64,000 nucleotides of DNA from assembly GCF_001428525.1 (NCBI RefSeq), contig NZ_LMHW01000014.1:186001-250000 (forward strand). The letters are read 5' to 3'. Below are positions 1 to 64,000 of the stretch, piece by piece. Position 1 is the stretch's first letter. Each line of letters opens with the position of its first letter. Source of the DNA: Flavobacterium sp. Root186 (lineage in GTDB: Bacteria > Bacteroidota > Bacteroidia > Flavobacteriales > Flavobacteriaceae). A model generated the notes under the pieces. It was given only the letters and a program-made list of their open reading frames with translations. It was not told the DNA's origin and did no database searches. Both the position numbers and the translations under genes were made by a program.

Positions 1-56
1 AAGAATATTGCCAAAAGTGCCCTGATCCATTCGTTTGTGTAATTTTTCTTCATCAT
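1..56 (-). CDS. 5' end of an unidentified gene running off the left edge
   Basis: Two adjacent ATG codons (56 and 53) open a frame that stays open to the window edge, giving 18-19 residues beginning MMKKNYTNEW and turning hydrophobic (RALLAIF), as at the start of a membrane or exported protein. AGGA directly precedes the ATG pair, and a TAnnTTTG box lies just upstream at 73-80 on the same strand. The fragment is too short to identify. It would be transcribed divergently from the suf operon. Confidence 0.4.
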   Translation of the reverse strand, partial: MMKKNYTNEWIRALLAIF

Positions 57-72
57 TCCTCACAATTTATTG

Positions 73-104
73 CAAAAATACCATTAAATTATTCGATAGA
101 ACAA
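73..104 (-). promoter_or_regulatory. Probable promoter of the left-edge gene
   Basis: On the minus strand TATTTTTG (73-80) matches the Bacteroidota -7 box TAnnTTTG, with a TTG about 21 bases upstream (102-104). It faces the reading frame starting at 56 and would leave a very short leader. Confidence 0.4.
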
Positions 105-288
105 GTAGAAATACGGTTTTTTTGCTTATTTACAATAACTTAAAACACAGTAAACCAGTATTTTACAGAATCATCTGACTTTTCGTTCAAAAACAAAATC
201 CATTGTAAAATAAAAGTCACTCAATAAATAGCTTTTAAGCAAAAATAACTTCTGTCTATTTTAACATTTGTTATAATAATGTGAACCG

Positions 289-320
289 TTATGGAAAAAG
301 GTTTTTAAGTCGTATCTTTG
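289..320 (+). promoter_or_regulatory. Probable suf operon promoter
   Basis: TATCTTTG at 313-320 is a perfect TAnnTTTG -7 box, with a weak upstream element (TTATGG, 289-294) at the right distance. Transcription would begin near 327 and leave a leader of about 100 nt before sufA. I see no clear operator or riboswitch in that leader. Confidence 0.55.
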
Positions 321-429
321 CAGACAATTTCATTTGAACGTAGAAATTGGTGTTTAAATTTTATGTAATAATTTGATTACTATTTAAATGCAGATTAAAA
401 TGATCATTTAAAAACAAATACCATAAACA

Positions 430-759
430 ATGATAAAAGTTTCTGATACAGCCAAAAAGAAAATCATCGACTTGATGAGTGATGATGGTTTTGATGCCGC
501 ACATGACTACGTACGTGTAGGTGTGAAAAGCGGTGGATGCTCTGGTTTGTCTTATGATTTAAAATTTGATAAAACCAAAGGCGACGACGATAAAATATTT
601 GTAGACAACGACATAACAATTGCAGTTGAAAAAAAATCATTCCTATATTTAGCTGGAACAATTCTGGAATTTTCAGGAGGGCTAAACGGAAAAGGATTTG
701 TATTCAATAATCCAAATGCAAGCAGAACTTGTGGTTGCGGAGAATCATTTTCTCTTTAG
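430..759 (+). CDS. sufA: SufA/HesB-type iron-sulfur cluster carrier
   Basis: A 109-residue A-type carrier of the HesB/IscA family, which accepts Fe-S clusters from the SufBCD scaffold in the cytoplasm and passes them to target proteins. The three expected cysteines are present: one in GGCSGLSY near residue 37, and the pair in the C-terminal CGCGESF. Length is normal for the family. It is the first gene of the suf cluster, 86 bp upstream of sufB, with a hairpin between them. I name it sufA by context; sequence alone would allow IscA or ErpA. ATG 430 is the natural start, directly after an A-rich leader. Confidence 0.9.
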   Translation: MIKVSDTAKKKIIDLMSDDGFDAAHDYVRVGVKSGGCSGLSYDLKFDKTKGDDDKIFVDNDITIAVEKKSFLYLAGTILEFSGGLNGKGFVFNNPNASRTCGCGESFSL

Positions 760-780
760 TCAAAAGCCGAAAGTCAGAAA

Positions 781-832
781 GTCTTAAAGACTGCTATTGA
801 CTTTCAAACTTTGGACTTTAAAACTTTAAGAC
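781..832. repeat. Inverted repeat between sufA and sufB
   Basis: GTCTTAAAG (781-789) and CTTTAAGAC (824-832) form a 9-bp perfect stem around a loop rich in further GACTTT/AAAGTC words. There is no T-run, so it is not an obvious terminator. It could be an RNA processing or attenuation hairpin, or one of the local palindromic repeats found in this locus. Confidence 0.45.
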
Positions 833-844
833 AATAAAAAAACA

Positions 845-2293
845 ATGAGCAAATACACAGAAGACGATTTAAAAATCGAACTCGAAACTAAAGAATACGA
901 ATACGGGTTTTATACTGATATAGAATCGGAGACGTTTCCTATTGGCTTAAACGAAGACATCGTAAGAGCTATTTCTCTTAAAAAAGAAGAACCTGAATGG
1001 ATGACCGATTGGCGCATAGAAGCTTTTCGCGCCTGGAAAGAAATGATCGAGCCAGAATGGGCAAACGTACATTACGAAAAACCAGATTTTCAGGCAATTT
1101 CATATTACTCAGCTCCAAAACAAGTAGATCCTACTAAAACTCTGGATGATGTTGATCCGGAACTTTTAGAAATGTATAAAAAACTTGGAATTTCTGTTGA
1201 CGAACAAAAAATGATGAACAATGTCGCTATGGATATTGTGGTCGATTCAGTTTCTGTTGCAACTACTTTCAAGAAAACATTAGGAGAAAAAGGAATTATT
1301 TTCTGCCCGATTTCTGAAGCTATTAAAGAACATCCTGAATTGGTAAAAAAATATTTAGGAACTGTTGTACCTCAAAAAGACAACTTCTACGCAGCATTAA
1401 ACTCAGCAGTTTTCTCTGACGGAAGTTTCTGTTATATTCCAAAAGGCGTTCGTTGCCCAATGGAACTTTCAACATATTTCAGAATCAATCAGGCAGGAAC
1501 AGGACAATTCGAAAGAACTCTTGTTATTGCAGATGCCGGAAGTTATGTTTCATACCTTGAAGGTTGTACAGCACCAAGTCGTGACGAAAATCAATTGCAC
1601 GCTGCTGTGGTTGAATTAATCGCTTTGGATGATGCTGAAATTAAATATTCTACTGTTCAAAACTGGTTCCCAGGAAACAAAGAAGGAAAAGGTGGCGTTT
1701 ACAACTTCGTTACGAAAAGAGGTTTATGCGAAACAAATGCTAAAATTTCTTGGACACAGGTTGAAACAGGTTCTGCTGTAACCTGGAAATATCCTTCTTG
1801 TGTACTTAAAGGAGACAATTCGGTAGGAGAATTTTATTCGATCGCCGTTACTAATAATTACCAACAAGCTGATACGGGAACTAAAATGATCCATTTAGGT
1901 AAAAACACTAAATCGACTATTATTTCTAAAGGTATTTCGGCTGGTAAATCGCAAAACAGTTACCGTGGATTAGTGCAGATTAGCCCAAGAGCTGAGAATG
2001 CAAGAAACTTTTCGCAATGTGATTCTCTTTTAATGGGAAACAATTGTGGAGCGCATACTTTCCCTTATATCGAAAGTAAAAATCCATCGGCAAAAATAGA
2101 GCACGAAGCCACTACAAGTAAAATTGGAGAAGATCAGGTTTTTTATTGCAACCAAAGAGGTATCCCAACTGAAAAAGCGATTGCCTTAATTGTAAACGGT
2201 TTCAGTAAAGATGTCTTGAACAAATTACCAATGGAATTTGCTGTTGAAGCTCAAAAATTATTAGAGATTTCTTTAGAAGGATCTGTTGGATAA
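845..2293 (+). CDS. sufB: Fe-S cluster assembly scaffold SufB
   Basis: A 482-residue SufB, the scaffold subunit of the cytoplasmic SufBC2D complex on which Fe-S clusters are built. Family landmarks are visible: the CPISEAI region, the long beta-helix core, [14 protein letters not shown], and the C-terminal [11 protein letters not shown]. Length equals that of typical SufB proteins. It lies between sufA and a flavodoxin-fold gene only 7 bp downstream, so all are probably co-transcribed. The start at 845 follows an A-rich leader and yields the usual [10 protein letters not shown]-terminus. Identification is secure. Confidence 0.97.
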
Positions 2294-2300
2294 TTGAAAG

Positions 2301-2789
2301 ATGGAAAGTAAAAAAATCATCATTTTAGGTTCAGCCAGAAAAAACGGAAACACAACAAAAATTGTCGATGAAATTGCAAAAGAATCGGGAATTGATGTGA
2401 TTGACTTAAGCGATTATAATATTTCTCATTATGATTACGAAAGCAAAAACAAAGAAGATGATTTTCTGCCCTTAATAAGAAGAATACTCGAAGAGTACGA
2501 CACTTTAATTTTTGCAACGCCCGTATATTGGTATAATATGAGTGGAATCATGAAGGTTTTCTTTGATCGATTTTCGGATTTGCTTCGAATTGAGAAAGAA
2601 ACCGGACGAAAACTTAGAGGAAAGAAAATTGGGGTGATATCAAATTCACACGACAACGAAATCGAAGAGAGTTTTTACATTCCGTTCAAAAAAACAGCCG
2701 ATTATTTAGGCATGGAATATTTAGGACACGCGCATTTTAATGCCAACATCCTAAACCAAACAACAAAAATAGAATTGACATTTATATAA
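2301..2789 (+). CDS. Flavodoxin-fold NAD(P)H-dependent reductase
   Basis: A 162-residue protein of the NADPH-dependent FMN reductase/flavodoxin-like family. The N-terminal IIILGSARKNGNTTKI is the phosphate-binding loop for FMN, and TPVYWYNMSGIMKVFFDR near residues 73-90 is the second flavin-binding loop. It lies 7 bp after sufB and 13 bp before sufC, within the suf transcription unit. This gene is not a standard part of Bacteroidota suf operons. A role in supplying electrons for cluster assembly or in repair is possible but purely inferred from position. Its substrate cannot be told from sequence. Confidence 0.8.
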   Translation: MESKKIIILGSARKNGNTTKIVDEIAKESGIDVIDLSDYNISHYDYESKNKEDDFLPLIRRILEEYDTLIFATPVYWYNMSGIMKVFFDRFSDLLRIEKETGRKLRGKKIGVISNSHDNEIEESFYIPFKKTADYLGMEYLGHAHFNANILNQTTKIELTFI

Positions 2790-2802
2790 AAATAAAAAAA
2801 CA

Positions 2803-3549
2803 ATGTTATCAATAAAAAACCTTCACGCCGGAATTGGTGATAAAGAAATCCTTAAGGGAATTAATATAGAAGTTAAAGCTGGCGAAGTACACGCGATCAT
2901 GGGACCAAACGGTTCTGGAAAAAGTACACTTTCTGCAGTTATTGCAGGAAACGAAAACTACGAAGTTACTGACGGAGAAGTTTTCCTTGACGGAGAAGAT
3001 CTTGCTGATCTTGCTCCTGAAGAAAGAGCACATAAAGGAGTTTTCCTTTCGTTTCAATATCCTGTAGAAATTCCTGGAGTTAGCGTTACTAACTTTATGA
3101 AAACTGCCATCAACGAAACTCGTAAAGCAAACGGTCAGGAAGAAATGCCGGCTAACGAAATGCTAAAAGTTATCCGTGAGAAATCAGAGTTATTAGAAAT
3201 CGATCGTAAATTTTTATCTCGTTCTTTAAACGAAGGTTTTTCCGGAGGAGAGAAAAAAAGAAACGAGATTTTTCAAATGGCAATGTTAGAGCCAAAATTA
3301 GCCATCCTTGATGAAACCGATTCTGGTCTTGACATCGATGCTTTAAGAATTGTAGCTAACGGAGTTAACAAATTAAAAAGCGAGAAAAACGCCATTATCG
3401 TGATCACGCACTACCAACGTTTACTAGATTATATCGTTCCGGATTTCGTTCACGTTCTTTACAACGGAAGAATCGTAAAATCAGGTGGAAAAGAATTGGC
3501 TTACGAACTGGAAGAAAAAGGATACGACTGGATTAAGGCGGAGAATTAA
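2803..3549 (+). CDS. sufC: Fe-S assembly ATPase SufC
   Basis: A 248-residue ABC-type ATPase that pairs with SufB and SufD and drives the conformational changes needed for cluster assembly. It has Walker A GPNGSGKST (residues about 35-43), the signature FSGGEKKRNEI, Walker B LAILDETDSGLDID and the switch histidine in VITHYQRLL. This is the normal length and motif set for SufC. It is followed by a repeat-rich gap and a four-helix-bundle gene that separates it from sufD. Confidence 0.97.
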   Translation: MLSIKNLHAGIGDKEILKGINIEVKAGEVHAIMGPNGSGKSTLSAVIAGNENYEVTDGEVFLDGEDLADLAPEERAHKGVFLSFQYPVEIPGVSVTNFMKTAINETRKANGQEEMPANEMLKVIREKSELLEIDRKFLSRSLNEGFSGGEKKRNEIFQMAMLEPKLAILDETDSGLDIDALRIVANGVNKLKSEKNAIIVITHYQRLLDYIVPDFVHVLYNGRIVKSGGKELAYELEEKGYDWIKAEN

Positions 3550-3553
3550 ATTT

Positions 3554-4052
3554 TTGTTTCAGGTTTCATGTTTTTTTAGTTTCAAGTTAAACTGTATTTT
3601 GTAAGTTTAAACTTAAAATTATAAAGCAGAAATTATGGCGACAATTACTCGATTTGAAGATTTAGAAATTTGGAAAGAGGCTCGAAGATTAGCAAAAGAA
3701 ATTCATCTTATTGCAATTCATACAGAGTTAAGATCAGATCTCAGATTTAAAAATCAAATAAAAGATTCTTCCGGTTCAGTAATGGATAATATCGCTGAAG
3801 GTTTTGAAAGAGATGGAAATTTAGAATTTCGACAATTTTTATCAATAGCAAAAGGTTCGGCCGGAGAAACAAGATCGCAATTATATCGTGTTTTTGATTT
3901 TGAATATATTTCAGAACAAAAATTCGAAGCGTTAAAAACAGATTATGAAAATTTAAGCGGTAAAATAAAAAACTTTATCACTTATCTCAATAAAAAAGAT
4001 TTCAAAGGAAATAAGTTTCAGTAAAAAACATGAAACATTAAACCTGAAACAA
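3554..4052. repeat. Inverted repeats bracketing the four-helix-bundle gene
   Basis: The left arm (3554-3578) reads TTGTTTCAGG then TTTCATGTTTTTTTA. The right arm (4022-4052) carries the complement, TAAAAAACATGAAAC followed by ACCTGAAACAA, interrupted by five bases. The arms flank the gene at 3635-4024, which together with them looks like a small inserted cassette. Related GTTTCAAGTTTCAGG words recur at 4085-4110 and 11104-11169. Confidence 0.55.
3635..4024 (+). CDS. Four-helix-bundle protein (23S rRNA intervening-sequence protein family)
   Basis: A 129-residue protein of the TIGR02436 four-helix-bundle family, first known from open reading frames in 23S rRNA intervening sequences. The hallmarks are [17 protein letters not shown] at the N-terminus, [12 protein letters not shown] in the middle and [16 protein letters not shown]. 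The biochemical role of the family is not established; a nucleic-acid association is suspected. It sits between sufC and sufD and is bracketed by inverted repeats, which suggests a mobile or recently inserted cassette. No rRNA is nearby. The family call is firm, the function unknown. Confidence 0.85.
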
Positions 4053-4129
4053 TACGGATTCAAAGGATTAAGTCCCCAGAGGCAACCTGAAACTTGAAAC
4101 CTGAAACACCGAAGGAAACAACTACAGAA

Positions 4130-5446
4130 ATGGATTTAAAAGAAAAATTAGTATCGTCTTTTATGGCTTTTGAAGAGCGTGTCGATGTACATTCAGATTT
4201 ACACGACATTCGCACAAATGCCTTAAAAAACTTCGAAAATAAAGGTTTCCCAACCAAAAAAGAAGAAGCCTGGAAATATACATCGCTAAACGCCATCTTA
4301 AAAAATGACTTTACGGTTTTTCCTAAGCAGGAAAATGCAATTGAATTTAACCAAGTAAAAAAATACTTTTTACACGAAATCGACACGTATAAATTAGTGT
4401 TTATCGACGGTGTTTTCAGTTCGCATTTATCTTCTACTACGCATGACGGAATCGATGTTTGTTTGATGTCTTCGGCATTGACCAAACCAAAATATAAAAT
4501 GGTTATTGATACGTACTTTAATCAAATTGCAAGTAAAGATGACAGTTTAACTTCATTGAATACTGCTTTTGCAATTGAAGGTGCTTTTATCAATATTCCG
4601 AAGAAAAAAGTTGCTGATAAACCAATTGAGATTATGTATTTCTCGACAGGAAATGAATCGGCTTTAATGGTTCAGCCAAGAAATTTGGTTATTGTGGGCG
4701 AAAACTCGCATGTTCAAATTATCGAGCGTCACCAAAGTTTAAACGAAAATCCTGTTTTAACCAATTCGGTTACAGAAATTTTTGCTCAAAAACGTGCAAT
4801 TGTTGACTATTATAAAATTCAAAACGATAATAGCGAAGCGAATTTAATTGACAACACTTACGTTTCGCAACAACAGGAAAGTCATGCTTATGTACATACT
4901 TTTTCATTTGGTGGAAATTTGACTCGTAACAACTTAAACTTCTACCACTTTGGTGAAAGATTGACAAGTACATTAAATGGAATTTCTATCCTGAATGATA
5001 AACAACACGTTGATCATTATACTTTGGTAAACCACGCAACGCCAAATTGCGAAAGTTTCCAGGATTACAAAGGAATCTTCTCTGATCGTTCAACTGGAGT
5101 TTTCAACGGAAAAGTATTGGTAGAAAAAGAAGCTCAAAAAACAAACGCTTTCCAAAAAAGCAATAATATTTTATTGAGTGACAAAGCAACTATCAACGCA
5201 AAACCACAATTGGAAATTTTTGCTGATGACGTAAAATGTTCTCACGGTTGTACTGTTGGTCAGCTTGATGAAACAGCTATGTTCTACATGCAATCACGTG
5301 GTATTCCTAAAAAAGAAGCTAAAGCTTTATTGATGTACGCATTCTCAAATGCCGTTATCGAAAGCATTAAAATACCGGAATTAAAACAAAGAATTACTAA
5401 AATCATTGCCATGAAATTGGGCGTGAATTTAGGATTTGATTTGTAG
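4130..5446 (+). CDS. sufD: Fe-S cluster assembly protein SufD
   Basis: A 438-residue SufD, the SufB paralogue that completes the SufBC2D scaffold. It has an N-terminal helical region (FPTKKEEAWKYTSL), a beta-helical core and the C-terminal signature DDVKCSHGCTVGQLDETAMFYMQSRGIPKKEA. I chose ATG 4130 because the frame upstream of it runs into repeat sequence with only a TTG start, and MDLKEKL is the natural N-terminus. An intrinsic terminator follows 16 bp after the stop, so the first suf unit ends here. Confidence 0.96.
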   Translation: MDLKEKLVSSFMAFEERVDVHSDLHDIRTNALKNFENKGFPTKKEEAWKYTSLNAILKNDFTVFPKQENAIEFNQVKKYFLHEIDTYKLVFIDGVFSSHLSSTTHDGIDVCLMSSALTKPKYKMVIDTYFNQIASKDDSLTSLNTAFAIEGAFINIPKKKVADKPIEIMYFSTGNESALMVQPRNLVIVGENSHVQIIERHQSLNENPVLTNSVTEIFAQKRAIVDYYKIQNDNSEANLIDNTYVSQQQESHAYVHTFSFGGNLTRNNLNFYHFGERLTSTLNGISILNDKQHVDHYTLVNHATPNCESFQDYKGIFSDRSTGVFNGKVLVEKEAQKTNAFQKSNNILLSDKATINAKPQLEIFADDVKCSHGCTVGQLDETAMFYMQSRGIPKKEAKALLMYAFSNAVIESIKIPELKQRITKIIAMKLGVNLGFDL

Positions 5447-5460
5447 AATTTGATAAGTAC

Positions 5461-5558
5461 AAAAAAACCACTCAAAAGAGTGGTTTTTTTTATTTTGTAA
5501 AAGAGCTTCCCAGTTTTTTGTCCTATCTAGTAGACTTCCCAGAGTATTATCCTGCTCT
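5461..5558 (-). ncRNA. Candidate small RNA antiparallel to the sufD 3' end
   Basis: On the minus strand a perfect TATCTTTG -7 box occupies 5564-5571, predicting transcription from about 5558. The transcript would contain two imperfect copies of AGGAnAAnAnnCTGGGAAG closed by GAGC and GCTC (about 5507-5556), and would end at the sufD terminator used in reverse. No open reading frame of note lies within it. The -33 element is weak. This is inferred from promoter, internal repeat and terminator only. Confidence 0.35.
5462..5490. terminator. Bidirectional terminator after sufD
   Basis: AAAACCACTC and GAGTGGTTTT form a stem with a four-base loop, with an A-run on the left and a T-run on the right. 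It can stop the suf transcript on the plus strand and a minus-strand transcript coming from the candidate small RNA at about 5558. Confidence 0.85.
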
Positions 5559-5625
5559 TCGTACAAAGATAATATGTTGCCATTTTTTAATGATAAATTA
5601 CCATAAAAATTTCTTCATTTGGGAA

Positions 5626-6339
5626 CTAATCTTGATATGATTTTAATTTTCCGTTCTCAAAATAAAGATACAATCCATTATTATACACCCATTGTTCGTG
5701 AACTCCCCAAGAACCAACACTTCTATTGTTATCATTTGGACTTCCTAAAGAAATCAATGCCATTTCGTCTGTCATTCCAATCCAGTAAAATCCTTTTTTT
5801 AATTTTTCATAAACTACTTTGCCGTATTTTTTAAGATATGTTTTCTCAATTTTTGCGTACTCAGCTTCTTCTTGTTTTAATCGTCGTTCTTTTTTAAGCC
5901 TTTCTAATTCTTCCTCTTGTTGTCGTTTTATCTTAACAAATTCTGTTATTTTTTCATTTCTTATTATCCAATTGTCATTCATATAACCACAAATTGAACC
6001 AACACAAACTCCAAAAAATTCATTATGATAATCTAACACAACCACTTTTTTATCTTCTTCTAATGTTAGAATTATTTCAGCCATTACATCTGGAGCCTTT
6101 TTAATTTTAGCATTCTTTATAGCTACAGCTATTAATGAAGAATCGGAGATGATTTTTTGAAAATCTTTAGATTTTAATGAATTAATTTTTAACTCTATCA
6201 TTTTAATAGAATCATTTAATAAAATAATTTTCTCTGAAATTTGTTTTTTTGAATTTTCAAGTTTTCTTATTTGCTCGGTATAGTCTTGGGCTCTTGCAAA
6301 TGAAGATACTAGCAATAAAATAATAAATATTTTTTTCAT
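5626..6339 (-). CDS. Secreted protein with SH3-like and BamE-like regions
   Basis: A 237-residue exported protein of unknown function. A signal peptide (MKKIFIILLLVSSFARAQ) is followed by a coiled-coil stretch (residues about 22-60), an SH3-like segment (about 70-125, ending GVCVGSICGYMNDNWI), a charged helix rich in KKER/EEAE, and a C-terminal region (IGMTDEMALISLGSP then YFENGKLKSY) resembling the SmpA/BamE repeat. It probably acts in the periplasm. It is transcribed opposite to the suf genes and, with the serine hydrolase, forms a block separating sufD from sufS. Confidence 0.55.
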   Translation of the reverse strand: MKKIFIILLLVSSFARAQDYTEQIRKLENSKKQISEKIILLNDSIKMIELKINSLKSKDFQKIISDSSLIAVAIKNAKIKKAPDVMAEIILTLEEDKKVVVLDYHNEFFGVCVGSICGYMNDNWIIRNEKITEFVKIKRQQEEELERLKKERRLKQEEAEYAKIEKTYLKKYGKVVYEKLKKGFYWIGMTDEMALISLGSPNDNNRSVGSWGVHEQWVYNNGLYLYFENGKLKSYQD

Positions 6340-6475
6340 TTTGGAAAGATTTAATTATTCTTCAGCTTTGAAATAAGCGAAAGATTTTGGCGGAGCCATA
6401 GATACCAACAAAATATGTTATTGAAATATCCACTATTTTTTGCAAGTCACAAAAAGAAAAGAAATGTATTACATT

Positions 6476-7825
6476 TTATTTCTTCACACTATCAATTATC
6501 CCCTTCAAAAACCCATTAAAATCAAACCCTGGCTCTTCTTCCTTCACTCCCATTCTCACAATTACCATATCTAACGACGGAATAATCGCCACCATTTGTC
6601 CTTGGTAACCACTGCAGTAAAACATATCACGAGGAACATCCGGGAATTTACCTCCAGCGTTTAGCCAGAACTGCGCGCCATATTTTCCTTCAGAAGTATT
6701 TGTTGGTGTTGCTGTATATTTTACCCAGCTTTCATCCAGAATCTGTTCTCCGTTCCAATTTCCTTTATGAAGGTATAACAATCCAAATTTTGACCAGTCT
6801 CTTGGTGTTGCCCATCCGTAAGACGATCCTACGAAAGTGCCTGACATATCTTGCTCAACAATCATCGAATTCATTCCGATTTTATCGATTACAGCACCGT
6901 ACCAAAAATCAAGATATTCTTGCTGAGTTTTAAACTGACTTCTTAAAATTCGGGATAATAAATTCGTTGTTCCGGATGAATAATTCCAGTGTGTATTTGG
7001 TTTAAACTGAGCTGGTTTATCCATTTGTACTTTACCCATATCTTCGGCCTGAAAAAGCATTTTTGTCGCATCACAAATGGTGCTGTAATTCTCTTCCCAT
7101 TCTAAACCGGAATTCATGTAAAGCAAATCATTTATCGTGATAATTTTACGATCGTCATTTTGCCATTCTGCAATTGGAGCCGGTTTATAAATATCAATTT
7201 TTCCTTGCTTGGCTAAAACTCCAAAAGCCGAACTTGTAATACTTTTTGTCATCGACCAGCCTAAAATTTTACTGTCTTTATTGAATCCGGTATCGTATTT
7301 TTCGGCGATTAATTTGTCTTTATATAAAACCACAACGGCTCGAGTTCTTTTTGCTCTTCCGCCGTTTTTATCAAAAGCATTTTCAACTGCATTTTTTAAT
7401 TTTGAATAATCAACATTCGAAAACAAAGTGTCTTTTGGTTCATTATTTCCATATGGAAAAGGAAGATTATTTACCAGCTTTGTTCTATTTGGAAGTAAAT
7501 ATGGTTTTGAAATATCAAAATCATCGTTTATCAAAGTGGCTCCTAAACCTTCGCGGTAAATTGCTTTCCGTTCCTTTAAACCATAAACTGTAGCAGTGGC
7601 AAATTTTCCAGTTTCGTCAATTGAGTTTTTAGCCAAATCAATCATGTCGATATCATTGTCTGTTTTCTGAATTAAATCCAAAGAACGGTTATCTATAAAA
7701 TGCCCAGAAGCAACACTTTTAGCCGAGAACCCGGAAATCAAATCGAGTTTTGGATAAGTTGTAAATCCGAAATACAAAAAAGCAAGAACTACTACAAGCA
7801 AAAGTACTTTGAGAAATTTTTTCAT
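6476..7825 (-). CDS. Serine hydrolase of the beta-lactamase/penicillin-binding class C family
   Basis: A 449-residue membrane-anchored hydrolase. An N-terminal hydrophobic segment (residues 5-22) is followed by a beta-lactamase-fold domain with nucleophile motif S191-M-T-K194 and a YSS motif in NYSSGTTN at the YxN position. NDLLYMNSGLEW is typical of the esterase/6-aminohexanoate hydrolase-like branch. Likely substrates are esters, peptides or amides in the periplasm; resistance to beta-lactams should not be assumed. ATG 7825 is preferred over the upstream in-frame ATG at 7912, which would put 29 unlikely residues before the anchor. Confidence 0.8.
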   Translation of the reverse strand: MKKFLKVLLLVVVLAFLYFGFTTYPKLDLISGFSAKSVASGHFIDNRSLDLIQKTDNDIDMIDLAKNSIDETGKFATATVYGLKERKAIYREGLGATLINDDFDISKPYLLPNRTKLVNNLPFPYGNNEPKDTLFSNVDYSKLKNAVENAFDKNGGRAKRTRAVVVLYKDKLIAEKYDTGFNKDSKILGWSMTKSITSSAFGVLAKQGKIDIYKPAPIAEWQNDDRKIITINDLLYMNSGLEWEENYSTICDATKMLFQAEDMGKVQMDKPAQFKPNTHWNYSSGTTNLLSRILRSQFKTQQEYLDFWYGAVIDKIGMNSMIVEQDMSGTFVGSSYGWATPRDWSKFGLLYLHKGNWNGEQILDESWVKYTATPTNTSEGKYGAQFWLNAGGKFPDVPRDMFYCSGYQGQMVAIIPSLDMVIVRMGVKEEEPGFDFNGFLKGIIDSVKK

Positions 7826-8012
7826 GATGATGACAGTATTTTTATTGCAATATAAATAATTTATGTTCACGATTTTAGAACTCAAATTATAAATCTGATT
7901 CGGATAATTCATAAAACTGAATCGATTTTTACGGAATCAGCATTTACGCCTAGTGACAATAATGCCATAAAAGGAAATTATCGAATTGCTGTATAAACAA
8001 ATTTAGTTTTAG

Positions 8013-8020
8013 TACTTTTG
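8013..8020 (+). promoter_or_regulatory. -7 box of the sufS unit
   Basis: TACTTTTG matches TAnnTTTG exactly and lies 25 bp before the sufS start, showing that the second suf segment has its own promoter after the divergent block. The upstream -33 element is not clear. Confidence 0.5.
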
Positions 8021-8045
8021 TAAATAGATTTTTTCTAAATAAGAC

Positions 8046-9260
8046 ATGCTAGATATTCAAAAAATAAGATCTGATTTTCCGATTCTTTCTCAAACTGTAA
8101 ACGGAAAACCTTTAGTATATTTCGACAACGGAGCTACTTCGCAAAAACCACAAATTGTGATCGATGCCGAAGTAAAATATTATCAGGAAATAAACGCCAA
8201 CATTCACAGAGGTGTTCACACATTAAGTCAATTAGCTACTGATGCTTACGAAATTTCTCGTGGCAAAGTAAAAGAACATATAAATGCGAAACATGCTCAC
8301 GAAGTACTTTTTACTTCGGGAACAACGCACGGAATCAATTTAGTAACGAATGGTTTTGCATCTATTTTAAAACCGGGCGACGAAGTAATTGTTTCTTCTT
8401 TGGAACACCACAGTAATATTGTGCCTTGGCAAATGTTATGCGAAAAAACAGGAGCCACTTTAAAAGTAATTCCCATGAACGAAGACGGCGAATTGATTCT
8501 TGAAGAATTTGATGCGCTGCTTTCAGAAAAAACAAAAGTGGTTACGGTTAATCATATTTCAAATGCACTGGGAATCATTAATCCAATAAAATATATTATT
8601 GACAAAGCGCACGCTGTTGGTGCTGCCGTTTTGATTGATGGCGCGCAGGCAGTTCCGCATTTAAAACCAAATGTTCAGGAATTAGATTGCGATTTTTATG
8701 CTTTTTCAGGTCATAAAATGTGTGGTCCAACGGGAACTGGAATTTTGTATGGAAAAGAAGAATGGTTAAATAAACTTCCTCCTTATCAAGGCGGTGGTGA
8801 GATGATCAAAGAAGTTACTTTTGAGAAAACAACTTACGCAGATCTTCCACATAAATTTGAAGCCGGAACTCCAAATATTGCCGGCGGAATTGTTTTAGGA
8901 ACTGCAATTGATTATTTAAACAGTGTTGGTTTTGAGAATATTCACGAATATGAAACTGAGCTTTTAGATTACGCTACAAAACGTTTATCTGAAATTGAAG
9001 GTTTAAGAATCTACGGAACAGGAAAAAATAAAGCTTCTGTAATCTCGTTTAATATTGATGGTATTCATCCATATGATGTTGGTTCAATTATTGACAAATT
9101 AGGAATTGCAGTAAGAACCGGACATCATTGCGCGCAGCCAATTATGAATTTCTTCTGTATTCCGGGAACGATTCGTGCTTCATTCTCATTCTATAATACA
9201 AAAGAAGAAATTGACCAAATGATCGACGCCGTTAAAAAGGCACAAATAATGCTAAGCTAA
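8046..9260 (+). CDS. sufS: Cysteine desulfurase SufS
   Basis: A 404-residue PLP-dependent group II cysteine desulfurase that takes sulfur from L-cysteine for Fe-S assembly. The PLP-binding lysine is in FSGHKMCGPTGTG and the catalytic cysteine in RTGHHCAQP. The short loop around this cysteine is typical of SufS, which needs SufE as sulfur acceptor; sufE lies 440 bp downstream. EHHSNIVPW and DGAQAVPH are further family motifs. The start gives the usual MLDIQKIRSDFPIL. Confidence 0.96.
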   Translation: MLDIQKIRSDFPILSQTVNGKPLVYFDNGATSQKPQIVIDAEVKYYQEINANIHRGVHTLSQLATDAYEISRGKVKEHINAKHAHEVLFTSGTTHGINLVTNGFASILKPGDEVIVSSLEHHSNIVPWQMLCEKTGATLKVIPMNEDGELILEEFDALLSEKTKVVTVNHISNALGIINPIKYIIDKAHAVGAAVLIDGAQAVPHLKPNVQELDCDFYAFSGHKMCGPTGTGILYGKEEWLNKLPPYQGGGEMIKEVTFEKTTYADLPHKFEAGTPNIAGGIVLGTAIDYLNSVGFENIHEYETELLDYATKRLSEIEGLRIYGTGKNKASVISFNIDGIHPYDVGSIIDKLGIAVRTGHHCAQPIMNFFCIPGTIRASFSFYNTKEEIDQMIDAVKKAQIMLS

Positions 9261-9271
9261 CATCTATTTTT

Positions 9272-9697
9272 ATGAGAATACTATCTTTATTGCTTTTAAC
9301 CCTTTTTATTGCAACCGGCTGCTGCAGTCAAAAAAAGACAAACATGGCTACAACTCAAATTGAATATTCTGCCCTTTCAAGAGGATATTATAAAAAGATT
9401 GTAGTTCAAAATCAGACTGTTTATGTTACAAACGGCAGAGATCAACAGCCGATTGAAACTAAAATTGACGATGCGAAATGGAACAAAATTGTTGCTGAAT
9501 TTTCAAAAGTAGATTTAAACAAACTTTCGGCATTAAAAGCACCAACTGAAAAACGTTTTTATGACGGTGCTGCGATTGGAAATTTAAAAATAACTCAAGA
9601 TCAAAAAACATACGAAACAGCAGGTTTCGACAATGGTTTTCCTCCAAAGGAAATTGAAAAACTGGTAAATTTACTGGTTGATTTTGCTAAAGAATAA
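9272..9697 (+). CDS. Putative lipoprotein between sufS and sufE
   Basis: A 141-residue protein with a lipoprotein signal (MRILSLLLLTLFIATGC; the lipobox ATGC puts the lipidated cysteine at residue 17). The mature part has no motif I can name. It begins 11 bp after sufS and ends 2 bp before sufE, so it is surely co-transcribed. A membrane lipoprotein inside a cytoplasmic Fe-S operon is unexpected, but similar small lipoproteins do occur next to suf genes in flavobacteria as far as I recall. Function unknown. Confidence 0.65.
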   Translation: MRILSLLLLTLFIATGCCSQKKTNMATTQIEYSALSRGYYKKIVVQNQTVYVTNGRDQQPIETKIDDAKWNKIVAEFSKVDLNKLSALKAPTEKRFYDGAAIGNLKITQDQKTYETAGFDNGFPPKEIEKLVNLLVDFAKE

Positions 9698-9699
9698 TT

Positions 9700-10125
9700 A
9701 TGACAATTAAAGAAATACAAAACGAAATAATAGACGAATTTTCGATGTTCGACGACTGGATGCAGCGTTATGAATATATCATCGAACTGGGAAAAAGTCT
9801 TCCTTTAATTAAAGAAGAATACAAAACCGATGAGAATTTAATTAAAGGCTGCCAGTCAAAAGTCTGGTTACAAGGTGAACAAAACGACGATAAAATTGTT
9901 TTCACAGCAGACAGCGATGCTATTTTAACTAAAGGGATAATCGCAATTTTAATTCGTGCTTTCTCTAATCAAAAAGCAGAAGACATTATAAGTGCTGACA
10001 CTGAATTTATAGACGAAATTGGTTTAAAAGAACATTTATCAGCAACACGTGCAAACGGATTGGTTTCGATGATAAAAAACATCAAAATGTACGCTTTGGC
10101 TTTTGATGCAAAAAACAAAAATTAA
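9700..10125 (+). CDS. sufE: Sulfur acceptor protein SufE
   Basis: A 141-residue SufE that accepts persulfide from SufS and stimulates its activity. The acceptor cysteine lies in LIKGCQSKVWL (residue about 51), and DDWMQRYEYIIELGK at the N-terminus and the RANGLVSMIKNIK tail are characteristic. It follows the lipoprotein gene with a 2-bp gap. A large inverted repeat begins right after the stop. Confidence 0.95.
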   Translation: MTIKEIQNEIIDEFSMFDDWMQRYEYIIELGKSLPLIKEEYKTDENLIKGCQSKVWLQGEQNDDKIVFTADSDAILTKGIIAILIRAFSNQKAEDIISADTEFIDEIGLKEHLSATRANGLVSMIKNIKMYALAFDAKNKN

Positions 10126-10127
10126 AT

Positions 10128-10224
10128 TTTTTCCACCATATAAGTTATATAAGAAAATTTAAGTTTTGTGCTTAAATTATTCGCAATCCATTTGAACCTT
10201 ATACAACTTATATGGTGAAAAAAC
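10128..10224. repeat. Palindromic element, ATATAAGTTATATAAG family
   Basis: TTTTTTCCACCATATAAG and its continuation (10128-10154) pair with CTTATACAACTTATATGG and its continuation (10199-10224), giving a roughly 26-bp imperfect stem around a 44-nt spacer. Single copies of the right arm recur at 10728-10765 and 50659-50690, each just upstream of a start codon. The A- and T-rich ends would let it act as a terminator for sufE. Confidence 0.6.
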
Positions 10225-10277
10225 CCATAAAGTAAGTTTTATCTTTCTTTTATTTCTTGTTATTGTGAAAAAAACAG

Positions 10278-10687
10278 ATGATAACAAAGAAATATTTGAC
10301 TGAATTAATTTATCATGTTAATGGAGCGGCGATTGAAGTTCATAAAAATATTGGAGCAGGACTTATAGAAAGTATTTATCATCAGTGCATGATGAAGGAA
10401 TTATCTATTAGAGGAATTAATTTTAAATCTGAATTAGTAATTCCAGTTGAATATAAAGGTTTGGAATTAGCGTCTGATCTAAGATGTGATTTGTTATTGA
10501 GAATTGTTTAGTTCTTGAATTAAAAGCAGTTGATCAAATTATACCAATTCATATTGCAAAACTTATGTCTTATATGAAACTTTTAAAGTCGCCAATAGGA
10601 TTAATGATAAATTTTAATGTTACAAATATTTACTACGAAGGACAAAAAACATACGTCAACGAATTATACCGCTGGCAAGAAGATTAA
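10278..10687 (+). pseudogene. Frameshifted GxxExxY protein gene
   Basis: The first frame (10278-10511) encodes the start of a GxxExxY-family protein, with GAAIEVHKNIGAGLIESIY and LELASDLRCDLLL, then hits TAG at 10509. The continuation is in another frame from about 10499 (ENCLVLELKAVDQIIPIH, then LINFNV and YRWQED) to TAA at 10685-10687. One missing base near 10497-10501 explains the break. The family, about 125-135 residues, has no settled function but shows a PD-(D/E)xK-like ELK motif. It interrupts the suf cluster between sufE and the DUF59 gene. Confidence 0.8.
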
Positions 10688-10727
10688 ATATAAAAATAAA
10701 GCATCATATTTTTATTTAAGCAACTCA

Positions 10728-10765
10728 TTTTAAATGAACTTATATAACTTATATGGTGAAAAAAC
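10728..10765 (+). repeat. Single-arm copy of the ATATAAGTT repeat
   Basis: TTAAATGAACTTATATAACT followed by TATATGGTGAAAAAAC ends 8 bp before the ATG of the DUF59 gene. It is almost identical to 50659-50690 and to the right arm of 10128-10224. Confidence 0.6.
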
Positions 10766-10772
10766 AAAAACA

Positions 10773-11096
10773 ATGGAACAAGAAATAAACACAAACGAAT
10801 TAGGAGAATCAATCGTAAAAGTTTTAAAAGGAATTTACGACCCTGAGATTCCTGTTGATATTTATGAATTAGGATTAATTTACGACGTAATGGTAAATAC
10901 AGATTATGAAGTAAAAATCCTGATGACATTAACATCTCCAAACTGCCCGGTTGCAGAAAGTTTACCAAGAGAAGTGGAAGAAAAAGTAAAAACAATCGAA
11001 TACATCAAAGATGTTGACGTAGAAATCACTTTCGATCCGCCTTGGAGCAAAGATTTAATGAGCGAAGAAGCAAAATTAGAATTAGGAATGCTTTAA
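10773..11096 (+). CDS. SufT-like DUF59 (MIP18) iron-sulfur assembly factor
   Basis: A 107-residue DUF59/MIP18-family protein that assists maturation of Fe-S proteins in the cytoplasm. It has the family signature GIYDPEIPVDIYELGLIYDV near the N-terminus, the conserved cysteine in TSPNCPVAESLP and the end motif FDPPWSKDLMSEEAKLELG. I use ATG 10773 because the in-frame ATG at 10734 lies inside a repeat element. The gene belongs to the Bacteroidota suf cluster and sits 84 bp upstream of the DUF2480 gene. Confidence 0.9.
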   Translation: MEQEINTNELGESIVKVLKGIYDPEIPVDIYELGLIYDVMVNTDYEVKILMTLTSPNCPVAESLPREVEEKVKTIEYIKDVDVEITFDPPWSKDLMSEEAKLELGML

Positions 11097-11103
11097 AATA
11101 TTT

Positions 11104-11169
11104 GTTTCAGGTTCAAAGTTTCAAGTTTCAGGTTACGCAACTTGAGACTTGAAACCTCAAACTTGAAAC
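11104..11169. repeat. GTTTCAAGTTTCAGG-type palindrome
   Basis: The left arm (11104-11132) is built of GTTTCAGGTTCAAAG and TTTCAAGTTTCAGG words; the right arm (11141-11169) has their complement, CTTGAGACTTGAAACC then TCAAACTTGAAAC. It is the same word family as the repeats around the four-helix-bundle gene at 3554-4110. Confidence 0.5.
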
Positions 11170-11180
11170 TAACTTTTCAC

Positions 11181-11690
11181 ATGGAAGAAATTATCAATAA
11201 AGTTGCCAATAGTGCTTTAGAAGTTTTTGATTTAGAGGATTATTATCCAAAAGGAATGCGTGTGCAGATTGACATTTCGCAATGGCTTTTGGAAGGATTT
11301 TTATTGAAAGAAAAAGACTTTAGAGAACATCTAAAAAATCAGGATTGGTCTCAATACCAAGATCAATATGTGGCTGTACATTGCAGTACAGACGCTATAA
11401 TTCCCGCTTGGGCATTAATTTTGGTTAGTGTGCATTTGGCACCTTTTGCAAAAAAAGTAGTAAACGGAACCATTGAGGATCTGGATTCTAGTTTATATGA
11501 AGAAATTTTAAGTAAAATCGATTATTCAGCATACAAAAACAAACCGGTTATTGTAAAAGGCTGCTCAAAAAAACCGGTTCCTATGCGTGCTTATATTTTA
11601 GCAGCAACTTATTTACAGCCCTTTGCCCGCAGTATTATGTATGGCGAAGCGTGTTCTGCAGTGCCTTTATACAAAGAATCTAAGAAATAA
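11181..11690 (+). CDS. DUF2480 family protein
   Basis: A 169-residue protein of the Bacteroidota-specific DUF2480 family, regularly found next to suf genes in this phylum; its molecular role is unknown. Recognisable segments are LEVFDLEDYYPKG and ISQWLLEGFLLKEKDFRE in the N-terminal half and PVIVKGCSKKPVPMRAY plus YGEACSAVPLY near the end, which hold conserved cysteines that could bind a metal or cluster. It is soluble, with no signal peptide. ATG 11181 follows the palindromic repeat; the upstream in-frame codons belong to that repeat. Confidence 0.85.
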   Translation: MEEIINKVANSALEVFDLEDYYPKGMRVQIDISQWLLEGFLLKEKDFREHLKNQDWSQYQDQYVAVHCSTDAIIPAWALILVSVHLAPFAKKVVNGTIEDLDSSLYEEILSKIDYSAYKNKPVIVKGCSKKPVPMRAYILAATYLQPFARSIMYGEACSAVPLYKESKK

Positions 11691-11736
11691 CCTTCATTTT
11701 CAGGTAATATTCCCTTAACCTTCAGTTGGATTTTAG

Positions 11737-11744
11737 TATATTTG
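11737..11744 (+). promoter_or_regulatory. -7 box of the DUF3078 gene
   Basis: TATATTTG is a perfect TAnnTTTG box 26 bp before the start codon at 11771. No convincing -33 element is seen. Confidence 0.45.
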
Positions 11745-11770
11745 TTAATATACACTTAAACTAAACAACC

Positions 11771-12721
11771 ATGAGAAAGCTGGCGTTATTACTTTTTATA
11801 TTAGCGAACTTTACTTTTGTTCAGGCACAAAATTCAGAAAAAGAACTAATTCAGAATACCGAAAAAGCGGTAAAAAAAATAAACGATACAATTGAGGACG
11901 AAGGATGGAAAGCAAAAGGAACCGTATCTCTTTTGTTAAACCAATCCAGCTTCAATAACTGGATTGCAGGTGGTGAGGATAGTTTCTCTGGTACTTTAGG
12001 AATAAACTATGACTTCAATTACAAAAAAGACGATGTAACCTGGGATAATAAAATCCTTGCTTCTTACGGGCTTTTACAAACTAAAAACACCGATTTCGGA
12101 AAAAAGACTGATGACCGTTTAGAGTTTAATTCAATCGTTGGTAAAAGAGCTTTTGGAGAATGGTATTACTCCTACTTTCTAAACTTTAGAACTCAATTTA
12201 CAACGGGTTATATTTATGGTCAGGATGTCAACGGAAAAGAGATCCGAACAGAAAATACTAAATTCATGTCTCCGGGTTACCTAACTACAGGTCCCGGTAT
12301 TTATTGGTCTAAAGATGAAAATCTAAAAATAAACTTTGCGCCGTTAACTTCAAAATTCACTTTTGTAGATGGAGCTTACACTTCTGGTATTGATCAGGGA
12401 ACCGGGTTACCTTATGTTGATGGAGCTTATTTTGGTGTAGATGCTAATAAAACGATGCGTTACGAGTTAGGTTTTTATGCTTCTGTTTATTACAAATTGG
12501 CCATTATGACTAATGTTACAGCAGAAAACACACTGAATCTTTATTCTAATTATCTGGAAGACCCTCAAAACGTAGACATCAATTACTCTTTAAATATCAT
12601 TATGAAAGTAAACAAGTTCTTGTCGGCAAATTTAGCCTTCCAGGCCATTTATGATGATAATGCTTTTCAAGGCCTTCAAACCAGAGAAGTATTTGGTTTA
12701 GGAGTTAATTTTGGATTTTAA
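11771..12721 (+). CDS. DUF3078 outer-membrane beta-barrel protein
   Basis: A 316-residue exported protein. The signal peptide MRKLALLLFILANFTFVQAQ is followed by the DUF3078 hallmark GTVSLLLNQSSFNNWIAGGE, then alternating beta strands (KILASYGLLQ, DRLEFNSIVGKRAF, WYYSYFLNFRTQF), and the chain ends in an aromatic residue (VNFGF), as expected for a barrel inserted by BAM. Its function is unknown. It has its own promoter and ends at a strong terminator that is duplicated about 870 bp downstream. Confidence 0.85.
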   Translation: MRKLALLLFILANFTFVQAQNSEKELIQNTEKAVKKINDTIEDEGWKAKGTVSLLLNQSSFNNWIAGGEDSFSGTLGINYDFNYKKDDVTWDNKILASYGLLQTKNTDFGKKTDDRLEFNSIVGKRAFGEWYYSYFLNFRTQFTTGYIYGQDVNGKEIRTENTKFMSPGYLTTGPGIYWSKDENLKINFAPLTSKFTFVDGAYTSGIDQGTGLPYVDGAYFGVDANKTMRYELGFYASVYYKLAIMTNVTAENTLNLYSNYLEDPQNVDINYSLNIIMKVNKFLSANLAFQAIYDDNAFQGLQTREVFGLGVNFGF

Positions 12722-12766
12722 TAATCCGCAACACAGCGAAAAGATTCTTATAAAATGTAATACAAT

Positions 12767-12812
12767 AAAAAACGGCTTTTGATTTATTTCAAAAGCCGTT
12801 TCTATTTTTATT
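12767..12812. terminator. Bidirectional terminator, copy A of a 46-bp direct repeat
   Basis: ACGGCTTTTG, a short spacer and CAAAAGCCGT form a 10-bp stem flanked by A- and T-runs. The 46 bases at 12767-12812 are identical to 13638-13683. This copy ends the DUF3078 gene and, in reverse, the zeta-like operon; its last base overlaps the stop codon of the small gene. Confidence 0.9.
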
Positions 12813-12973
12813 TACTTGTTAAATGATTTTGGTTTTATTCGAACGATTTTATCGTCTTTCATAATTACCAATTCAGTATTTGATTTCTTTTTGAACTCAA
12901 TTAATTTATCATAAACCAAATCCATCGCATCTAAAATTTTAGTTTGAGTTGCCGATCTTTTATATGTTTTCAT
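12812..12973 (-). CDS. Small protein (53 aa), putative partner of the zeta-like toxin
   Basis: An unrecognised 53-residue lysine-rich protein (MKTYKRSATQTKILDAMDL at the start, IMKDDKIVRIKPKSFNK at the end). A good ribosome-binding site, AAAAGGAA, sits 5 bp before ATG 12973. Its start overlaps the last 14 bp of the zeta-like gene, a translational-coupling arrangement typical of two-gene modules. The predicted helical N-terminus and basic C-terminus would suit an antitoxin or a nucleic-acid-binding protein. This role is inferred only from the overlap and the neighbour. Confidence 0.6.
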   Translation of the reverse strand: MKTYKRSATQTKILDAMDLVYDKLIEFKKKSNTELVIMKDDKIVRIKPKSFNK

Positions 12974-13544
12974 TATAAATTCCTTTTAGTTTATCGTACT
13001 TAATTTCATTGATTATATCAATCTCACTTTCAAGCATTTTTTCTGCCAATAATTCAGGTTTCCCAAATGAATTATCAAAGATCATAACTTCATCAGCTAT
13101 GGGCAAATATATATTAAATAAGTTTAATATTCCATTAATGTATCTTCGTTTAATAACAGCTGTTTCTATATTATGTCCACCTTCTGTAACTCTAGTTTTT
13201 ACTCTTTCAATCGCAAGCTCAACATCCTGTAACCAGAAAAATAAAAGAATCACTTTATAACCTTTTTTTTGTGCTAACGCAACTTTAGATTTATAACTTT
13301 TAGTCGCTAGTGTGGTTTCAAAAGCAAATATTGTATTAGTATCTAATAATTCATTTATTCTATGAAGCATTATTCTACCAGCCTCAAAAGCTACTTTTTC
13401 AGGTTGAAATGGAGAGAGACCTTTAGCAATTTCATCTGCATTTACAAATTCTTTACAGTTTAAAATTTCAGGAAGTATTGTAAAAGAAGCCGTAGTTTTA
13501 CCAGCTCCATTGCATCCTGAAATTATGTATAAATTCTTACTCAT
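12960..13544 (-). CDS. Zeta-toxin-like P-loop kinase
   Basis: A 194-residue P-loop protein of the zeta toxin family, whose classic members phosphorylate UDP-N-acetylglucosamine or related sugars. Walker A is GCNGAGKTT (residues 10-18), D37 in VNADEIAKGL is the candidate catalytic aspartate, and FAFETTLATKSY and KRRYINGILNLF are family-typical. A 53-residue gene overlaps its 3' end. Many chromosomal relatives have not been shown to be toxic, so the toxin label is provisional. The module lies between two identical terminators, between the convergent DUF3078 and hflX genes, which suggests insertion. Confidence 0.75.
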   Translation of the reverse strand: MSKNLYIISGCNGAGKTTASFTILPEILNCKEFVNADEIAKGLSPFQPEKVAFEAGRIMLHRINELLDTNTIFAFETTLATKSYKSKVALAQKKGYKVILLFFWLQDVELAIERVKTRVTEGGHNIETAVIKRRYINGILNLFNIYLPIADEVMIFDNSFGKPELLAEKMLESEIDIINEIKYDKLKGIYNENI

Positions 13545-13637
13545 TTAAACAAAGATATGAAATATCAATTTTTACTAAATCTTATTTTAGAGATATTTAA
13601 TAAAGTTTTATAACATTCCTGTTTATTCATTATATAA

Positions 13638-13683
13638 AAAAAACGGCTTTTGATTTATTTCAAAAGCCGTTTCTATTTTTATT
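13638..13683. terminator. Bidirectional terminator, copy B of the 46-bp direct repeat
   Basis: Identical over 46 bases to 12767-12812. Here it follows hflX on the minus strand and overlaps the hflX stop codon (13679-13681). Confidence 0.9.
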
Positions 13684-14908
13684 CTTCTTCCTTTTCAACT
13701 GCGTCCTTATAATCAGGATATAAAAACTTATTATATGGAAATCTTGTTATGTGAATCTGACGAACAGCTTCATAAACAGTTTCTCTAAATTCTTCAAAAT
13801 TTTCTTTTTGAGTTGCCGAAATAAACAAAGCGTTATCTTCTCCTACATTACTCATCCAAGTCTGTTTCCATTCTTCAAGAGTCCAGTGTTTTCTGGTTCT
13901 TTCAGTAATCAAATCATCTTCGTCAATAGTTAGATGTTTATAAGCATCGATTTTATTGAAAACCATAATGGTTGGTTTATCGTTACTCTTAATTTCCTGC
14001 AAAGTCTGATTTACAGATTCAATATGATCCTCAAAATCCGGATGCGAAATATCGACAACATGCAAAAGTAAATCGGCTTCGCGAACCTCATCAAGTGTAC
14101 TTTTGAAAGAATCTACCAATTGTGTTGGCAGTTTTCGAATAAATCCAACCGTATCAGAAAGTAAAAATGGTAAGTTTTTAATCACCACTTTTCGAACCGT
14201 TGTATCTAATGTTGCGAATAATTTATTCTCAACAAAAACATCACTTTTCCCAATAGCATTCATCAAAGTCGATTTTCCAACGTTTGTATACCCAACAAGA
14301 GCCACACGAACCATTGCGCCGCGATTGCTTCGTTGAATACTCATTTGTTTGTCGATTGTCTTGATTTTATCTTTCAATAACGAAATTCGGTCACGTACAA
14401 TACGTCTGTCTGTTTCGATCTCTGTTTCACCGGGACCACGCATACCAATTCCCCCTTTTTGACGCTCAAGGTGTGTCCATAAACCAGAAAGTCTTGGCAA
14501 TAAATATATACACTGCGCCAATTCTACCTGCGTTCTCGCATAAGAAGTTTCAGCTCTCTGCGCAAAAATATCCAGAATCAAATTCGTTCTGTCAAGGATT
14601 TTACAATCTATAATTCTTGAAATATTTTTTTGCTGTGATGGTGATAATTCATCATCAAAAATTAAAGTCGATATATTATTCTCTTTTACAAAAAGATTGA
14701 TTTCATCTATTTTACCCGTTCCCACAAAAGTCTTCGGATTCGGGCGTTCCATTTTTTGCGAAAAGCGTTTAATAACTTCACCGCCAGCAGTAAAAGTTAA
14801 AAACTCTAATTCGTCTAAATATTCATTAAGTTTTTCCTCACTTTGATTTTGAGTTATGATACCAACAATGGCTGTTTTCTCAAAATTTATAACTTCTTTC
14901 TCTAACAT
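13679..14908 (-). CDS. hflX: Ribosome-associated GTPase HflX
   Basis: A 409-residue HflX GTPase, which binds the 50S subunit and rescues or splits stalled ribosomes under stress. The N-terminal HflX domain (with NPKTFVGTGKIDEI and the glycine-rich GGIGMRGPGETEIE linker) is followed by a G domain: G1 GYTNVGKST, G3 DTVGFIRKLP, G4 NKID and a G5-like SATQ. Length is normal. The neighbouring zeta-like module appears to have been inserted just after its 3' end. Confidence 0.95.
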   Translation of the reverse strand: MLEKEVINFEKTAIVGIITQNQSEEKLNEYLDELEFLTFTAGGEVIKRFSQKMERPNPKTFVGTGKIDEINLFVKENNISTLIFDDELSPSQQKNISRIIDCKILDRTNLILDIFAQRAETSYARTQVELAQCIYLLPRLSGLWTHLERQKGGIGMRGPGETEIETDRRIVRDRISLLKDKIKTIDKQMSIQRSNRGAMVRVALVGYTNVGKSTLMNAIGKSDVFVENKLFATLDTTVRKVVIKNLPFLLSDTVGFIRKLPTQLVDSFKSTLDEVREADLLLHVVDISHPDFEDHIESVNQTLQEIKSNDKPTIMVFNKIDAYKHLTIDEDDLITERTRKHWTLEEWKQTWMSNVGEDNALFISATQKENFEEFRETVYEAVRQIHITRFPYNKFLYPDYKDAVEKEEE

Positions 14909-15074
14909 ATCTTAAAATAAGCTACAAATTTAATCATTTGTATACTACTACAATTATAGAATTACGTTTTTAAATATTATTTAAAACAATAAACCATCTA
15001 AAAATCATGTTTTACAAAGTGTTTCTTTAATAAAACTTGATTTTTAAATGGCTTGAAAAGGATTCAAAAACTAT

Positions 15075-15932
15075 TTATTCGTAGATAAAAGTTTTCTCTG
15101 TTTTTACAATTCCATTTTCTTCAATTTGAGAGCATGAAATTGGAAAGTTTAATTTGTTGTATTTGTATTTTCGGCTTACTGCAACCAAAGCTGTAGACGA
15201 AGGACTAAAATTCATTTCGTTGTTATATGAAATCGACTCAAAAGGAAATTCGTCTTCATGATATGAAATCATGGGTACAATTACTTTATAATTATCCCCA
15301 AAAAGATTTTGAACAATTAACTGATCTACAGATTTTTTATCATCATAAGTATACGTTTTAGAGATTTTATCTCCAACTAATCCTTTATGTTTTGATACAT
15401 TATCGTTTACATAAACATATTCGATTTTACCAATAATTGCTTTGTTTCTATCACGTGATGTACGTCTAACGATAGTACCATTTTCAATGATATATTCAAT
15501 ATCTTCAACTAAATTTTGGTGATTTGTACTTTTTTTGGTCGTTACTTTTACTCTTGCGCCTTCATAAACAAACGATACAACTTTTGTAATATAATCAGGT
15601 CCTTCCTGATATTTTTTTACAAATTTTGTAATGTTGTTATCAGCATCATACGTGTAATTGATAACTTCTTTCCAGTCGCTACCCACTTTATCTTTAACAG
15701 ACATATCAAGTAAACCCTTTTTGTTATAAAAAAAGTTCTGAATAACGTCTGAAGTTGTAATGGTTTGAAGCTTACCATCTTTAAAAACCATTGTTTTATT
15801 TACAATTTCTCCGTCTTTAGAATTTTGGTAATTCGTTTTTACAATGTTGATTTGCTTTAATTTAACATTGTCCTGACTGTGCATCAAGAATGGAAACACC
15901 ATCATTAAGATGGCAATAAAGTAGGTTTTCAT
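15075..15932 (-). CDS. Secreted YD-repeat-like protein of unknown function
   Basis: A 285-residue exported protein. A signal peptide (MKTYFIAILMMVFPFLMHSQ) precedes a chain of beta hairpins with YD-like motifs such as FFYNKKGLLDM, INYTYDADNNITKFV and SKTYTYDDKKSV, as in the repeats of RHS-type and wall-associated proteins. It is too short to be an RHS toxin and has no C-terminal effector domain that I can see. ATG 15932 is chosen because the upstream start adds 16 residues before the signal peptide. It stands alone between hflX and an IS remnant. Confidence 0.6.
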   Translation of the reverse strand: MKTYFIAILMMVFPFLMHSQDNVKLKQINIVKTNYQNSKDGEIVNKTMVFKDGKLQTITTSDVIQNFFYNKKGLLDMSVKDKVGSDWKEVINYTYDADNNITKFVKKYQEGPDYITKVVSFVYEGARVKVTTKKSTNHQNLVEDIEYIIENGTIVRRTSRDRNKAIIGKIEYVYVNDNVSKHKGLVGDKISKTYTYDDKKSVDQLIVQNLFGDNYKVIVPMISYHEDEFPFESISYNNEMNFSPSSTALVAVSRKYKYNKLNFPISCSQIEENGIVKTEKTFIYE

Positions 15933-15980
15933 TTTGTTTTTGTATTGATTTGGGATGACCAAAATACAAAATTCTGTCAA

Positions 15981-16520
15981 ATTCTAATAGTTTAGATCTC
16001 GAAAATTGTAACCATTAAATTTATAAGCAAAAAACTACTCATTTGACTGAATATTTACAAAATAAAATCTCCTACTTTTCGCCAAATATATTTATCATAA
16101 AAAAATTAGGCAAGTATGCCCATTTATTGACATACAAAATGTAAGCATCTGTTTATGTAATATAAAAATATAGTTTTAGAAATTTTAAAAATTTCTTTAT
16201 ACAGTTTAAAAATATCAGAATAGGACAAAAGATACCAACTTAAAAGTCTTATATATTGAAGTTGTTTTGATGTAATAAAATCAGGTATTTTTATCTATTT
16301 GCTTGTTGAATGTTTTTGATATATTTGAAAACACAATACTCATTCTGACAAAAAATTAAAAGAGTTGTATAAAAGTATTAACTTAAAAATTCAGAAGATG
16401 GAAAAGATTAAATAAGAAAAATTATCACTTTAATTTCAATATCAAACTTAGGTTATTTAGTTTTTGTAACATAAATAAACATATCTTTAATACTTACTTT
16501 TTTTAAAAATTGGTTTAAGT
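15981..16520. other. Gene-free AT-rich stretch beside IS3 remnants
   Basis: Very AT-rich with stop codons in all frames. I see no RNA gene, terminator or transposase remnant; the missing 3' half of the truncated transposase at 16521 is not here. Confidence 0.5.
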
Positions 16521-17108
16521 TTAATTTTTAGTGATTTTACTATACAAACCTAATTCTCTCATGTATCTCCCTGTCGTTGCACTTGATATTTTATGTCCTC
16601 GATTTAGAAGTATTTTTGCAATTCTTTGTGCACCATATCGTTGCTTAAACTCGAAAAAAATTTCTATTATTTTTTTTTTAATAAAAAGCCTTTTCTGTTG
16701 CGTTTCCGACAAATTCTGACTTTTCCAAGTATTATATGTACGTGTACTAACATTTAGAACCTTACACATTTTTCTGATCGAATATATTTTTTCGTTATCG
16801 TGTATAAATTGAAAAACTACAAATTTACCTTGACAGAGAAGACTGCTTCCTTTTTTTAGAATTTCAAATTTCAAATCAGCTTCTTTAATTCTCTTTTCAA
16901 GTTCATATACTTTCTTTTCTGTAGAATTTAATTTTAAATAACCAGTTCCTGGAAAACTTTCAGTTCCATATTTCTCGTAGTCCTGTTGCCATCTAGTAAG
17001 TAAAGAAGAATCGATATTAAGCTCTTTTCCAATTTCAGCCTTATTTCCTCTTTCATAACTCAACATTACTGCTCTCACTTTGAAATCACGGTCATATATT
17101 TTACTCAT
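16521..17108 (-). pseudogene. Truncated IS3-family transposase
   Basis: A 195-residue IS3-type transposase fragment. It has the OrfA helix-turn-helix (LSYERGNKAEIGKELNIDSSLLTRWQ), a leucine-rich coiled coil, and the start of OrfB (IYSIRKMCKVLNVSTRTYNTW and QRYGAQRIAKILLNRGHKI), but it stops before the rve integrase core, so no DDE residues remain. It must be inactive. It is only distantly related to the intact copy next door at 17243, so this is not a simple duplication. Confidence 0.85.
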
Positions 17109-17188
17109 TTTTGAAGTTATATTTCACTTTTAACTTTAACAAATTCGGTTGTTTATCGAATTAAAAGTTATTTTTAACCATTTATATT

Positions 17189-18468
17189 TCTACAAATTGT
17201 TTTCACTTTTTAATTTTATACAATAAAACAACATCTCTTAACTTAATTACTGTTATTAAATTCTTCTATTGTTTTTAAGTTCAAAGAAGAATGTATTCTT
17301 TGTCTGTTATACCAATTTTCTATAAAATCGAATATTTCTGCTTTCATTTTCTTTTTAGACAGAAGTTTTGTCTTCCTATGTAATAGTTCTCTTTTAAAAG
17401 TATAGAAAAAACTTTCTGCCATTGCATTATCATAATGATTTGCTTTACGACTCATACTTCTTATTATACATTGATACGAATCTAATTTATCTGTAAAAGC
17501 TTTATTTGCATACTGCGATCCCCTATCAGAGTGAAAGATTAACTGATCTTTAATTTCACGCCTAGCAATAGCCATTTCCCAAGCTGGTAATGTGGTGTTT
17601 TTAGTTGATAAGTCGTCGCTCAAAGCCCAGCCAATTATTTTTCTATCATACACATCCATAATAATAGTCAAATAGATAAATCCTACTCTCGTATTTATGT
17701 ATGTGATATCCGAAACCCAGAGTTTAGAAGGGGCATCTTTATAAAATTTTCTATTTACTACATTAGGAGAAATGTAGAAATCGTGCTTTGAATCTGTAGT
17801 TAATTTAAACTTTTGTTTAGGTTTTCTGTATAAATTCATTTCCTTCATGTAAAATGCTACACGACTACCCGATATTTTATATCCTCTTTTTACAAGTTCT
17901 CTGGTGATTTTCAAGGATCCATATTGTTTATTAAACAAATAATACAATGAGGTTATTTCGTTTTTTAACTTATGTATCTTTTCTTTTTTTTCTGAAACAA
18001 TCCCATTTTTCCAGTTACGGTAAACACGTCTGTGTATTCCAAAAACCGAACACATTCTTATTATTGAGTATGACTTTTCATTTTCTTTAATAAATTGATA
18101 AATTGACGTATTACCCATTTTTAAAAGATATTTGGTACCTTTCTCAAAGATTTCGAAGTTTTGTTCTGATTTTTTTAATTTCTTTTCAAGTTCGAAAATT
18201 TTTTGATCTTCAGATCTCATTCTTATACCACCACATCCAGGAAAACCTCCTATCCCAAATTTTTCATACGTTTGACGCCATTCTGCCAATCTCGGTGGAG
18301 ATATACCAAGTTCTCTAGCAAATTCAGAAAGATTGCTTTTTTTATAACTTAAATGCACTGCATTCTCTTTAAAAAGATCAGAATATTTTCTTTGTTTCCC
18401 CTTCACAACTCAAAAATATATAATTTAACAATCTAAAAATCAATTAAATATTATTTTTTTTTTGTAGA
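17189..18468 (-). mobile_element. IS3-family insertion sequence (ends tentative)
   Basis: It encloses the intact transposase gene. TCTACAAA (17189-17196) and TTTGTAGA (18461-18468) are an 8-bp inverted match at suitable distances on both sides and are offered as the tips of the element. No clean target-site duplication is visible, so the boundaries are uncertain. Confidence 0.4.
17243..18406 (-). CDS. IS3-family transposase, OrfA and OrfB in one frame
   Basis: A 387-residue full-length transposase. The N-terminal OrfA part has a helix-turn-helix (LSYKKSNLSEFARELGISPPRLAEWR) and coiled coil; the OrfB part has HTH_21 (YSIIRMCSVFGIHRRVYRNW) and a complete rve core with DDE residues in VSDITY, HSDRGSQY and AESFF, ending RQRIHSSLNLKTIEEF. 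Most IS3 elements join the two parts by a -1 frameshift; here they are fused at an AAAAATG run near codon 94. All catalytic residues are present, so it may still be active. Confidence 0.9.
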   Translation of the reverse strand: MKGKQRKYSDLFKENAVHLSYKKSNLSEFARELGISPPRLAEWRQTYEKFGIGGFPGCGGIRMRSEDQKIFELEKKLKKSEQNFEIFEKGTKYLLKMGNTSIYQFIKENEKSYSIIRMCSVFGIHRRVYRNWKNGIVSEKKEKIHKLKNEITSLYYLFNKQYGSLKITRELVKRGYKISGSRVAFYMKEMNLYRKPKQKFKLTTDSKHDFYISPNVVNRKFYKDAPSKLWVSDITYINTRVGFIYLTIIMDVYDRKIIGWALSDDLSTKNTTLPAWEMAIARREIKDQLIFHSDRGSQYANKAFTDKLDSYQCIIRSMSRKANHYDNAMAESFFYTFKRELLHRKTKLLSKKKMKAEIFDFIENWYNRQRIHSSLNLKTIEEFNNSN

Positions 18469-18834
18469 GTATATTTGTTTATCTAAGATTCTTTTACGGA
18501 GCTATTATTTTTTAAAATCTTAGTCTAATAATTTTATATGTGATTACTTCTTAAAGTATCAATATCAAAAAATAATAAAAGAAGACAGCTCATTTTCACC
18601 ATCAAAATTCCAATTTACTTTGAAAATTGTTTTCGGATATTAATCCTATTCAAAAGATAAAATTGGTTTTTGGAAAAGAGAATTGTTCGTAAGACAAACA
18701 ACCCTTATATTCAAATGTAGAAAAAAATAACGCCAAAAAAGAAATAAATTCTTACAAAAATAATTTATTATGCACCAGAGTTTAAAAAATACTATGCAAA
18801 TCAGTGTAATCCATTAAATCTTGAGCAATAAAAA
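18469..18834. other. Gene-free stretch between the IS3 element and the MFS gene
   Basis: AT-rich, with no open frame of useful length, no clear hairpin terminator and no promoter box that I can support. Probably divergent insertion debris. Confidence 0.4.
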
Positions 18835-20052
18835 TTAAGCAGAAGTTCTAATTTTTGAAACCATAAAAGCAATTAAAACACCAAAAATTCCAATAAAAGC
18901 AAAAGAGAACTGAAGTCCGAAATTTTGGGCAATGTGACCAATTACCGGCGGTCCCATTAAAAAGCCTAAGAAACTTACGCTCGAAACTATTGTTAAGGCT
19001 TCTCCGGGCGGAACGGTTGGGTTTTTTCCGGCCATACTATAAACAGTTGGAACAATAGTCGCAACTCCTAAACCAACTGCCATAAAAGCAATCGTACACG
19101 GAATAATATACGGAAGAAAAACAGCCGTAAAAAGTCCGGCAGAAATCATAACACCGCTAATTTGCATGACGCGTTCACGGCCAAATTTATTGATTAATCC
19201 GTCACCTAAAAATCTTCCGCCGGCCATCATAATCATAAAAGAGGTATATCCTAAAATTACTAACGGTCCTGGTGCCTTTACTACATCTTTAAAATAAACT
19301 CCGCTCCAGTCAAACATTACGCCTTCGCTCGCCATGCTGCAAAAACCAATTACACCAAGCCAGATTAAAGCACTGTCTGGTTTTACAAAGATTTTTCTTT
19401 TCTCTGTATTGTGTTTGATTTTTTCTTTGGCACGAATTAAAAATTTAAAATTAAAAGCTACCATTAATAGTACAACGATTCCAACAATCAGGAAATGATG
19501 TAATGGGGTTAAATCTAGGGCCAGCATTCCTAAACCAACTAATGCGCCTGTAAATCCGGCGAAACTCCACATTCCGTGAAAAGAAGACATGATTGTTTTT
19601 TTGAAAAGTACTTCGGTATAAACGCCTTGTGTATTTACGGCTATATTGGCTAAATTTCCAAATAAGCCAAATAAAAATAAGCCTACAGATAACTGTAAAC
19701 CCGTTGTGGCCAAGCCTAAATTGGCCAAACATAAAACATACATGATTAAGGAGAAAACCAAAATGCGATGGCTTCCAAACTTGGTTACCATTTTCCCCGA
19801 AAAAGGCATGATGATTAATTGTCCCATTGGCAGGGCAAAAAGTATAGAACCCAAATCGCCTTCGGTTAAATGAAGGGCCGTTTTGATATCCGGAATTCTA
19901 CTTGCCCAGGTTGCAAAACTTAATCCCATTCCGAAATAAAACATTCCAACGGCAAAACGAATTCTGTTTAGATAAGACGCTTTTGCTTCTCTAAAAACTT
20001 TCTTTATTTTTCCTTTAGTCTGAAAAAGTTGTAAGGGATTAAAATTTATCAA
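18835..20052 (-). CDS. MFS transporter, YbjJ-like
   Basis: A 405-residue major-facilitator transporter of the inner membrane with about 12 hydrophobic segments. The first is preceded by IRFAVGMFYFGMGLSFATWASRIPDIK, which resembles the YbjJ branch. A loop near residues 95-100 (GKMVTKFGSHR) fits the MFS motif between helices 2 and 3. The substrate is unknown. The 20052 start codon is TTG; the first ATG (codon 37) would cut into the first membrane helix, so TTG is more likely. Transcribed alone. Confidence 0.8.
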   Translation of the reverse strand: MINFNPLQLFQTKGKIKKVFREAKASYLNRIRFAVGMFYFGMGLSFATWASRIPDIKTALHLTEGDLGSILFALPMGQLIIMPFSGKMVTKFGSHRILVFSLIMYVLCLANLGLATTGLQLSVGLFLFGLFGNLANIAVNTQGVYTEVLFKKTIMSSFHGMWSFAGFTGALVGLGMLALDLTPLHHFLIVGIVVLLMVAFNFKFLIRAKEKIKHNTEKRKIFVKPDSALIWLGVIGFCSMASEGVMFDWSGVYFKDVVKAPGPLVILGYTSFMIMMAGGRFLGDGLINKFGRERVMQISGVMISAGLFTAVFLPYIIPCTIAFMAVGLGVATIVPTVYSMAGKNPTVPPGEALTIVSSVSFLGFLMGPPVIGHIAQNFGLQFSFAFIGIFGVLIAFMVSKIRTSA

Positions 20053-20189
20053 AATCGATGCGTTTTGGGATTATATTATAAAAGTACAAAAAAGCTGTGT
20101 ATTTACTTAAAGATACAAATTGTTCGATTATTTACAACGTTATTGTTTATAAATAGCGAGGTTTTGCCCACAGATTTTTACTTTTTTCC

Positions 20190-20351
20190 CCCGCAGATTT
20201 TACAGATTAAACAGGTTTACGCTGATTTATTTTATTTCAGACGTAAAAAAAGACGCACTGCTGTGCGTCTCTACGATCGTTCGTTATATATTTCAGCACA
20301 AATTATAAAATCAAACCAGTGTAAACCTGTTTAATTTGTAAAATCTGCGGG
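20190..20351. repeat. Composite palindromic element with nested hairpin
   Basis: Outer arms of 31 bp (20190-20220 and 20321-20351, 30 matches) begin CCCGCAGATTTTACA and end AAATCTGCGGG. Inside, AGACGCAC and GTGCGTCT (20251-20270) form a second hairpin. The element ends one base before the stop codon of the Gfo/Idh gene and could serve as its terminator. It resembles small non-autonomous palindromic elements dispersed in flavobacterial genomes. Confidence 0.65.
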
Positions 20352-21392
20352 TTATAAATTTATTACCGTACGCTGCGCGTTACTTGCAATGGCTGCTTCA
20401 ATAATCTGCATTACTTTTACACCGTCTTGAGCGGTAACCGGTTCTGCAACATCATTTGTTATAGAATTAAAAACGCCGTCAAAAAACGAGAAATAGTTTC
20501 CTTGAAGTGTTGGTACTTTTTCGTGAATTACTTTTCCGTCAATTTCTGTGTGCAGAATTCCTTGTAAATCATCCGATTCTTTTCCCCAGGATTCCAGATT
20601 TGGTTTTTTACCAATTTTTAATTCGTCTTCCTGAATATCTCCGCGATGTTTTAAGAAAGAGCCTTTTTTTCCGTGAATGGTATATGCAGGATTTGCTTCT
20701 CTAACAAAAAAACCAGCTTTTAAACGGACTCTGAAATCGTCATAAATCAATAATAAATCGAACCAGTCATCGACTAAAGAGTTTTCTCTTGTAATTCTGA
20801 CATCTCCAAAAACCGATTTTGGCGAACCAAACAAACAAACAGCCTGATCTATAATATGCGGACCTAAATCTTTTAAAACTCCGGCTCCGTCATTGGCCGT
20901 TTCTTTATGTGCTTTTGGGCTTAATAACGGATTGTATCTGTCGAAGTGAAATTCGGCTTCTACTAAATCTCCCAAGACGCCGTCATTGATTATTTTTTGA
21001 ATGGTTTTAAAATCGCTGTCCCATCTTCTGTTTTGAAAAACGGCTAATTTTAATCCTTTTTCGTGAGCAATTTTAGCTAGTTCTTCGGCTTCGGCTACAG
21101 TTGTCGTGAAAGCTTTTTCAACCACGGCATGTTTTCCTGCCAGAAGTACTTTTTTAGCATATTCATAATGTGTTCCTACCGGCGTGTTTACAATTACCAG
21201 GTCAACATCATCGGCTAATAAATCATCGATTGAAGGGTAACTTTTAACCTCGGGATAATCTTCCTGAATTAGCTTTTTGCTTCTTTCCCAAGATCCTAAT
21301 AATTCAAAACCCGGATGAATATCTAAAAAAGGTGCGTGAAAAACCTTTCCCGACATTCCGTATGATAATAGTGCTGTTTTTATTTTTTTCAT
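20352..21392 (-). CDS. Gfo/Idh/MocA-family oxidoreductase
   Basis: A 346-residue NAD(P)-dependent sugar or polyol dehydrogenase-type protein. The N-terminal Rossmann motif is LLSYGMSGKVFHAPFL, and the cofactor-side motif is AVVEKAFTTTVAEAEELA, with EKA in place of the usual EKP. The substrate-binding half carries DLGPHIIDQAVCLFG, where the conserved histidine lies. ATG 21392 gives the expected MKKIKTALLSYG start. It sits between two palindromic elements and 77 bp after an old-yellow-enzyme gene on the same strand. Substrate unknown. Confidence 0.85.
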   Translation of the reverse strand: MKKIKTALLSYGMSGKVFHAPFLDIHPGFELLGSWERSKKLIQEDYPEVKSYPSIDDLLADDVDLVIVNTPVGTHYEYAKKVLLAGKHAVVEKAFTTTVAEAEELAKIAHEKGLKLAVFQNRRWDSDFKTIQKIINDGVLGDLVEAEFHFDRYNPLLSPKAHKETANDGAGVLKDLGPHIIDQAVCLFGSPKSVFGDVRITRENSLVDDWFDLLLIYDDFRVRLKAGFFVREANPAYTIHGKKGSFLKHRGDIQEDELKIGKKPNLESWGKESDDLQGILHTEIDGKVIHEKVPTLQGNYFSFFDGVFNSITNDVAEPVTAQDGVKVMQIIEAAIASNAQRTVINL

Positions 21393-21409
21393 TTTGCGAT
21401 TTTTTTTCC

Positions 21410-21463
21410 GCCACGAATTCACGAATTTTATTTTGCTGAATCTTTAATTCGTGAATTCGTGGC
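21410..21463. repeat. Perfect 18-bp inverted repeat, GCCACGAATTCACGAATT
   Basis: GCCACGAATTCACGAATT (21410-21427) and its exact complement (21446-21463) enclose an 18-base loop, right between the Gfo/Idh and old-yellow-enzyme genes. A degenerate relative lies at about 32295-32320 (GCCACGAATTTCACTAATT). This is probably a dispersed palindrome family. Confidence 0.7.
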
Positions 21464-21469
21464 TAATAA

Positions 21470-22543
21470 TTATTTAATCTTAGCTCGTTCGTATTGTTTT
21501 GGCCATTGAATATCGTCGTTTAATTCTTTGGCGAAATCTAAAGGTAAATTTGGATTTCGCAACGATGCTCTGGCAAACAAAATTAAATCGGCCTGATTGT
21601 TTTTCAAAATATCCTCGGCTTGGCTGGCTTCGGTAATTAAACCTACGGCACCTGTCAAAATATTAGCTTCCTTTTTAACTTTTTCTGCGAAAGAAACCTG
21701 ATAACCCGGACCAATGGCAATTTTTTGATACGAAACTAATCCGCCTGACGAAACATCGATTAAATCTACTCCTTTTTCTTTTAATATTTTTGAAAGCTGT
21801 ACAGATTCTTCAGGATTCCATCCGTTTTCTGCCCAATCTGTAGCTGAAATTCTAACGATTAAAGGCAAATCTGAAGGCCATTCGGTTTGAACAGCTTCTA
21901 CAATTTCGAGTGTAAAACGGATTCGGTTTTCAAAACTTCCTCCGTATTCATCGGTTCTGATATTAGTTAAAGGCGATAAAAACTGGTGTAGCAAATAACC
22001 GTGTGCACCATGAATTTCTACAACCTTATATCCGGCTTTAACTGCTCTTTTTGCCGCTGCTTTAAAATCTGAAATAACTTTTTGGATTCCGTTTTTATCT
22101 AAAGCTTCCGGAAGAAATGGTTCTCCGTCATGATACGGAATCGCACTTGCCGAAACTGTCTGCCATCCGCCTTGAGCGATATCTAATTTTTTATTTCCGT
22201 TCCAAGGCTCAGAAACACTTGCTTTTCTTCCGGCATGCGCCAGTTGAATTCCGGGAACAGCATTTTGAGAAACAATAAATTCGTTGATTTGTTTTAGTTT
22301 TTCGATATGCTCATCTTTCCAGATTCCTAAATCGGCAGGAGAAATTCTGGCTTCGGGAGAAACCGCTGTGGCTTCCTGAATAATTAATCCGGCGCCTCCG
22401 CCTGCACGGCTTCCTAAATGAACCAGATGCCAGTCGTTTGCAAATCCGTCAACGGCAGAATATTGGCACATTGGCGAAATAACGATTCTATTTTTTAAGG
22501 TGATGTTTTTTAAAGTTAAGGGAGAAAATAATTGTGAAGCCAT
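21470..22543 (-). CDS. NADH:flavin oxidoreductase, old yellow enzyme YqjM/NamA type
   Basis: A 357-residue FMN-dependent ene-reductase with TIM-barrel fold. It has the YqjM-class N-terminus (LFSPLTLKNITLKNRIVISPMCQYSA), GAGLIIQEATAV, the substrate-binding HAGRKAS, and VVEIHGAHGYLLHQFLSPLTN, with the flavin-site arginine in SGGL-to-GAVG spaced as usual. It reduces activated C=C bonds using NAD(P)H; the physiological substrate is unknown. It is the first gene of a likely two-gene unit with the Gfo/Idh gene. Confidence 0.9.
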   Translation of the reverse strand: MASQLFSPLTLKNITLKNRIVISPMCQYSAVDGFANDWHLVHLGSRAGGGAGLIIQEATAVSPEARISPADLGIWKDEHIEKLKQINEFIVSQNAVPGIQLAHAGRKASVSEPWNGNKKLDIAQGGWQTVSASAIPYHDGEPFLPEALDKNGIQKVISDFKAAAKRAVKAGYKVVEIHGAHGYLLHQFLSPLTNIRTDEYGGSFENRIRFTLEIVEAVQTEWPSDLPLIVRISATDWAENGWNPEESVQLSKILKEKGVDLIDVSSGGLVSYQKIAIGPGYQVSFAEKVKKEANILTGAVGLITEASQAEDILKNNQADLILFARASLRNPNLPLDFAKELNDDIQWPKQYERAKIK

Positions 22544-22706
22544 GTTTGTAACTTTTAATGGTTTTGAACTACCAATAGATATTGACAGCCGTTTAAAAAG
22601 TAAAGTTACTGTATCTTGTTAAAACGAGAAATTGAAATGTTTATTAATTAACAAACATTTAAAACCTTATGTATTATATTGCGCTTTCAAATTAAAATAG
22701 AAACGC

Positions 22707-22714
22707 TACTTTTG
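22707..22714 (+). promoter_or_regulatory. -7 box of rseP
   Basis: TACTTTTG matches TAnnTTTG and lies 28 bp upstream of the rseP start codon. Confidence 0.5.
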
Positions 22715-22742
22715 TGCGTTAAATACGAACTAAAAATACAAA

Positions 22743-24083
22743 ATGGATATAGTTATCAAACTCTCTCAATTTCTATTGAGTTTATCTTTACTTATTATTC
22801 TTCACGAATTAGGGCACTTTATTCCTGCCAAATTGTTTAAAACGAGAGTTGAAAAATTTTACTTATTTTTTGATGTTAAATATTCGCTGTTAAAAAAGAA
22901 AATTGGCGAAACAGAATACGGAATTGGATGGTTACCGCTTGGAGGTTATGTAAAAATCTCGGGAATGATCGACGAGAGCATGGACAAGGAACAAATGGCG
23001 CTTCCGCCGAAACCATGGGAATTTCGTTCTAAACCGGCTTGGCAGCGTTTAATTATTATGCTTGGCGGTGTTACGGTAAATTTTATCCTGGCGTTTATTA
23101 TATATATAGGAATGGCTTATGCTTATGGCGATACTTATATTGCAAACAAAGACTTAAAAGATGGTCTTTGGATAGATAGTAAAGCGATGGTACATGCAGG
23201 ATTTAAAACTGGCGATAAGATTATTTCTATTGATGGAGAATCATTAGAAAAAATCGACAATGATTTCCCTCTAAACCTTATTACAGCAAAAAAAGTAATG
23301 ATATCAAGAGATGGTGTACAAAAAGATATAACCATGCCTGTTGATTTTGCTGATCAAAGAAAAGAAGAAAAAGTACCACCTGCTTTAATGAGGATACCTT
23401 TTTACATTGATGCAGTTGATGGTAAGTCTACAAATAAAAATTTAAAATCAGGAGATATTCTTGTTTCACTTAACAATCAGGAAACTAAATATTACGATCA
23501 GGCAAAAGTTATACTTGAGGCTAATAAAGGGAAAACTGTTCCGGCTCTCATAATCAGAAACAAAAAAGAACAGCCAATCAATCTTAATATTTCAAAAGAA
23601 GGAAAATTAGGAATTGTTTTAGGGCAACTTGACGATGAAATGCTAGCTGAATTAGGATATTATAAAATTACTGAAAAAGAATACACCTTCTTAGAATCGA
23701 TTCCTGCAGGACTGCAAAGAGGAAAAGACAGATTAGTAGGATATGGAAAACAATTAAAAATGATTTTCAATCCTCAAACAAAAGCTTACAAACAAGTTGG
23801 TGGTTTTGCGGCAATTTACAAGATTTTTCCTCCTCATTGGAGCTGGGAAGCTTTCTGGAATATCACCGCTATTTTGTCAATTATGCTTGGAGTTATGAAT
23901 TTATTGCCAATTCCGGCACTTGACGGCGGACATGTGATGTTTTTATTGTATGAAATTATCAGCGGTAAAAAACCGAGCGATAAATTCTTAGAAAACGCCC
24001 AAATGGTTGGTTTCGTATTACTTATCACACTGCTTTTGTTTGCTAACGGAAACGATATTTACAAGGCAATTGTAGGCAAATAA
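22743..24083 (+). CDS. rseP: RIP metalloprotease RseP (site-2 protease)
   Basis: A 446-residue integral membrane zinc protease of the M50 family, which cleaves anti-sigma factors and signal-peptide remnants within the membrane. The zinc ligands H21-E22-x-x-H25 are in ILHELGHF, and the third ligand region is NLLPIPALDGGHVMF near residue 390. Two PDZ-like segments lie between (TGDKIISIDGE and SGDILVSLNNQ). About four membrane segments are visible. It has its own promoter and stands upstream of two tRNA genes. Confidence 0.95.
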   Translation: MDIVIKLSQFLLSLSLLIILHELGHFIPAKLFKTRVEKFYLFFDVKYSLLKKKIGETEYGIGWLPLGGYVKISGMIDESMDKEQMALPPKPWEFRSKPAWQRLIIMLGGVTVNFILAFIIYIGMAYAYGDTYIANKDLKDGLWIDSKAMVHAGFKTGDKIISIDGESLEKIDNDFPLNLITAKKVMISRDGVQKDITMPVDFADQRKEEKVPPALMRIPFYIDAVDGKSTNKNLKSGDILVSLNNQETKYYDQAKVILEANKGKTVPALIIRNKKEQPINLNISKEGKLGIVLGQLDDEMLAELGYYKITEKEYTFLESIPAGLQRGKDRLVGYGKQLKMIFNPQTKAYKQVGGFAAIYKIFPPHWSWEAFWNITAILSIMLGVMNLLPIPALDGGHVMFLLYEIISGKKPSDKFLENAQMVGFVLLITLLLFANGNDIYKAIVGK

Positions 24084-24112
24084 AAATATTTTTTAAAAAG
24101 AGTTAAAATATT

Positions 24113-24142
24113 TTTGAGAAACTAAAAAATCGATTATATTTG
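24113..24142 (+). promoter_or_regulatory. Promoter of the tRNA-Asn pair
   Basis: TTTG (24113-24116), an 18-base spacer and TATATTTG (24135-24142) give a full Bacteroidota promoter. Transcription would begin about 18 bases before the first tRNA. Confidence 0.7.
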
Positions 24143-24166
24143 CACTCGCTAAAAAGAGCAACAACT

Positions 24167-24240
24167 TCCTCCTTAGCTCAGTTGGTTAGAGCATCTGACT
24201 GTTAATCAGAGGGTCCTTGGTTCGAGCCCAAGAGGGGGAG
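24167..24240 (+). tRNA. tRNA-Asn (GTT), copy 1
   Basis: 74 nt with acceptor TCCTCCT pairing AGGGGGA (one G-U), discriminator G, D-loop AGCTCAGTTGGTTAGAGC, anticodon GTT at 24201-24203 and T-arm with GGTTCGAGCC. CCA is not encoded. Identical to copy 2. Confidence 0.95.
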
Positions 24241-24278
24241 CAACTTTTTTTAGCAAACATATTTACCTTTAAGGTGAT

Positions 24279-24352
24279 TCCTCCTTAGCTCAGTTGGTTA
24301 GAGCATCTGACTGTTAATCAGAGGGTCCTTGGTTCGAGCCCAAGAGGGGGAG
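24279..24352 (+). tRNA. tRNA-Asn (GTT), copy 2
   Basis: The same 74 nt as copy 1, anticodon at 24313-24315, 38 nt downstream and followed at once by an intrinsic terminator, so both are made from one transcript. Confidence 0.95.
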
Positions 24353-24354
24353 CT

Positions 24355-24389
24355 TAAAAAAAGACGATCAAATGATCGTCTTTTTTTGT
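24355..24389 (+). terminator. Terminator of the tRNA-Asn pair
   Basis: AAAGACGATCA and TGATCGTCTTT form a stem of about 10 bp with T-run, three bases after the second tRNA. Confidence 0.85.
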
Positions 24390-24433
24390 TTATACCAGTT
24401 TCTTCTCAAAGTTTGTCATTTCATTTCAAACAT

Positions 24434-24523
24434 AGCCCGTGGTCTCAACCACGGGAAACGCGATACAAATTATAAAAAATGTATTACCCAAAAATTGCAT
24501 CTCCGCGGTTGAAATCGTGGGCT
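24434..24523. repeat. Palindromic element with AGCCCGTGG ends
   Basis: AGCCCGTGGTCTCAACCACG (left arm 24434-24455) matches the complement of the right arm 24502-24523 (AGCCCACGATTTCAACCGCG), with about 18 of 22 matches. The left arm also folds on itself (CCCGTGG/CCACGGG). It looks like a short dispersed palindromic element. Confidence 0.55.
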
Positions 24524-24586
24524 CTGTTTATAAATCCTATTAAATTATTATGGTTTAATTCCGTGCCTATTTTAGGCTTTAGGCAC

Positions 24587-25261
24587 TTATTGGTTCCCGT
24601 TTTTGCTTTCAAATAATTTCATCATTTCTTCTCCCTTTTCTTTTTCGTTTGCTGCTTTTAAACATTGTGCATATCTAAAATAATAAATGGTGTCTAAATT
24701 TCCATCGAGAGTAAATAACTCTGTGTAATATTTAACGGCGTCTTCAAAATTACTTTCAAAATAGAACTTGTCAGCCACTTTTTTAAGCATGTCTATAGAT
24801 TCGTACCCTTTGTCTAAAACATTAGCGTAGGTGTTGAGAATATCTATTTTTACAAACTTCTCTGAGTAGGCCGGAGCAGTAACCTCAACTTCGACTGGTT
24901 TAATGGTTTCTGCTGCTGCATCGGCCATTGCTTTTGAAGGTAAAATTGTGCTTGCTGTTCTTACTTTTGGTTTTTTATAGATTGGAGTTACCGTTCTCGT
25001 ATTATTTGGACCGAGATCATTTGTATACACCATATCCAGCTTGGAAACTTCATATTTGGTGGTTCTTTTTCCGAAAGGCATATTGATTACTTCTACAACC
25101 AAATACGATTCTATAACACGATCATCTGTTGGTTTGCTGTCAAATTTATAAGGCGCTCTTCGAGTGTCTGCATTTGCTACCATATAATTGGTTTGCTGAG
25201 CAAAACCACTTATAGAAAACAAACCGGCAAGAGCCGCAAAATGTAGTAAATATGTTTTCAT
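24587..25261 (-). CDS. Exported protein with C-terminal TPR-like helices
   Basis: A 224-residue exported protein. The signal peptide is MKTYLLHFAALAGLFSISGFAQ. The middle is beta-rich and polar (VIESYLVVEVINMPFGKRTTKYEVSKL). The last 75 residues form helix pairs of the TPR kind (MLKKVADKFYFESNFEDAVKYYTELF then TIYYFRYAQCLKAANEKEKGEEMM), like the repeats that precede OmpA domains in Bacteroidota envelope proteins. No OmpA domain follows, so it may be a shortened relative or an independent small family. Function unknown. Confidence 0.55.
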   Translation of the reverse strand: MKTYLLHFAALAGLFSISGFAQQTNYMVANADTRRAPYKFDSKPTDDRVIESYLVVEVINMPFGKRTTKYEVSKLDMVYTNDLGPNNTRTVTPIYKKPKVRTASTILPSKAMADAAAETIKPVEVEVTAPAYSEKFVKIDILNTYANVLDKGYESIDMLKKVADKFYFESNFEDAVKYYTELFTLDGNLDTIYYFRYAQCLKAANEKEKGEEMMKLFESKNGNQ

Positions 25262-25389
25262 AAGTAATTAAATTAAAGTTGATTTTCCTTAAAACTCTAT
25301 ATAAAGCTACTGATTTTGTGACGCTTATACATTACTTTGACCGTGAAGTGCTTATAAAAACGATAAAGTGTGCGTTTTGCTTTGTCTGA

Positions 25390-25545
25390 CTGAAAATAGT
25401 TTATAACAATAATATTGTTATAAATGGAAATGCATACAACTGTAATTTTAATTCTCTTGATAAAGTTGTGGAACTTTATGGGTGTTTGGTTCAGGCTGAA
25501 AAAGATAAGGTTGAGTATTTAGAGAAATTGTTGAAAGGGAAGTAA
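25390..25545 (+). pseudogene. C-terminal remnant of an XRE-type regulator
   Basis: An open frame without a good start, ending in VELYGCLVQAEKDKVEYLEKLLKGK, preceded by asparagine-rich codons (NGNAYNCNFNSLDK). This pattern, an Asn-rich linker then a short coiled coil with LVQAEKDKV, is the usual tail of flavobacterial XRE helix-turn-helix regulators. The DNA-binding domain is missing. A stop at 25387-25389 closes the frame upstream. Confidence 0.5.
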
Positions 25546-25577
25546 AATTTCTTTTGAAAAATATATTATTTTATAAT

Positions 25578-25612
25578 AAAAAGAGGCTCTTGTGGAAAGA
25601 GCCTCTTTTTTG
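25578..25612 (+). terminator. Intrinsic terminator after the regulator remnant
   Basis: AGAGGCTCTT and AAGAGCCTCT, 10-bp arms around a 4-base loop, followed by TTTTTTG. It still marks the end of the old regulator gene. Confidence 0.75.
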
Positions 25613-25857
25613 TTTATTAAGATGCTAATTATTACAAACAACAATAAAAACTTAACATACCTTATTTCACAAACTATATATAATCGCCCAAACTGTCAAT
25701 TACTCAAACGCCCGCTTTTTAACAAAAAAAATAATTTAATTATAAAAAATTAACTTCTTTACGGGAATCCGTAAAAAAAACACCTTTTTTTATCATATAT
25801 TTCCTTCGACAAAATTAGATATGAAAATTATTCTATAACATTTTAAGATTTTACAAT

Positions 25858-28800
25858 ATGGTGCATATTAAGGATTTGACTTTAGACAATCAAAAAGTAA
25901 CTGATCTATTTGAAGAAATACGAAATGGCAATACAATACTTTTCCTTGGTGCTGGGGCCTCTGTAACTGATGAGAAAATATATTTAAGCTCTCAATTAAT
26001 AAAATATTATAGAGATATTCAGAACATATCATACGATACTAATGATATTGTTGATTTTGTTGATAAGATATTTTCTTCTCCAAAATATCAAAGATCCGAT
26101 TTTGATTCAAAAGTTTCAACTTTTCTAAGAAAATTAAATGTTCAAGATTATCACAAAATACTCACCGATATACCTTGGAATTCTGTCCTTACCACAAATG
26201 TCGATTTATTAATTGAAAATGCTTTTGAAAAAGAAGGCAAATTGGAAACATTAAATGTTATTAGAAATAAACAGGAGCTATTAACTCCCAAATTAAGCAA
26301 TGATTTAAAATACATCAAATTACATGGCTGCATTTCAGATTTAGGTAAATATCCTATTGCATTTTCTAGTAGAGATTTTGAAGAATGCAAAAAATATCAT
26401 AAACATATCTTTAAAACTATAATTCAAGCTTCTTATAGGGTTAAAATAATATTTATTGGATACTCTTTTAAAGATGAGTTTGGAAAAAGGTTTTTAGATT
26501 ATGCAACGCAAGAATTAGGAAATAGAGAAATATTTTTAATTGATCCATTCTTAACTGATGAATTTGATGTGAATTTTTATTGGAGTAAGAACATTAATGT
26601 TGTTAACGCATTCACAAAAAATTTCTTTGAACTTTATTCTTCTTGGTTTTTAACTAATAATAAACTGATTGTAGATAGAAAACACAATATTTTTAATCTA
26701 CATGATTCTTTTAAAATTAATTCATATTTGCAACATCAACTTTCTCCATTTTTACTGCCATTAAATGAAAGCTATTTTCAAAAGGAAATTTCGTCTAAAG
26801 AATATTATTTAGGAATTGAACCTGATTATGGCATAGTCAATAAAAATTATGATATAATTAAAGAAAAAAAGTTAAAAGATACCATTGAGTTTATCGAACA
26901 AAAATTCGAAAGTCAGGGAGATTTATATCCTCTCATTTTTTTAAAAGGAAGCTATGGAACAGGAAAAACTACTTTTACATATAGAGTTATAAAAGAATTA
27001 ACTGGAAATGATTCAAACATACTTGCTTTCCATTTAACTGATTTAAAAAAATATTCGGAAGCATTTATTAATCAATTAATTATTAGCTTAACTGGTCTTA
27101 AAAAATTAATTTTTTTTTCTGATCATTCTGAAATAGATTCAAACTTTAAGGCTATAAGGAATATCAGAGGAAGTTTAAGTTCTAATCAATATCCTGATAA
27201 AAAAATAATCTTTCTACAAGCCATAAGAGAAAATACACTTGAAAAATTTAAAAAATTCCATAATCCAGATCTTATTGAGTACAATATCGATAATGAATTA
27301 AATCGTGAAGAACTATCTAAACTTGTTGACAAATATTATAACGATGGTCTTATAAAATATAAGGACGCTAAAGAAAAAAATGAAATTCTTTTGCAAATTA
27401 AGTCCTTATTTGGCTCTAATGACCAATATCTCTTTTTATTAAAATTCATTGATAATGGCAATCACAAAAAATCATTATTAAAAACTTATAATGATTTATC
27501 AGAGGACATGCAAAAAGCCTTTCTATATACCTCTTTATCATATAGATACGGAATTCCTATGCCATCAGGATTACTTCAAAAAATGTTGTCTTTAGATTGG
27601 AACAATTTTATTACTGATGTTGTAAAAACTGAAGGATTTGGAATATTGATACAAGAAAAATTAAAACCTGATCATTATTTACTACCTGATTTATATTTTA
27701 AAATCAAACATCCGATAATTGCTGATATATTATTAAATGAAAAAACAAAAGACTCTAAACAATTATTCTTATTATACAGAAAATTAATTAACAGTCTTGA
27801 AACTAATGAAATATCATGTTATGTAGCAAATAATTTATTGAGATCATTAGGCTTAGAAAAAACATTTGACAAGTCTAATATAAATTTATTATACGATGAA
27901 GCTTATAAAATTCTTTCTGATTTCTCACATTTTTGCTTGAGCTATTCTGTTAATCTTCAACACAGAAATACAGAGAAAGAATTATTATTTGCATTAAAAA
28001 TAGTAAATGATTTAGATGAATATAAAGATAATTCATTTTCAAGAAATTCAAGAATAGTTCATAGAAAAGCTGTATTAAATAGAGAACTTTCTAAATATTA
28101 CCATAAAGATTCTGAAGTTGAAAAATCAAAAGATTATTTCGATGAAGCACTTGATTTATTTGAAGTTAAATTATCGCTTGATCCAACTACAATTCATAGT
28201 TATAAAGATTTAATTGGGATGTTAATTAGTACCTTGAAAAATTGGGAAGACAAACTGTCTGATACTGAAAAAGTTAAAATAGAAATAAGAATAAAAGAAC
28301 TTTTTACAAAGGCTAAAACTAATCTTCAAGAAGGTTTAAATAACATTTCTAGATTAGAAACACAATTTGTCAAATTGATTGGGGACGTATCAGTAATTAA
28401 AGAGCGTATGGACAATCTTATGGAGAATGTAGATACAAAACCATACGCTTTGCTTTTGAAATATGAATTGTTCAAAATAAAACCTATTCTTTTAATTCCT
28501 ATGCCGGAAGAAAGCGAAATTATTGATGAATTATCTAATTACGATTATTGCTTTGAAGTAGCAAAATTTTTATTCTCCTATTATGGTGAAAGATTAAACA
28601 TCTATAACTATCGAATTAAATTTTTTAAATTAGTTAAAGACAATAAATCTTTAATTGATTACGAAAAACTAGATTATTACTTCTACACTTTCATTGCAAA
28701 TGCCCTAAGTCATATGATGCAAGATGCTTGGGATTCTATTAATTCAATAAGAAAAGAATTTCCATATTCTGTTTACAAAAAACAATATTATTGGTTAGAA

Positions 28801-29004
28801 CAGGATTCAAATTTGACTAGAGAATTTACTGGAAAGATAGTGAAGAATGGAAATGATTATTTAATGCTAAAGATTAATGAAATGGGTGGTAATTTAAAAA
28901 CAAAAATTAATATGAAAAAGTATCAAAATCTTGAATTCACTAAAACATATAAAGCAAATCTATATTTTACATTCACAGGTATCTGGGCAGAAATTCTTGA
29001 GTAA
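25858..29004 (+). CDS. SIR2/P-loop STAND-like protein, probable antiphage defence sensor
   Basis: A 1048-residue soluble protein. The N-terminal third is an SIR2-like NAD-binding domain: LFLGAGAS (residues 28-35), TTNVD (112-116) and the catalytic-type H156 in KLHGCIS; IIFIGYSFKDEF is also typical. A P-loop NTPase follows with Walker A GSYGTGKTT (364-372), a candidate Walker B LIFFSD and a sensor-like KKIIFLQAIREN. The remaining 500 or so residues are helical without motifs I can name, as in STAND sensor arms. This layout fits SIR2-STAND (Avs5-like) proteins, which deplete NAD on detecting phage. It is a single-gene insertion, more AT-rich than its neighbours. Family assignment is probable; the exact subclass is not certain. 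Confidence 0.8.
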   Translation: MVHIKDLTLDNQKVTDLFEEIRNGNTILFLGAGASVTDEKIYLSSQLIKYYRDIQNISYDTNDIVDFVDKIFSSPKYQRSDFDSKVSTFLRKLNVQDYHKILTDIPWNSVLTTNVDLLIENAFEKEGKLETLNVIRNKQELLTPKLSNDLKYIKLHGCISDLGKYPIAFSSRDFEECKKYHKHIFKTIIQASYRVKIIFIGYSFKDEFGKRFLDYATQELGNREIFLIDPFLTDEFDVNFYWSKNINVVNAFTKNFFELYSSWFLTNNKLIVDRKHNIFNLHDSFKINSYLQHQLSPFLLPLNESYFQKEISSKEYYLGIEPDYGIVNKNYDIIKEKKLKDTIEFIEQKFESQGDLYPLIFLKGSYGTGKTTFTYRVIKELTGNDSNILAFHLTDLKKYSEAFINQLIISLTGLKKLIFFSDHSEIDSNFKAIRNIRGSLSSNQYPDKKIIFLQAIRENTLEKFKKFHNPDLIEYNIDNELNREELSKLVDKYYNDGLIKYKDAKEKNEILLQIKSLFGSNDQYLFLLKFIDNGNHKKSLLKTYNDLSEDMQKAFLYTSLSYRYGIPMPSGLLQKMLSLDWNNFITDVVKTEGFGILIQEKLKPDHYLLPDLYFKIKHPIIADILLNEKTKDSKQLFLLYRKLINSLETNEISCYVANNLLRSLGLEKTFDKSNINLLYDEAYKILSDFSHFCLSYSVNLQHRNTEKELLFALKIVNDLDEYKDNSFSRNSRIVHRKAVLNRELSKYYHKDSEVEKSKDYFDEALDLFEVKLSLDPTTIHSYKDLIGMLISTLKNWEDKLSDTEKVKIEIRIKELFTKAKTNLQEGLNNISRLETQFVKLIGDVSVIKERMDNLMENVDTKPYALLLKYELFKIKPILLIPMPEESEIIDELSNYDYCFEVAKFLFSYYGERLNIYNYRIKFFKLVKDNKSLIDYEKLDYYFYTFIANALSHMMQDAWDSINSIRKEFPYSVYKKQYYWLEQDSNLTREFTGKIVKNGNDYLMLKINEMGGNLKTKINMKKYQNLEFTKTYKANLYFTFTGIWAEILE

Positions 29005-29050
29005 TTTTATTTTAATAAGTCATAAATCTACATTCATATAACTAAACAAA

Positions 29051-29084
29051 AAAAGCGCTGCAATCCAAAGATCACAGCGCTTTT
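29051..29084. terminator. Bidirectional terminator between SIR2 and C1 peptidase genes
   Basis: AAAAGCGCTG (29051-29060) and CAGCGCTTTT (29075-29084) form a 10-bp stem, with A-run and T-run on the outer sides, between two convergent genes. Confidence 0.8.
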
Positions 29085-29111
29085 CTATTTTCATTAAATA
29101 CCTTAAACTTC

Positions 29112-30308
29112 TTAAACCCCTAATTTCTTAGCAATTTCAGCAGGAATTCCTCCTTTGTTTACCATTAAGGCAGTTGTTTTATATTTTACGAAATTTTTGG
29201 TTACGAATAAGAAACCTTTGTAGTCGTTTGTTTCTCCCCAAGAATTTTTTACGATATAATATTCTTTTCCGGTTTGATCTTTTGCAAGACCAATAATGTG
29301 CATTCCGTGGTCGTCTGTTGTACCATAGTTGTCAAACGCAGCCTGACGCATTTCTGGAGTAATTTCCGGTTCTGCTTTTGGTCCGTTAAACATATCTGCT
29401 TTTTCTTCGGCAGTCATGTCGTCAAATTTCTTTGTTGGAACATACGCTACACCGTTTTTCCAGCTAAAGCTTTTCTCGCTTACGTCTGTCGCCCAAGCTA
29501 CAGTATATCCTTTTTTCAATGCATTGTCGATAACATCTGTCATGTCGTTTACTTTTACGTTGTAAACCTGATCTAAAGACCAGTTGTCCGGCACGGCAAG
29601 AACTGTTTTTTGGTAATATGGAGCCGTTGTAAACGAAGACATTTCTACATATTCATCAGGATTAATTCCTACCACTTCTTTAGCAAAAGACTGAGGCGTA
29701 TAGTTTTTTCCTTTGTAATTGAAGTTATCCGGCACTTTTCCTAAATAAGAATCGATAACAGCAGCATACGCTTTTTGCCAGTTTGGCGTTAATTCTCCGT
29801 TTGGATTTTTAACCACTGCAGCCAAAACACCTTCGATAAGCGCAGACATTTCGGCAAATTTATTTTTATCCGTTCCGTAGTTCAAACCTGTGTAAACTTC
29901 TCTTGGTACGGTTCCGTATTTTTTGTACATATTAATTACGTCGTGCAGCGAACCTCCATCGCCCAAAGTGATCGCACCGTGCATACGAACATAATTTACT
30001 CCTTTGTCAACATACACATTTCTTGCAGAAAAAACCTGAGAAAGCTCAACAGGCTGTTTTCCTAAACGAATCATTTCTGACTCTAAAAATGAGTTTGATG
30101 CATAACTCCAGCAAGTTCCTGATGAACCCTGGTTTTTAATCGACGTTGTTCCTAAGTTAACGACCTCAGTGAATTTAAAAGCTTCTTTACTTTTATCACT
30201 CGCATTTAGCTTTAAGGAATTTACCAAAATGTCCTGTGCAAAACAGCCGCTTACACCAACTAAAAAAGCAGATGCCGCGAAAACTGATTTCATCGTATTT
30301 TTATACAT
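29112..30308 (-). CDS. C1-family cysteine peptidase, bleomycin hydrolase-like
   Basis: A 398-residue exported papain-fold peptidase of the C1B (bleomycin hydrolase/aminopeptidase C) branch. The catalytic cysteine is in GSSGTCWSYASNSF, the histidine in TDDHGMHIIGLAKD and the asparagine in IVKNSWGETNDYKG. The leader has a lipobox-like VSGC, so it may be a lipoprotein of the periplasm or cell surface. ATG 30308 is preferred over the TTG two codons upstream; an ATG at 30293 is a further option. It stands alone, convergent with the SIR2 gene. Confidence 0.85.
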   Translation of the reverse strand: MYKNTMKSVFAASAFLVGVSGCFAQDILVNSLKLNASDKSKEAFKFTEVVNLGTTSIKNQGSSGTCWSYASNSFLESEMIRLGKQPVELSQVFSARNVYVDKGVNYVRMHGAITLGDGGSLHDVINMYKKYGTVPREVYTGLNYGTDKNKFAEMSALIEGVLAAVVKNPNGELTPNWQKAYAAVIDSYLGKVPDNFNYKGKNYTPQSFAKEVVGINPDEYVEMSSFTTAPYYQKTVLAVPDNWSLDQVYNVKVNDMTDVIDNALKKGYTVAWATDVSEKSFSWKNGVAYVPTKKFDDMTAEEKADMFNGPKAEPEITPEMRQAAFDNYGTTDDHGMHIIGLAKDQTGKEYYIVKNSWGETNDYKGFLFVTKNFVKYKTTALMVNKGGIPAEIAKKLGV

Positions 30309-30507
30309 AATCAAAAGATTTAAATAGTTGCCTTATTAGTAGCTTGTATTATATTTTTGTTACAAAACAATTAAATATTCGGTAAATAAACTATTATTTA
30401 ACAGTTAATGTTTATACAATGTTTTTATTAAACAATTAAATCTTACAAATTATATAAAAACATAATCTGTTTAGAATCAAATCTTTTTCGGTTTTATATT
30501 TAAATAA

Positions 30508-31347
30508 ATGGTATTTTGGCTGCTGAAATGCCACGCAATAAACCCCGAAATGTACGAACTCGAAAAAGAGAAATACTTAGGCAATACGAAAAAGAGCTTC
30601 AATACCCAGCAGGGAATTGCGGTTGTCGAAACCGAGTATCAAAATAAGGTTTATGAAGGCTGGCACTCGCACAATAACGCGCATATAACGCTTTTCCTGA
30701 AAGGCGGAACAACTGAAAAACGAAAAAATTTCAGCGAAACTGTCGGCCCCGGTTCTTTATTGTTTTACCACAGCGACGAACTGCATTTGAATCAGGATAC
30801 TCTTTTTCCTTCCCGAAACATCAATATCGAAATTGAAGAAAACCTGCTGAAAGAACTTCAAATATCGGAAGCCGTGATTGAAAAATCGGTTCAAAATTCG
30901 GCATTTACTAAATTTCTTATTCTAAAGATTTTTAAAGAAACGCTTACTTCTGATACTTTTTCTGCCGATACAATTACAATGCTTTTTTCGCAGATTTCGA
31001 ATGCTCAAAATCATTTGGAACGATTTGAAAAAAGTCCGTTTTGGGTGAAGAGTTTAGAGGAATTACTGAATGACTGCTGGAACGAAAATCCGAATCTGCA
31101 TGATTTGGGAGTAGTTTTAAATTTAAATCCGATTACGATTTCCAAACATTTTCCGAAGTATTTTGGCTGTACTTTAGGCGAATACATGCGCCGAATTAAA
31201 ATAAACCGTTCGCTTTCGCTGATACAATCGCACGAAAGTAATTTAACCGAAATCGCCCTCGAATGCGGATTTGCGGATCAAAGTCATTTTATTAGAACTT
31301 TTAAAAGCCAGACGGGATTTCTGCCCAAACAATTCCAAAAATTATAA
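30508..31347 (+). CDS. AraC-family transcriptional regulator
   Basis: A 279-residue regulator with an N-terminal cupin-like sensor (HSHNNAHITLFLKGGTTEKR near residues 51-70) and a C-terminal double helix-turn-helix (GEYMRRIKINRSLSLIQ and LTEIALECGFADQSHFIRTFKSQTG). It probably senses a small ligand and acts on nearby genes; the CPBP protease gene starts 72 bp downstream and is the most likely target. The ATG at 30550 (MYELEKEKYLG) is an alternative start and may be the real one. Confidence 0.85.
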   Translation: MVFWLLKCHAINPEMYELEKEKYLGNTKKSFNTQQGIAVVETEYQNKVYEGWHSHNNAHITLFLKGGTTEKRKNFSETVGPGSLLFYHSDELHLNQDTLFPSRNINIEIEENLLKELQISEAVIEKSVQNSAFTKFLILKIFKETLTSDTFSADTITMLFSQISNAQNHLERFEKSPFWVKSLEELLNDCWNENPNLHDLGVVLNLNPITISKHFPKYFGCTLGEYMRRIKINRSLSLIQSHESNLTEIALECGFADQSHFIRTFKSQTGFLPKQFQKL

Positions 31348-31419
31348 AGAGGCAAATTTCATTCTATTTTTTGTTTTCAATGCGATTTACCTTTGCTTCA
31401 AATTAATAAACCAAACTGA

Positions 31420-32283
31420 ATGGAAACTTTAACTACAAAACAAAAAATATTCAATTTCCCGTTAACCAAAATTATTTTAGGATTAATTGCCTGTCTTTTA
31501 CTAATTAATGTCGGGCAGGCCATTGCAGGGAAATTATTACTGCAAACTTCTCTTGACAAAGATTATAGAAATCTTATAAAAGGAATTATTGTCTGCGGTT
31601 TGGCTTTAACGAGCTATATTGTTTTTTTTAAATATTATGAAAAAAGAGCCATAACAGAATTGGCTTTAAAAGGTCTTGCCAAAAATTTAATCATCGGAAT
31701 TTTAATTGGTGCGGTTTTACAATCGCTGACTATTTTAGTGATTTACTTTAATGGAGGTTATGAGGTTGTTTCTGTAAACCCTTTTTCGTTTATCATTATT
31801 CCGCTTACGATTGCTTTTACCGCTGCTGTTATCGAAGAGATTTTGGTCCGCGGAATCCTTTTTAGAATTATGGAAGAAAAACTGGGAAGTTATGCGGCGC
31901 TTATCATTTCGGCTCTAATTTTTGGTGCACTGCATTTGGCAAACGAACACAGTACTTTGCTTTCTGCTTTGTGTATTGCCATTGAAGCCGGATTACTTTT
32001 GGGTGCAGCTTTTATTTATACCAGAAATTTATGGTTTCCAATTGCGATTCATTTTGCGTGGAATTTTATGCAGTCGGGAATTTTTGGAGCGATAACATCT
32101 GGAAATTCTAAAACCAATAGTTTACTGGTTTCGAAAATTCAGGGTTCTGAATTTATTACCGGAGGAGAATTTGGTCCTGAGGGATCGGTTCAGGCTGTTA
32201 TTTTTTGCTCTTTGGCTGCCTTTATATTATTGGCCTTGAGCCAAAAAGAGAATAAAATTATTAAGCCTTATTGGGCGAAATAG
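31420..32283 (+). CDS. CPBP-family intramembrane metalloprotease
   Basis: A 287-residue membrane protein of the CPBP (CAAX prenyl protease 2/bacteriocin-processing, Abi) family, with about eight hydrophobic segments. The metal-site motifs are all present: EEILVRGILFR near residues 138-148, FGALHLANEH and IHFAWNFMQSG. Bacterial members act in bacteriocin self-immunity, signalling or unknown proteolysis. It lies just after an AraC regulator in the same direction. A hairpin with CCCGAT/ATCGGG arms follows the stop. Confidence 0.85.
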   Translation: METLTTKQKIFNFPLTKIILGLIACLLLINVGQAIAGKLLLQTSLDKDYRNLIKGIIVCGLALTSYIVFFKYYEKRAITELALKGLAKNLIIGILIGAVLQSLTILVIYFNGGYEVVSVNPFSFIIIPLTIAFTAAVIEEILVRGILFRIMEEKLGSYAALIISALIFGALHLANEHSTLLSALCIAIEAGLLLGAAFIYTRNLWFPIAIHFAWNFMQSGIFGAITSGNSKTNSLLVSKIQGSEFITGGEFGPEGSVQAVIFCSLAAFILLALSQKENKIIKPYWAK

Positions 32284-32330
32284 AAAGTTTTTTTGCCACG
32301 AATTTCACTAATTGACACGAATTATATTTG

Positions 32331-32355
32331 AATTCCCGATAGTTTATCGGGAATT
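32331..32355. terminator. Hairpin between CPBP and BamA-like genes
   Basis: AATTCCCGAT (32331-32340) and ATCGGGAATT (32346-32355) form a 10-bp perfect stem with a 5-base loop between two convergent genes. It lacks a long T-run. A degenerate GCCACGAATT repeat precedes it and a run of CACAATTCACAA repeats follows (about 32362-32390). Confidence 0.5.
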
Positions 32356-32388
32356 GACTTTTCACAATTCACAACTCACAATTCACAA

Positions 32389-33585
32389 TTATCTCAGCCA
32401 ATTGCTTCCAAAAACAATATAATACGCCCACTCTTCTGGGCCTTTTGCAACGTCGACACCCATTCTGAGTTTGAATTTTCGGGCTAACAAATACCTGAAT
32501 CCTGTTCCGTAGCTGTACACAACTGGTTTGGCAAAGGCTTTATCCCAATCGTTAAAAGCACTTGCGAGGCCGCCGTAACCCATTAAACTCCATCTTCGGT
32601 ACAAATCCCATCTCAATTCGGCTTCGGTAACGATGCTCGTTTTTCCCTGATATCGGGCAGCGGGAATTCCGCGTAAATTAATTCCGGGCAATAGATAAAA
32701 AGGCGGACTCCCAAACGCCTGCTCTCCTTCTACCCTAAGCCCGCCAATTAATTTTTTTGTTAAGGGATAATAGCCTATCGCCGATAAATTGACGCGCCAT
32801 GCATCATAATCGCTCCCTATTGCATCATCTGACCAAAAGAAATCTGACTGTAGCCGGATTCCTTTATCTGGTGTAAATATATTGTCGCGTCCGTCAAACT
32901 GAAGTGCCCCTCCCAGCTGACTTATCGTACTTTTAATATCTTTTGGCTGTACAAATGGCGGTGGAAGGTCTACATCTGGCAGATTTATTTTTGAATTTAA
33001 AAAAAGATATTGCGGCCCGGCGCTCCATTTGGCATTTCTAAATTGTTTGAGCCATTGTGTATAAAAAATAGTAGACCTGAAATTGAGTTTAAATTCCTGA
33101 TCTTTTGCATTTGGAATATTATTAGCATAAAATGATAAATTCATATCGCCATAACCTGCCATAACGCGATATAAAATTCTGGAATTGACTAAAGTAGCAG
33201 AACGAAAAGCACCAGCCATCCAGCTTTTGTTTTCGGTATACATACCAATTCCTCCCGTTATATCCGGATTTATAAAACGTTTTTTACCATTTTCGTCTAC
33301 AACCGGCGCACGTTTTTTAAGAAAAACCGGAACGATTGCACCTCCAATTCCACCCAAAGCCGGTTCTGTAATAACGGTTGGAACTACAATAAAACCGTGT
33401 GCGTAAATGATATAATTGCTTAAGTCAAAAGCTCCGTCGAGAGAATCTTTTGTTGTAATATGCGGTTTATGGTCCGTTTGTGCGGTTATGTTTTGAAGAG
33501 AAAAAAAACACAACGCCAAAATGAAAACTATTTTTTGAAAAAGTTTTCTGTTTTTTATGGAAGTTCCTGAATATGTATTTCTCAT
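32389..33585 (-). CDS. BamA/TamA-family outer-membrane beta-barrel
   Basis: A 398-residue outer-membrane protein. After a signal peptide (cleavage near QNITAQ, residue 36) the chain resembles the barrel domain of the surface-antigen D15/BamA family without POTRA repeats: GGALQFDGRDNIFTPDKGIRLQSDFFW is the characteristic strand pair, and LRGIPAARYQGKTSIVTEAELRWDLY is the conserved (V/I)RG-type motif region. It is too small to be BamA itself. Related short barrels are found with exported phosphatases or esterases. It follows a second beta-barrel gene by 63 bp. Confidence 0.8.
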   Translation of the reverse strand: MRNTYSGTSIKNRKLFQKIVFILALCFFSLQNITAQTDHKPHITTKDSLDGAFDLSNYIIYAHGFIVVPTVITEPALGGIGGAIVPVFLKKRAPVVDENGKKRFINPDITGGIGMYTENKSWMAGAFRSATLVNSRILYRVMAGYGDMNLSFYANNIPNAKDQEFKLNFRSTIFYTQWLKQFRNAKWSAGPQYLFLNSKINLPDVDLPPPFVQPKDIKSTISQLGGALQFDGRDNIFTPDKGIRLQSDFFWSDDAIGSDYDAWRVNLSAIGYYPLTKKLIGGLRVEGEQAFGSPPFYLLPGINLRGIPAARYQGKTSIVTEAELRWDLYRRWSLMGYGGLASAFNDWDKAFAKPVVYSYGTGFRYLLARKFKLRMGVDVAKGPEEWAYYIVFGSNWLR

Positions 33586-33647
33586 TTAAATCAATTTAAA
33601 ATTTATCGTATTCATTTAAAAAACATCAACTTAGATCATTTTTAGGA

Positions 33648-34622
33648 CTATTCTTTTTTCTCTTTTGCCAGACTGAATACATGGGCAAGTGTTAGGAAAA
33701 AAGTATTTCCCTGAAAACGGCTTTCGGCTCCAAATTCTGAAACCCAGCGAAGTCCCGCAGAAGTTTTGCAGCCTATATGAAAATAATTTACCTCGGCACC
33801 CAGTCCTCCAATTTTGTCTTTGTCCGGTTCAAGCACCAAATTGCCCGCCGGAATTTTATCGTTTGAAACTTTATATTGCAGGTAATAAATCAAACCTGCG
33901 TTTAGTATTCCTGTTGGAGCAGTTTTCTCCGCATTGAGCATATAAAAGGTTTTTCCTAAACCGCCTTCAACACTTAAAATATCTCCGGTTTTTATCTCTG
34001 TATCTTTCTTTTTTCCGTTTATTTCGTAAGAGGCTAAAGCAGAAAAATGAAATGTTTTTTTGTCATTAAAAAATACGGTTGTTCCGGCTGAAAATTCATT
34101 CATCAACATTCCCAAACCGGCATTATCTGAAGCTCCGGCGGTAAATTTTCCGGTTGGAAGATAAAGCTGATAACTAAAAACAAAATCGGCCCTTTTGTTG
34201 TGCCAGCCTAATTGAATGGGCTGTACATACATATCTGTAAAAGCAAGTGAATTTGTTGCATCAAGTGTGTTTCCCTGAATGGTATTTGAAGCAAAGGCTA
34301 ACAAAATAGTAGCTCCGTAATTAGCCCCTAAAATTTTGAAATCGCTTACATAATTAGCTCCAACTCCGGTTATAAACATGGTAATATCTGGATTTGCAAT
34401 AGATTCGTCACCGTCTGCATTTCGCAGGGAACCCGCATCATATAAATAACCCGGCACGTAAACGCTTAAAGTATTGGCCGGAGTCTGAGTTCCGGATTGT
34501 AATCCCATTGCTCCAAGAATATGACCTCCTTTTAACTGTGCATTTCCTAAGAAACAAACGAACAGAAATAATAAGGAGAATAGTGTTTTTATTGTATGTC
34601 TTTGTTTTAATTTCGTTTTCAT
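33648..34622 (-). CDS. Outer-membrane transporter of the phenol-degradation MetA/SphA type
   Basis: A 324-residue barrel protein with signal peptide (ending FLGNAQ) and the early GGHILGAMGLQSGTQTPAN motif of the MetA-pathway phenol-degradation-like/SphA family, plus RADFVFSYQLYLPTGKF. Members are thought to be outer-membrane channels for hydrophobic or aromatic compounds. It lies between an AraC-type regulator and the BamA-like barrel, same strand, gaps of 52 and 63 bp, so the three may form one unit. Confidence 0.75.
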   Translation of the reverse strand: MKTKLKQRHTIKTLFSLLFLFVCFLGNAQLKGGHILGAMGLQSGTQTPANTLSVYVPGYLYDAGSLRNADGDESIANPDITMFITGVGANYVSDFKILGANYGATILLAFASNTIQGNTLDATNSLAFTDMYVQPIQLGWHNKRADFVFSYQLYLPTGKFTAGASDNAGLGMLMNEFSAGTTVFFNDKKTFHFSALASYEINGKKKDTEIKTGDILSVEGGLGKTFYMLNAEKTAPTGILNAGLIYYLQYKVSNDKIPAGNLVLEPDKDKIGGLGAEVNYFHIGCKTSAGLRWVSEFGAESRFQGNTFFLTLAHVFSLAKEKKE

Positions 34623-34673
34623 GGTTTCTTCTTTAAATTAATGAGACTTTACAATCCTTCTTTACAAACTATT

Positions 34674-35867
34674 TCAATTTGTAGACTGCTTAAAAAAATA
34701 AGAACTGCTTTTTTCAGGGTTAATCCTGATTACTCTAAAATATTCTGAAGGAGATTTTCCGGTATGTTTTATAAAAGCCCTAAAACAGGTTGTTCTGGAT
34801 TTAAAACCAGATGCCCAGGCCATTCCTTCGAGTGAAAGATCTTTCCAGTCTGAATCGTTTATTTTTTCTTTGAAATATTCGATTCGTTTTAAATTTATAT
34901 AATCCTGAAAATGCAGATTGAATTCAGAATTAATTAAGTTAGAAAGGTTATTTACGGTAATTCCGGTTTCTTCAGAAATATCCCGTATTACTAAGTCTTT
35001 CTTTAAAAAGAGTTTTTTAGAGTCGAAAATATTTTCTAGTTTCACCAGATACAGCTGTCGTTTTTCGGGCGTTAACTCTTTTATTATGGGCAGCGAATTT
35101 TTAGTTTCCTTTGAAGTATAGGTTCTCAAGTTTTCATTAACAAAATCTAATGTTTCGGTTTCATTTGAATCATAAAAAATCTGGGGTTTAAAATACAGCC
35201 AGCCAACCGTAAATATTAAAACAGATGAAATAAGGATGTAGCAAGAGAAATCTACGTTGTCGAAATTATTAATTAAAAAGAAATGCACGAAAAGCGTTGA
35301 AAACAAAAACAGTATTGCCAGGTTATAAACCCTGATCCAGTTTAAAATTTTTATTCGCTGCAGATGATTTTCCTTAAATTTTTTAATATCATAATTTAAA
35401 ATCATCAGAGTCTGACAAAATGCATACATAAGCCAAACGCTGAGACTTAACATTGAAAAAGGATTTTTTGTTTTTACTGAAATATATTCTATCAAATAAA
35501 TATTGGTGTAATTTCCAATCCAGACTACAATTGTGAGTGAGAAATAAATGAGAAATGGCAAGAAATGAAACCAGTCGTATTTTTTATAAGATGAATTTGG
35601 AAATAAAATATTTCGAACGTATAAAAATGCACAGGGAGCTGCTAAAAAAATAAACGATTTTGTAATCATAAACAGATCCGGAAACTCTTTAAAAACATTT
35701 GCCGATAAGTAAAAATTATAGACGCTTACAATGGCCAGACTAAACAAAAACAGTCCTAAGAAAAAACTTTTAGAATAATTTTTCTTTGAAAACAGAACCA
35801 TAAATGAAGTCGCAAAACCTACAATTGTAGCTATAAAAAAGAAAAGCGAAAGTACTATATCGGTCAT
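34674..35867 (-). CDS. Membrane-bound AraC-type regulator
   Basis: A 397-residue protein whose first 230 residues form about seven hydrophobic segments and whose C-terminus is an AraC helix-turn-helix (FQDYINLKRIEYFKEKI and LEGMAWASGFKSRTTCFRAFIKHTGKSPSEYF). This 7TM-AraC layout is common in Bacteroidota and suggests direct transduction of a membrane signal to DNA. Position immediately before two outer-membrane barrel genes makes these the likely targets, and the sulfatase/DUF1254 operon upstream a possible one. Confidence 0.8.
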   Translation of the reverse strand: MTDIVLSLFFFIATIVGFATSFMVLFSKKNYSKSFFLGLFLFSLAIVSVYNFYLSANVFKEFPDLFMITKSFIFLAAPCAFLYVRNILFPNSSYKKYDWFHFLPFLIYFSLTIVVWIGNYTNIYLIEYISVKTKNPFSMLSLSVWLMYAFCQTLMILNYDIKKFKENHLQRIKILNWIRVYNLAILFLFSTLFVHFFLINNFDNVDFSCYILISSVLIFTVGWLYFKPQIFYDSNETETLDFVNENLRTYTSKETKNSLPIIKELTPEKRQLYLVKLENIFDSKKLFLKKDLVIRDISEETGITVNNLSNLINSEFNLHFQDYINLKRIEYFKEKINDSDWKDLSLEGMAWASGFKSRTTCFRAFIKHTGKSPSEYFRVIRINPEKSSSYFFKQSTN

Positions 35868-35996
35868 ACGTTTTAAGCTTTAATTAGTTTATTCCTTTTT
35901 CTTTGAGAAGTATTTTCAAAGAAAATAAAGTGTGCGATTATAAGCTGTACTTACTAAAATTGAAAGTACAGCCTATTTAAAACAAGTAGTTTTATG

Positions 35997-36575
35997 CTAT
36001 TTTTTTACTGCGCCGGGAGGAAATCCTTCTAAGATTTTTTTGATAGAACTATTTATAAATTCCTCAGGATTATCTGGTTTATTGTCAATTTGAGCATTTC
36101 CAATCCCCTGCCAAAGTAATTTTTGTGTTTTCGTAGAAACTATATCTATGACCAGCGAACCGTCAACATAATCATAACTATTAAATGTCGTGGTACCGCC
36201 GCCCATCATAGCTCCACCTCCCCAATATCCGTAAGGGCGATACATTCCACCGTAACCGTAGAAATTAGAATCGGCTGTAACTTGTGTTTTATTTTTTAAG
36301 ATAGAAACTGCGTTTACTTTTAAATCAGGATTTGAACTTTCTGTAAATCCTTTTGCAATCATTTCAGCACGAATTGCTTTTGATACCCGATCTACATTTA
36401 ATTGATTTACCTGGCCTTCCTGTGCTTTTAAATCATAAACTGCAAAGGTTTTGTATTCACTAAAATTTGCAGAGTGATCATAATCTGTTGTAACCTTAAC
36501 TGTTGGGGAACAGCCGTAAATTAAACCCAAAAACAAAATTGGGATGATGCTAAGATTTGTTCTTTTAATATTCAT
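35997..36575 (-). CDS. DUF4136 lipoprotein
   Basis: A 192-residue lipoprotein (lipobox LIYGC, Cys at residue 22) of the DUF4136 family, recognised by VKVTTDYDHSANFSEYKTFAVYD at the start and LVIDIVSTKTQKLLWQGIGNAQID near the end. The middle is rich in glycine and tyrosine (a GGGAMMGGGTT stretch). The family is common in the Gram-negative envelope with no established function. There are 224 bp between this gene and the DUF2252 gene upstream, so it may have its own promoter. Confidence 0.8.
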   Translation of the reverse strand: MNIKRTNLSIIPILFLGLIYGCSPTVKVTTDYDHSANFSEYKTFAVYDLKAQEGQVNQLNVDRVSKAIRAEMIAKGFTESSNPDLKVNAVSILKNKTQVTADSNFYGYGGMYRPYGYWGGGAMMGGGTTTFNSYDYVDGSLVIDIVSTKTQKLLWQGIGNAQIDNKPDNPEEFINSSIKKILEGFPPGAVKK

Positions 36576-36799
36576 TTTGTAGAATTTAAATTATTGATTA
36601 ATTACTTAACTGAAAATTATTAATTCTGAAAAATCTTGAATGAACGATTAAGGGGGATGATATTGCGTAAGCTAAACTCAATTATCTACATAACAGCATT
36701 TTAACAAACATTCAAAGATAATCATTTTATTTAATTGATTATAGTATTTAGCAAAAAATTCTTACTTATTGGTAATTGCTTTATTTATCTTGCAGAAAA

Positions 36800-38200
36800 T
36801 CATATTTCTGCAGAAACAGGCAGTTTCCCATCTTTTATGGCTTTAATCATTTTGTTGTAATCTAACTCATTTTGATCTGCATATAAAATGGAAAATTTCG
36901 AAACTGCATGGGCAAATTCATTACTATTACCAATATATCCGGATAATAGCGAAGGATCTCCAGAACGTGCATGAGCTCTTGCAAGTGCCCATCCGCAGGC
37001 TTTGGCATAATCTATCAGGTTTTGTTCTTTCATTATTTCAAGAATGGGTTTGACTTTTGCATCACGAAGCTGGCGGATGTAAAAAAATCTTCCTTTATCA
37101 TCATTTGTCCATCCTAAAAACATATCTGAAGCCGATTGCATCAATTTTTGTCCCATTACTATTCTTTCACCCTGGTGACTGTATCTGTTTTTTGTTTTTA
37201 TATGCTGTTCTAATACGCTTTGTCGCGCTTCTTTAAACTGTAAAAAAATAGGTTCGCCTGTAGCCGACATTAACAAACTGATTCCGCAGAGTGTTCCCAC
37301 ACTTCCTACACCTACAACCTTTATCGCAATGTCATGTAATGAATATCTGCTCAGTAAAATTTGCTTATCGTGTGTTAGGGATTTCATGTATCTTTTATGA
37401 ATGACCTCAGCTTCCTTTAAAATTTGCTTTTCTTCATTTCCTGTCGGATGATAAATCAAAGGCGGTTCATCTTTTATTTTGGCCCGAACTCCATCCTGAT
37501 ATGTCATTTTTGCAAATTCTTTTTCATGCGCGGTATATTCTGCTGCTTTTTTTATTCGTTTTTGATGAAATTCTTTTATTTCTTCATCTTTTCCAAGTTC
37601 GATAAGATCTGCCAGATCAATATCGGCATACCAAATTTGAAGTGCCGATAATTTGCTGTATTCCAACATATGCCTTTTATAACTATCGGCCACATGCCAG
37701 GCAAATTCTTTATTGCTTTTATTAGAAAATTTCAGCCATCTTCCTGCAATGGCAAAACTTGCGGCTAAACGCTTTACATCCCATTCCCACGGGCCTTGAA
37801 AAGTTTCATCAAAATCATTAATATCAAAAACCAATTTACGTTCCGGCGTAGCAAAACCTCCAAAATTCATTAAATGACAATCACCGCAAAGCTGTAAATC
37901 GATTCCTGTATTTGAAGTTTGTACCAAATCTGCAGCCATAATTGCGGCGGCTCCGCGAAAGAATGCAAAAGGCGATTCCATCATTCTCCTGTATCGAATG
38001 GGCAATAAATTTTCCATTCTCCCAATACTGGTTTTTATCAGAATATCAATAGGATCTTCCCGATTTTCAGATGGATTCCATTCGGCATGACTGGAACGGG
38101 GCACTAATTTTCTAATCGCAGCACCTTTATCAAAGCGCGCTGCTTTTGATGCTGCCGGATTAAATAAATTTTCGCCCTTATCTTCGAATATCCCGGTCAT
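36800..38200 (-). CDS. DUF2252 family protein
   Basis: A 466-residue cytoplasmic protein of the DUF2252 family, which has a distant kinase-like (aminoglycoside phosphotransferase-type) fold. Key stretches are FFRGAAAIMAADL, CGDCHLMNFGGFATPERKLVFDINDFDET (a GDxHxxN plus DxND pattern as in phosphotransferases) and GWALARAHARSGD. It is the last of six closely spaced minus-strand genes, 10 bp after a DUF1254 gene. The family is often next to DUF1254 genes as far as I recall; its substrate is unknown. Confidence 0.85.
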   Translation of the reverse strand: MTGIFEDKGENLFNPAASKAARFDKGAAIRKLVPRSSHAEWNPSENREDPIDILIKTSIGRMENLLPIRYRRMMESPFAFFRGAAAIMAADLVQTSNTGIDLQLCGDCHLMNFGGFATPERKLVFDINDFDETFQGPWEWDVKRLAASFAIAGRWLKFSNKSNKEFAWHVADSYKRHMLEYSKLSALQIWYADIDLADLIELGKDEEIKEFHQKRIKKAAEYTAHEKEFAKMTYQDGVRAKIKDEPPLIYHPTGNEEKQILKEAEVIHKRYMKSLTHDKQILLSRYSLHDIAIKVVGVGSVGTLCGISLLMSATGEPIFLQFKEARQSVLEQHIKTKNRYSHQGERIVMGQKLMQSASDMFLGWTNDDKGRFFYIRQLRDAKVKPILEIMKEQNLIDYAKACGWALARAHARSGDPSLLSGYIGNSNEFAHAVSKFSILYADQNELDYNKMIKAIKDGKLPVSAEI

Positions 38201-38210
38201 AAAAAAGTTT

Positions 38211-39695
38211 TTATTTCACTTCTTTAATATCATCCATTTTCCAGCTTTTATCAAAATAAGCCTTAGTTGGTCCATAAAAACGCATATAGGTAAACCAGTG
38301 TTTGCCTGGTAAAGTCTGTACCCAGTTTTTCTCTTTTCCGGCTGGTGCTTTTGGCCCAAAATACAAATCAACAGAACCATCGGCGTTTTTAATTAAATCC
38401 TTACGGGAAGATAAATCGGCATTTTTTTGAGGATTATCAATCAGACATCGGGTTGCCACATCATACACAGTAATCGACCAGAAATTTACAGCCGGCGGAT
38501 TTGCGGGAACATTTAAAGTGTAATTTTTCCCTCCGTCTAACCAGTTTCCATTATTATCAAAATAAGAACCTAAATACGCCTGACCCACATTTGGAATTTT
38601 AGTAATCATTGCTTTCGAATACGTCACCGCTTCATAGAAATAAGAAGTTCTTTCGAAAAATTCATCATAATTATCAGCGTGCTGTGAAGGATCTTTTATA
38701 ATCATCACATAATCCCATTTTTTATCCGGCCAGTGTTTTACGTCTTTAAAACGTTTTTCGAATGAATTTGCCATTGCCATTTGCTGTCCTTTTTCGGCAG
38801 CAGCAATTAAAATTTTCTTCTGGCGTTCATCCGGATTAAAAGGTTTTCCTTTTTCTATACCTAAATTTCTAAGCCACGCCATAAAAAAACGATCACGCTC
38901 TTCTACAGGTTCATTTTGTAAAATAGCATGAAGACGTTCCCAATATGCAATTCCGGTTGGCTGAATTCCGTACCATTTTTTTCCTGCCGGCGGACTAACT
39001 ACCTTTGTTGGCGTTGGATTAGCGCGCTTATCATAAGGGTAAATTTTTACCTGTTTAACCAATGTTTCTGTCACTTTTGGATCTGGATCTAAAGCTCTAA
39101 AACCAAAAAACATATTCACCGTACTACACGGAACTATAAAATATCCGGCTGGTTTAAAATCTTTCATAGTTGGAGGAACCAAAATGTATTTTCCTCCTTT
39201 TCCTTTATCAGGTCCCATTTCTCCGATAACAGCTTGTTCTCTTTGCCAAAAATCTCCTAAACCACCGGCAGTATGTCCGGCAGGCATTTCGATAACCGTT
39301 GGGCCATTTGCTGCAAGGTCTATAAATGACATGATATAAGGTGTTGTTGCATTACCCGTTAAAATTCCCAAACGATCATTATAGGTGTTATAAAAAACCA
39401 GATCATTACTGGATGCATTAAATGTTTTATAATGAATTTGCTGCCATTCGGCGAAAGCCACAATCGGTAATCCCCACAAATAACATTGCGTTGCCTGTTG
39501 AAAATCCATTTCGTCAAATAATTTCGGAATGGATTCTTTTGATGGCAATTCTCCATCCATTTTTATTTCAGATCCAGAAGTTGAAACTGATGTTAAAGCA
39601 CCGTTTTCTGTTTCTGCTTTTTTACATCCAAAAATTAAAATGAGAGATGAAAATGCGATAATAAAGAGCGTTTTGTTTTTCATATATGCTGTCAT
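38211..39695 (-). CDS. DUF1254/DUF1214 lipoprotein, copy 2
   Basis: A 494-residue lipoprotein (lipobox IFGC, cysteine near residue 24). The N-terminal DUF1254 domain includes QATQCYLWGLPIVAFAEWQQIHY and LGDFWQREQAVIGEMGPDKGKGGKYILVPP; the C-terminal DUF1214 domain has NFWSITVYDVATRCLIDNPQKNADLSSR and LYFGPKAPAGKEKNWVQT. The substrate of this exported family is unknown. It follows copy 1 by 8 bp. The ATG at 39683 is an equally possible start. The two copies share the same domain order but are clearly diverged. Confidence 0.85.
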   Translation of the reverse strand: MTAYMKNKTLFIIAFSSLILIFGCKKAETENGALTSVSTSGSEIKMDGELPSKESIPKLFDEMDFQQATQCYLWGLPIVAFAEWQQIHYKTFNASSNDLVFYNTYNDRLGILTGNATTPYIMSFIDLAANGPTVIEMPAGHTAGGLGDFWQREQAVIGEMGPDKGKGGKYILVPPTMKDFKPAGYFIVPCSTVNMFFGFRALDPDPKVTETLVKQVKIYPYDKRANPTPTKVVSPPAGKKWYGIQPTGIAYWERLHAILQNEPVEERDRFFMAWLRNLGIEKGKPFNPDERQKKILIAAAEKGQQMAMANSFEKRFKDVKHWPDKKWDYVMIIKDPSQHADNYDEFFERTSYFYEAVTYSKAMITKIPNVGQAYLGSYFDNNGNWLDGGKNYTLNVPANPPAVNFWSITVYDVATRCLIDNPQKNADLSSRKDLIKNADGSVDLYFGPKAPAGKEKNWVQTLPGKHWFTYMRFYGPTKAYFDKSWKMDDIKEVK

Positions 39696-39703
39696 TTTTA
39701 AAT

Positions 39704-41155
39704 TTATTTAACTTCCTCAACATCATCCATTTTCCAATTTTTATCAAAAAACCCTTTTTCAGGCCCATAAAAACGAGCTAACAATTCAAATTTCTTTTTT
39801 GGATCTGTCGGCACCCAATTTGCTTCTTTTCCTTCCGGAGCTTTTGCGCCAAAATAAAGATCTACAGAACCGTCAGCATTTTTTTGAAGTCCCGGCGTTG
39901 TCGAAGCACGACTAGAATATTTCATACCGGGAATCAAAGCGTGCGTTTCACGATCATAGGCCGTGATGGACCAATATAATTTTACTGGAACTTTGGCCGG
40001 TAAATGAAGTTTATACAATTTTGAACCATCAAACTGCTGTCCGCTATTATCTTTAATTGTCATTAAATAAAATTGCCCTGTACCGAGTTTTTTAGCGCTA
40101 AAATAGGCCATAGAGTAACTTATCGCTCTTTCATCAACAGGATAAAGACCAGGAACGGTATAATTTGCCATAATAGCTTTCACTACATCTGGCGAGGCAG
40201 GTAATGCCCAGTTTGTTCCTTCGTAAAAAGGCGGTGTAAATATTTTTTCATACTTGCTGTCAATCCAGCTGTGTGCCACTTTAATTGCGGCATTTAGGAT
40301 TTCTTGTTTTCTGGCATCGGCCTGGAACGTTTTTCCTTTTTCTATTCCGATGGATTTTAATTGATCGACCATTACGAGATCTCGTTCCAGCCAAGGTTCT
40401 CTCTGCACGAACTGATTCAGTACTTCGAAAAAATGAAAATTATACGGAATGGTGTTGCTAAAATCAAGATTTATCAAATCAACGAAAGTCGTCGCCGGCG
40501 GATTATCGGCTTGAGAAAGCGGATATATTTTTACTTTTTTTCCGTATTCGACAGCTCTTTTCACATCATTTGGACTTCCATCTGTTAAATTGGAGCGAAG
40601 TATGGCAAATCCTGTATACGTTGCTGATGGCATTGGAATATATCCTAACGGTACAGCGTCTTTATAATTTGGTGGTAAAATAAGATATTTACCTCCTTTT
40701 CCCTTGTCTACACCTGCGGGGCCAACATCTTCAATTGCGGTTTGCCACCCATCATCTAAACTACCTGTTAAAGAAGAAACTCCTTCGACTGGCGGAATTT
40801 CTAAAACAACTGGTCCCTGTCTGGTATCATACAGTGGATTTACATAAATCACATCTGGATTTGGCGTCAAGGTTTGGTTTTTTGAACTTATAAGCCCCGA
40901 CCAAAAAACAATTTGATTGTATTCTCCTTTTGCTTTTATAAGACCTTCGTGCAGCAACTCTGAATTAACTGCAGGCATTCCCCAAATTACAGCTTCGATT
41001 GCACGATTGTAAATGAGTTGTTCCTCAAAATTTGCAGGTTTAAATGCATTTGTTTGAGTCGTATCAGTGACAATTGTTGTTTCATTTTTTTTTGTAGAAT
41101 TAGTACAAGACCACAACGTGCAAATGACTGCAATTAATAACATTTTTGATTTCAT
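39704..41155 (-). CDS. DUF1254/DUF1214 lipoprotein, copy 1
   Basis: A 483-residue lipoprotein (MKSKMLLIAVICTLWSC, cysteine at residue 17). DUF1254 landmarks are YNRAIEAVIWGMPAVNSELL, NPDVIYVNPLYDTRQGPVVLEIP and GVDKGKGGKYLILPP; the DUF1214 part has LYWSITAYDRETHALIPG and VDLYFGAKAPEGKEANWV. ATG 41155 is chosen because the frame upstream overlaps the preceding gene and gives no signal peptide. It is probably translated from the same mRNA as the barrel gene 43 bp upstream. Confidence 0.85.
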   Translation of the reverse strand: MKSKMLLIAVICTLWSCTNSTKKNETTIVTDTTQTNAFKPANFEEQLIYNRAIEAVIWGMPAVNSELLHEGLIKAKGEYNQIVFWSGLISSKNQTLTPNPDVIYVNPLYDTRQGPVVLEIPPVEGVSSLTGSLDDGWQTAIEDVGPAGVDKGKGGKYLILPPNYKDAVPLGYIPMPSATYTGFAILRSNLTDGSPNDVKRAVEYGKKVKIYPLSQADNPPATTFVDLINLDFSNTIPYNFHFFEVLNQFVQREPWLERDLVMVDQLKSIGIEKGKTFQADARKQEILNAAIKVAHSWIDSKYEKIFTPPFYEGTNWALPASPDVVKAIMANYTVPGLYPVDERAISYSMAYFSAKKLGTGQFYLMTIKDNSGQQFDGSKLYKLHLPAKVPVKLYWSITAYDRETHALIPGMKYSSRASTTPGLQKNADGSVDLYFGAKAPEGKEANWVPTDPKKKFELLARFYGPEKGFFDKNWKMDDVEEVK

Positions 41156-41198
41156 AAATCTTATTTTTAAGGATGAAAAAAAGAAGTAATGTTTGTTC

Positions 41199-42026
41199 TT
41201 AAGAGCCCGGAAATACAAAAGCCACAACCGCTCTTAATCCCCAATCTGGTCTTATATCTGAATGACCTACAATTGGTATTAAGGGCATAACAGCAAATTG
41301 CATGGTCTGGCCTCCTAATTTTGTAATGGCTCCAACATTTGGACTAAGCGTAATGAGTGTTGTATTTCCTTCCCAGTTTTGTGTAATCTCTGAAGTAATG
41401 CCTAAACTTGCACCACTTTTGTAACTATGAGTTAAAAATATCTGGGTGTAAAACTGATTGAAATCGGCACGATCTTCATTTCCTGCGACTGACCATATCT
41501 GATTCGCAATGAACCCTATAGAAAGTCCTTTTCCCTGATGCATAACCAAAACACTTGGCCCTACTCCAAATTTTTCTGTTCCCAGAAACTTTTCTGTAGC
41601 TGTTGGCACTAAAAAAGCAGGACCAACTCCCAAAATAATTCCCTTTGTTTTAGGGGCAAAAAATGCTGTTACGGTTGCATCGCTTAAACCAAATTCATGG
41701 GTGTTTTCTCCAATAACATCCTGCTGATCTACAACCGGAAGAATATATCGTGTAATTAAATTTAGATTATCACTCAATTTAAAAGGAATGACAGGCTGAA
41801 TATTTATTTGGTATTTTGATCCATTGTACGGACCAATTCCATAAGTTAAATTATTCTGTAAAGGAACGCTGATCAAGCTCGCAACCGGATTGGCTAATTT
41901 GTCTGCCAGTTCCTGAGCACTAGCTCCGGCTTTTGGCTCTTCTTGTGCGAAAGCTGAAAGACCAATAAGAAAATAAACTACGCTCAAAAAGAATTTGACT
42001 TTTGTAAAGGAGTGGCTCTGTTCCAT
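41199..42026 (-). CDS. Putative outer-membrane channel protein
   Basis: A 275-residue exported protein with a signal peptide (ending GLSAFAQ, residue about 27) followed by amphipathic strands and a C-terminal strand ending VAFVFPGS. The segments INIQPVIPFKLSDNLNLITRYILPV and GILGVGPAFLVPTAT-like (residues about 130-150) are typical of MetA/SphA-like barrels annotated as transporters. Within the operon it would supply an outer-membrane route for the substrate or product of the exported sulfatase and DUF1254 proteins. ATG 42026 gives the signal peptide at the N-terminus. Confidence 0.7.
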   Translation of the reverse strand: MEQSHSFTKVKFFLSVVYFLIGLSAFAQEEPKAGASAQELADKLANPVASLISVPLQNNLTYGIGPYNGSKYQINIQPVIPFKLSDNLNLITRYILPVVDQQDVIGENTHEFGLSDATVTAFFAPKTKGIILGVGPAFLVPTATEKFLGTEKFGVGPSVLVMHQGKGLSIGFIANQIWSVAGNEDRADFNQFYTQIFLTHSYKSGASLGITSEITQNWEGNTTLITLSPNVGAITKLGGQTMQFAVMPLIPIVGHSDIRPDWGLRAVVAFVFPGS

Positions 42027-42125
42027 AATAGATTTTGATTTAAAATATTTGTTTTGAAAAATCAAAATGAAACAATCTTTAATAGTAAAAATTGTTTCAT
42101 CTCAATCCTAACTAATTCAAATTAT

Positions 42126-43139
42126 TTATTTTGGAAATATAGTTTTCCAATCATCTTTCATACTGATTACATGGTATTTATATTTAGCAGCAGTGCTTAA
42201 TGATAAATTATCTTTTTCCTGATAATTGAATTCTCTGATAGAATCGTTATGGTTTACTATCATTTGAAAAGAAGGATATTTGCTTCCCGAAGAATATCGT
42301 AACATGGCAAGATCTCCAGCTCCGCCTTCATTTCCACAGGCAAAAACAGGTCTTTGACCAATGTGCAATTGTATGCCAACAGGCTTACCAACTTTATCAT
42401 CAAAAAGATCTAAAGCAGGTTCTCTTTTAATAGAATTTGTTGCATCGTCAAAAGTATATTTGAAAGAAGTTCCCACAACTTGTTCTTTTGGAATTCCGTA
42501 GAAATCAGCTGATATTGCTCGTACTAATTCGATCGTTCCACCGGTTACTATGAAAGTTTTGAAACCATTTGCGCGCAAATAATTCAAAAGCTCCAATTGT
42601 GGCTGGTATCTGATTTGTTTTAGGGGAACATTTTTACCAGGATATTGGGCACCAGCAAAAAACTCTTTTGCAGAAGCTTCAAACTCATCTTCGGTCATGC
42701 CTGTGTGCGTTACGGCAACCAATTCTATTAAAGCTTTATCTCCTCCTTTTTCAAAAAAAGTTTTGTCTTTTTCGACTACTGCTTTAAAAGGCTGTTTTTG
42801 TGCTAGAGCAGGATTTTTTTCGATCATTTTTTTTACTCTGTAAAAAGCAAATAATTCCTGAACATAAGGTTTTTCAGCCCAGAGTGTTCCATCGTTGTCA
42901 AAGGTTGCGATTCTGTTTTCAACCGGAATAAAATCAGGGCTGCCTTCTTTTGTTACTTTGGTAACATAAGCTATAATATCGCTTTTGAGTGCTCCATCGT
43001 TCCAGCTTGGTAATGGATCTCCGCTGGCTGCAACTGTTGCTGTACTATCCTGAGAATTAGTATTTGTAACAGTATCCGTTTTTTTACAAGAAACAAGAAA
43101 CAATAAAAACAGCGGCATTATATATATTTTTCTATACAT
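42126..43139 (-). CDS. HAD-superfamily phosphatase lipoprotein
   Basis: A 337-residue exported HAD hydrolase. The lipobox LVSC places the lipidated cysteine at residue 18. The catalytic motif I is F80-D-N-D-G-T-L-W, with nucleophile D81 and acid D83; motif II is FIVTGGT, and motif III/IV is in FACGNEGGAGDLAML. The arrangement recalls phosphoserine-phosphatase-like HAD enzymes. As a lipoprotein it would act in the periplasm. It lies 61 bp after the sulfatase gene and is probably its operon partner. Confidence 0.8.
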   Translation of the reverse strand: MYRKIYIMPLFLLFLVSCKKTDTVTNTNSQDSTATVAASGDPLPSWNDGALKSDIIAYVTKVTKEGSPDFIPVENRIATFDNDGTLWAEKPYVQELFAFYRVKKMIEKNPALAQKQPFKAVVEKDKTFFEKGGDKALIELVAVTHTGMTEDEFEASAKEFFAGAQYPGKNVPLKQIRYQPQLELLNYLRANGFKTFIVTGGTIELVRAISADFYGIPKEQVVGTSFKYTFDDATNSIKREPALDLFDDKVGKPVGIQLHIGQRPVFACGNEGGAGDLAMLRYSSGSKYPSFQMIVNHNDSIREFNYQEKDNLSLSTAAKYKYHVISMKDDWKTIFPK

Positions 43140-43200
43140 GATAATACTATTTAATTGAAAAGAAACAGGACTATTTAAAATCCTGTTTCTTCAGTGTTAT

Positions 43201-44868
43201 TTATTTTTTCTTTTTTGAATCTGTTTCTTCCTCTTTTAACTTAGGAAGCACATTTTTCTCTATATATTTTTGTGCTTTAATATCTTTCATCGCTTCTTCC
43301 ATGATAGTGTATGCAGAGAAACTTGGAGGAATTGATCTTGGAGGATATTCTTTGAATGTTTCAGCAAATACAACTACATCTTGTATTACTCCATATACTG
43401 ACCCGACATGATTCATAATCCAATCCCAATAGGTATTAGATGTAAAATCAGCTCTTTCAAAAGGGTCCTGATACAAATTGAACATCTTTTGTAAACGTAA
43501 TTTCGTAAAAGGTTCTGCCCAGACTCCCATAGTTCCCGCCAAGCGTTGTTCTGCAAAAACATATTTATAATCGCCTTCTCTCAAACCAACCAATAAGCCA
43601 TCGTCATCTGTATAGAAGAACTTATCTCTGGCACTTTTTTGTGTTTTGCCACGTAAAAAATCACTTTGATCAAAACCATCTAAATGTACTTTGTACGTTT
43701 TTCCGTTTGCACTATAACCTTTTAAAAGTTTGTTCGTTAAATCAGGTTCTCCTGCAATTGATGCTAAAGTCGGCATCCAGTCATTGTGAGACATTAATTC
43801 AGTTGTAATTTGTCCTGGTTTAATTACTCCTGGCCAACGTACTATACATGGAACACGGAACGCACCTTCCCAATTGGTATTTTTTTCTGAGCGGAAAGGT
43901 GTCATTGCACCGTCAGGCCATGTATTCATGTGAGGGCCGTTATCAGTAGAATAAATTACAATAGTATTGTCTGCAATTCCAAGTTCATCTAATGCTTTTA
44001 AAATACTTCCGATAGTTTCGTCATGTTCAATCATACCATCGATATATTCACTGTCTCCATGCGTATATCTTCCTCTATGTTCTGCTCTTACGTGCGTACG
44101 AAGGTGCATACGAGTAGCATTGAACCAACAGAAAAAAGGTTTTCCTGCCGCATTTTGTCTTTTGATAAAATCAATAGCCGCTGCTGATGTTTCATCGTCT
44201 ACAGTTTCCATTCTTTTTTTAGTAAGAGGTCCTGTATCTTCTATTCTTTGTTTTCCAACTCTCCCAAATCGAGGATCTGTAGTTGCATCATCCGAATTTG
44301 TTGCAGTACATTTTAATACTCCTCTAGGTCCAAATTTTTTCAAATATTCGGGATCTTTAGGATAATCAGGCAATTCTGGTTCTTCTTCAGCATTTAAATG
44401 GTACAGGTTTCCAAAAAATTCATCAAAACCATTTACTGTTGGTAAGCTTTCGTTGCGATCACCAACGTGATTTTTACCAAATTGTCCTGTTACATAGCCG
44501 AGACTTTTCATAATTCCTCCTATAGAAGGATCTAACTGACTCATACCCATAGGTGCTCCTGGGAAACCTACTTTTGTAAGTCCGGTTCTAAGACCGTGCT
44601 GCCCAGTTAAAAAAGCAGCACGCCCGGCAGTACAGCTTTGTTCTCCATAATAGTGCAGAAACCGTAAGCCTTCATTGGCTAAACGGTCAATATTGGGCGT
44701 CGTATATCCCATAATGCCGTCACTATAAGCACTAATATTGGTAGTTCCAATATCATCACCCCATAATACTAAAATGTTGACTTTTTTATTCTGAGCTTTC
44801 ACCTGAACAATTGTGAAGCATACTAATGCAAAAAACATTATGGCATTTCTAAATTTACTTTGTTTCAT
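43201..44868 (-). CDS. Exported arylsulfatase-type sulfatase
   Basis: A 555-residue sulfatase with signal peptide (ending QVKA-Q, residue 26). Metal ligands D38-D39 are in LWGDDIG, the formylglycine motif is C79-T-A-G-R83 in EQSCTAGRAAFLTG, and GQFGKNHVGD, YSTDNGPHM and the AFRVPCIVRWPG segment complete the family pattern. The motif has A where many sulfatases have P; C-x-A-x-R is also a known substrate of formylglycine-forming enzymes. No maturase gene is in the window. It is the first of six minus-strand genes, with palindromic sites upstream. Confidence 0.9.
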   Translation of the reverse strand: MKQSKFRNAIMFFALVCFTIVQVKAQNKKVNILVLWGDDIGTTNISAYSDGIMGYTTPNIDRLANEGLRFLHYYGEQSCTAGRAAFLTGQHGLRTGLTKVGFPGAPMGMSQLDPSIGGIMKSLGYVTGQFGKNHVGDRNESLPTVNGFDEFFGNLYHLNAEEEPELPDYPKDPEYLKKFGPRGVLKCTATNSDDATTDPRFGRVGKQRIEDTGPLTKKRMETVDDETSAAAIDFIKRQNAAGKPFFCWFNATRMHLRTHVRAEHRGRYTHGDSEYIDGMIEHDETIGSILKALDELGIADNTIVIYSTDNGPHMNTWPDGAMTPFRSEKNTNWEGAFRVPCIVRWPGVIKPGQITTELMSHNDWMPTLASIAGEPDLTNKLLKGYSANGKTYKVHLDGFDQSDFLRGKTQKSARDKFFYTDDDGLLVGLREGDYKYVFAEQRLAGTMGVWAEPFTKLRLQKMFNLYQDPFERADFTSNTYWDWIMNHVGSVYGVIQDVVVFAETFKEYPPRSIPPSFSAYTIMEEAMKDIKAQKYIEKNVLPKLKEEETDSKKKK

Positions 44869-45099
44869 GGTAATAAGATTTGTTAATAATTCGTTTGTAT
44901 AATAGTTTTATGTAAAATCGAACTACAATTTCCTGCTTAAATAGTGCAGGGAAGCAACCTGTATTGAAAGCAATTTTCTTAGAACATATTTGCTGTGTAC
45001 ATTGGAGGAATTTGCAACAGCAATTTTTTAACGTTTTGTTAAGTATCTCAAAATTAAGTAATAAAAAGGCGAATTATCCTATTTTTAAGGCTTTACGTT

Positions 45100-45172
45100 G
45101 TTGCAAATTATAACTTGCAACATAAAAAAGGTTTTATTTTGCTCCATGACGTTGCAAATTATAATTTGAAAC
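45100..45172. promoter_or_regulatory. Two operator-like palindromes upstream of the sulfatase operon
   Basis: GTTGCAA-N8-TTGCAAC (45100-45121) is a perfect 7-bp palindrome. A second, imperfect copy (GTTGCAAATTATAATTTGAA, then AC) lies at 45151-45172. The centre ATTATAA is shared. They lie 230-300 bp before the sulfatase start and after the pyk terminator. Two spaced copies suggest a regulator-binding region. Confidence 0.45.
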
Positions 45173-45210
45173 AGCTGGATTTATAAAATTAAAGAATGTA
45201 TAAAACAAAA

Positions 45211-45234
45211 AAATCCACCCGAATGGGTGGATTT
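45211..45234. terminator. Terminator after pyk
   Basis: AAATCCACCC and GGGTGGATTT form a 10-bp stem with a 4-base loop, preceded by an A-run (a T-run on the minus strand), 33 bp past the pyk stop. Confidence 0.85.
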
Positions 45235-45266
45235 GATTTTAAAATATCGTGATCTTAAAAAGAAAA

Positions 45267-46700
45267 CTATTCTATTTCAGAAACTCTCATAGTATTAACC
45301 ATTCCTTTTTCTTTAATTGGCATTGCAGCAAGATTAATTAAATAATCGCCTTTTGATGCATATCCTTTCTCAACGGCAATTTTATTTACATCGGTTACAG
45401 TATCATCTGTACTCTCTTCATTATCATAGAAGAATGATTTAACTCCCCATAATAAATTCAATTGTGTTAAGATTCTTTTGTTTGAAGTAAAGACTAAAAT
45501 ATGTGCCGAAGATGGTCTCCAAGCCGAAATTTGGAAAGCTGTATAACCACTGTTTGTTAAAGTACAAATTGCTTTAGCTTTGATTTCATTTGCTAATAGA
45601 GCTGCCTGGTGACAAACTGTTTTAGTAACAAAACGTTTTGTTTTAATTTGTGGTGTATTTTGCGGAACGTGAATTAGCGGAGAATCCTCAACAGCCTCAC
45701 AAATTTGTGTCATTCTTTGAATAACTTGTACAGGATAATTTCCTGTTGCAGTTTCTCCAGACAACATTACAGCATCTGCACCGTCCATTACTGAGTTAGC
45801 AACGTCATTTACTTCTGCTCTTGTCGGCGTTAAACTTGTAATCATTGTTTCCATCATCTGCGTAGCAACGATAACAGGAATTCTAGCCGTTTTTGCTCTG
45901 CGAATCAAATCTTTTTGCACCAATGGAACTTCATGAGCAGGAAGTTCAACTCCAAGGTCTCCACGAGCAACCATTAAACCATCGCAATACGCTACAATTT
46001 TATCCATGTTCTCAAGAGCTTCCGGCATTTCAATTTTAGCAATAATTGGAATTTTATATTCTGAATGTTTAGCAATTAATTCTTGCAAATCTTGTAAATC
46101 GCGAGGAGTTTTCACAAATGAAAGTGCAATCCAGTCTACTTTTTGCTCAATTGCAAAAATGGCATCTGCAATATCTTTTTCAGTTAAAGCCGGTAAAGAA
46201 ATTTTTGTGTTTGGAAGATTAACTCCTTTTTTAGATTTTAATTCTCCACCCTGAATTACCTTAGCAACAACTTCTGTTTTTTTATCAGTAGAAATAATTT
46301 CGAAAATAAGTTTTCCGTCATCTAGCAAAATACGCTCACCAGGATTAACATCATTTGGGAAATTTTGATACTTCATGAATACTTTAGAAGCAGTTCCTAA
46401 AATATCTTCTGCGGTTGTAAATGTAATTAGATCACCATCCTGAACTACAGTTCCCTCTTCCATTACACCAACTCTAAGTTTTGGTCCCTGCAAATCTCCA
46501 AGGATTGCAGTTGTATAACCAAACTCTTCGTTCAGGCCTCTAATAATGCTAATTTTTTCTTTTACTCCTTCGTAGTCTGCATGCGAAAAATTGATTCTAA
46601 ACACGTTCACCCCTGCGTCGATCATATCCTTGATAATCTCTCTCGTACCACATGCAGGGCCTAGTGTAGCTACAATTTTGGTTTTCTTGTTTGTTAACAT
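45267..46700 (-). CDS. pyk: Pyruvate kinase
   Basis: A 477-residue pyruvate kinase catalysing phosphoenolpyruvate + ADP to pyruvate + ATP in the cytoplasm. It has KIVATLGPACGTREII at the N-terminus, FRINFSHADY, the active-site IPIIAKIEMPEALENMDKI (residues about 215-235) with catalytic lysine, and MVARGDLGVELPAHEVP and ATQMMETM. It lies directly after the IPExxxVDY gene (5-bp gap), the usual arrangement in flavobacteria. Confidence 0.97.
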   Translation of the reverse strand: MLTNKKTKIVATLGPACGTREIIKDMIDAGVNVFRINFSHADYEGVKEKISIIRGLNEEFGYTTAILGDLQGPKLRVGVMEEGTVVQDGDLITFTTAEDILGTASKVFMKYQNFPNDVNPGERILLDDGKLIFEIISTDKKTEVVAKVIQGGELKSKKGVNLPNTKISLPALTEKDIADAIFAIEQKVDWIALSFVKTPRDLQDLQELIAKHSEYKIPIIAKIEMPEALENMDKIVAYCDGLMVARGDLGVELPAHEVPLVQKDLIRRAKTARIPVIVATQMMETMITSLTPTRAEVNDVANSVMDGADAVMLSGETATGNYPVQVIQRMTQICEAVEDSPLIHVPQNTPQIKTKRFVTKTVCHQAALLANEIKAKAICTLTNSGYTAFQISAWRPSSAHILVFTSNKRILTQLNLLWGVKSFFYDNEESTDDTVTDVNKIAVEKGYASKGDYLINLAAMPIKEKGMVNTMRVSEIE

Positions 46701-46705
46701 TTTTT

Positions 46706-47194
46706 TTAAAAAATTAGATTGTTTTTTGATTTTATTTTATTGGTATCTACAGCATAAATTGCTGCAATACTTTCTATTGAATTTAGTTGTTGCTGAATTT
46801 CTGAAAAATCGACAGCCTCCTCACTGTTATCGATTTTCAGGAAAAAATCTACTTTTTTGAATTCAGGAAGTAAATGAATTGTTGTAGAAACCTCACTTGT
46901 TTCATTAGAAAACAAATTCTGGAAATCATTCGTACTCACAGAAATGATCTCATTTTTATTCTGAATCAAATTCCACGAAACAGCCTTCTCAGAATCATAA
47001 TAATAAAATCTCGAAAAATTTGCCTCACCTTCTTTAGTCTGAGCATGGATCTCGTTTTTGCTCTTACTTAAGTTAATCGGAAGGTTCTTATTGATAAAAT
47101 AGGCTAATCTATAATCTTCTAATGAAGTATGAATTGCCATTAAATAATAATCAATTTCGTCAAATTCGTCTAAATCCAATCTATGAATAGCCAT
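46706..47194 (-). CDS. IPExxxVDY family protein
   Basis: A 162-residue protein of a small Bacteroidota family named for its signature. It begins MAIHRLDLDEFDEIDYYLMAIHTSLEDYRLAYF, with the expected FINKNLPINLSK next; the signature itself is altered here to LPEFKKVDFFLK. Function is unknown; conservation beside rnc and pyk suggests a core role. ATG 47194 gives the family's usual N-terminus; the frame upstream offers only TTG. Confidence 0.85.
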   Translation of the reverse strand: MAIHRLDLDEFDEIDYYLMAIHTSLEDYRLAYFINKNLPINLSKSKNEIHAQTKEGEANFSRFYYYDSEKAVSWNLIQNKNEIISVSTNDFQNLFSNETSEVSTTIHLLPEFKKVDFFLKIDNSEEAVDFSEIQQQLNSIESIAAIYAVDTNKIKSKNNLIF

Positions 47195-47319
47195 GTCATG
47201 AAAAATCAAGTTGTAAATATACTATTTCTTGCGGAGCATCAATAGTTATAAGCAGCTTGTTTTTGTTAATTTATAAACGAAAACGATTTAGCATTAAGAA
47301 AATTACATCAAAATTGTAA

Positions 47320-48060
47320 TTATTTCTTATCTATTTTTTCCTGAAATGCAAAATACGCTCTTTGTGAAGCTTTCTCTTCTGCTTTCTTTTTTGAGGTAGC
47401 CCGCGCTCGTGCGATTACCTTATCGTCTATACTTAATTTGACACCAAACAAGCGTTGTCCGTCAATACCGTTATCTTCGAAAATATCATAATGAAAGATC
47501 CTCTTTTCTTTCTGACACCATTCGATAACTAAACTTTTATAACTAATTACTTTTCCTTCTAGTCTTGCAATATCGACATAAGGGGTAATTACTCTTTTTT
47601 GAATAAACCTTTCACAATATGAATAACCTTTATCCAAATAAATAGCACCAATCAGCGATTCGAAAATATTACCATGAATGTTTTCTCCAAAATGCTGAAC
47701 GGGTACTTTACTTTCTACAAAACGTACTAAATTCAAATCTTTGCCCAGTTCATTTAAATGTTCGCGGCTTACAATTTTTGAACGCATTTTTGTTAAATAT
47801 CCTTCGTCTCCATTTGGTGCCTTATTAAACAAATGTGCAGCAATTACAGCGCTTAGCATTGCATCTCCTAAAAATTCTAAACGTTCGTAATTTATAGGAT
47901 GCCCTGCTTCATCTAATTTATTTGATGATCTATGGGTAAAAGCTTTTTTGTAAAATTCAATATTTACAGGCTGAAAACCAAGAATTTTCTGAATAGTGTC
48001 AAAAAAAATCCCGTCTTCTAGAGAACGGGATTTAGAAAATATTTTTTTGATAATATTCAT
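47320..48060 (-). CDS. rnc: Ribonuclease III
   Basis: A 246-residue RNase III that cuts double-stranded RNA, including rRNA precursors. The catalytic signature is YERLEFLGDAMLSAVIAAHLF (residues about 58-78), and the second acidic site is in NIFESLIGAIYLDKGY. A double-stranded-RNA-binding domain fills the C-terminal 70 residues, with a KKKAEEKASQRAYF tail. It starts 8 bp after fabF and belongs to the acpP-fabF-rnc cluster. Confidence 0.95.
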   Translation of the reverse strand: MNIIKKIFSKSRSLEDGIFFDTIQKILGFQPVNIEFYKKAFTHRSSNKLDEAGHPINYERLEFLGDAMLSAVIAAHLFNKAPNGDEGYLTKMRSKIVSREHLNELGKDLNLVRFVESKVPVQHFGENIHGNIFESLIGAIYLDKGYSYCERFIQKRVITPYVDIARLEGKVISYKSLVIEWCQKEKRIFHYDIFEDNGIDGQRLFGVKLSIDDKVIARARATSKKKAEEKASQRAYFAFQEKIDKK

Positions 48061-48068
48061 ATACGAAA

Positions 48069-49322
48069 TTAGTCAGCGATTTTTTTAAACAATACACATG
48101 CATTGTGCCCGCCAAAACCAAACGTGTTACTCATAGCAACATTCACTTCTCTTTTTTGAGGTTGGTTTAAGGTAAGGTTTAATGCTGGATCAATATTCTC
48201 ATCAACTACTGTATGGTTAATCGTAGGAGGAACAATACCGTGTTTCATTGCTAAGATAGAAGCAATAGCTTCGATAGCTCCGGCAGCACCAAGTAAATGT
48301 CCTGTCATTGATTTTGTCGAATTAATATTGATGTTTTTTGCATGATCACCAAAAACGGCACTAATAGCTTTCAATTCAGCAACATCTCCTAATGGAGTAG
48401 AAGTTCCGTGAGTATTGATATGATCAACATCTTCTGGCTTCATTCCAGCGTCTCTCAGCGTATTTTTCATTACTGCAATAACTCCAATTCCTTCCGGATG
48501 TGGTGCTGTTAAATGGTAAGCATCAGATGACATTCCGCCTCCGCCAATTTCACAGTAAATTTTTGCGCCTCTTGCTTTTGCGTGTTCGTAATCTTCAAGA
48601 ACTAAAGCTCCTGCTCCTTCTCCTAAAACAAAACCATCTCTGGTTGCATCAAAAGGTCTTGAAGCTGTTTCCGGACTTTCGTTTCTTGTTGATAAAGCGT
48701 GCATAGAGTTAAAACCTCCCATACCAGCAATGGTAATTGCAGCTTCAGAACCACCAGATACAATAATATCACACATTCCTAAACGAATGTAGTTGAAAGC
48801 ATCAATTAATGCATTTGCAGAAGATGCACATGCAGAAACTGTAGTATAATTTGGTCCCATATACCCATTACGCATAGAAATATGCGCTGGAGCGATATCG
48901 GCAATCATTTTTGGAATAAAAAACGGATTGAACTTTGGAGTTCCATCACCTTTTGCATAATAAATTACTTCTTCCTGGAATGTTTCTAAACCTCCAATTC
49001 CTGCTCCCCAGATAACACCAACTCTTGTTTTGTCGACATTATCATTTGTAAGTCCAGCATCTTTAATAGCTTCATCACTGGCAGCAATTGCATATTGAGC
49101 AAATTTATCTAGTCTTCGAGATTCTTTGCGATCCATGTAATCTTCAATATTGAAGTTTTTCACTTCGCAGGCAAATTTCGTTTTATGCTTCTCTGTATCA
49201 TAATATGTGATAGGAGCGGCTCCGCTTACCCCATTCACAAGTGCATTCCAATAATCCTGGATATTATTCCCGATAGGAGTAAGTGCACCTAATCCTGTTA
49301 CCACAACTCGCCTTAATGTCAT
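48069..49322 (-). CDS. fabF: Beta-ketoacyl-ACP synthase II
   Basis: A 417-residue condensing enzyme of fatty-acid elongation. The catalytic cysteine is in TVSACASSANAL (residue about 164), and the two active-site histidines are in NTHGTSTPLGD and SMTGHLLGAAGA. It starts MTLRRVVVTGLGALTPIG and has normal FabF length. It lies between acpP and rnc, the classic order. Confidence 0.97.
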   Translation of the reverse strand: MTLRRVVVTGLGALTPIGNNIQDYWNALVNGVSGAAPITYYDTEKHKTKFACEVKNFNIEDYMDRKESRRLDKFAQYAIAASDEAIKDAGLTNDNVDKTRVGVIWGAGIGGLETFQEEVIYYAKGDGTPKFNPFFIPKMIADIAPAHISMRNGYMGPNYTTVSACASSANALIDAFNYIRLGMCDIIVSGGSEAAITIAGMGGFNSMHALSTRNESPETASRPFDATRDGFVLGEGAGALVLEDYEHAKARGAKIYCEIGGGGMSSDAYHLTAPHPEGIGVIAVMKNTLRDAGMKPEDVDHINTHGTSTPLGDVAELKAISAVFGDHAKNININSTKSMTGHLLGAAGAIEAIASILAMKHGIVPPTINHTVVDENIDPALNLTLNQPQKREVNVAMSNTFGFGGHNACVLFKKIAD

Positions 49323-49462
49323 AAATTATGTATTTTGTGTCTTTAAACAAATAAAACCCACGCTTTCTTAACAGTTTTGTTACTTAAGAGCCATGGGTAT
49401 TACAATATAAATATATCTTTTTGATTGAAAATCAATCGAAATTTAAATTTAAAAAAATAATA

Positions 49463-49553
49463 ACACCCGACTCTTAAAAATTTCAAATTTCAAAAATCAA
49501 ATTCCAATTGGAATTTGGAATTTCAAAAATTGGGATTTTTAGAAATCGGGTGT
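49463..49553. repeat. Large AT-rich palindrome between fabF and acpP
   Basis: Outer arms ACACCCGA (49463-49470) and TCGGGTGT (49546-49553) enclose nested arms such as AAATTCCAATTGGAATTT near 49499-49516. Together this is an imperfect inverted repeat about 90 bp long. It may attenuate fabF relative to acpP, which would suit the high demand for ACP. Confidence 0.55.
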
Positions 49554-49560
49554 GGTATTA

Positions 49561-49797
49561 TTATTTTTTAGCTTCCTCGATATAAGAAATAGCTTGACCT
49601 ACAGTAGCAATGTTTTCTGCTTGATCGTCTGGAATTTGAATATCAAATTCTTTTTCGAATTCCATAATAAGCTCAACAGTGTCTAATGAGTCAGCTCCCA
49701 AATCATTAGTGAAGCTTGCTTCTGTTACAACTTCGTTTTCGTCAACACCTAATTTGTCTACGATAATCGCTTTTACTCTTGATGCAATGTCTGACAT
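49561..49797 (-). CDS. acpP: Acyl carrier protein
   Basis: A 78-residue acidic acyl carrier protein that carries growing fatty acids on a 4'-phosphopantetheine arm attached to S37 in [11 protein letters not shown]. Four-helix pattern and length are standard. It is the first gene of the acpP-fabF-rnc unit, with a good promoter at 49828-49857 and a large palindrome between it and fabF. Confidence 0.97.
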
Positions 49798-49827
49798 AAT
49801 CTTTAATTTTAGAATTTAATTTGTTGG

Positions 49828-49857
49828 CAAAAATAAAAAACTTTATTTTAAAACAAC
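49828..49857 (-). promoter_or_regulatory. acpP promoter
   Basis: On the minus strand GTTG (49854-49857), an 18-base spacer and TATTTTTG (49828-49835) match the Bacteroidota consensus, about 30 bp upstream of acpP. Confidence 0.6.
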
Positions 49858-49972
49858 TATTTAGTTTATAAATGTGACACTAATTTATAAAATTAATTTC
49901 AAGAAAGGTCTTTTAAAGCTATTTATTTTCGTTTTTTATTCCGTTTTTTGCATTCTCAAAATAAATTCTATT

Positions 49973-50551
49973 ATGAAAAAAATTATCGTTTTTGCCTCAG
50001 GATCAGGAACTAACGCAGAGAACATTATAAAATATTTTTCGGGCATCGAAATTGCAAAGGTCGTTTCGGTTTTTACAAATAATGCTTCGGCAAAAGTTAT
50101 TGAAAGAGCAAAAAATCATCAAATTCCGGTTGAAATCTTCGAAAAAAACGAACTTTTAGAAAGAAACGTATTACAAAAAATACAAAAAATCGATCCGGAT
50201 TTGATAGTTCTTGCCGGTTTTTTATTGAAATTTCCTGAAAACATAATTGAGCAGTATCCAAACAAAATAATTAACATTCATCCCGCACTTTTACCTAAAT
50301 ATGGAGGCAAAGGAATGTACGGAATGCACATACACAGAGCAATAGTCAATAATAAGGAAAAAGAAACCGGAATCTCGATTCATTATGTAAACGAAAACTA
50401 TGATGAAGGTGGAATTATTTTTCAGGCAAATGTAACTTTGAGCGATGAGGATACTCCGGAAATAGTGGCTGAAAAGATTCATGAATTAGAACAAAAACAT
50501 TTTCCTGAGATTATTCATAAAATCCTGGAAGATTCAAATTCTAAAATTTAA
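49973..50551 (+). CDS. purN: Phosphoribosylglycinamide formyltransferase
   Basis: A 192-residue GAR transformylase for the third step of purine synthesis, using 10-formyltetrahydrofolate. It begins MKKIIVFASGSGTNAENII, has IDPDLIVLAGFLLKFPENII, and the catalytic Asn-His-Asp set in KIINIHPALLPKYGGKGMYG and YVNENYDEGGIIFQ. ATG 49973 is preferred; the longer frame upstream would add 33 hydrophobic residues with no counterpart in the family. It is divergent from acpP. Confidence 0.94.
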   Translation: MKKIIVFASGSGTNAENIIKYFSGIEIAKVVSVFTNNASAKVIERAKNHQIPVEIFEKNELLERNVLQKIQKIDPDLIVLAGFLLKFPENIIEQYPNKIINIHPALLPKYGGKGMYGMHIHRAIVNNKEKETGISIHYVNENYDEGGIIFQANVTLSDEDTPEIVAEKIHELEQKHFPEIIHKILEDSNSKI

Positions 50552-50658
50552 ACCGTATGAGCTTTATAAGATAATTTAAGGCTGACGTTTGAAAACTAGA
50601 TAAAAAATATTAAAAATTTAGAATGAATTTTAATAACCTAAGAAATATACGACAATAC

Positions 50659-50690
50659 TTTAAATGAGCTTATATAACTTATATGGTTAA
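50659..50690 (+). repeat. Single-arm copy of the ATATAAGTT repeat upstream of rnhA
   Basis: TTTAAATGAGCTTATATAAC followed by TTATATGGTTAA. This matches 10728-10765 and the right arm of 10128-10224 almost base for base and ends about 13 bp before the rnhA start. Confidence 0.6.
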
Positions 50691-50702
50691 CAAAAAAATA
50701 AA

Positions 50703-51182
50703 ATGACCCAACACGAAGTACATATATATACAGATGGCGCTGCAAAAGGAAATCCGGGGAATGGCGGCTATGGCGTGGTTATGGAATTAGTTGGAACTCC
50801 GCATAAAAAAGAATTCTACGAAGGTTTTCGCTTGACTACTAATAATAGGATGGAACTTTTGGCTGTAATTGTGGGTTTAGAAAAACTGAAAAAGCCAAAT
50901 ATGAAAGTTCTTGTAATTTCTGATTCTAAATATGTAGTAGATTCTGTTGAAAAAAAATGGGTTTTAGGCTGGGAGAAAAAGAAATTTGCCGGCAGAAAGA
51001 ATCCCGATTTATGGAAACGCTTTTTAATTATTTATCGTAAACATCAAGTAGATTTTAAATGGATAAAAGGTCACAATAACCATCCACAAAACGAACGCTG
51101 CGACGAACTTGCCGTTATGGCATCAGCACAGTCCAAGCTTTCTGTAGATGTTTATTACGAAACTATTGGATCTAAAGAATAA
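50703..51182 (+). CDS. rnhA: Ribonuclease HI
   Basis: A 159-residue RNase H that removes RNA from RNA-DNA hybrids. The metal-binding D-E-D-D set lies in IYTDGAAKGNPGNGGYG, NNRMELLAV, LVISDSKYVVDSV and NERCDELAV, with the conserved KGHNNHPQN histidine loop. The N-terminal hybrid-binding domain of some bacterial proteins is absent. A strong bidirectional terminator follows. Confidence 0.95.
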   Translation: MTQHEVHIYTDGAAKGNPGNGGYGVVMELVGTPHKKEFYEGFRLTTNNRMELLAVIVGLEKLKKPNMKVLVISDSKYVVDSVEKKWVLGWEKKKFAGRKNPDLWKRFLIIYRKHQVDFKWIKGHNNHPQNERCDELAVMASAQSKLSVDVYYETIGSKE

Positions 51183-51183
51183 C

Positions 51184-51221
51184 AAAAACGCGTTTAAAAC
51201 AATTGCTTTAAACGCGTTTTT
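51184..51221. terminator. Bidirectional terminator between rnhA and DUF6249 gene
   Basis: AAAACGCGTTTAAA and TTTAAACGCGTTTT form a 14-bp stem with outer A- and T-runs between convergent genes. Confidence 0.85.
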
Positions 51222-51254
51222 CTAATTACTAACTTAAAATCTTTACATACTCTA

Positions 51255-51602
51255 CTACTCTTTGTCTAAATCTTTTGCTGTTTTAAATCCTACCAAAAGC
51301 CCAATACCAGCCATTATAAAAATAATTGAAGGATAAACTGCACCATCGTTAAGAGAAGTGTAAGTTGTAATAAGCAAAGCAAGAAAAATTCCAAGTCCAC
51401 TTCCTATTAATAAGAAAGCCAGATTTACAACAAAGATTTTCCATGCCGAACCTCCATTTATTTTTCCTTTTAAAAATATACTGGCATCAACACCTTTTTC
51501 AATAAGAGCCATACGCTCTCTATTTCTTGTTGAGTAAATAAGATAGACAATCCCGAAGATCATCAAAAAAAGACTAAGCGGTATTAAAACTTGTGGTCCC
51601 AT
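51255..51602 (-). CDS. DUF6249 membrane protein
   Basis: A 115-residue membrane protein with an N-terminal helix (PQVLIPLSLFLMIFGIVYLIY), the basic linker STRNRERMALIEKGVDA that marks DUF6249, and two further helices (FLLIGSGLGIFLALLITTY and SIIFIMAGIGLLVGF). It is divergent from the ECF sigma factor gene; in Bacteroidota such genes commonly accompany a sigma factor and a small membrane protein, as here. ATG 51602 removes a polar extension lacking counterpart. Confidence 0.75.
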   Translation of the reverse strand: MGPQVLIPLSLFLMIFGIVYLIYSTRNRERMALIEKGVDASIFLKGKINGGSAWKIFVVNLAFLLIGSGLGIFLALLITTYTSLNDGAVYPSIIFIMAGIGLLVGFKTAKDLDKE

Positions 51603-51918
51603 AATTTTATGTTTTTTATTAATTGATTGATACTCCATATGACGAGGCTTTTTTTATTTAGGTTACAACATTTATAGAAAAATTTTAAATTTTAAATTCC
51701 AAATTCCAAAAGCTACTGATTATCAATTAATTTTGAATTGATATTTTAGACAATACCAAGTTTTAAGTCGTTAAAGTTCTATACTTATATAAGTATAACA
51801 AAACTGGAATTTGTGGTTTTAATATTTGAATTTATTTTAGAATTTGTGCTTTCAAAAAAAATGGAATTTATTTTAAATTTCTTGTAACCTAAATAAAGAA
51901 GGTGTCGTCCTATATAAT

Positions 51919-52506
51919 ATGAGTACATTAAATGATCAACATTATATCGATAAAATTCTACAAGGCGAGACAAATGCATTTGCCATTCTTGTTGATCGTT
52001 ATAAAGATATGATCTTTACTCTGGCACTCAAAATGGTCAAAAACAGAGAGGAAGCAGAAGAAGTTTCGCAAGACACTTTTATCAAAATTTATAATTCGCT
52101 CAATAAATTTAAAGGCGATTCTAAGTTTTCGACCTGGATTTATAAAATCGCTTATAATACTTGTCTGGACAGATTAAAGAAAAGCAAAAAAGAGGATTTA
52201 AATATTTCGATAGATGATTTTTCATCTCATTTAATCAAAACAATGAATACTGCTTTGAGCGCTTTAGAAGATAAAGAACGAAAGCAGACTATTCAAAATT
52301 GTTTAAATTTGTTACCGAGTGAAGAGAATTTCCTGCTGACTTTGTTTTATTTTGAAGATCAAAACTTAGAAGAAATTAGCAAAATCATGAGCATCAATGC
52401 TAATAATGTCAAGGTAAAATTATTCAGGAGCCGACAAAAATTAGCCGTAATTTTAAAAAAGCAGTTAGAACCAGAAATAGTAGAGTATTATGAAAGAGGA
52501 AGATAA
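51919..52506 (+). CDS. ECF-type RNA polymerase sigma factor
   Basis: A 195-residue sigma-70 family factor with only regions 2 and 4. Region 2 has FAILVDRYKDMIFTLALKMV, EEAEEVSQDTFIKIYNSLNKF and FSTWIYKIAYNTCLDRL; region 4 has LPSEENFLLTLFYFEDQNLEEISKIM and NANNVKVKLFRSRQKL. It directs transcription of an unknown regulon. Its 3' end overlaps by 17 bp the membrane-protein gene that probably encodes its anti-sigma partner. Confidence 0.9.
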   Translation: MSTLNDQHYIDKILQGETNAFAILVDRYKDMIFTLALKMVKNREEAEEVSQDTFIKIYNSLNKFKGDSKFSTWIYKIAYNTCLDRLKKSKKEDLNISIDDFSSHLIKTMNTALSALEDKERKQTIQNCLNLLPSEENFLLTLFYFEDQNLEEISKIMSINANNVKVKLFRSRQKLAVILKKQLEPEIVEYYERGR

Positions 52507-52885
52507 AAATATAGAAAATCTTATTGAAAAAATGATGGCTGAAAACTCTCTTCAATCGCCATCTGCCGACTTTACTTCAAATATAATGTCGAAAATTCTT
52601 GCTGCCGAAGAAGTAAAAATTAAACCCTACAAACCTTTAATTTCCATCTCAACGTGGATTTTTATTGGAATTGCTTTGGCTTTTTTGGTGATTTATAATG
52701 TTTATTTTACCGGAGCAGAAAATAATTTAGAAATAGGAAAATCGTATACCGATAAAATTTCGGCAGTTGTTTCCGGTATTCATATTTCTAAAACCACATT
52801 GTATGCTATTTTAATAGTCCCTTTTATGATTCTAATTCAGATTGGGGTTTTGAAGAATTATTTTGATAAGAAGTATCAGTTGTGA
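52490..52885 (+). CDS. Two-helix membrane protein, putative anti-sigma factor
   Basis: A 131-residue protein with a cytoplasmic acidic-helical N-terminus (KNIENLIEKMMAENSLQSPSADFTSNIMSKIL, about 45 residues), then two membrane helices (WIFIGIALAFLVIYNVYF and LYAILIVPFMILIQIGVL). The 17-bp overlap with the sigma gene and this topology suggest an anti-sigma role. No zinc-binding HxxxCxxC motif is present, so it is not of the classic ZAS type. Confidence 0.6.
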   Translation: MKEEDKNIENLIEKMMAENSLQSPSADFTSNIMSKILAAEEVKIKPYKPLISISTWIFIGIALAFLVIYNVYFTGAENNLEIGKSYTDKISAVVSGIHISKTTLYAILIVPFMILIQIGVLKNYFDKKYQL

Positions 52886-53064
52886 ATTCAGATAAATTCT
52901 GAACAAAAAGCACCTTGATTTTTTTTCAAAATATAACTTGCAATTTAAATCCGGAAAACATATTTTAAGCACTCCTAAAAACTAAATATAATTCATTCAT
53001 TTACAATAGAATTAGGCTCGAAATCGTTATTGTTTTTTTAAGAAAATTTTGAGAACCTAAACCG

Positions 53065-53095
53065 TTGCAAGATTGTAACTTATAGAGTATCTTTG
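53065..53095 (+). promoter_or_regulatory. Promoter of the PfkB-type kinase gene
   Basis: TTG (53065-53067), 20 bases, then TATCTTTG (53088-53095), a full match to the consensus, 24 bp before the start codon. Confidence 0.6.
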
Positions 53096-53118
53096 CACCC
53101 TAATTCGAAATTCATAAA

Positions 53119-54042
53119 ATGAATAAATTATTGATTGTTGGAACGGTTGCTTTCGACGCGATTGAAACTCCTTTCGGAAAAACAGATAAAATTTTAGGTG
53201 GTGCTGCAACGTATATTGGTTTATCAGCTTCATTTTTTAACTTGCAATCGGCCATAGTTTCTGTAGTTGGCGACGATTTTCCTCAAGAACATTTAGACCT
53301 ATTAACTTCAAGAAATATTGATATCTCTGGTATCGAAATTGTAAAAGGCGGTAAAACCTTTTTTTGGAGCGGTTTATATCACAATGATTTAAATTCTAGA
53401 GATACACTAGTAACAGAGTTGAACGTTTTAGCTGACTTTCAGCCAAAAGTTCCTCAAAACTATAAAGATGCTGATGTTGTAATGTTAGGAAATTTACATC
53501 CGTTAGTACAAAGCAGCGTTTTAGATCAATTAGAGAAAAAACCAAAATTAGTAGTTTTAGACACTATGAACTTTTGGATGGACTGCGCCCTTCCTGAATT
53601 ATTAGACGTTATTAAACGTGTAGATGTTATTACAATCAATGACGAAGAAGCAAGACAACTTTCTGGTGAATATTCATTAGTAAAAGCGGCGGCTAAAATC
53701 CAGGACATGGGACCAAAATATGTGGTGATCAAAAAAGGAGAACACGGCGCACTTTTATTCCACAACAGAGAAGTATTTTTTGCACCTGCTTTACCGCTTG
53801 AAGATGTTTTTGATCCAACAGGAGCCGGAGACACTTTTGCCGGTGGATTTTCAGGATTCATTGCGCAAAGCGAAAACATCTCGTTTAACAATTTGAAAAA
53901 TGCAATAATTTACGGTTCTAATTTAGCTTCGTTCTGCGTAGAGAAATTTGGAACAGAAAGGATGGAAACATTAAGCAAAGCAGAAGTAGCGATTCGATTA
54001 CAGCAATTTAAGTCGTTAACTCAGTTTGACATAGAAATATAA
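53119..54042 (+). CDS. PfkB-family carbohydrate kinase
   Basis: A 307-residue ribokinase-like sugar or nucleoside kinase. The N-terminal VGTVAFDAIETPFGKTDKILGGAATYI has the conserved GG of the substrate lid, and DPTGAGDTFAGGFSG near residue 235 holds the catalytic aspartate and anion hole. The substrate is not clear. In flavobacteria this gene is regularly next to purF, separated here by a terminator-like hairpin; a link to purine metabolism is inferred only. Confidence 0.85.
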   Translation: MNKLLIVGTVAFDAIETPFGKTDKILGGAATYIGLSASFFNLQSAIVSVVGDDFPQEHLDLLTSRNIDISGIEIVKGGKTFFWSGLYHNDLNSRDTLVTELNVLADFQPKVPQNYKDADVVMLGNLHPLVQSSVLDQLEKKPKLVVLDTMNFWMDCALPELLDVIKRVDVITINDEEARQLSGEYSLVKAAAKIQDMGPKYVVIKKGEHGALLFHNREVFFAPALPLEDVFDPTGAGDTFAGGFSGFIAQSENISFNNLKNAIIYGSNLASFCVEKFGTERMETLSKAEVAIRLQQFKSLTQFDIEI

Positions 54043-54050
54043 TGCCCAAA

Positions 54051-54078
54051 AGCCTCGATAACACGGGGCTTTTTTATT
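54051..54078 (+). terminator. Terminator between the PfkB-type gene and purF
   Basis: AAGCC and GGCTT with inner CG pairing form a short stem followed by TTTTTTAT, 10 bp after the stop. It suggests that purF is transcribed partly from its own promoter. Confidence 0.65.
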
Positions 54079-54122
54079 ACGTTAATACACACAACTTACA
54101 ACAACACAAAATACAAAAAACA

Positions 54123-56021
54123 ATGAGCGACGCTTTAAAACACGAATGTGGTATAGCCTTAGTTAGACTTCTTAAACCGCTTGAATATTATAAAGAGAAA
54201 TACGGAACTGCTTTTTATGGAATACAAAAAATGTATTTAATGATGGAAAAGCAGCACAACCGTGGCCAGGATGGTGCAGGATTTGCCAGCATAAAACTAG
54301 ATGTTGAGCCTGGACAACGCTACATAAGCAGAGTTCGTTCAAACCATTCTCAGCCAATACAAGATGTTTTTAAACAAATCAATGAGCGAATCAGTGAAGA
54401 ATTAAAAGCACAGCCTGAAATTGGTGACGATGTTCAAAAAATAAAATCAGAAATTCCATATGTTGGCGAATTGTTTTTAGGACACGTTCGTTACGGAACT
54501 TTCGGAAAAAACAGCATCGAAAGTGTACATCCATTTTTACGTCAAAGTAACTGGATGCACCGTAACCTTATATTGGCCGGAAACTTCAATATGACCAATG
54601 TTAAAGAGCTTTTCGAAAACTTAGTTGAATTGGGACAGCATCCAAAAGAAATGGCTGATACCGTTACTGTAATGGAAAAAATTGGTCACTTCTTAGACAA
54701 AGAAGTTATGCAATTGTACCAAGACTGTAAAGCTGAAGGTTATTCTAAAAGAGAAGCTTCTCCTGTAATTGCTGAACGTCTGGATATTGCAAAAATACTA
54801 GGCCGTTCTGCTAAAAACTTAGATGGTGGTTATGCAATGGCTGGTTTATTAGGTCATGGTGACGCTTTTGTTTTTAGAGATCCAGCCGGAATTCGTCCAG
54901 CCTATTTTTACCAAGATGATGAAGTAGTTGTTGTAGCTTCTGAAAGACCTGTTATTCAAACGGTATTTAATGTTCCTTTTGAAAGCGTTCAGGAAATCGA
55001 TCCGGGAAATGCTTTAATTATCAAAAAAAGCGGAAAGGTTTCGATGCAGCAAATCTTAGAACCAACTGTAAAAAAAGCTTGTTCATTTGAAAGAATTTAT
55101 TTCTCAAGAGGAAGTGATGCCGAAATTTATCAGGAACGCAAAAATTTAGGTAAATTAATTTTACCTGCTGTTCTTAAGGCAATTGACAGCGATACAGACA
55201 ATACTGTTTTTTCTTATATTCCAAATACAGCCGAAACTTCATTTTATGGTTTAGTCGAAGCTGCTCAGGATTTCTTAAATCAGAGAAAAAATAATTACAT
55301 TTTAGAAAACAGAAATACACTTACTGCCGAGACACTTCAGGAACTTCTAGCTGTAAAGATACGTACAGAAAAAGTGGCTATTAAAGATGCTAAACTCAGA
55401 ACCTTTATTACTGAAGACAGCAGCCGTGATGATTTAGTGGCTCATGTTTATGATGTTACGTATGGTGTAATTAAACCAGAAGACAATTTGGTTATTATTG
55501 ACGATAGTATTGTTCGTGGTACTACATTAAAAATGAGTATCATTAAAATGATGGATCGTTTGAAACCAAAACGTATTGTGATTGTTTCATCGGCACCACA
55601 AATTCGTTATCCTGACTGTTACGGAATCGACATGGCAAAACTTGAAGGACTTGTTGCCTTTAGAGCTGCTTTAACATTATTGAAAGAAAGAAACTTATAT
55701 CATATTGTTGACGAGGTGTATGCTAAATGTAAAGCACAGGAAAATTTCGCAGACACGGATGTTGTGAATTATGTAACTGCTATTTACGATCAATTTACAC
55801 CAGAAGAAATTTCAGATAAAATAGCCGAGATGTTAAGTTCTCCGGAAATTAATGCCGAAGTAAAAATTATTTTCCAAAAAGTAGAAGATTTGCATATTGC
55901 GTGTCCTAAAAACTTAGGAGACTGGTACTTTACAGGTGATTATCCTACCCCAGGAGGAAACCGTGTTGTAAACCGTGCGTTTATGAATTTCTACGAAGGA
56001 AAAGACGCCAGAGCGTATTAA
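54123..56021 (+). CDS. purF: Amidophosphoribosyltransferase, Bacteroidota long form
   Basis: A 632-residue enzyme that starts purine synthesis by moving ammonia from glutamine to PRPP. The N-terminal Ntn-type glutaminase has its cysteine at residue 9 in KHECGIALV, so a short leader must be removed. NRGQDGAGFAS and LGHVRYGTFGKNS belong to the same domain. The PRPP-binding motif NLVIIDDSIVRGTTLKMS lies near residue 455. It is longer than the usual 470-510 residues, as seen in this phylum. ATG 54123 is supported by this N-terminus; the frame upstream overlaps the terminator. Confidence 0.93.
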   Translation: MSDALKHECGIALVRLLKPLEYYKEKYGTAFYGIQKMYLMMEKQHNRGQDGAGFASIKLDVEPGQRYISRVRSNHSQPIQDVFKQINERISEELKAQPEIGDDVQKIKSEIPYVGELFLGHVRYGTFGKNSIESVHPFLRQSNWMHRNLILAGNFNMTNVKELFENLVELGQHPKEMADTVTVMEKIGHFLDKEVMQLYQDCKAEGYSKREASPVIAERLDIAKILGRSAKNLDGGYAMAGLLGHGDAFVFRDPAGIRPAYFYQDDEVVVVASERPVIQTVFNVPFESVQEIDPGNALIIKKSGKVSMQQILEPTVKKACSFERIYFSRGSDAEIYQERKNLGKLILPAVLKAIDSDTDNTVFSYIPNTAETSFYGLVEAAQDFLNQRKNNYILENRNTLTAETLQELLAVKIRTEKVAIKDAKLRTFITEDSSRDDLVAHVYDVTYGVIKPEDNLVIIDDSIVRGTTLKMSIIKMMDRLKPKRIVIVSSAPQIRYPDCYGIDMAKLEGLVAFRAALTLLKERNLYHIVDEVYAKCKAQENFADTDVVNYVTAIYDQFTPEEISDKIAEMLSSPEINAEVKIIFQKVEDLHIACPKNLGDWYFTGDYPTPGGNRVVNRAFMNFYEGKDARAY

Positions 56022-56085
56022 AAAAGTATTAACAAAAGGTTAATTTGTGCATTTCATCGGTTTTTTTTGCCGTTTATCTTGTTTG

Positions 56086-56117
56086 TTTGGTAAAAATGAA
56101 AAGCTACAATACTTTTG
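56086..56117 (+). promoter_or_regulatory. Promoter of small RNA copy 1
   Basis: TTTG (56086-56089), 20 bases, then TACTTTTG (56110-56117), a full consensus match, predicting transcription from about 56123, exactly at the start of the repeated unit. Confidence 0.65.
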
Positions 56118-56119
56118 GG

Positions 56120-56195
56120 AAACCATAACATTAGTAGGTTAAGTTTATGGTAGATTTGGGGCAAAAAGGGTGGAAGCGATTCCACCTTTTTTATT
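56120..56195 (+). ncRNA. Candidate small RNA, copy 1
   Basis: A 76-nt unit with a 5' hairpin (CCATAA...TTATGG, 56123-56150), a single-stranded GTAGATTTGGGGCAAAAA linker and a 3' intrinsic terminator GGTGGAA-GCGA-TTCCACC plus T-run. A full consensus promoter precedes it and no reading frame fits. It differs from copy 2 by only three bases, of which one keeps the terminator stem paired. Confidence 0.6.
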
Positions 56196-56304
56196 GGAAT
56201 AAACTCAAGTATTTCTCCTTTAAGATATTGCATTCATTTCATCGGATATATTTACCTTTCATCCGAAAAATTTTCTTAATAAAAATAACTGTCATACATT
56301 TATA

Positions 56305-56380
56305 AAACCATAACATTAGTAGGTTAAGTTTATGGTAGATTTGGGGCAAAAAAGGTGGAAGAGATTCCGCCTTTTTTATT
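56305..56380 (+). ncRNA. Candidate small RNA, copy 2
   Basis: A repeat of copy 1, 185 bp downstream. The 5' hairpin and linker are identical; the terminator stem is GGTGGAA-GAGA-TTCCGCC, where A-to-G gives a U-G wobble and C-to-A falls in the loop. Its -7 box, TACATTTA (56295-56302), has one mismatch, so this copy may be weaker or differently controlled. Confidence 0.55.
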
Positions 56381-56453
56381 TTTTTTTAAAGAACAAAGAA
56401 TATAGAGCAAAGAATAAAGATTGCTGACCATAGTTTTAATATTAAATAACAAT

Positions 56454-56490
56454 AAAAAAAGACGGATAGCTCAGGCCATCCGTCTTTTTT
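56454..56490. terminator. Bidirectional terminator before sodA 3' end
   Basis: AAAGACGGAT and ATCCGTCTTT form a 10-bp stem with flanking A- and T-runs, 32 bp beyond the sodA stop on the minus strand. Confidence 0.8.
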
Positions 56491-56521
56491 CTTTACTCTT
56501 TATTCTATTCTCTTTCTTAGA

Positions 56522-57133
56522 CTATTTATCTAAAGCATATCTTCTAGCAACTTCTGTCCAGTTAATTACACTGAAGAAAGCCTCAATATAATCTGGTCTT
56601 CTGTTTTGGTAATTTAAGTAGTAAGCATGCTCCCAAACATCCATTCCTAAGATTGGAGTTCCACCGTTACCAGCAACTTCCGGCATTAATGGATTATCTT
56701 GATTTGGTGTTCCTACAACTTCTAATTTTCCACCTTTAAGTACTGTTAACCAAGCCCATCCTGATCCAAATTGTGTTGCACCAGCTTTAGCAAATTTTGC
56801 TTTAAACTCTTCGAAAGTTCCGAAAGAATCTTCGATAGCAGCTAATAAATCTCCTGTTGGCAATCCTCCTCCATTTGGAGACATTACAGTCCAGAACAAG
56901 TTGTGGTTATAAAAACCTCCACCGTTATTACGAACTGCTGCGTTAGATTTATCTAAGTTAATTAAGATGTTTTCAATTGTTTTTCCCTCTAAATCTGTTC
57001 CTGCAATAGCAGCGTTAAGATTTGTCGTGTATGCATTGTGGTGCTTTGTATGGTGGATTTCCATTGTACGTGCATCAATATGTGGTTCTAATGCATCATA
57101 TGCATAAGGTAATTGTGGTAATTCAAAAGCCAT
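56522..57133 (-). CDS. Superoxide dismutase, Mn/Fe family
   Basis: A 203-residue cytoplasmic superoxide dismutase. Metal ligands are H27 in [12 protein letters not shown], the histidine in FYNHNLFW, and D and H in [26 protein letters not shown] and the glutamine in TPNQDNPL are features of the Mn-type or cambialistic branch rather than the classic Fe-type. A TAnnTTTG box lies about 37 bp upstream. The metal cannot be fixed by sequence alone. Confidence 0.93.
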
Positions 57134-57169
57134 GATATAAGGATTTTTATGGTTTATAATAATTTATCC

Positions 57170-57177
57170 CAAATTTA
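57170..57177 (-). promoter_or_regulatory. -7 box of the superoxide dismutase gene
   Basis: TAAATTTG on the minus strand matches TAnnTTTG, 37 bp upstream of the start codon. No clear -33 element. Confidence 0.45.
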
Positions 57178-57271
57178 GACATTTAACTTTGGAATTGAAA
57201 ATACTATTTCGTTATAATTCAATTTAATTAATGATAAATCAGTTTTTTAAAATATAAATAACTGAAAATCT

Positions 57272-57898
57272 TTATTTTCCATTAAAAGTGGTCATGGTGT
57301 TTTCTAAGCCGGCTGTTCCAAAAGATTTTATAATTTCAGCCGAAGTTTCTAAACGTTCCGGTAATTTTGAATTTTCGTCTTCACTCCATTCCCCCAAAAC
57401 ATAATCTATCTGCTGCCCTTTTTTAAATTGATCACTGATTCCAAATCTGAATCGGGTATATTGCTGAGTATTTAAAACCAGATTAATATTTTTCAATCCG
57501 TTATGGCCGCCATCACTTCCTTTTGGTTTGATTCTGATAGTTCCGAATGACAGGTTTAGATCGTCTGTAATGACCAAAACATTTTCCAGTGGAATATTTT
57601 CTTTGTCCATCCAGTATTTTACTGCTTTTCCGCTAAGGTTCATGTAGGTATTTGGTTTAAGCAGAAGAAAGGTTCTTCCTTTAAACTTATATTCGGCCAG
57701 AGATCCTAGTTTTACGGTTTCGAATGAAAGACTTTCTTTTCTGGCTAAAAAGTCTAATACTTTAAATCCTATATTGTGTCTTGTGTTTACGTATTCGGCA
57801 CCAATATTTCCTAAACCAACGATTAAATATTTCTTCATATTATCTATGTTCTCTTCTTTTTGTGTTGATGAAAACAGTTTTGTTATCCATTTTATCAT
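57272..57898 (-). CDS. pth: Peptidyl-tRNA hydrolase
   Basis: A 208-residue Pth that frees tRNA from stalled peptidyl-tRNA. The core starts MKKYLIVGLGNIGAEYVNTRHNIGF with the catalytic histidine, and has LLKPNTYMNLSGKAV, VITDDLNLSFGTIRIKPKGSDGGHNGLKNI and FRFGIS. The ATG at 57898 gives a 20-residue basic N-terminal extension that is common in flavobacterial annotations; the ATG at 57838 would give the minimal family length and is equally possible. Confidence 0.93.
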   Translation of the reverse strand: MIKWITKLFSSTQKEENIDNMKKYLIVGLGNIGAEYVNTRHNIGFKVLDFLARKESLSFETVKLGSLAEYKFKGRTFLLLKPNTYMNLSGKAVKYWMDKENIPLENVLVITDDLNLSFGTIRIKPKGSDGGHNGLKNINLVLNTQQYTRFRFGISDQFKKGQQIDYVLGEWSEDENSKLPERLETSAEIIKSFGTAGLENTMTTFNGK

Positions 57899-58142
57899 GA
57901 TGCAAAAATAGGGTTTAATGTTGGTAATTAGAAAATGTGACAATTAGATAATTTGATCTTAACCGCAAGGCACGTTAAGAATTTGCACGCTGATGAAGCG
58001 GATTTAAATTGATTAACGCTGATTTTGTTTTTCACTTTCTTTTCTGAATGCTAGTAACAAGAATACTTTAAGCCTTTTGAAACTCTGGCTCTTTGACCTT
58101 TCTTAGAGCCTTAGTACCTCAGCATCTCAGAACCTTTCAAAA

Positions 58143-58174
58143 AAAAAGCACCAATCTTTCGATTGATGCTTTTT
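58143..58174. terminator. Terminator after rplY
   Basis: AAGCACCAATC and GATTGATGCTT (one mismatch) with a TTTC loop and flanking A- and T-runs, 20 bp past the rplY stop on the minus strand. To its left (57950-58140) lies a gene-free stretch with GCTGATTT/AACGCTGATTT words like those in the palindrome at 20190-20351. Confidence 0.75.
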
Positions 58175-58192
58175 GTATTGATTTGAAAAAAA

Positions 58193-58804
58193 TTATTTTT
58201 TCTTTCCTTTTGCAGGAGCTTTTGCAGCTTTTGCAGCTTCTTGAGCAGCTTTCATAGCAGCACGAGAAATTCTTACCTGAGCAACAACTGTGTTGTCTGG
58301 GTGCATTACTTTGTATTCTGGTTGACCAACTTTAGTAACGTATAATTTGTTACCCATTTCAAGTGGAGTAATGTCAGCTTCAACAAAATCAGGAAGATTT
58401 TTAGGTAAAGCTTTTACTTTTAATTTACGAGTGTTTAAACGTAAAACACCACCTGCAAGAACACCTTTAGATGTACCAACAATTTTCACAGGAACTTCCA
58501 TTGTGATTTCTTTATCATCAAATAATTGGAAGAAGTCAATGTGTAAGATTTTGTCAGATACAGGGTGAACCTGAATGTCTTGTAAAATTGCATTGAATGA
58601 TTTTCCTTTTCCAAGTTCGATCACAACTGTGTGAGCGTTTGGAGTGTAAACCAAGTTTTTGAATGCCGCAGCGTCCGCTGAGAAATGTACTGCCTGATTT
58701 CCTCCGTATAACACGCAAGGAACCGCTCCAGCATTACGTAAGGCTTTAGTTGACACTTTGCCCACGCTTTCTCTTTCTGATCCTTTAATTGTAATCGATT
58801 TCAT
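58193..58804 (-). CDS. rplY: 50S ribosomal protein L25/general stress protein Ctc
   Basis: A 203-residue L25/TL5/Ctc-type protein that binds 5S rRNA. The N-terminal L25 domain ([33 protein letters not shown]) is followed by the beta-rich TL5-type C-terminal domain ([25 protein letters not shown]) and an alanine/lysine-rich tail ([18 protein letters not shown]). It lies 126 bp after prs; the prs-rplY-pth order is conserved widely. Confidence 0.95.
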
Positions 58805-58838
58805 TGTAAAAAAATATAGTTATTAATAAATATTCTTG

Positions 58839-58923
58839 TTTGCTGTAAGCTTTAAGCAATAAGCTTTAGGCTTTTTTAATGAATTTTGGAAAATGCTTAA
58901 AGCTTACTGCCTAAAGCCTATTG
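58839..58923. repeat. Palindrome between prs and rplY, TAAGCTTTAAGC type
   Basis: GCTGTAAGCTTTAAGCAATA plus AGCTTTAGGC (58840-58870) pairs with the stretch GCTTAAAGCTTACTGCCTAA plus AGCCTATTGCC (58893-58923). It is an imperfect inverted repeat of about 30-bp arms, containing the words TAAGC and GCTTA several times. Confidence 0.5.
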
Positions 58924-58930
58924 CCAAAAA

Positions 58931-59872
58931 TTACATTATAAATTTTCCACTAATGGAATTGTTGTGGTGCACCATGTGCATAACTTCGGCAAAAAGAGGT
59001 GCACAACTCACTACTCTAATTTTATTTGATTCTTTCTTTAACGGAATTGAATCTGTTACGATCAATTCTGTTAATTTAGAATTTTCAATTTTCTCATACG
59101 CACTGCCGGATAATATAGCGTGTGTACAAATTGCTCTTACACTTAGTGCTCCTTTTTCGATCATTAAATCGGCTGCTTTTGCTAAAGTTCCTCCTGTATC
59201 GATCATGTCGTCTACTAAGATTACGTTACGACCTTTTACTTCACCAATTAATTCCATAGTGTCGATAACGTTAGCTGCTTTTCTTTGTTTATAACAGATT
59301 ACTACATCTGATTCTAAAAACTTAGAATAAGCATAAGCTCTTTTTGAACCTCCCATATCTGGAGATGCAATAGTCAAATTTTCTAAATTTAAACTTTGCA
59401 CGTAAGGCAAAAAGATTGTAGATGCAAATAAATGATCTACTGGCTTTTCAAAGAATCCCTGAATTTGATCTGCATGCAAATCCATTGTCATGATTCTTGT
59501 TGCTCCTGCAGCGGTTAGTAAATTAGCTACTAACTTCGCTCCAATCGGAACTCTTGGCTTGTCTTTTCTATCCTGTCTTGCCCAACCAAAATACGGCATA
59601 ACAGCTGTAATATGTCTTGCTGATGCACGCTTTGCAGCATCAATCATTAATAACAATTCCATCAAATTATCTGCAGATGGGAAAGTTGAACACACAATAA
59701 AAACACGTAATCCTCTGATTGACTCTTCATAAGACGGTTGAAATTCTCCGTCACTATACGTTGACATCGTTACTTTTCCTAACGGAATTCCGTATTGTTC
59801 TGCAATTTTTTCTGCAAGATAAACACTTTGTGAACAAGCAAAAATTTTAGCTTCTGGTTCTAGGTGCGACAT
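58931..59872 (-). CDS. prs: Ribose-phosphate pyrophosphokinase
   Basis: A 313-residue PRPP synthetase, source of PRPP for purines (with purF and purN in this window), pyrimidines, histidine and NAD. It has MDLHADQIQGFF, the flexible-loop region KFLESDVVICYKQRK, and the PRPP-binding NVILVDDMIDTGGTLAKA. ATG 59872 (MSHLEPEAKIFACSQS) is preferred over a GTG 12 codons upstream. A TAnnTTTG box lies about 123 bp upstream, giving a long leader. Confidence 0.95.
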   Translation of the reverse strand: MSHLEPEAKIFACSQSVYLAEKIAEQYGIPLGKVTMSTYSDGEFQPSYEESIRGLRVFIVCSTFPSADNLMELLLMIDAAKRASARHITAVMPYFGWARQDRKDKPRVPIGAKLVANLLTAAGATRIMTMDLHADQIQGFFEKPVDHLFASTIFLPYVQSLNLENLTIASPDMGGSKRAYAYSKFLESDVVICYKQRKAANVIDTMELIGEVKGRNVILVDDMIDTGGTLAKAADLMIEKGALSVRAICTHAILSGSAYEKIENSKLTELIVTDSIPLKKESNKIRVVSCAPLFAEVMHMVHHNNSISGKFIM

Positions 59873-59994
59873 TATAATTTGTTGTTTTTGCTCCGCTGCG
59901 CTCTGCACAATTCGGCTTTAGGATTTACGTAAAGCCAGACTTGTATAAATGCCTCGGGTGTAGTTAGTTGTGTGTGCGTCGTTTTAACGAGGTG

Positions 59995-60002
59995 CAAATT
60001 TA
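59995..60002 (-). promoter_or_regulatory. -7 box of prs
   Basis: TAAATTTG on the minus strand, matching TAnnTTTG, about 123 bp before the prs start. The leader is long but I see no riboswitch class that I can name. Confidence 0.45.
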
Positions 60003-60068
60003 TAAAATTTATTGGACACTGAAAGGAAATATTTAAGTATTTTTAGTAGATGATTTAATTTTATTTTT

Positions 60069-60076
60069 TACATTTG
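60069..60076 (+). promoter_or_regulatory. -7 box upstream of tRNA-Leu
   Basis: TACATTTG matches TAnnTTTG and lies 86 bp before the tRNA. The leader would be processed off. Confidence 0.4.
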
Positions 60077-60161
60077 CACCGTGTTAAAGGAATGGGCACA
60101 TTTTTGAACTCATTCTATTGCGTTAAAATAATTGATTTATCATTATTTTTTCGTCTGCTAA

Positions 60162-60241
60162 GCCCGGATGGCGGAATTGGTAGACGCGCTGGTCTCAAAC
60201 ACCTGTGGGAAACCGTGCCGGTTCGACTCCGGCTCCGGGTA
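60162..60241 (+). tRNA. tRNA-Leu (CAA)
   Basis: 80 nt with acceptor GCCCGGA pairing TCCGGGT, D-arm TGGCGGAATTGGTAGACGC, anticodon CAA at 60196-60198 (reads UUG), a class II variable arm around TGTGGGAAACCGT, T-arm GGTTCGACTCC and discriminator A. CCA is not encoded. Confidence 0.93.
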
Positions 60242-60242
60242 C

Positions 60243-60292
60243 AAAAAAGTCCGTAAAAACGTTGTAAATCAACTTATTACGGGCTTTTTTTT
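60243..60292 (+). terminator. Terminator after tRNA-Leu
   Basis: AGTCCGTAA and TTACGGGCT form an imperfect stem with a long loop followed by TTTTTTTT, directly after the tRNA. Confidence 0.65.
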
Positions 60293-60989
60293 GTTTTACT
60301 CACCCGCTATTTGTCCGATAAAATCAAAAACTTTAAATTTGTAATGGTTTTACGATGCCAATCATAAACCAACGTTTGAACATATAAAACGAGAGCTTGA
60401 ACAACTCTCGTTTTTTTATTTTCATTTTTTTTGTAATTGTTTACCAGAATATAAAAATATATGAACATTGCACCTCATCAACTAAATTCTAGGCAATCAG
60501 CTTATTTAATTTAATTAATAAGCATCTTTTTCGGATTCGATTTATAAAGCTAAAAAGTTTTAAAAACAAGAACGGAATAAACTTCTATTATATGCTTAAT
60601 ATTCTGCAAAACAGCCTAAATTATGAAGAGTAATTCATCATTCAAAAAAAAGTCAAAAATTTTGAGAATAAAAACCTAATGAAAACACCCCCTCCTCTTA
60701 TATAAAAAAATTTTCCCACAAAAACTTGTCCCGCATATAGGGGTATGATCTTGTGCTTAAATATTTCTTTCTTAAATAAAGTGCGTTATAGCCTTCTTTA
60801 AACAAAAGAATATTCCATAAATTCATCTGAAAAAACAGGAAGCCACCAAAATTGGTGGCCTCCTGTTTATTATTAAATCAATTAATTTGACAACTTTTGT
60901 CATTTAAAATTGACCTATCATTGCTTAAACATGCATTTTATTCTAAATCTAATATTCGTTTAACAACAAGCCGACCAAGAAAGATCAAA
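60293..60989. other. Gene-free stretch between tRNA-Leu and the immunity genes
   Basis: AT-rich without a supported gene. It holds two hairpins: ACGAGAG/CTCTCGT with T-run (60386-60417), terminator-like on the plus strand, and CAGG-AGCCACC/GGTGGCCTCCTG (60836-60865), which could end the toxin-immunity transcript on the minus strand. No tRNA-Leu 3'-end duplicate or integrase was seen. Confidence 0.5.
60836..60865. terminator. Probable terminator of the RHS/immunity transcript
   Basis: CAGGAAGCCACC and GGTGGCCTCCTG form a 12-bp stem (one mismatch) with a six-base loop; an A-run at 60830-60835 becomes a T-run for minus-strand transcription. Confidence 0.65.
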
Positions 60990-61451
60990 TTACTTCTTTT
61001 TACGAGTTTCAAATTCAGCGAGTAAAGTATTTAATAATATAACCTCATCTTGATTTATAAGTCCTTCCTGCTCATATGGAACGATAACATCTACAACAAA
61101 ATCATATTCTCTGATGTTATTAATTTTTTTCCTTTTTAAAATTTTTACCATCTTATTCTCTCGTTTATATGGTAAGTTCTGATTTTTTATTTCCTTCCAA
61201 AATTCTTCTACAAATATTCCATGTCCTTCATGAAACATAGTCAATACACGTTGCATAACAAATTTTAAACTTGTTAAGTTAGCGAATTGAGGTTGAGGAT
61301 TTTCTGCATCATTCTTCCATTCAATATAACAATTTACAACGTGATTTAATGTCTTAGTATCCCAATTTGCTGGAGGATATTGTTTAATGACCCTTACAGC
61401 AATATCAGCTGCTTTTAATAAGTTAGTAGACTCTAATCGATATTTATCCAT
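60990..61451 (-). CDS. Putative immunity protein 2, paralogue of the next gene
   Basis: A 153-residue soluble protein of no family I recognise. The last 60 residues (from YKRENKMVKILKRKKINN to AEFETRKKK) are nearly identical to the gene at 61485, while the N-terminal half is diverged but aligns (LKAADIAVRVIKQYPPANW; EFWKEIKNQNLPYKREN). Two tandem paralogues behind the 3' end of an RHS gene are typical of immunity genes. The function is inferred from this position. Confidence 0.6.
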   Translation of the reverse strand: MDKYRLESTNLLKAADIAVRVIKQYPPANWDTKTLNHVVNCYIEWKNDAENPQPQFANLTSLKFVMQRVLTMFHEGHGIFVEEFWKEIKNQNLPYKRENKMVKILKRKKINNIREYDFVVDVIVPYEQEGLINQDEVILLNTLLAEFETRKKK

Positions 61452-61484
61452 TAATGGGAATAACTAATTTTTATAATAATCCAA

Positions 61485-61970
61485 TTACTTCTTTTTACGT
61501 GTTTCGAATTCAGCGAGTAAAGTATTTAATAATACAACTTCATCTTGATTTATAAGTCCTTCCTGCTCATATGGAACGATAACATCTACAACAAAATCGA
61601 ATTCTTGGATATTATTAATTTTTTTTCTTTTTAAGATTTTCATCATTTTATTTTCTCGCTTATAAGGCAAATTTTGAGCTTTGATTTGTTTCCAAAACTC
61701 CTCTACACACTGACCATGACTTTCTTGAAAGTATGTAAATACATCATCTATCATATATTTTAAACTTTGCATATTAGCAAATTTTGGCTCCGGATTTAAA
61801 CTATTTTCTTTAAATTCCCTATATAGTTCAACAAAATGATCAATTTGGTTTTTATCTTTACTCAAATAATGCTCTTTCCAACCCTTTGGAGGAAACTCTT
61901 GAAATACAGTTATTGCAATATCTACAACTTTAGCGAGATTTTCAGATGCTATTTTATATTTTTCCGTCAT
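61485..61970 (-). CDS. Putative immunity protein 1
   Basis: A 161-residue soluble protein, first gene after the RHS toxin (40-bp gap) and paralogue of the gene at 60990. The variable N-terminal half (LAKVVDIAITVFQEFPPKGWKEHYL) probably carries specificity, and the conserved C-terminal half (FVVDVIVPYEQEGLINQDE) the scaffold. Unknown family; I would expect it to bind the C-terminal nuclease-like domain of the RHS protein. Confidence 0.6.
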   Translation of the reverse strand: MTEKYKIASENLAKVVDIAITVFQEFPPKGWKEHYLSKDKNQIDHFVELYREFKENSLNPEPKFANMQSLKYMIDDVFTYFQESHGQCVEEFWKQIKAQNLPYKRENKMMKILKRKKINNIQEFDFVVDVIVPYEQEGLINQDEVVLLNTLLAEFETRKKK

Positions 61971-62010
61971 AATGTTTTATTTACAATTTTACTTTTATAT
62001 ATTTAAGAAA

Positions 62011-64000
62011 TTAAAACAAAAGTCTAAGTCCGTGTTCTATATATCTTATTAAGTTTCGGTTAGTTGGACTAATACCATTTACACGATTTCCTGACATTCC
62101 TTTTTTTCTCCAATCTTCTATTTGTATCTGTTCACTACCACGAATTGCCCAATAGGCTGGATCTCCTATTCTTGATGCGTAGCCTCCCGGCATTGTTGCT
62201 GGTAAAGAACTCGAAAGACTTGCAGGTCCATATCCTTTAATATGATGAGTCGCATCTCGTCTTTTTACAATGTCTTCCGGCGTTCCTTTTCCACTAGATC
62301 TTCCAACATACACTAATCTACCGTCTAAACTAGTTTTTGTATAGGTAACATAATGAAAGTCACTTGGATCTAATGACCTATGTATCGCATCTACAATTTC
62401 CCTTGCATCATCTCTTATAACTTCCCTGTTGTCCCAAGTCCATACTGTTGCTGCAGTACCCCAGGCAACCGGAATCAAAACATCATCTGCAACACCTATA
62501 ACCGTTACATCATCTGCGGCTAATCCGACGGTCGCTGCTGTAGCATAAGCAAAAGCTTCATGATTATATCTTGATGCATTCTCATTGTTCTCTTTAGCAT
62601 TATATAATTGAATATATTCATCTCCAGAGCTAGTAGCACTAGCACCTAAAGCCGCCTTATTATTATAATTATCTATATAGCTATTAGAACTACCTGTTAC
62701 ATAAGATGAAGCCAAACTAGAACCAGTTGCAGAGAAAGCACTCATCCAAGTATTAAGATTCCATTTTACAGGATTAAGCTCGCCACTGGCAGCTCCTCCA
62801 TGAACATAAATAGAAAATAGAAATCCTGCCACAAAATTCCAAACTTCTCCACTCTGGTCAGTATATTTTAGAGGATTATTTAATACATAACCATAACGGT
62901 TATAGTTCTGCATATTAAATAAATCCTGAACATTGTTATCAGGCTGTAAAAACCTATGCAGTTTAGGATCATACAAGCGTCCGTTCATGTTTATAATCCC
63001 CACGCTTTGTAGGTGCTCATGACCAGTATATCCCCTATCTAAAACTGTTAGTCCATTAAGAGGATTACCAGCCCCATCCTGAACTTTAATAATACTTCCC
63101 CATGCATCAAACAAACGCTTTTCTACTACTGCTCCGTTTGCATCGGTAATGGCTAAAATACTTCCTTGATAATCGCGCTGTAAATATAAATAATTTTGTG
63201 TGTTTCCGTCACTTTTAACTACAGCTGGAGCAGAATAGCCATCACCACCTATATAAGTAACAAAATCAAAAGTATTAGTTGTCCTGTTTTCTTTAATTTC
63301 CATTGTGCCATCAGAGGAATAGTGTTTGCGCAATGGTCTTATCAGTTTATCATCAAAGCTGCCATAAAACATAGTACTTCGTTGATTATCATCATTATAA
63401 ACAAAATTTATTCGCTCAATTCCAAGTTCTTTAATTTCTTCAGGACTTTTAAATACATTGTAAAAAATCTCAAGTTCTTTGGCTGTTGCAAGAGGAATAC
63501 TTGTTTTACGAATTTGTACATCATCGTACCATATATTTCCTTGAGAATTATTATCTAATCGTAGGCGGATTTTCTTCACATTTGCAGGAACTAAAAATGT
63601 TTTGGTTACCTTAGTCCATGTACCAGTAATATTTGAAACTACATTGTCATATGAGAGAGCTCCCACTGCATCTTTCATCACTAAGAAAATCTGAGCCTGC
63701 GGATTGTCACTATACACCCATGCAGAATAAGTATATTCGGTTGGTCCAATGTTATTGATATCAATCCACTTATCTGAATATACATATTGTTCGGTCGTTA
63801 ATGTATTTGCCAGTTTTAAAGTGTTTTTCCCTACTGCATGTCCGATTTTTACAGCATCATAACTATAGAAATTTGTATTAGGAAATTTTTCAATACCCCA
63901 GCCGATTTTATCCTCCATACTGTCATTAAAGATACCTTCTCTATTAGCATAATATCCTAAAGTTTCTTGAGTAGGTTCTATAGAACTATTCTGATATGGT
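62011..64000 (-). CDS. RHS polymorphic toxin, C-terminal part (5' end beyond the window)
   Basis: At least 662 residues, open to the right edge; the ATG at 63918 is internal, because the frame continues upstream (IEPTQETLGYYANREGIFND). Visible domains in order: a CBM-like beta-sandwich (TEYTYSAWVYSDNPQAQ to IWYDDVQIRKTS), the RHS-associated core (YLQRDYQGSILAITDANGAV, GHEHLQ, MNGRLYDPKLHRFLQPDN, NRYGYVLNNPLKYTDQSGE), a variable linker, and a C-terminal domain of about 130 residues. That domain has YVTYTK and LVYVGRSSG, followed by KRRDATHH and GSEQIQIEDWRKKG then NRVNGISPTNRN, resembling GIY-YIG/URI-type nuclease toxins. The toxin subclass is tentative. Confidence 0.8.
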   Translation of the reverse strand, partial: PYQNSSIEPTQETLGYYANREGIFNDSMEDKIGWGIEKFPNTNFYSYDAVKIGHAVGKNTLKLANTLTTEQYVYSDKWIDINNIGPTEYTYSAWVYSDNPQAQIFLVMKDAVGALSYDNVVSNITGTWTKVTKTFLVPANVKKIRLRLDNNSQGNIWYDDVQIRKTSIPLATAKELEIFYNVFKSPEEIKELGIERINFVYNDDNQRSTMFYGSFDDKLIRPLRKHYSSDGTMEIKENRTTNTFDFVTYIGGDGYSAPAVVKSDGNTQNYLYLQRDYQGSILAITDANGAVVEKRLFDAWGSIIKVQDGAGNPLNGLTVLDRGYTGHEHLQSVGIINMNGRLYDPKLHRFLQPDNNVQDLFNMQNYNRYGYVLNNPLKYTDQSGEVWNFVAGFLFSIYVHGGAASGELNPVKWNLNTWMSAFSATGSSLASSYVTGSSNSYIDNYNNKAALGASATSSGDEYIQLYNAKENNENASRYNHEAFAYATAATVGLAADDVTVIGVADDVLIPVAWGTAATVWTWDNREVIRDDAREIVDAIHRSLDPSDFHYVTYTKTSLDGRLVYVGRSSGKGTPEDIVKRRDATHHIKGYGPASLSSSLPATMPGGYASRIGDPAYWAIRGSEQIQIEDWRKKGMSGNRVNGISPTNRNLIRYIEHGLRLLF

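Follow-up and report, generated by a model that had tools for sequence, protein, structure and literature searches.

Proteins of four kinds come closest to the gene described here. DSR2 has a SIR2 effector followed by a long helical C-terminal arm and, to our knowledge, no P-loop NTPase comparable to the one found here, while ThsA of the Thoeris system shares the SIR2 domain. SAMD9 and SAMD9L act against viruses and are involved in disease, and little is understood of how their sensing half works. Their core, seen in the human cryo-EM structures 9zjs and 9zjv, comprises SIR2, a P-loop STAND NTPase, TPR-like helices, and a C-terminal cold-shock-like OB fold. PMC5445408 predicts RNA binding for this OB domain, gives the P-loop as GGT/S with G at the Walker A lysine, and describes some family members as lacking the N-terminal AlbA_2 domain. 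Avs5 (EfAvs5, 9jap, and PaAvs5) has an N-terminal SIR2 domain with GAGxS and TTNxD, a central Walker A NTPase, and C-terminal helical repeats. PMC12931631 reports that Avs5 responds to a phage protein, that the PaAvs5 NTPase is an nSTAND3, that an HG-to-NG change occurs, that tested Avs5 proteins share just 18 to 21% identity with one another, and describes PaAvs5-1 up to residue 828.

The gene, its insert, and a recurring slot

The gene lies in a 64,000-nucleotide stretch of the genome of Flavobacterium sp. Root186, called the window here (Table 1). An earlier, sequence-only reading had described a single gene of 1,048 residues, and this is what is found: one open reading frame, free of internal stops and present once in the 5.53-Mb genome. 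The lack of internal stops and the retained active-site residues rule out a decayed gene. The extent first given, 25390 to 29004, is right at its end; its start takes in the remnant of an XRE regulator, and the gene begins at 25858. The remnant had been correctly recognized as the tail of a decayed regulator. Positions 25399 to 25542 align with codons 82 to 130 of the intact 130-amino-acid XRE gene of genome G468 (69% over 49 positions, E 3.8e-17) and stay in frame until their own stop codon. The AT-rich insert proposed around the gene is likewise evident (25613 to 29044, 25.1% GC versus 33.3% for the window), and the terminators placed on both sides hold up as terminator-like hairpins. A horizontal origin of the insert is supported. 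A phage origin of the gene is not backed: no relative was found among viral contigs and phage records, and a PHROGs search gave only two weak clamp-loader matches (E 0.088 and 0.11).

Table 1. Features of the gene and its surroundings (window positions)
Feature	Position	Strand	Basis
Left slot neighbor, 224-aa secreted lipoprotein-like protein	24587..25261	-	Name from sequence reading
XRE regulator remnant, last 48 codons and stop	25399..25545	+	tblastn with intact L124 XRE; reading frame
Terminator-like hairpin 3' of XRE remnant	25578..25610	+	-20.2 kcal/mol, z -5.3
SIR2-STAND-helical arm-CSD-like protein, 1,048 aa	25858..29004	+	Single ORF
SIR2 NADase-like domain, residues ~11-265	25888..26652	+	Pfam SIR2_2 1.6e-15; ThsA SIR2 fold match
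STAND P-loop NTPase region, residues ~315-600	26800..27657	+	Sub-threshold nSTAND_NTPase5; family profile to EfAvs5
Walker A GSYGTGKTT, residues 364-372	26947..26973	+	K370 in 65/65
Helical arm, residues ~619-967	27712..28758	+	Helices in predicted model
OB-fold, cold-shock-like domain (CSD), residues ~985-1048	28810..29001	+	Model strands; YBX1 CSD fold match; Pfam in relatives
Terminator-like hairpin between two convergent genes	29051..29084	.	+ strand -15.9 kcal/mol, z -6.2; - strand -24.4 kcal/mol, z -6.4
Right slot neighbor, C1-type peptidase	29112..30314	-	Name from sequence reading

What occupies this position in other genomes? By tblastn, 13 others of the genus have different cargo between an intact XRE gene and the C1 peptidase seen here, and five additional genomes have an empty site. 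Of the 13 occupied slots, 10 have a relative of the lipoprotein-like neighbor to the left of XRE (tblastn). The cargo includes a named antiphage system in five: IetAS (G468 and G836), dCTP deaminase (G008), Lamassu (G869), and Tmn (G818). No named antiphage system was found among the part of the open reading frames scanned in the remaining eight. Because sister genomes carry such systems in the same slot, the case for defense is stronger than the sequence-only reading could make it, although sharing a location is indirect evidence. Some slot cargoes match neither Pfam nor PADLOC. Beyond the slot, 54 of the 81 genomes examined in the genus have a match to the C1-type peptidase at E ≤ 1e-60, the own genome and more distant homologs included, and the XRE family is scattered, with 333 copies across 49 of the 150 genomes. 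The XRE 3' tail is not claimed as an attachment site, as second copies of the tail region occur in just 5 of 38 loci tested (L172, L202, L205, L206, and L208) and flank the cargo inconsistently. Two of 40 loci were set aside from this test, L181 and L186. The former is an XRE copy of the own genome with a stop; the latter is cut by a contig end and has its XRE elsewhere in the locus.

The slots also bear on whether plasmids and other mobile elements, or a host damage signal, might be what the gene responds to, rather than phage. Some relatives are plasmid-borne, one slot holds a SocA/Panacea antitoxin-like gene (3.3e-17), and another has a weak match below the cutoff, as such a role might predict. 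Nevertheless, with antiphage systems in five slots and a related protein, Avs5, that responds to phage, this role is improbable.

Domains and family of the protein

The family comprises 64 other full-length relatives of 1,023 to 1,071 amino acids. Of 171 confirmed loci, 80 were kept, and 16 of these, shorter than 1,000 amino acids or cut by a contig end, were excluded from the main alignment (A4); three of the 16, L076, L084, and L086 (810 to 817 amino acids), were placed in the tree as a short group. L016, whose end lacks the last strand, was left out of a further alignment (A5), and nine near-duplicates were left out of the NTPase-only profile (A6). Only 5 of 395 genomes of the order, the own genome counted, carry the family. 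It is patchy and rare, yet widely spread, and not an isolated oddity. The description of the gene as a lone candidate is thus apt for a single gene, but not for its isolation, given a widespread family and a recurring slot. A literature search, which mostly did not extend to subscription journals, found no published tests of NAD hydrolysis or protection for the family. Among the matches listed, judged by titles and the starts of abstracts, no publication on the SIR2-STAND-CSD family or the slot was found besides the bacterial SAMD9 homologs of PMC5445408.

The SIR2 motifs GAGAS (residues 31 to 35) and TTNVD (112 to 116), followed by H156-G157, had been called intact, and the alignment of 65 sequences agrees. 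G31, G33, T113, N114, D116, G157, G201, D206, G369, and K370 are invariant in all 65, a degree of conservation that greatly exceeds chance. At the H156 position, 49 sequences have H, 12 have N, and 4 have neither. The N variants reach 12 of 15 in the clade that contains the protein (the window clade), a frequent HG-to-NG change that recalls Avs5. By fold, the ThsA SIR2 domain superimposes on that of the window protein over 259 residues (Z 22.2, 3.1 Å), and the two match by sequence at 1.9e-10; KomC, DSR2, and SPARSA are further fold matches. ThsA is also the top PADLOC match (3e-18), but this spans only residues 14 to 206, after which the window protein continues into an NTPase; a second, SLOG-like domain after SIR2, as in ThsA, was not found in it. 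Since the SIR2 matches are antiphage NADases, they support an abortive-infection NADase sensor. A housekeeping sirtuin is ruled out by these matches and by the rarity of the family.

The NTPase matches nSTAND_NTPase5 of Pfam below threshold (9e-6, 26 bits against a cutoff of 34), and its P-loop, already noted as GSYGTGKTT, is intact. The C-terminal arm had been described as helical and free of motifs. Helices are indeed predicted, and TPR models match three of six relatives scanned with Pfam, though none matches the window protein. The arm is not featureless to its end, however: five strands at residues 989 to 1046 of the model form a predicted OB fold of the cold-shock type. Modeled by itself, this part superimposes on the YBX1 CSD over 64 residues (Z 9.4, 1.7 Å). 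Pfam CSD has no match in the protein's own C terminus, but is found in 31 of 64 family C termini; the family profile of this end matches Unr and CspA, and the CSD-like end is retained throughout bacteria and in two archaeal MAGs. Overall, domains and motifs, with the slot shared with named antiphage systems, suggest that the layout proposed earlier, that of a NAD-depleting antiphage sensor, was well judged.

Is the protein an Avs5 or a SAMD9? Comparison with Avs5, DSR2, and ThsA had been recommended. Besides the ThsA overlay, EfAvs5 aligns with model residues 6 to 846 (743 residues, Z 19.2, rmsd 22 Å), while DSR2 overlays at 3 to 4 Å are limited to the SIR2 domain and longer ones reach 10 to 20 Å rmsd. 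Foldseek with the whole model ranks EfAvs5 first (1.3e-21), human SAMD9 next (1.4e-18 and 3.3e-18), and then the AVAST5 filament. By sequence, a 7-sequence profile missed both Avs5 and SAMD9 (full list of 59 PDB matches, E ≤ 10). The 65-sequence profile recovered EfAvs5 at 4.8e-27, and the NTPase-only profile at 1.2e-13, a homology that extends beyond SIR2; SAMD9 was absent from the best 60 of 515 and the best 60 of 700 matches, respectively.

The "Avs-type" label therefore stands for relatedness and falls for membership. The protein shares the N-terminal SIR2_2 with GAGxS and TTNxD. It differs in its NTPase model, nSTAND5 (below cutoff) in place of nSTAND3 (PF20720), for which it has no match at E ≤ 1 and two relatives have sub-threshold matches (L004, 4.6e-4; L007, 0.0039). 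With PaAvs5-1 described to residue 828 and an EfAvs5 entry of 869 residues, Avs5 is some 180 to 220 residues shorter, and no CSD is mentioned for it in the accessible part of PMC12931631. The protein was not filed under Avs5 for want of nSTAND3. Might it still be a true Avs5, its extra residues merely lengthening the repeat arm and its CSD only structural? The long EfAvs5 alignment and the low identity among tested Avs5 proteins would allow it, but the different NTPase model and the CSD-like end, kept from bacteria to archaea, make this an improbable reading.

SAMD9 resembles the protein in its predicted order of SIR2, NTPase, helical repeats (TPR by Pfam in relatives only), and OB fold. Foldseek aligns 9zjv at 3.3e-18 (TM 0.43/0.42), and a VIA overlay places model residues 10 to 871 on 390 to 1327 of 9zjs (Z 15.0, 662 residues, rmsd 28 Å). 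Unlike SAMD9, the window protein has no AlbA_2/tRNase or SAM domain (no AlbA_2 match at E ≤ 1; SIR2 begins near residue 11), and it keeps the Walker A lysine (K370, 65 of 65) and intact SIR2 residues. Without AlbA_2 or the GGT/S P-loop, it was not filed under SAMD9.

Proposed mechanism and trigger

We lean towards the view that the protein is a one-gene abortive-infection NADase sensor, with NAD hydrolysis, assembly, and abortive outcome inferred from Avs5, ThsA, and DSR2. At rest, the C-terminal arm and CSD-like cap would keep the STAND NTPase closed, an arrangement that the model, at a pTM of 0.54, does not establish. Binding of a phage-derived ligand to the arm would free the NTPase. ATP-dependent assembly (a filament in Avs5) would then cluster the N-terminal SIR2 domains, which would hydrolyze NAD+ and halt the infected cell ahead of phage release.

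What might the ligand be? With the same effector and outcome, the CSD could bind single-stranded nucleic acid as the trigger, for instance cleaved tRNA, ssDNA, or RNA of the phage. The family-wide CSD and the RNA binding predicted for the SAMD9 OB domain are consistent with this, as is the broad clade, where positions aligned with the RNP1 and RNP2 aromatics are aromatic in 45 and 49 of 50; L034 of Flavobacterium yafengii is one member that keeps them. In the window clade, by contrast, the same positions are aromatic in only 0 and 4 of 15, and the window protein has M1003 and K1016 there, yet a nearby position, 1001, where the window protein has Y, is still aromatic in 11 of 15. By alignment, the window clade has lost CSD aromatics of the kind expected to stack on nucleic acid. 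For the protein itself a nucleic acid trigger is thus unlikely, if less so than the two readings discounted above. Because these aromatics are missing, a protein ligand seems the likelier trigger for the window clade.

A wider reading is offered tentatively: the bacterial and archaeal SIR2-STAND-TPR-CSD receptors may be catalytically intact prokaryotic counterparts of the SAMD9 core. Their CSD would sense nucleic acid in the majority of lineages, with a retuning to another ligand in the Bacteroidota-centered window clade, and in Flavobacterium-like genomes they may serve as interchangeable payload of dispersed, XRE-marked, single-defense-system slots. A compact bacterial protein with the SAMD9-like order of SIR2, STAND, repeats, and OB fold, intact catalytic residues, and no N-terminal nuclease would make sensing and switching testable by a simple phage assay. 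The family offers a natural comparison of CSDs with and without a nucleic acid face, and so of the role of the OB cap in such receptors. Finally, the XRE-marked slots provide a simple handle on undescribed defense genes in the genus.

Domain layout and relatives of the window protein

The SIR2-STAND gene is a single copy in its own 5.53-Mb genome and encodes 1048 residues. Its product matches SIR2_2 (1.6e-15) and, under the model's cutoff, nSTAND_NTPase5 (9e-6). PADLOC matches are to the ThsA SIR2 domain (3e-18), Ago-associated SIR2 (1e-4), and PDC-S65 (0.06); models for Avs5 or DSR gave no match at E≤1, although PADLOC may not include one for Avs5. An AlphaFold2 model from 65 sequences (mean pLDDT 84, pTM 0.54) places the SIR2 domain first, followed by the NTPase, a helical arm, and a five-stranded domain (989-1046). 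The sequence-only reading had found the SIR2 motifs intact and a P-loop NTPase; N114, D116, and K370 are invariant in 65/65 sequences. That reading had also described the arm as free of motifs or recognized features, which does not hold, as the arm ends in the OB/cold-shock-like domain (CSD) described below. A second STAND protein of this genome (contig C13) has an open frame of 1301 aa and exceeds the nSTAND_NTPase5 cutoff (36.9 bits); the 889 aa read score 32.4 bits for the STAND model, and a Pfam SIR2 match is absent there.

How widespread is the family? A search of genome contigs yielded 171 relatives, 80 of which were kept, and 64 of these are full-length ORFs (1023-1071 aa). From the first 760 residues, a tree of 74 rows was built with these 64, the window protein, six relatives from whole genomes and plasmids, and three short SIR2-STAND proteins (810-817 aa). 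The window clade has 18 rows, the window protein among them (support 100, quick method), and its members are 30-41% identical to that protein. Most come from Bacteroidota; also included are two Ignavibacteriota, one Acidobacteriota MAG, one unassigned MAG, and a Hymenobacter plasmid. The remaining, broad rows (Pseudomonadota, Bacteroidota, other phyla, and two archaeal MAGs) are 14-20% identical to the window protein, and the two archaeal rows are the window clade's nearest branches (support 90). The family member of G444, a genome of the same genus as the window's, has a zero-length branch to that of Flavobacterium yafengii (L034), which suggests that the genus is Flavobacterium. The family is rare, being found, own genome included, in 3/100 relatives at E≤1e-10 (one a 480-aa protein matching only in SIR2) and 5/395 genomes of the order at 1e-15; the window-clade profile finds 2/395 genomes of the phylum at 1e-60, again counting its own.

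Modeled alone, the window's C-terminal domain reaches pLDDT 87. Foldseek E values are weak (best, 0.017), the top match being a CSD, while VIA-align ranks the RNA-bound YBX1 CSD first (Z 9.4, 1.7 Å, 64 residues), ahead of other OB folds at Z 7-8; the tool cautions that top scores of Z 7-8 are also common for models that match nothing clearly. Pfam CSD occurs in 31 of 64 family C termini scanned (99 aa each; best, 3.6e-10), the window's own giving no match, and the family C-terminus profile finds the Unr CSD (1.3e-10) and CspA (7e-8) in the PDB. These results support an OB fold well; for kinship with CSDs, the family profile is the main evidence. The two positions aligned with the RNP1 and RNP2 aromatics of CSDs are aromatic in 45/50 and 49/50 broad rows and in 0/15 and 4/15 window-clade rows; a third position (1001) is kept in 11/15 of the latter. 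Nucleic acid recognition of the usual CSD type is improbable in the window clade.

A recurrent slot beside a peptidase gene

The gene had been described as alone in an AT-rich insert behind an XRE tail, and indeed the 3.4-kb insert has 25.1% GC versus 33.3% for the window, with the last 48 XRE codons kept in frame. The remnant's stop lies 312 bases before the gene's start, and the gene ends just ahead of a hairpin separating it from the convergent C1-type peptidase gene. The latter has matches at E≤1e-60 in 54/81 genus genomes (own and more distant homologues counted). Besides the window's own, sixteen genomes carry it at ≥90% identity, 14 of which were fetched. Seven of these carry an intact XRE gene (127-132 aa) and then cargo; in five, the stretch from the lipoprotein-like gene to the peptidase (199-339 bases between matches) is free of ORFs of ≥120 aa; two have different left neighbors without XRE. 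A second sample, 40 loci from the top of the XRE match list chosen with cargo still unseen, added six genomes in which XRE and cargo again accompany this peptidase (L170, L173, L176, L178, L182, and L201); L169 has the left neighbor alone in common with the slot and carries Hachiman. The lipoprotein-like neighbor is present in 10/13 occupied slots. The window SIR2 gene occupies this same slot, its XRE reduced to the tail.

The PADLOC scan of slot cargo left out L176 (G847) and some ORFs of L125, L130, L135, L170, and L178; scanned ORFs of the G100, G049, G004, and G830 slots gave zero matches. Cargo proteins of L126 (765 aa) and L135 (667 aa), without Pfam or PADLOC matches at E≤0.001, are candidates for undescribed defense genes. 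A tRNA-Asn stretch lies left of the peptidase in 11/14 fetched relatives. In L131, a zeta-toxin-like gene (Pfam 6.5e-9) lies in the gap separating the two tRNA-Asn genes from the lipoprotein-like gene, and L133 has a gene at the same place, judged by ORF start alone; both downstream slots are empty. Perhaps this is a second variable spot beside the tRNAs.

Features of the window, the slot in other genomes (G), and fetched loci (L)
Feature	Location	Detail
SIR2-STAND gene	window 25858-29004 (+)	
XRE remnant	window 25399-25545	
Two tRNA-Asn genes	window 24167-24353	left of slot
IetAS	slot of G468	
IetAS	slot of G836	IetS 9.3e-51; IetA partner judged from ORF alone
dCTP deaminase	slot of G008	PADLOC model dCTPase 4.9e-162; Pfam deaminase
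Lamassu	slot of G869	LmuB 2.9e-228
Tmn	slot of G818	7.2e-87
PADLOC Helicase model match	slot of G854	
SocA/Panacea gene	slot of G006	3.3e-17
SocA/Panacea match	slot of G464	under cutoff
XRE family members	L124:7456-7848; 40 loci L169-L208	
Slot cargo	L126:1325-3619 (-)	
Slot cargo	L135:2119-4119 (+)	
Zeta-toxin-like gene	L131:9544-10134	
SIR2-like protein	L204:3719-5920 (+)	
Second STAND protein	L089:742-3408	

The dispersed XRE family

At E≤1e-20, the XRE family has 333 copies in 49/150 genus genomes, own included, with up to 28 per genome. When GajA, LmuB, HamB, and IetS were located in the 49 XRE-bearing genomes, XRE lay within 6.5 kb of 9/24 loci (GajA 4/8, HamB 2/6, IetS 2/9, LmuB 1/1) versus 0.66 expected from per-genome XRE density. 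Five of these nine had prompted the choice of defense families; without them, the count is 4/19 versus 0.49 expected (Poisson 0.0016). Gabija, Hachiman, Lamassu, and IetAS genes thus have XRE copies nearby more often than expected, an enrichment and not a rule, since ordinary genes adjoin other copies. Another copy directly adjoins a 734-aa SIR2-like protein (L204) matching the Ago-associated SIR2 model (2.1e-22).

Likeness to Avs5 and SAMD9 and a proposed mechanism

In a Foldseek search with the whole model, EfAvs5 ranks first (1.3e-21), followed by human SAMD9 (1.4e-18 and 3.3e-18) and AVAST5 filaments, with DSR2 next. SAMD9 (9zjv) gives TM 0.43/0.42 by Foldseek, VIA rmsds are large (22 Å for EfAvs5 on model 6-846 and 28 Å for SAMD9 390-1327 on 10-871), and tight overlays (about 3 Å) are confined to SIR2. 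A 65-sequence family profile matches EfAvs5 at 4.8e-27 (1.2e-13 for the NTPase part alone, 56 sequences); an earlier 7-sequence profile had no match to Avs5 or SAMD9 in its list at E≤10. PMC5445408 gives the order of the SAMD9 core as AlbA_2-SIR2-P-loop-TPR-OB, notes that bacteria have homologues, and describes a P-loop without the lysine; the structural resemblance of Avs5 to SAMD9 is already published (PMC12931631). New here is a prokaryotic family combining the SIR2-to-OB order with SIR2 and Walker A residues that remain intact. HG/NG variation, reported for Avs5 (PMC12931631), recurs in the family, with N in 12/15 window-clade rows and H in the window protein.

How might the protein act? 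Avs5 protection requires SIR2 residues, Walker A, and the C-terminal arm (PMC12931631), and Avs5 is reported to assemble into filaments (PMC12700824). Beyond domain presence and location, the steps we infer follow Avs5: the arm would bind a trigger, ATP-dependent assembly would come next, the SIR2 domains would then hydrolyze NAD+, and the infected cell would be arrested. This specific model is somewhat favored. That the gene serves defense in general is very likely; the antiphage sensor proposed from sequence is judged a real and probably functional defense gene, with named antiphage systems in 5/13 occupied slots. We read the window protein as a SIR2-STAND receptor related to Avs5, whose domain order is that of the SAMD9 core and whose CSD-like cap is retuned.
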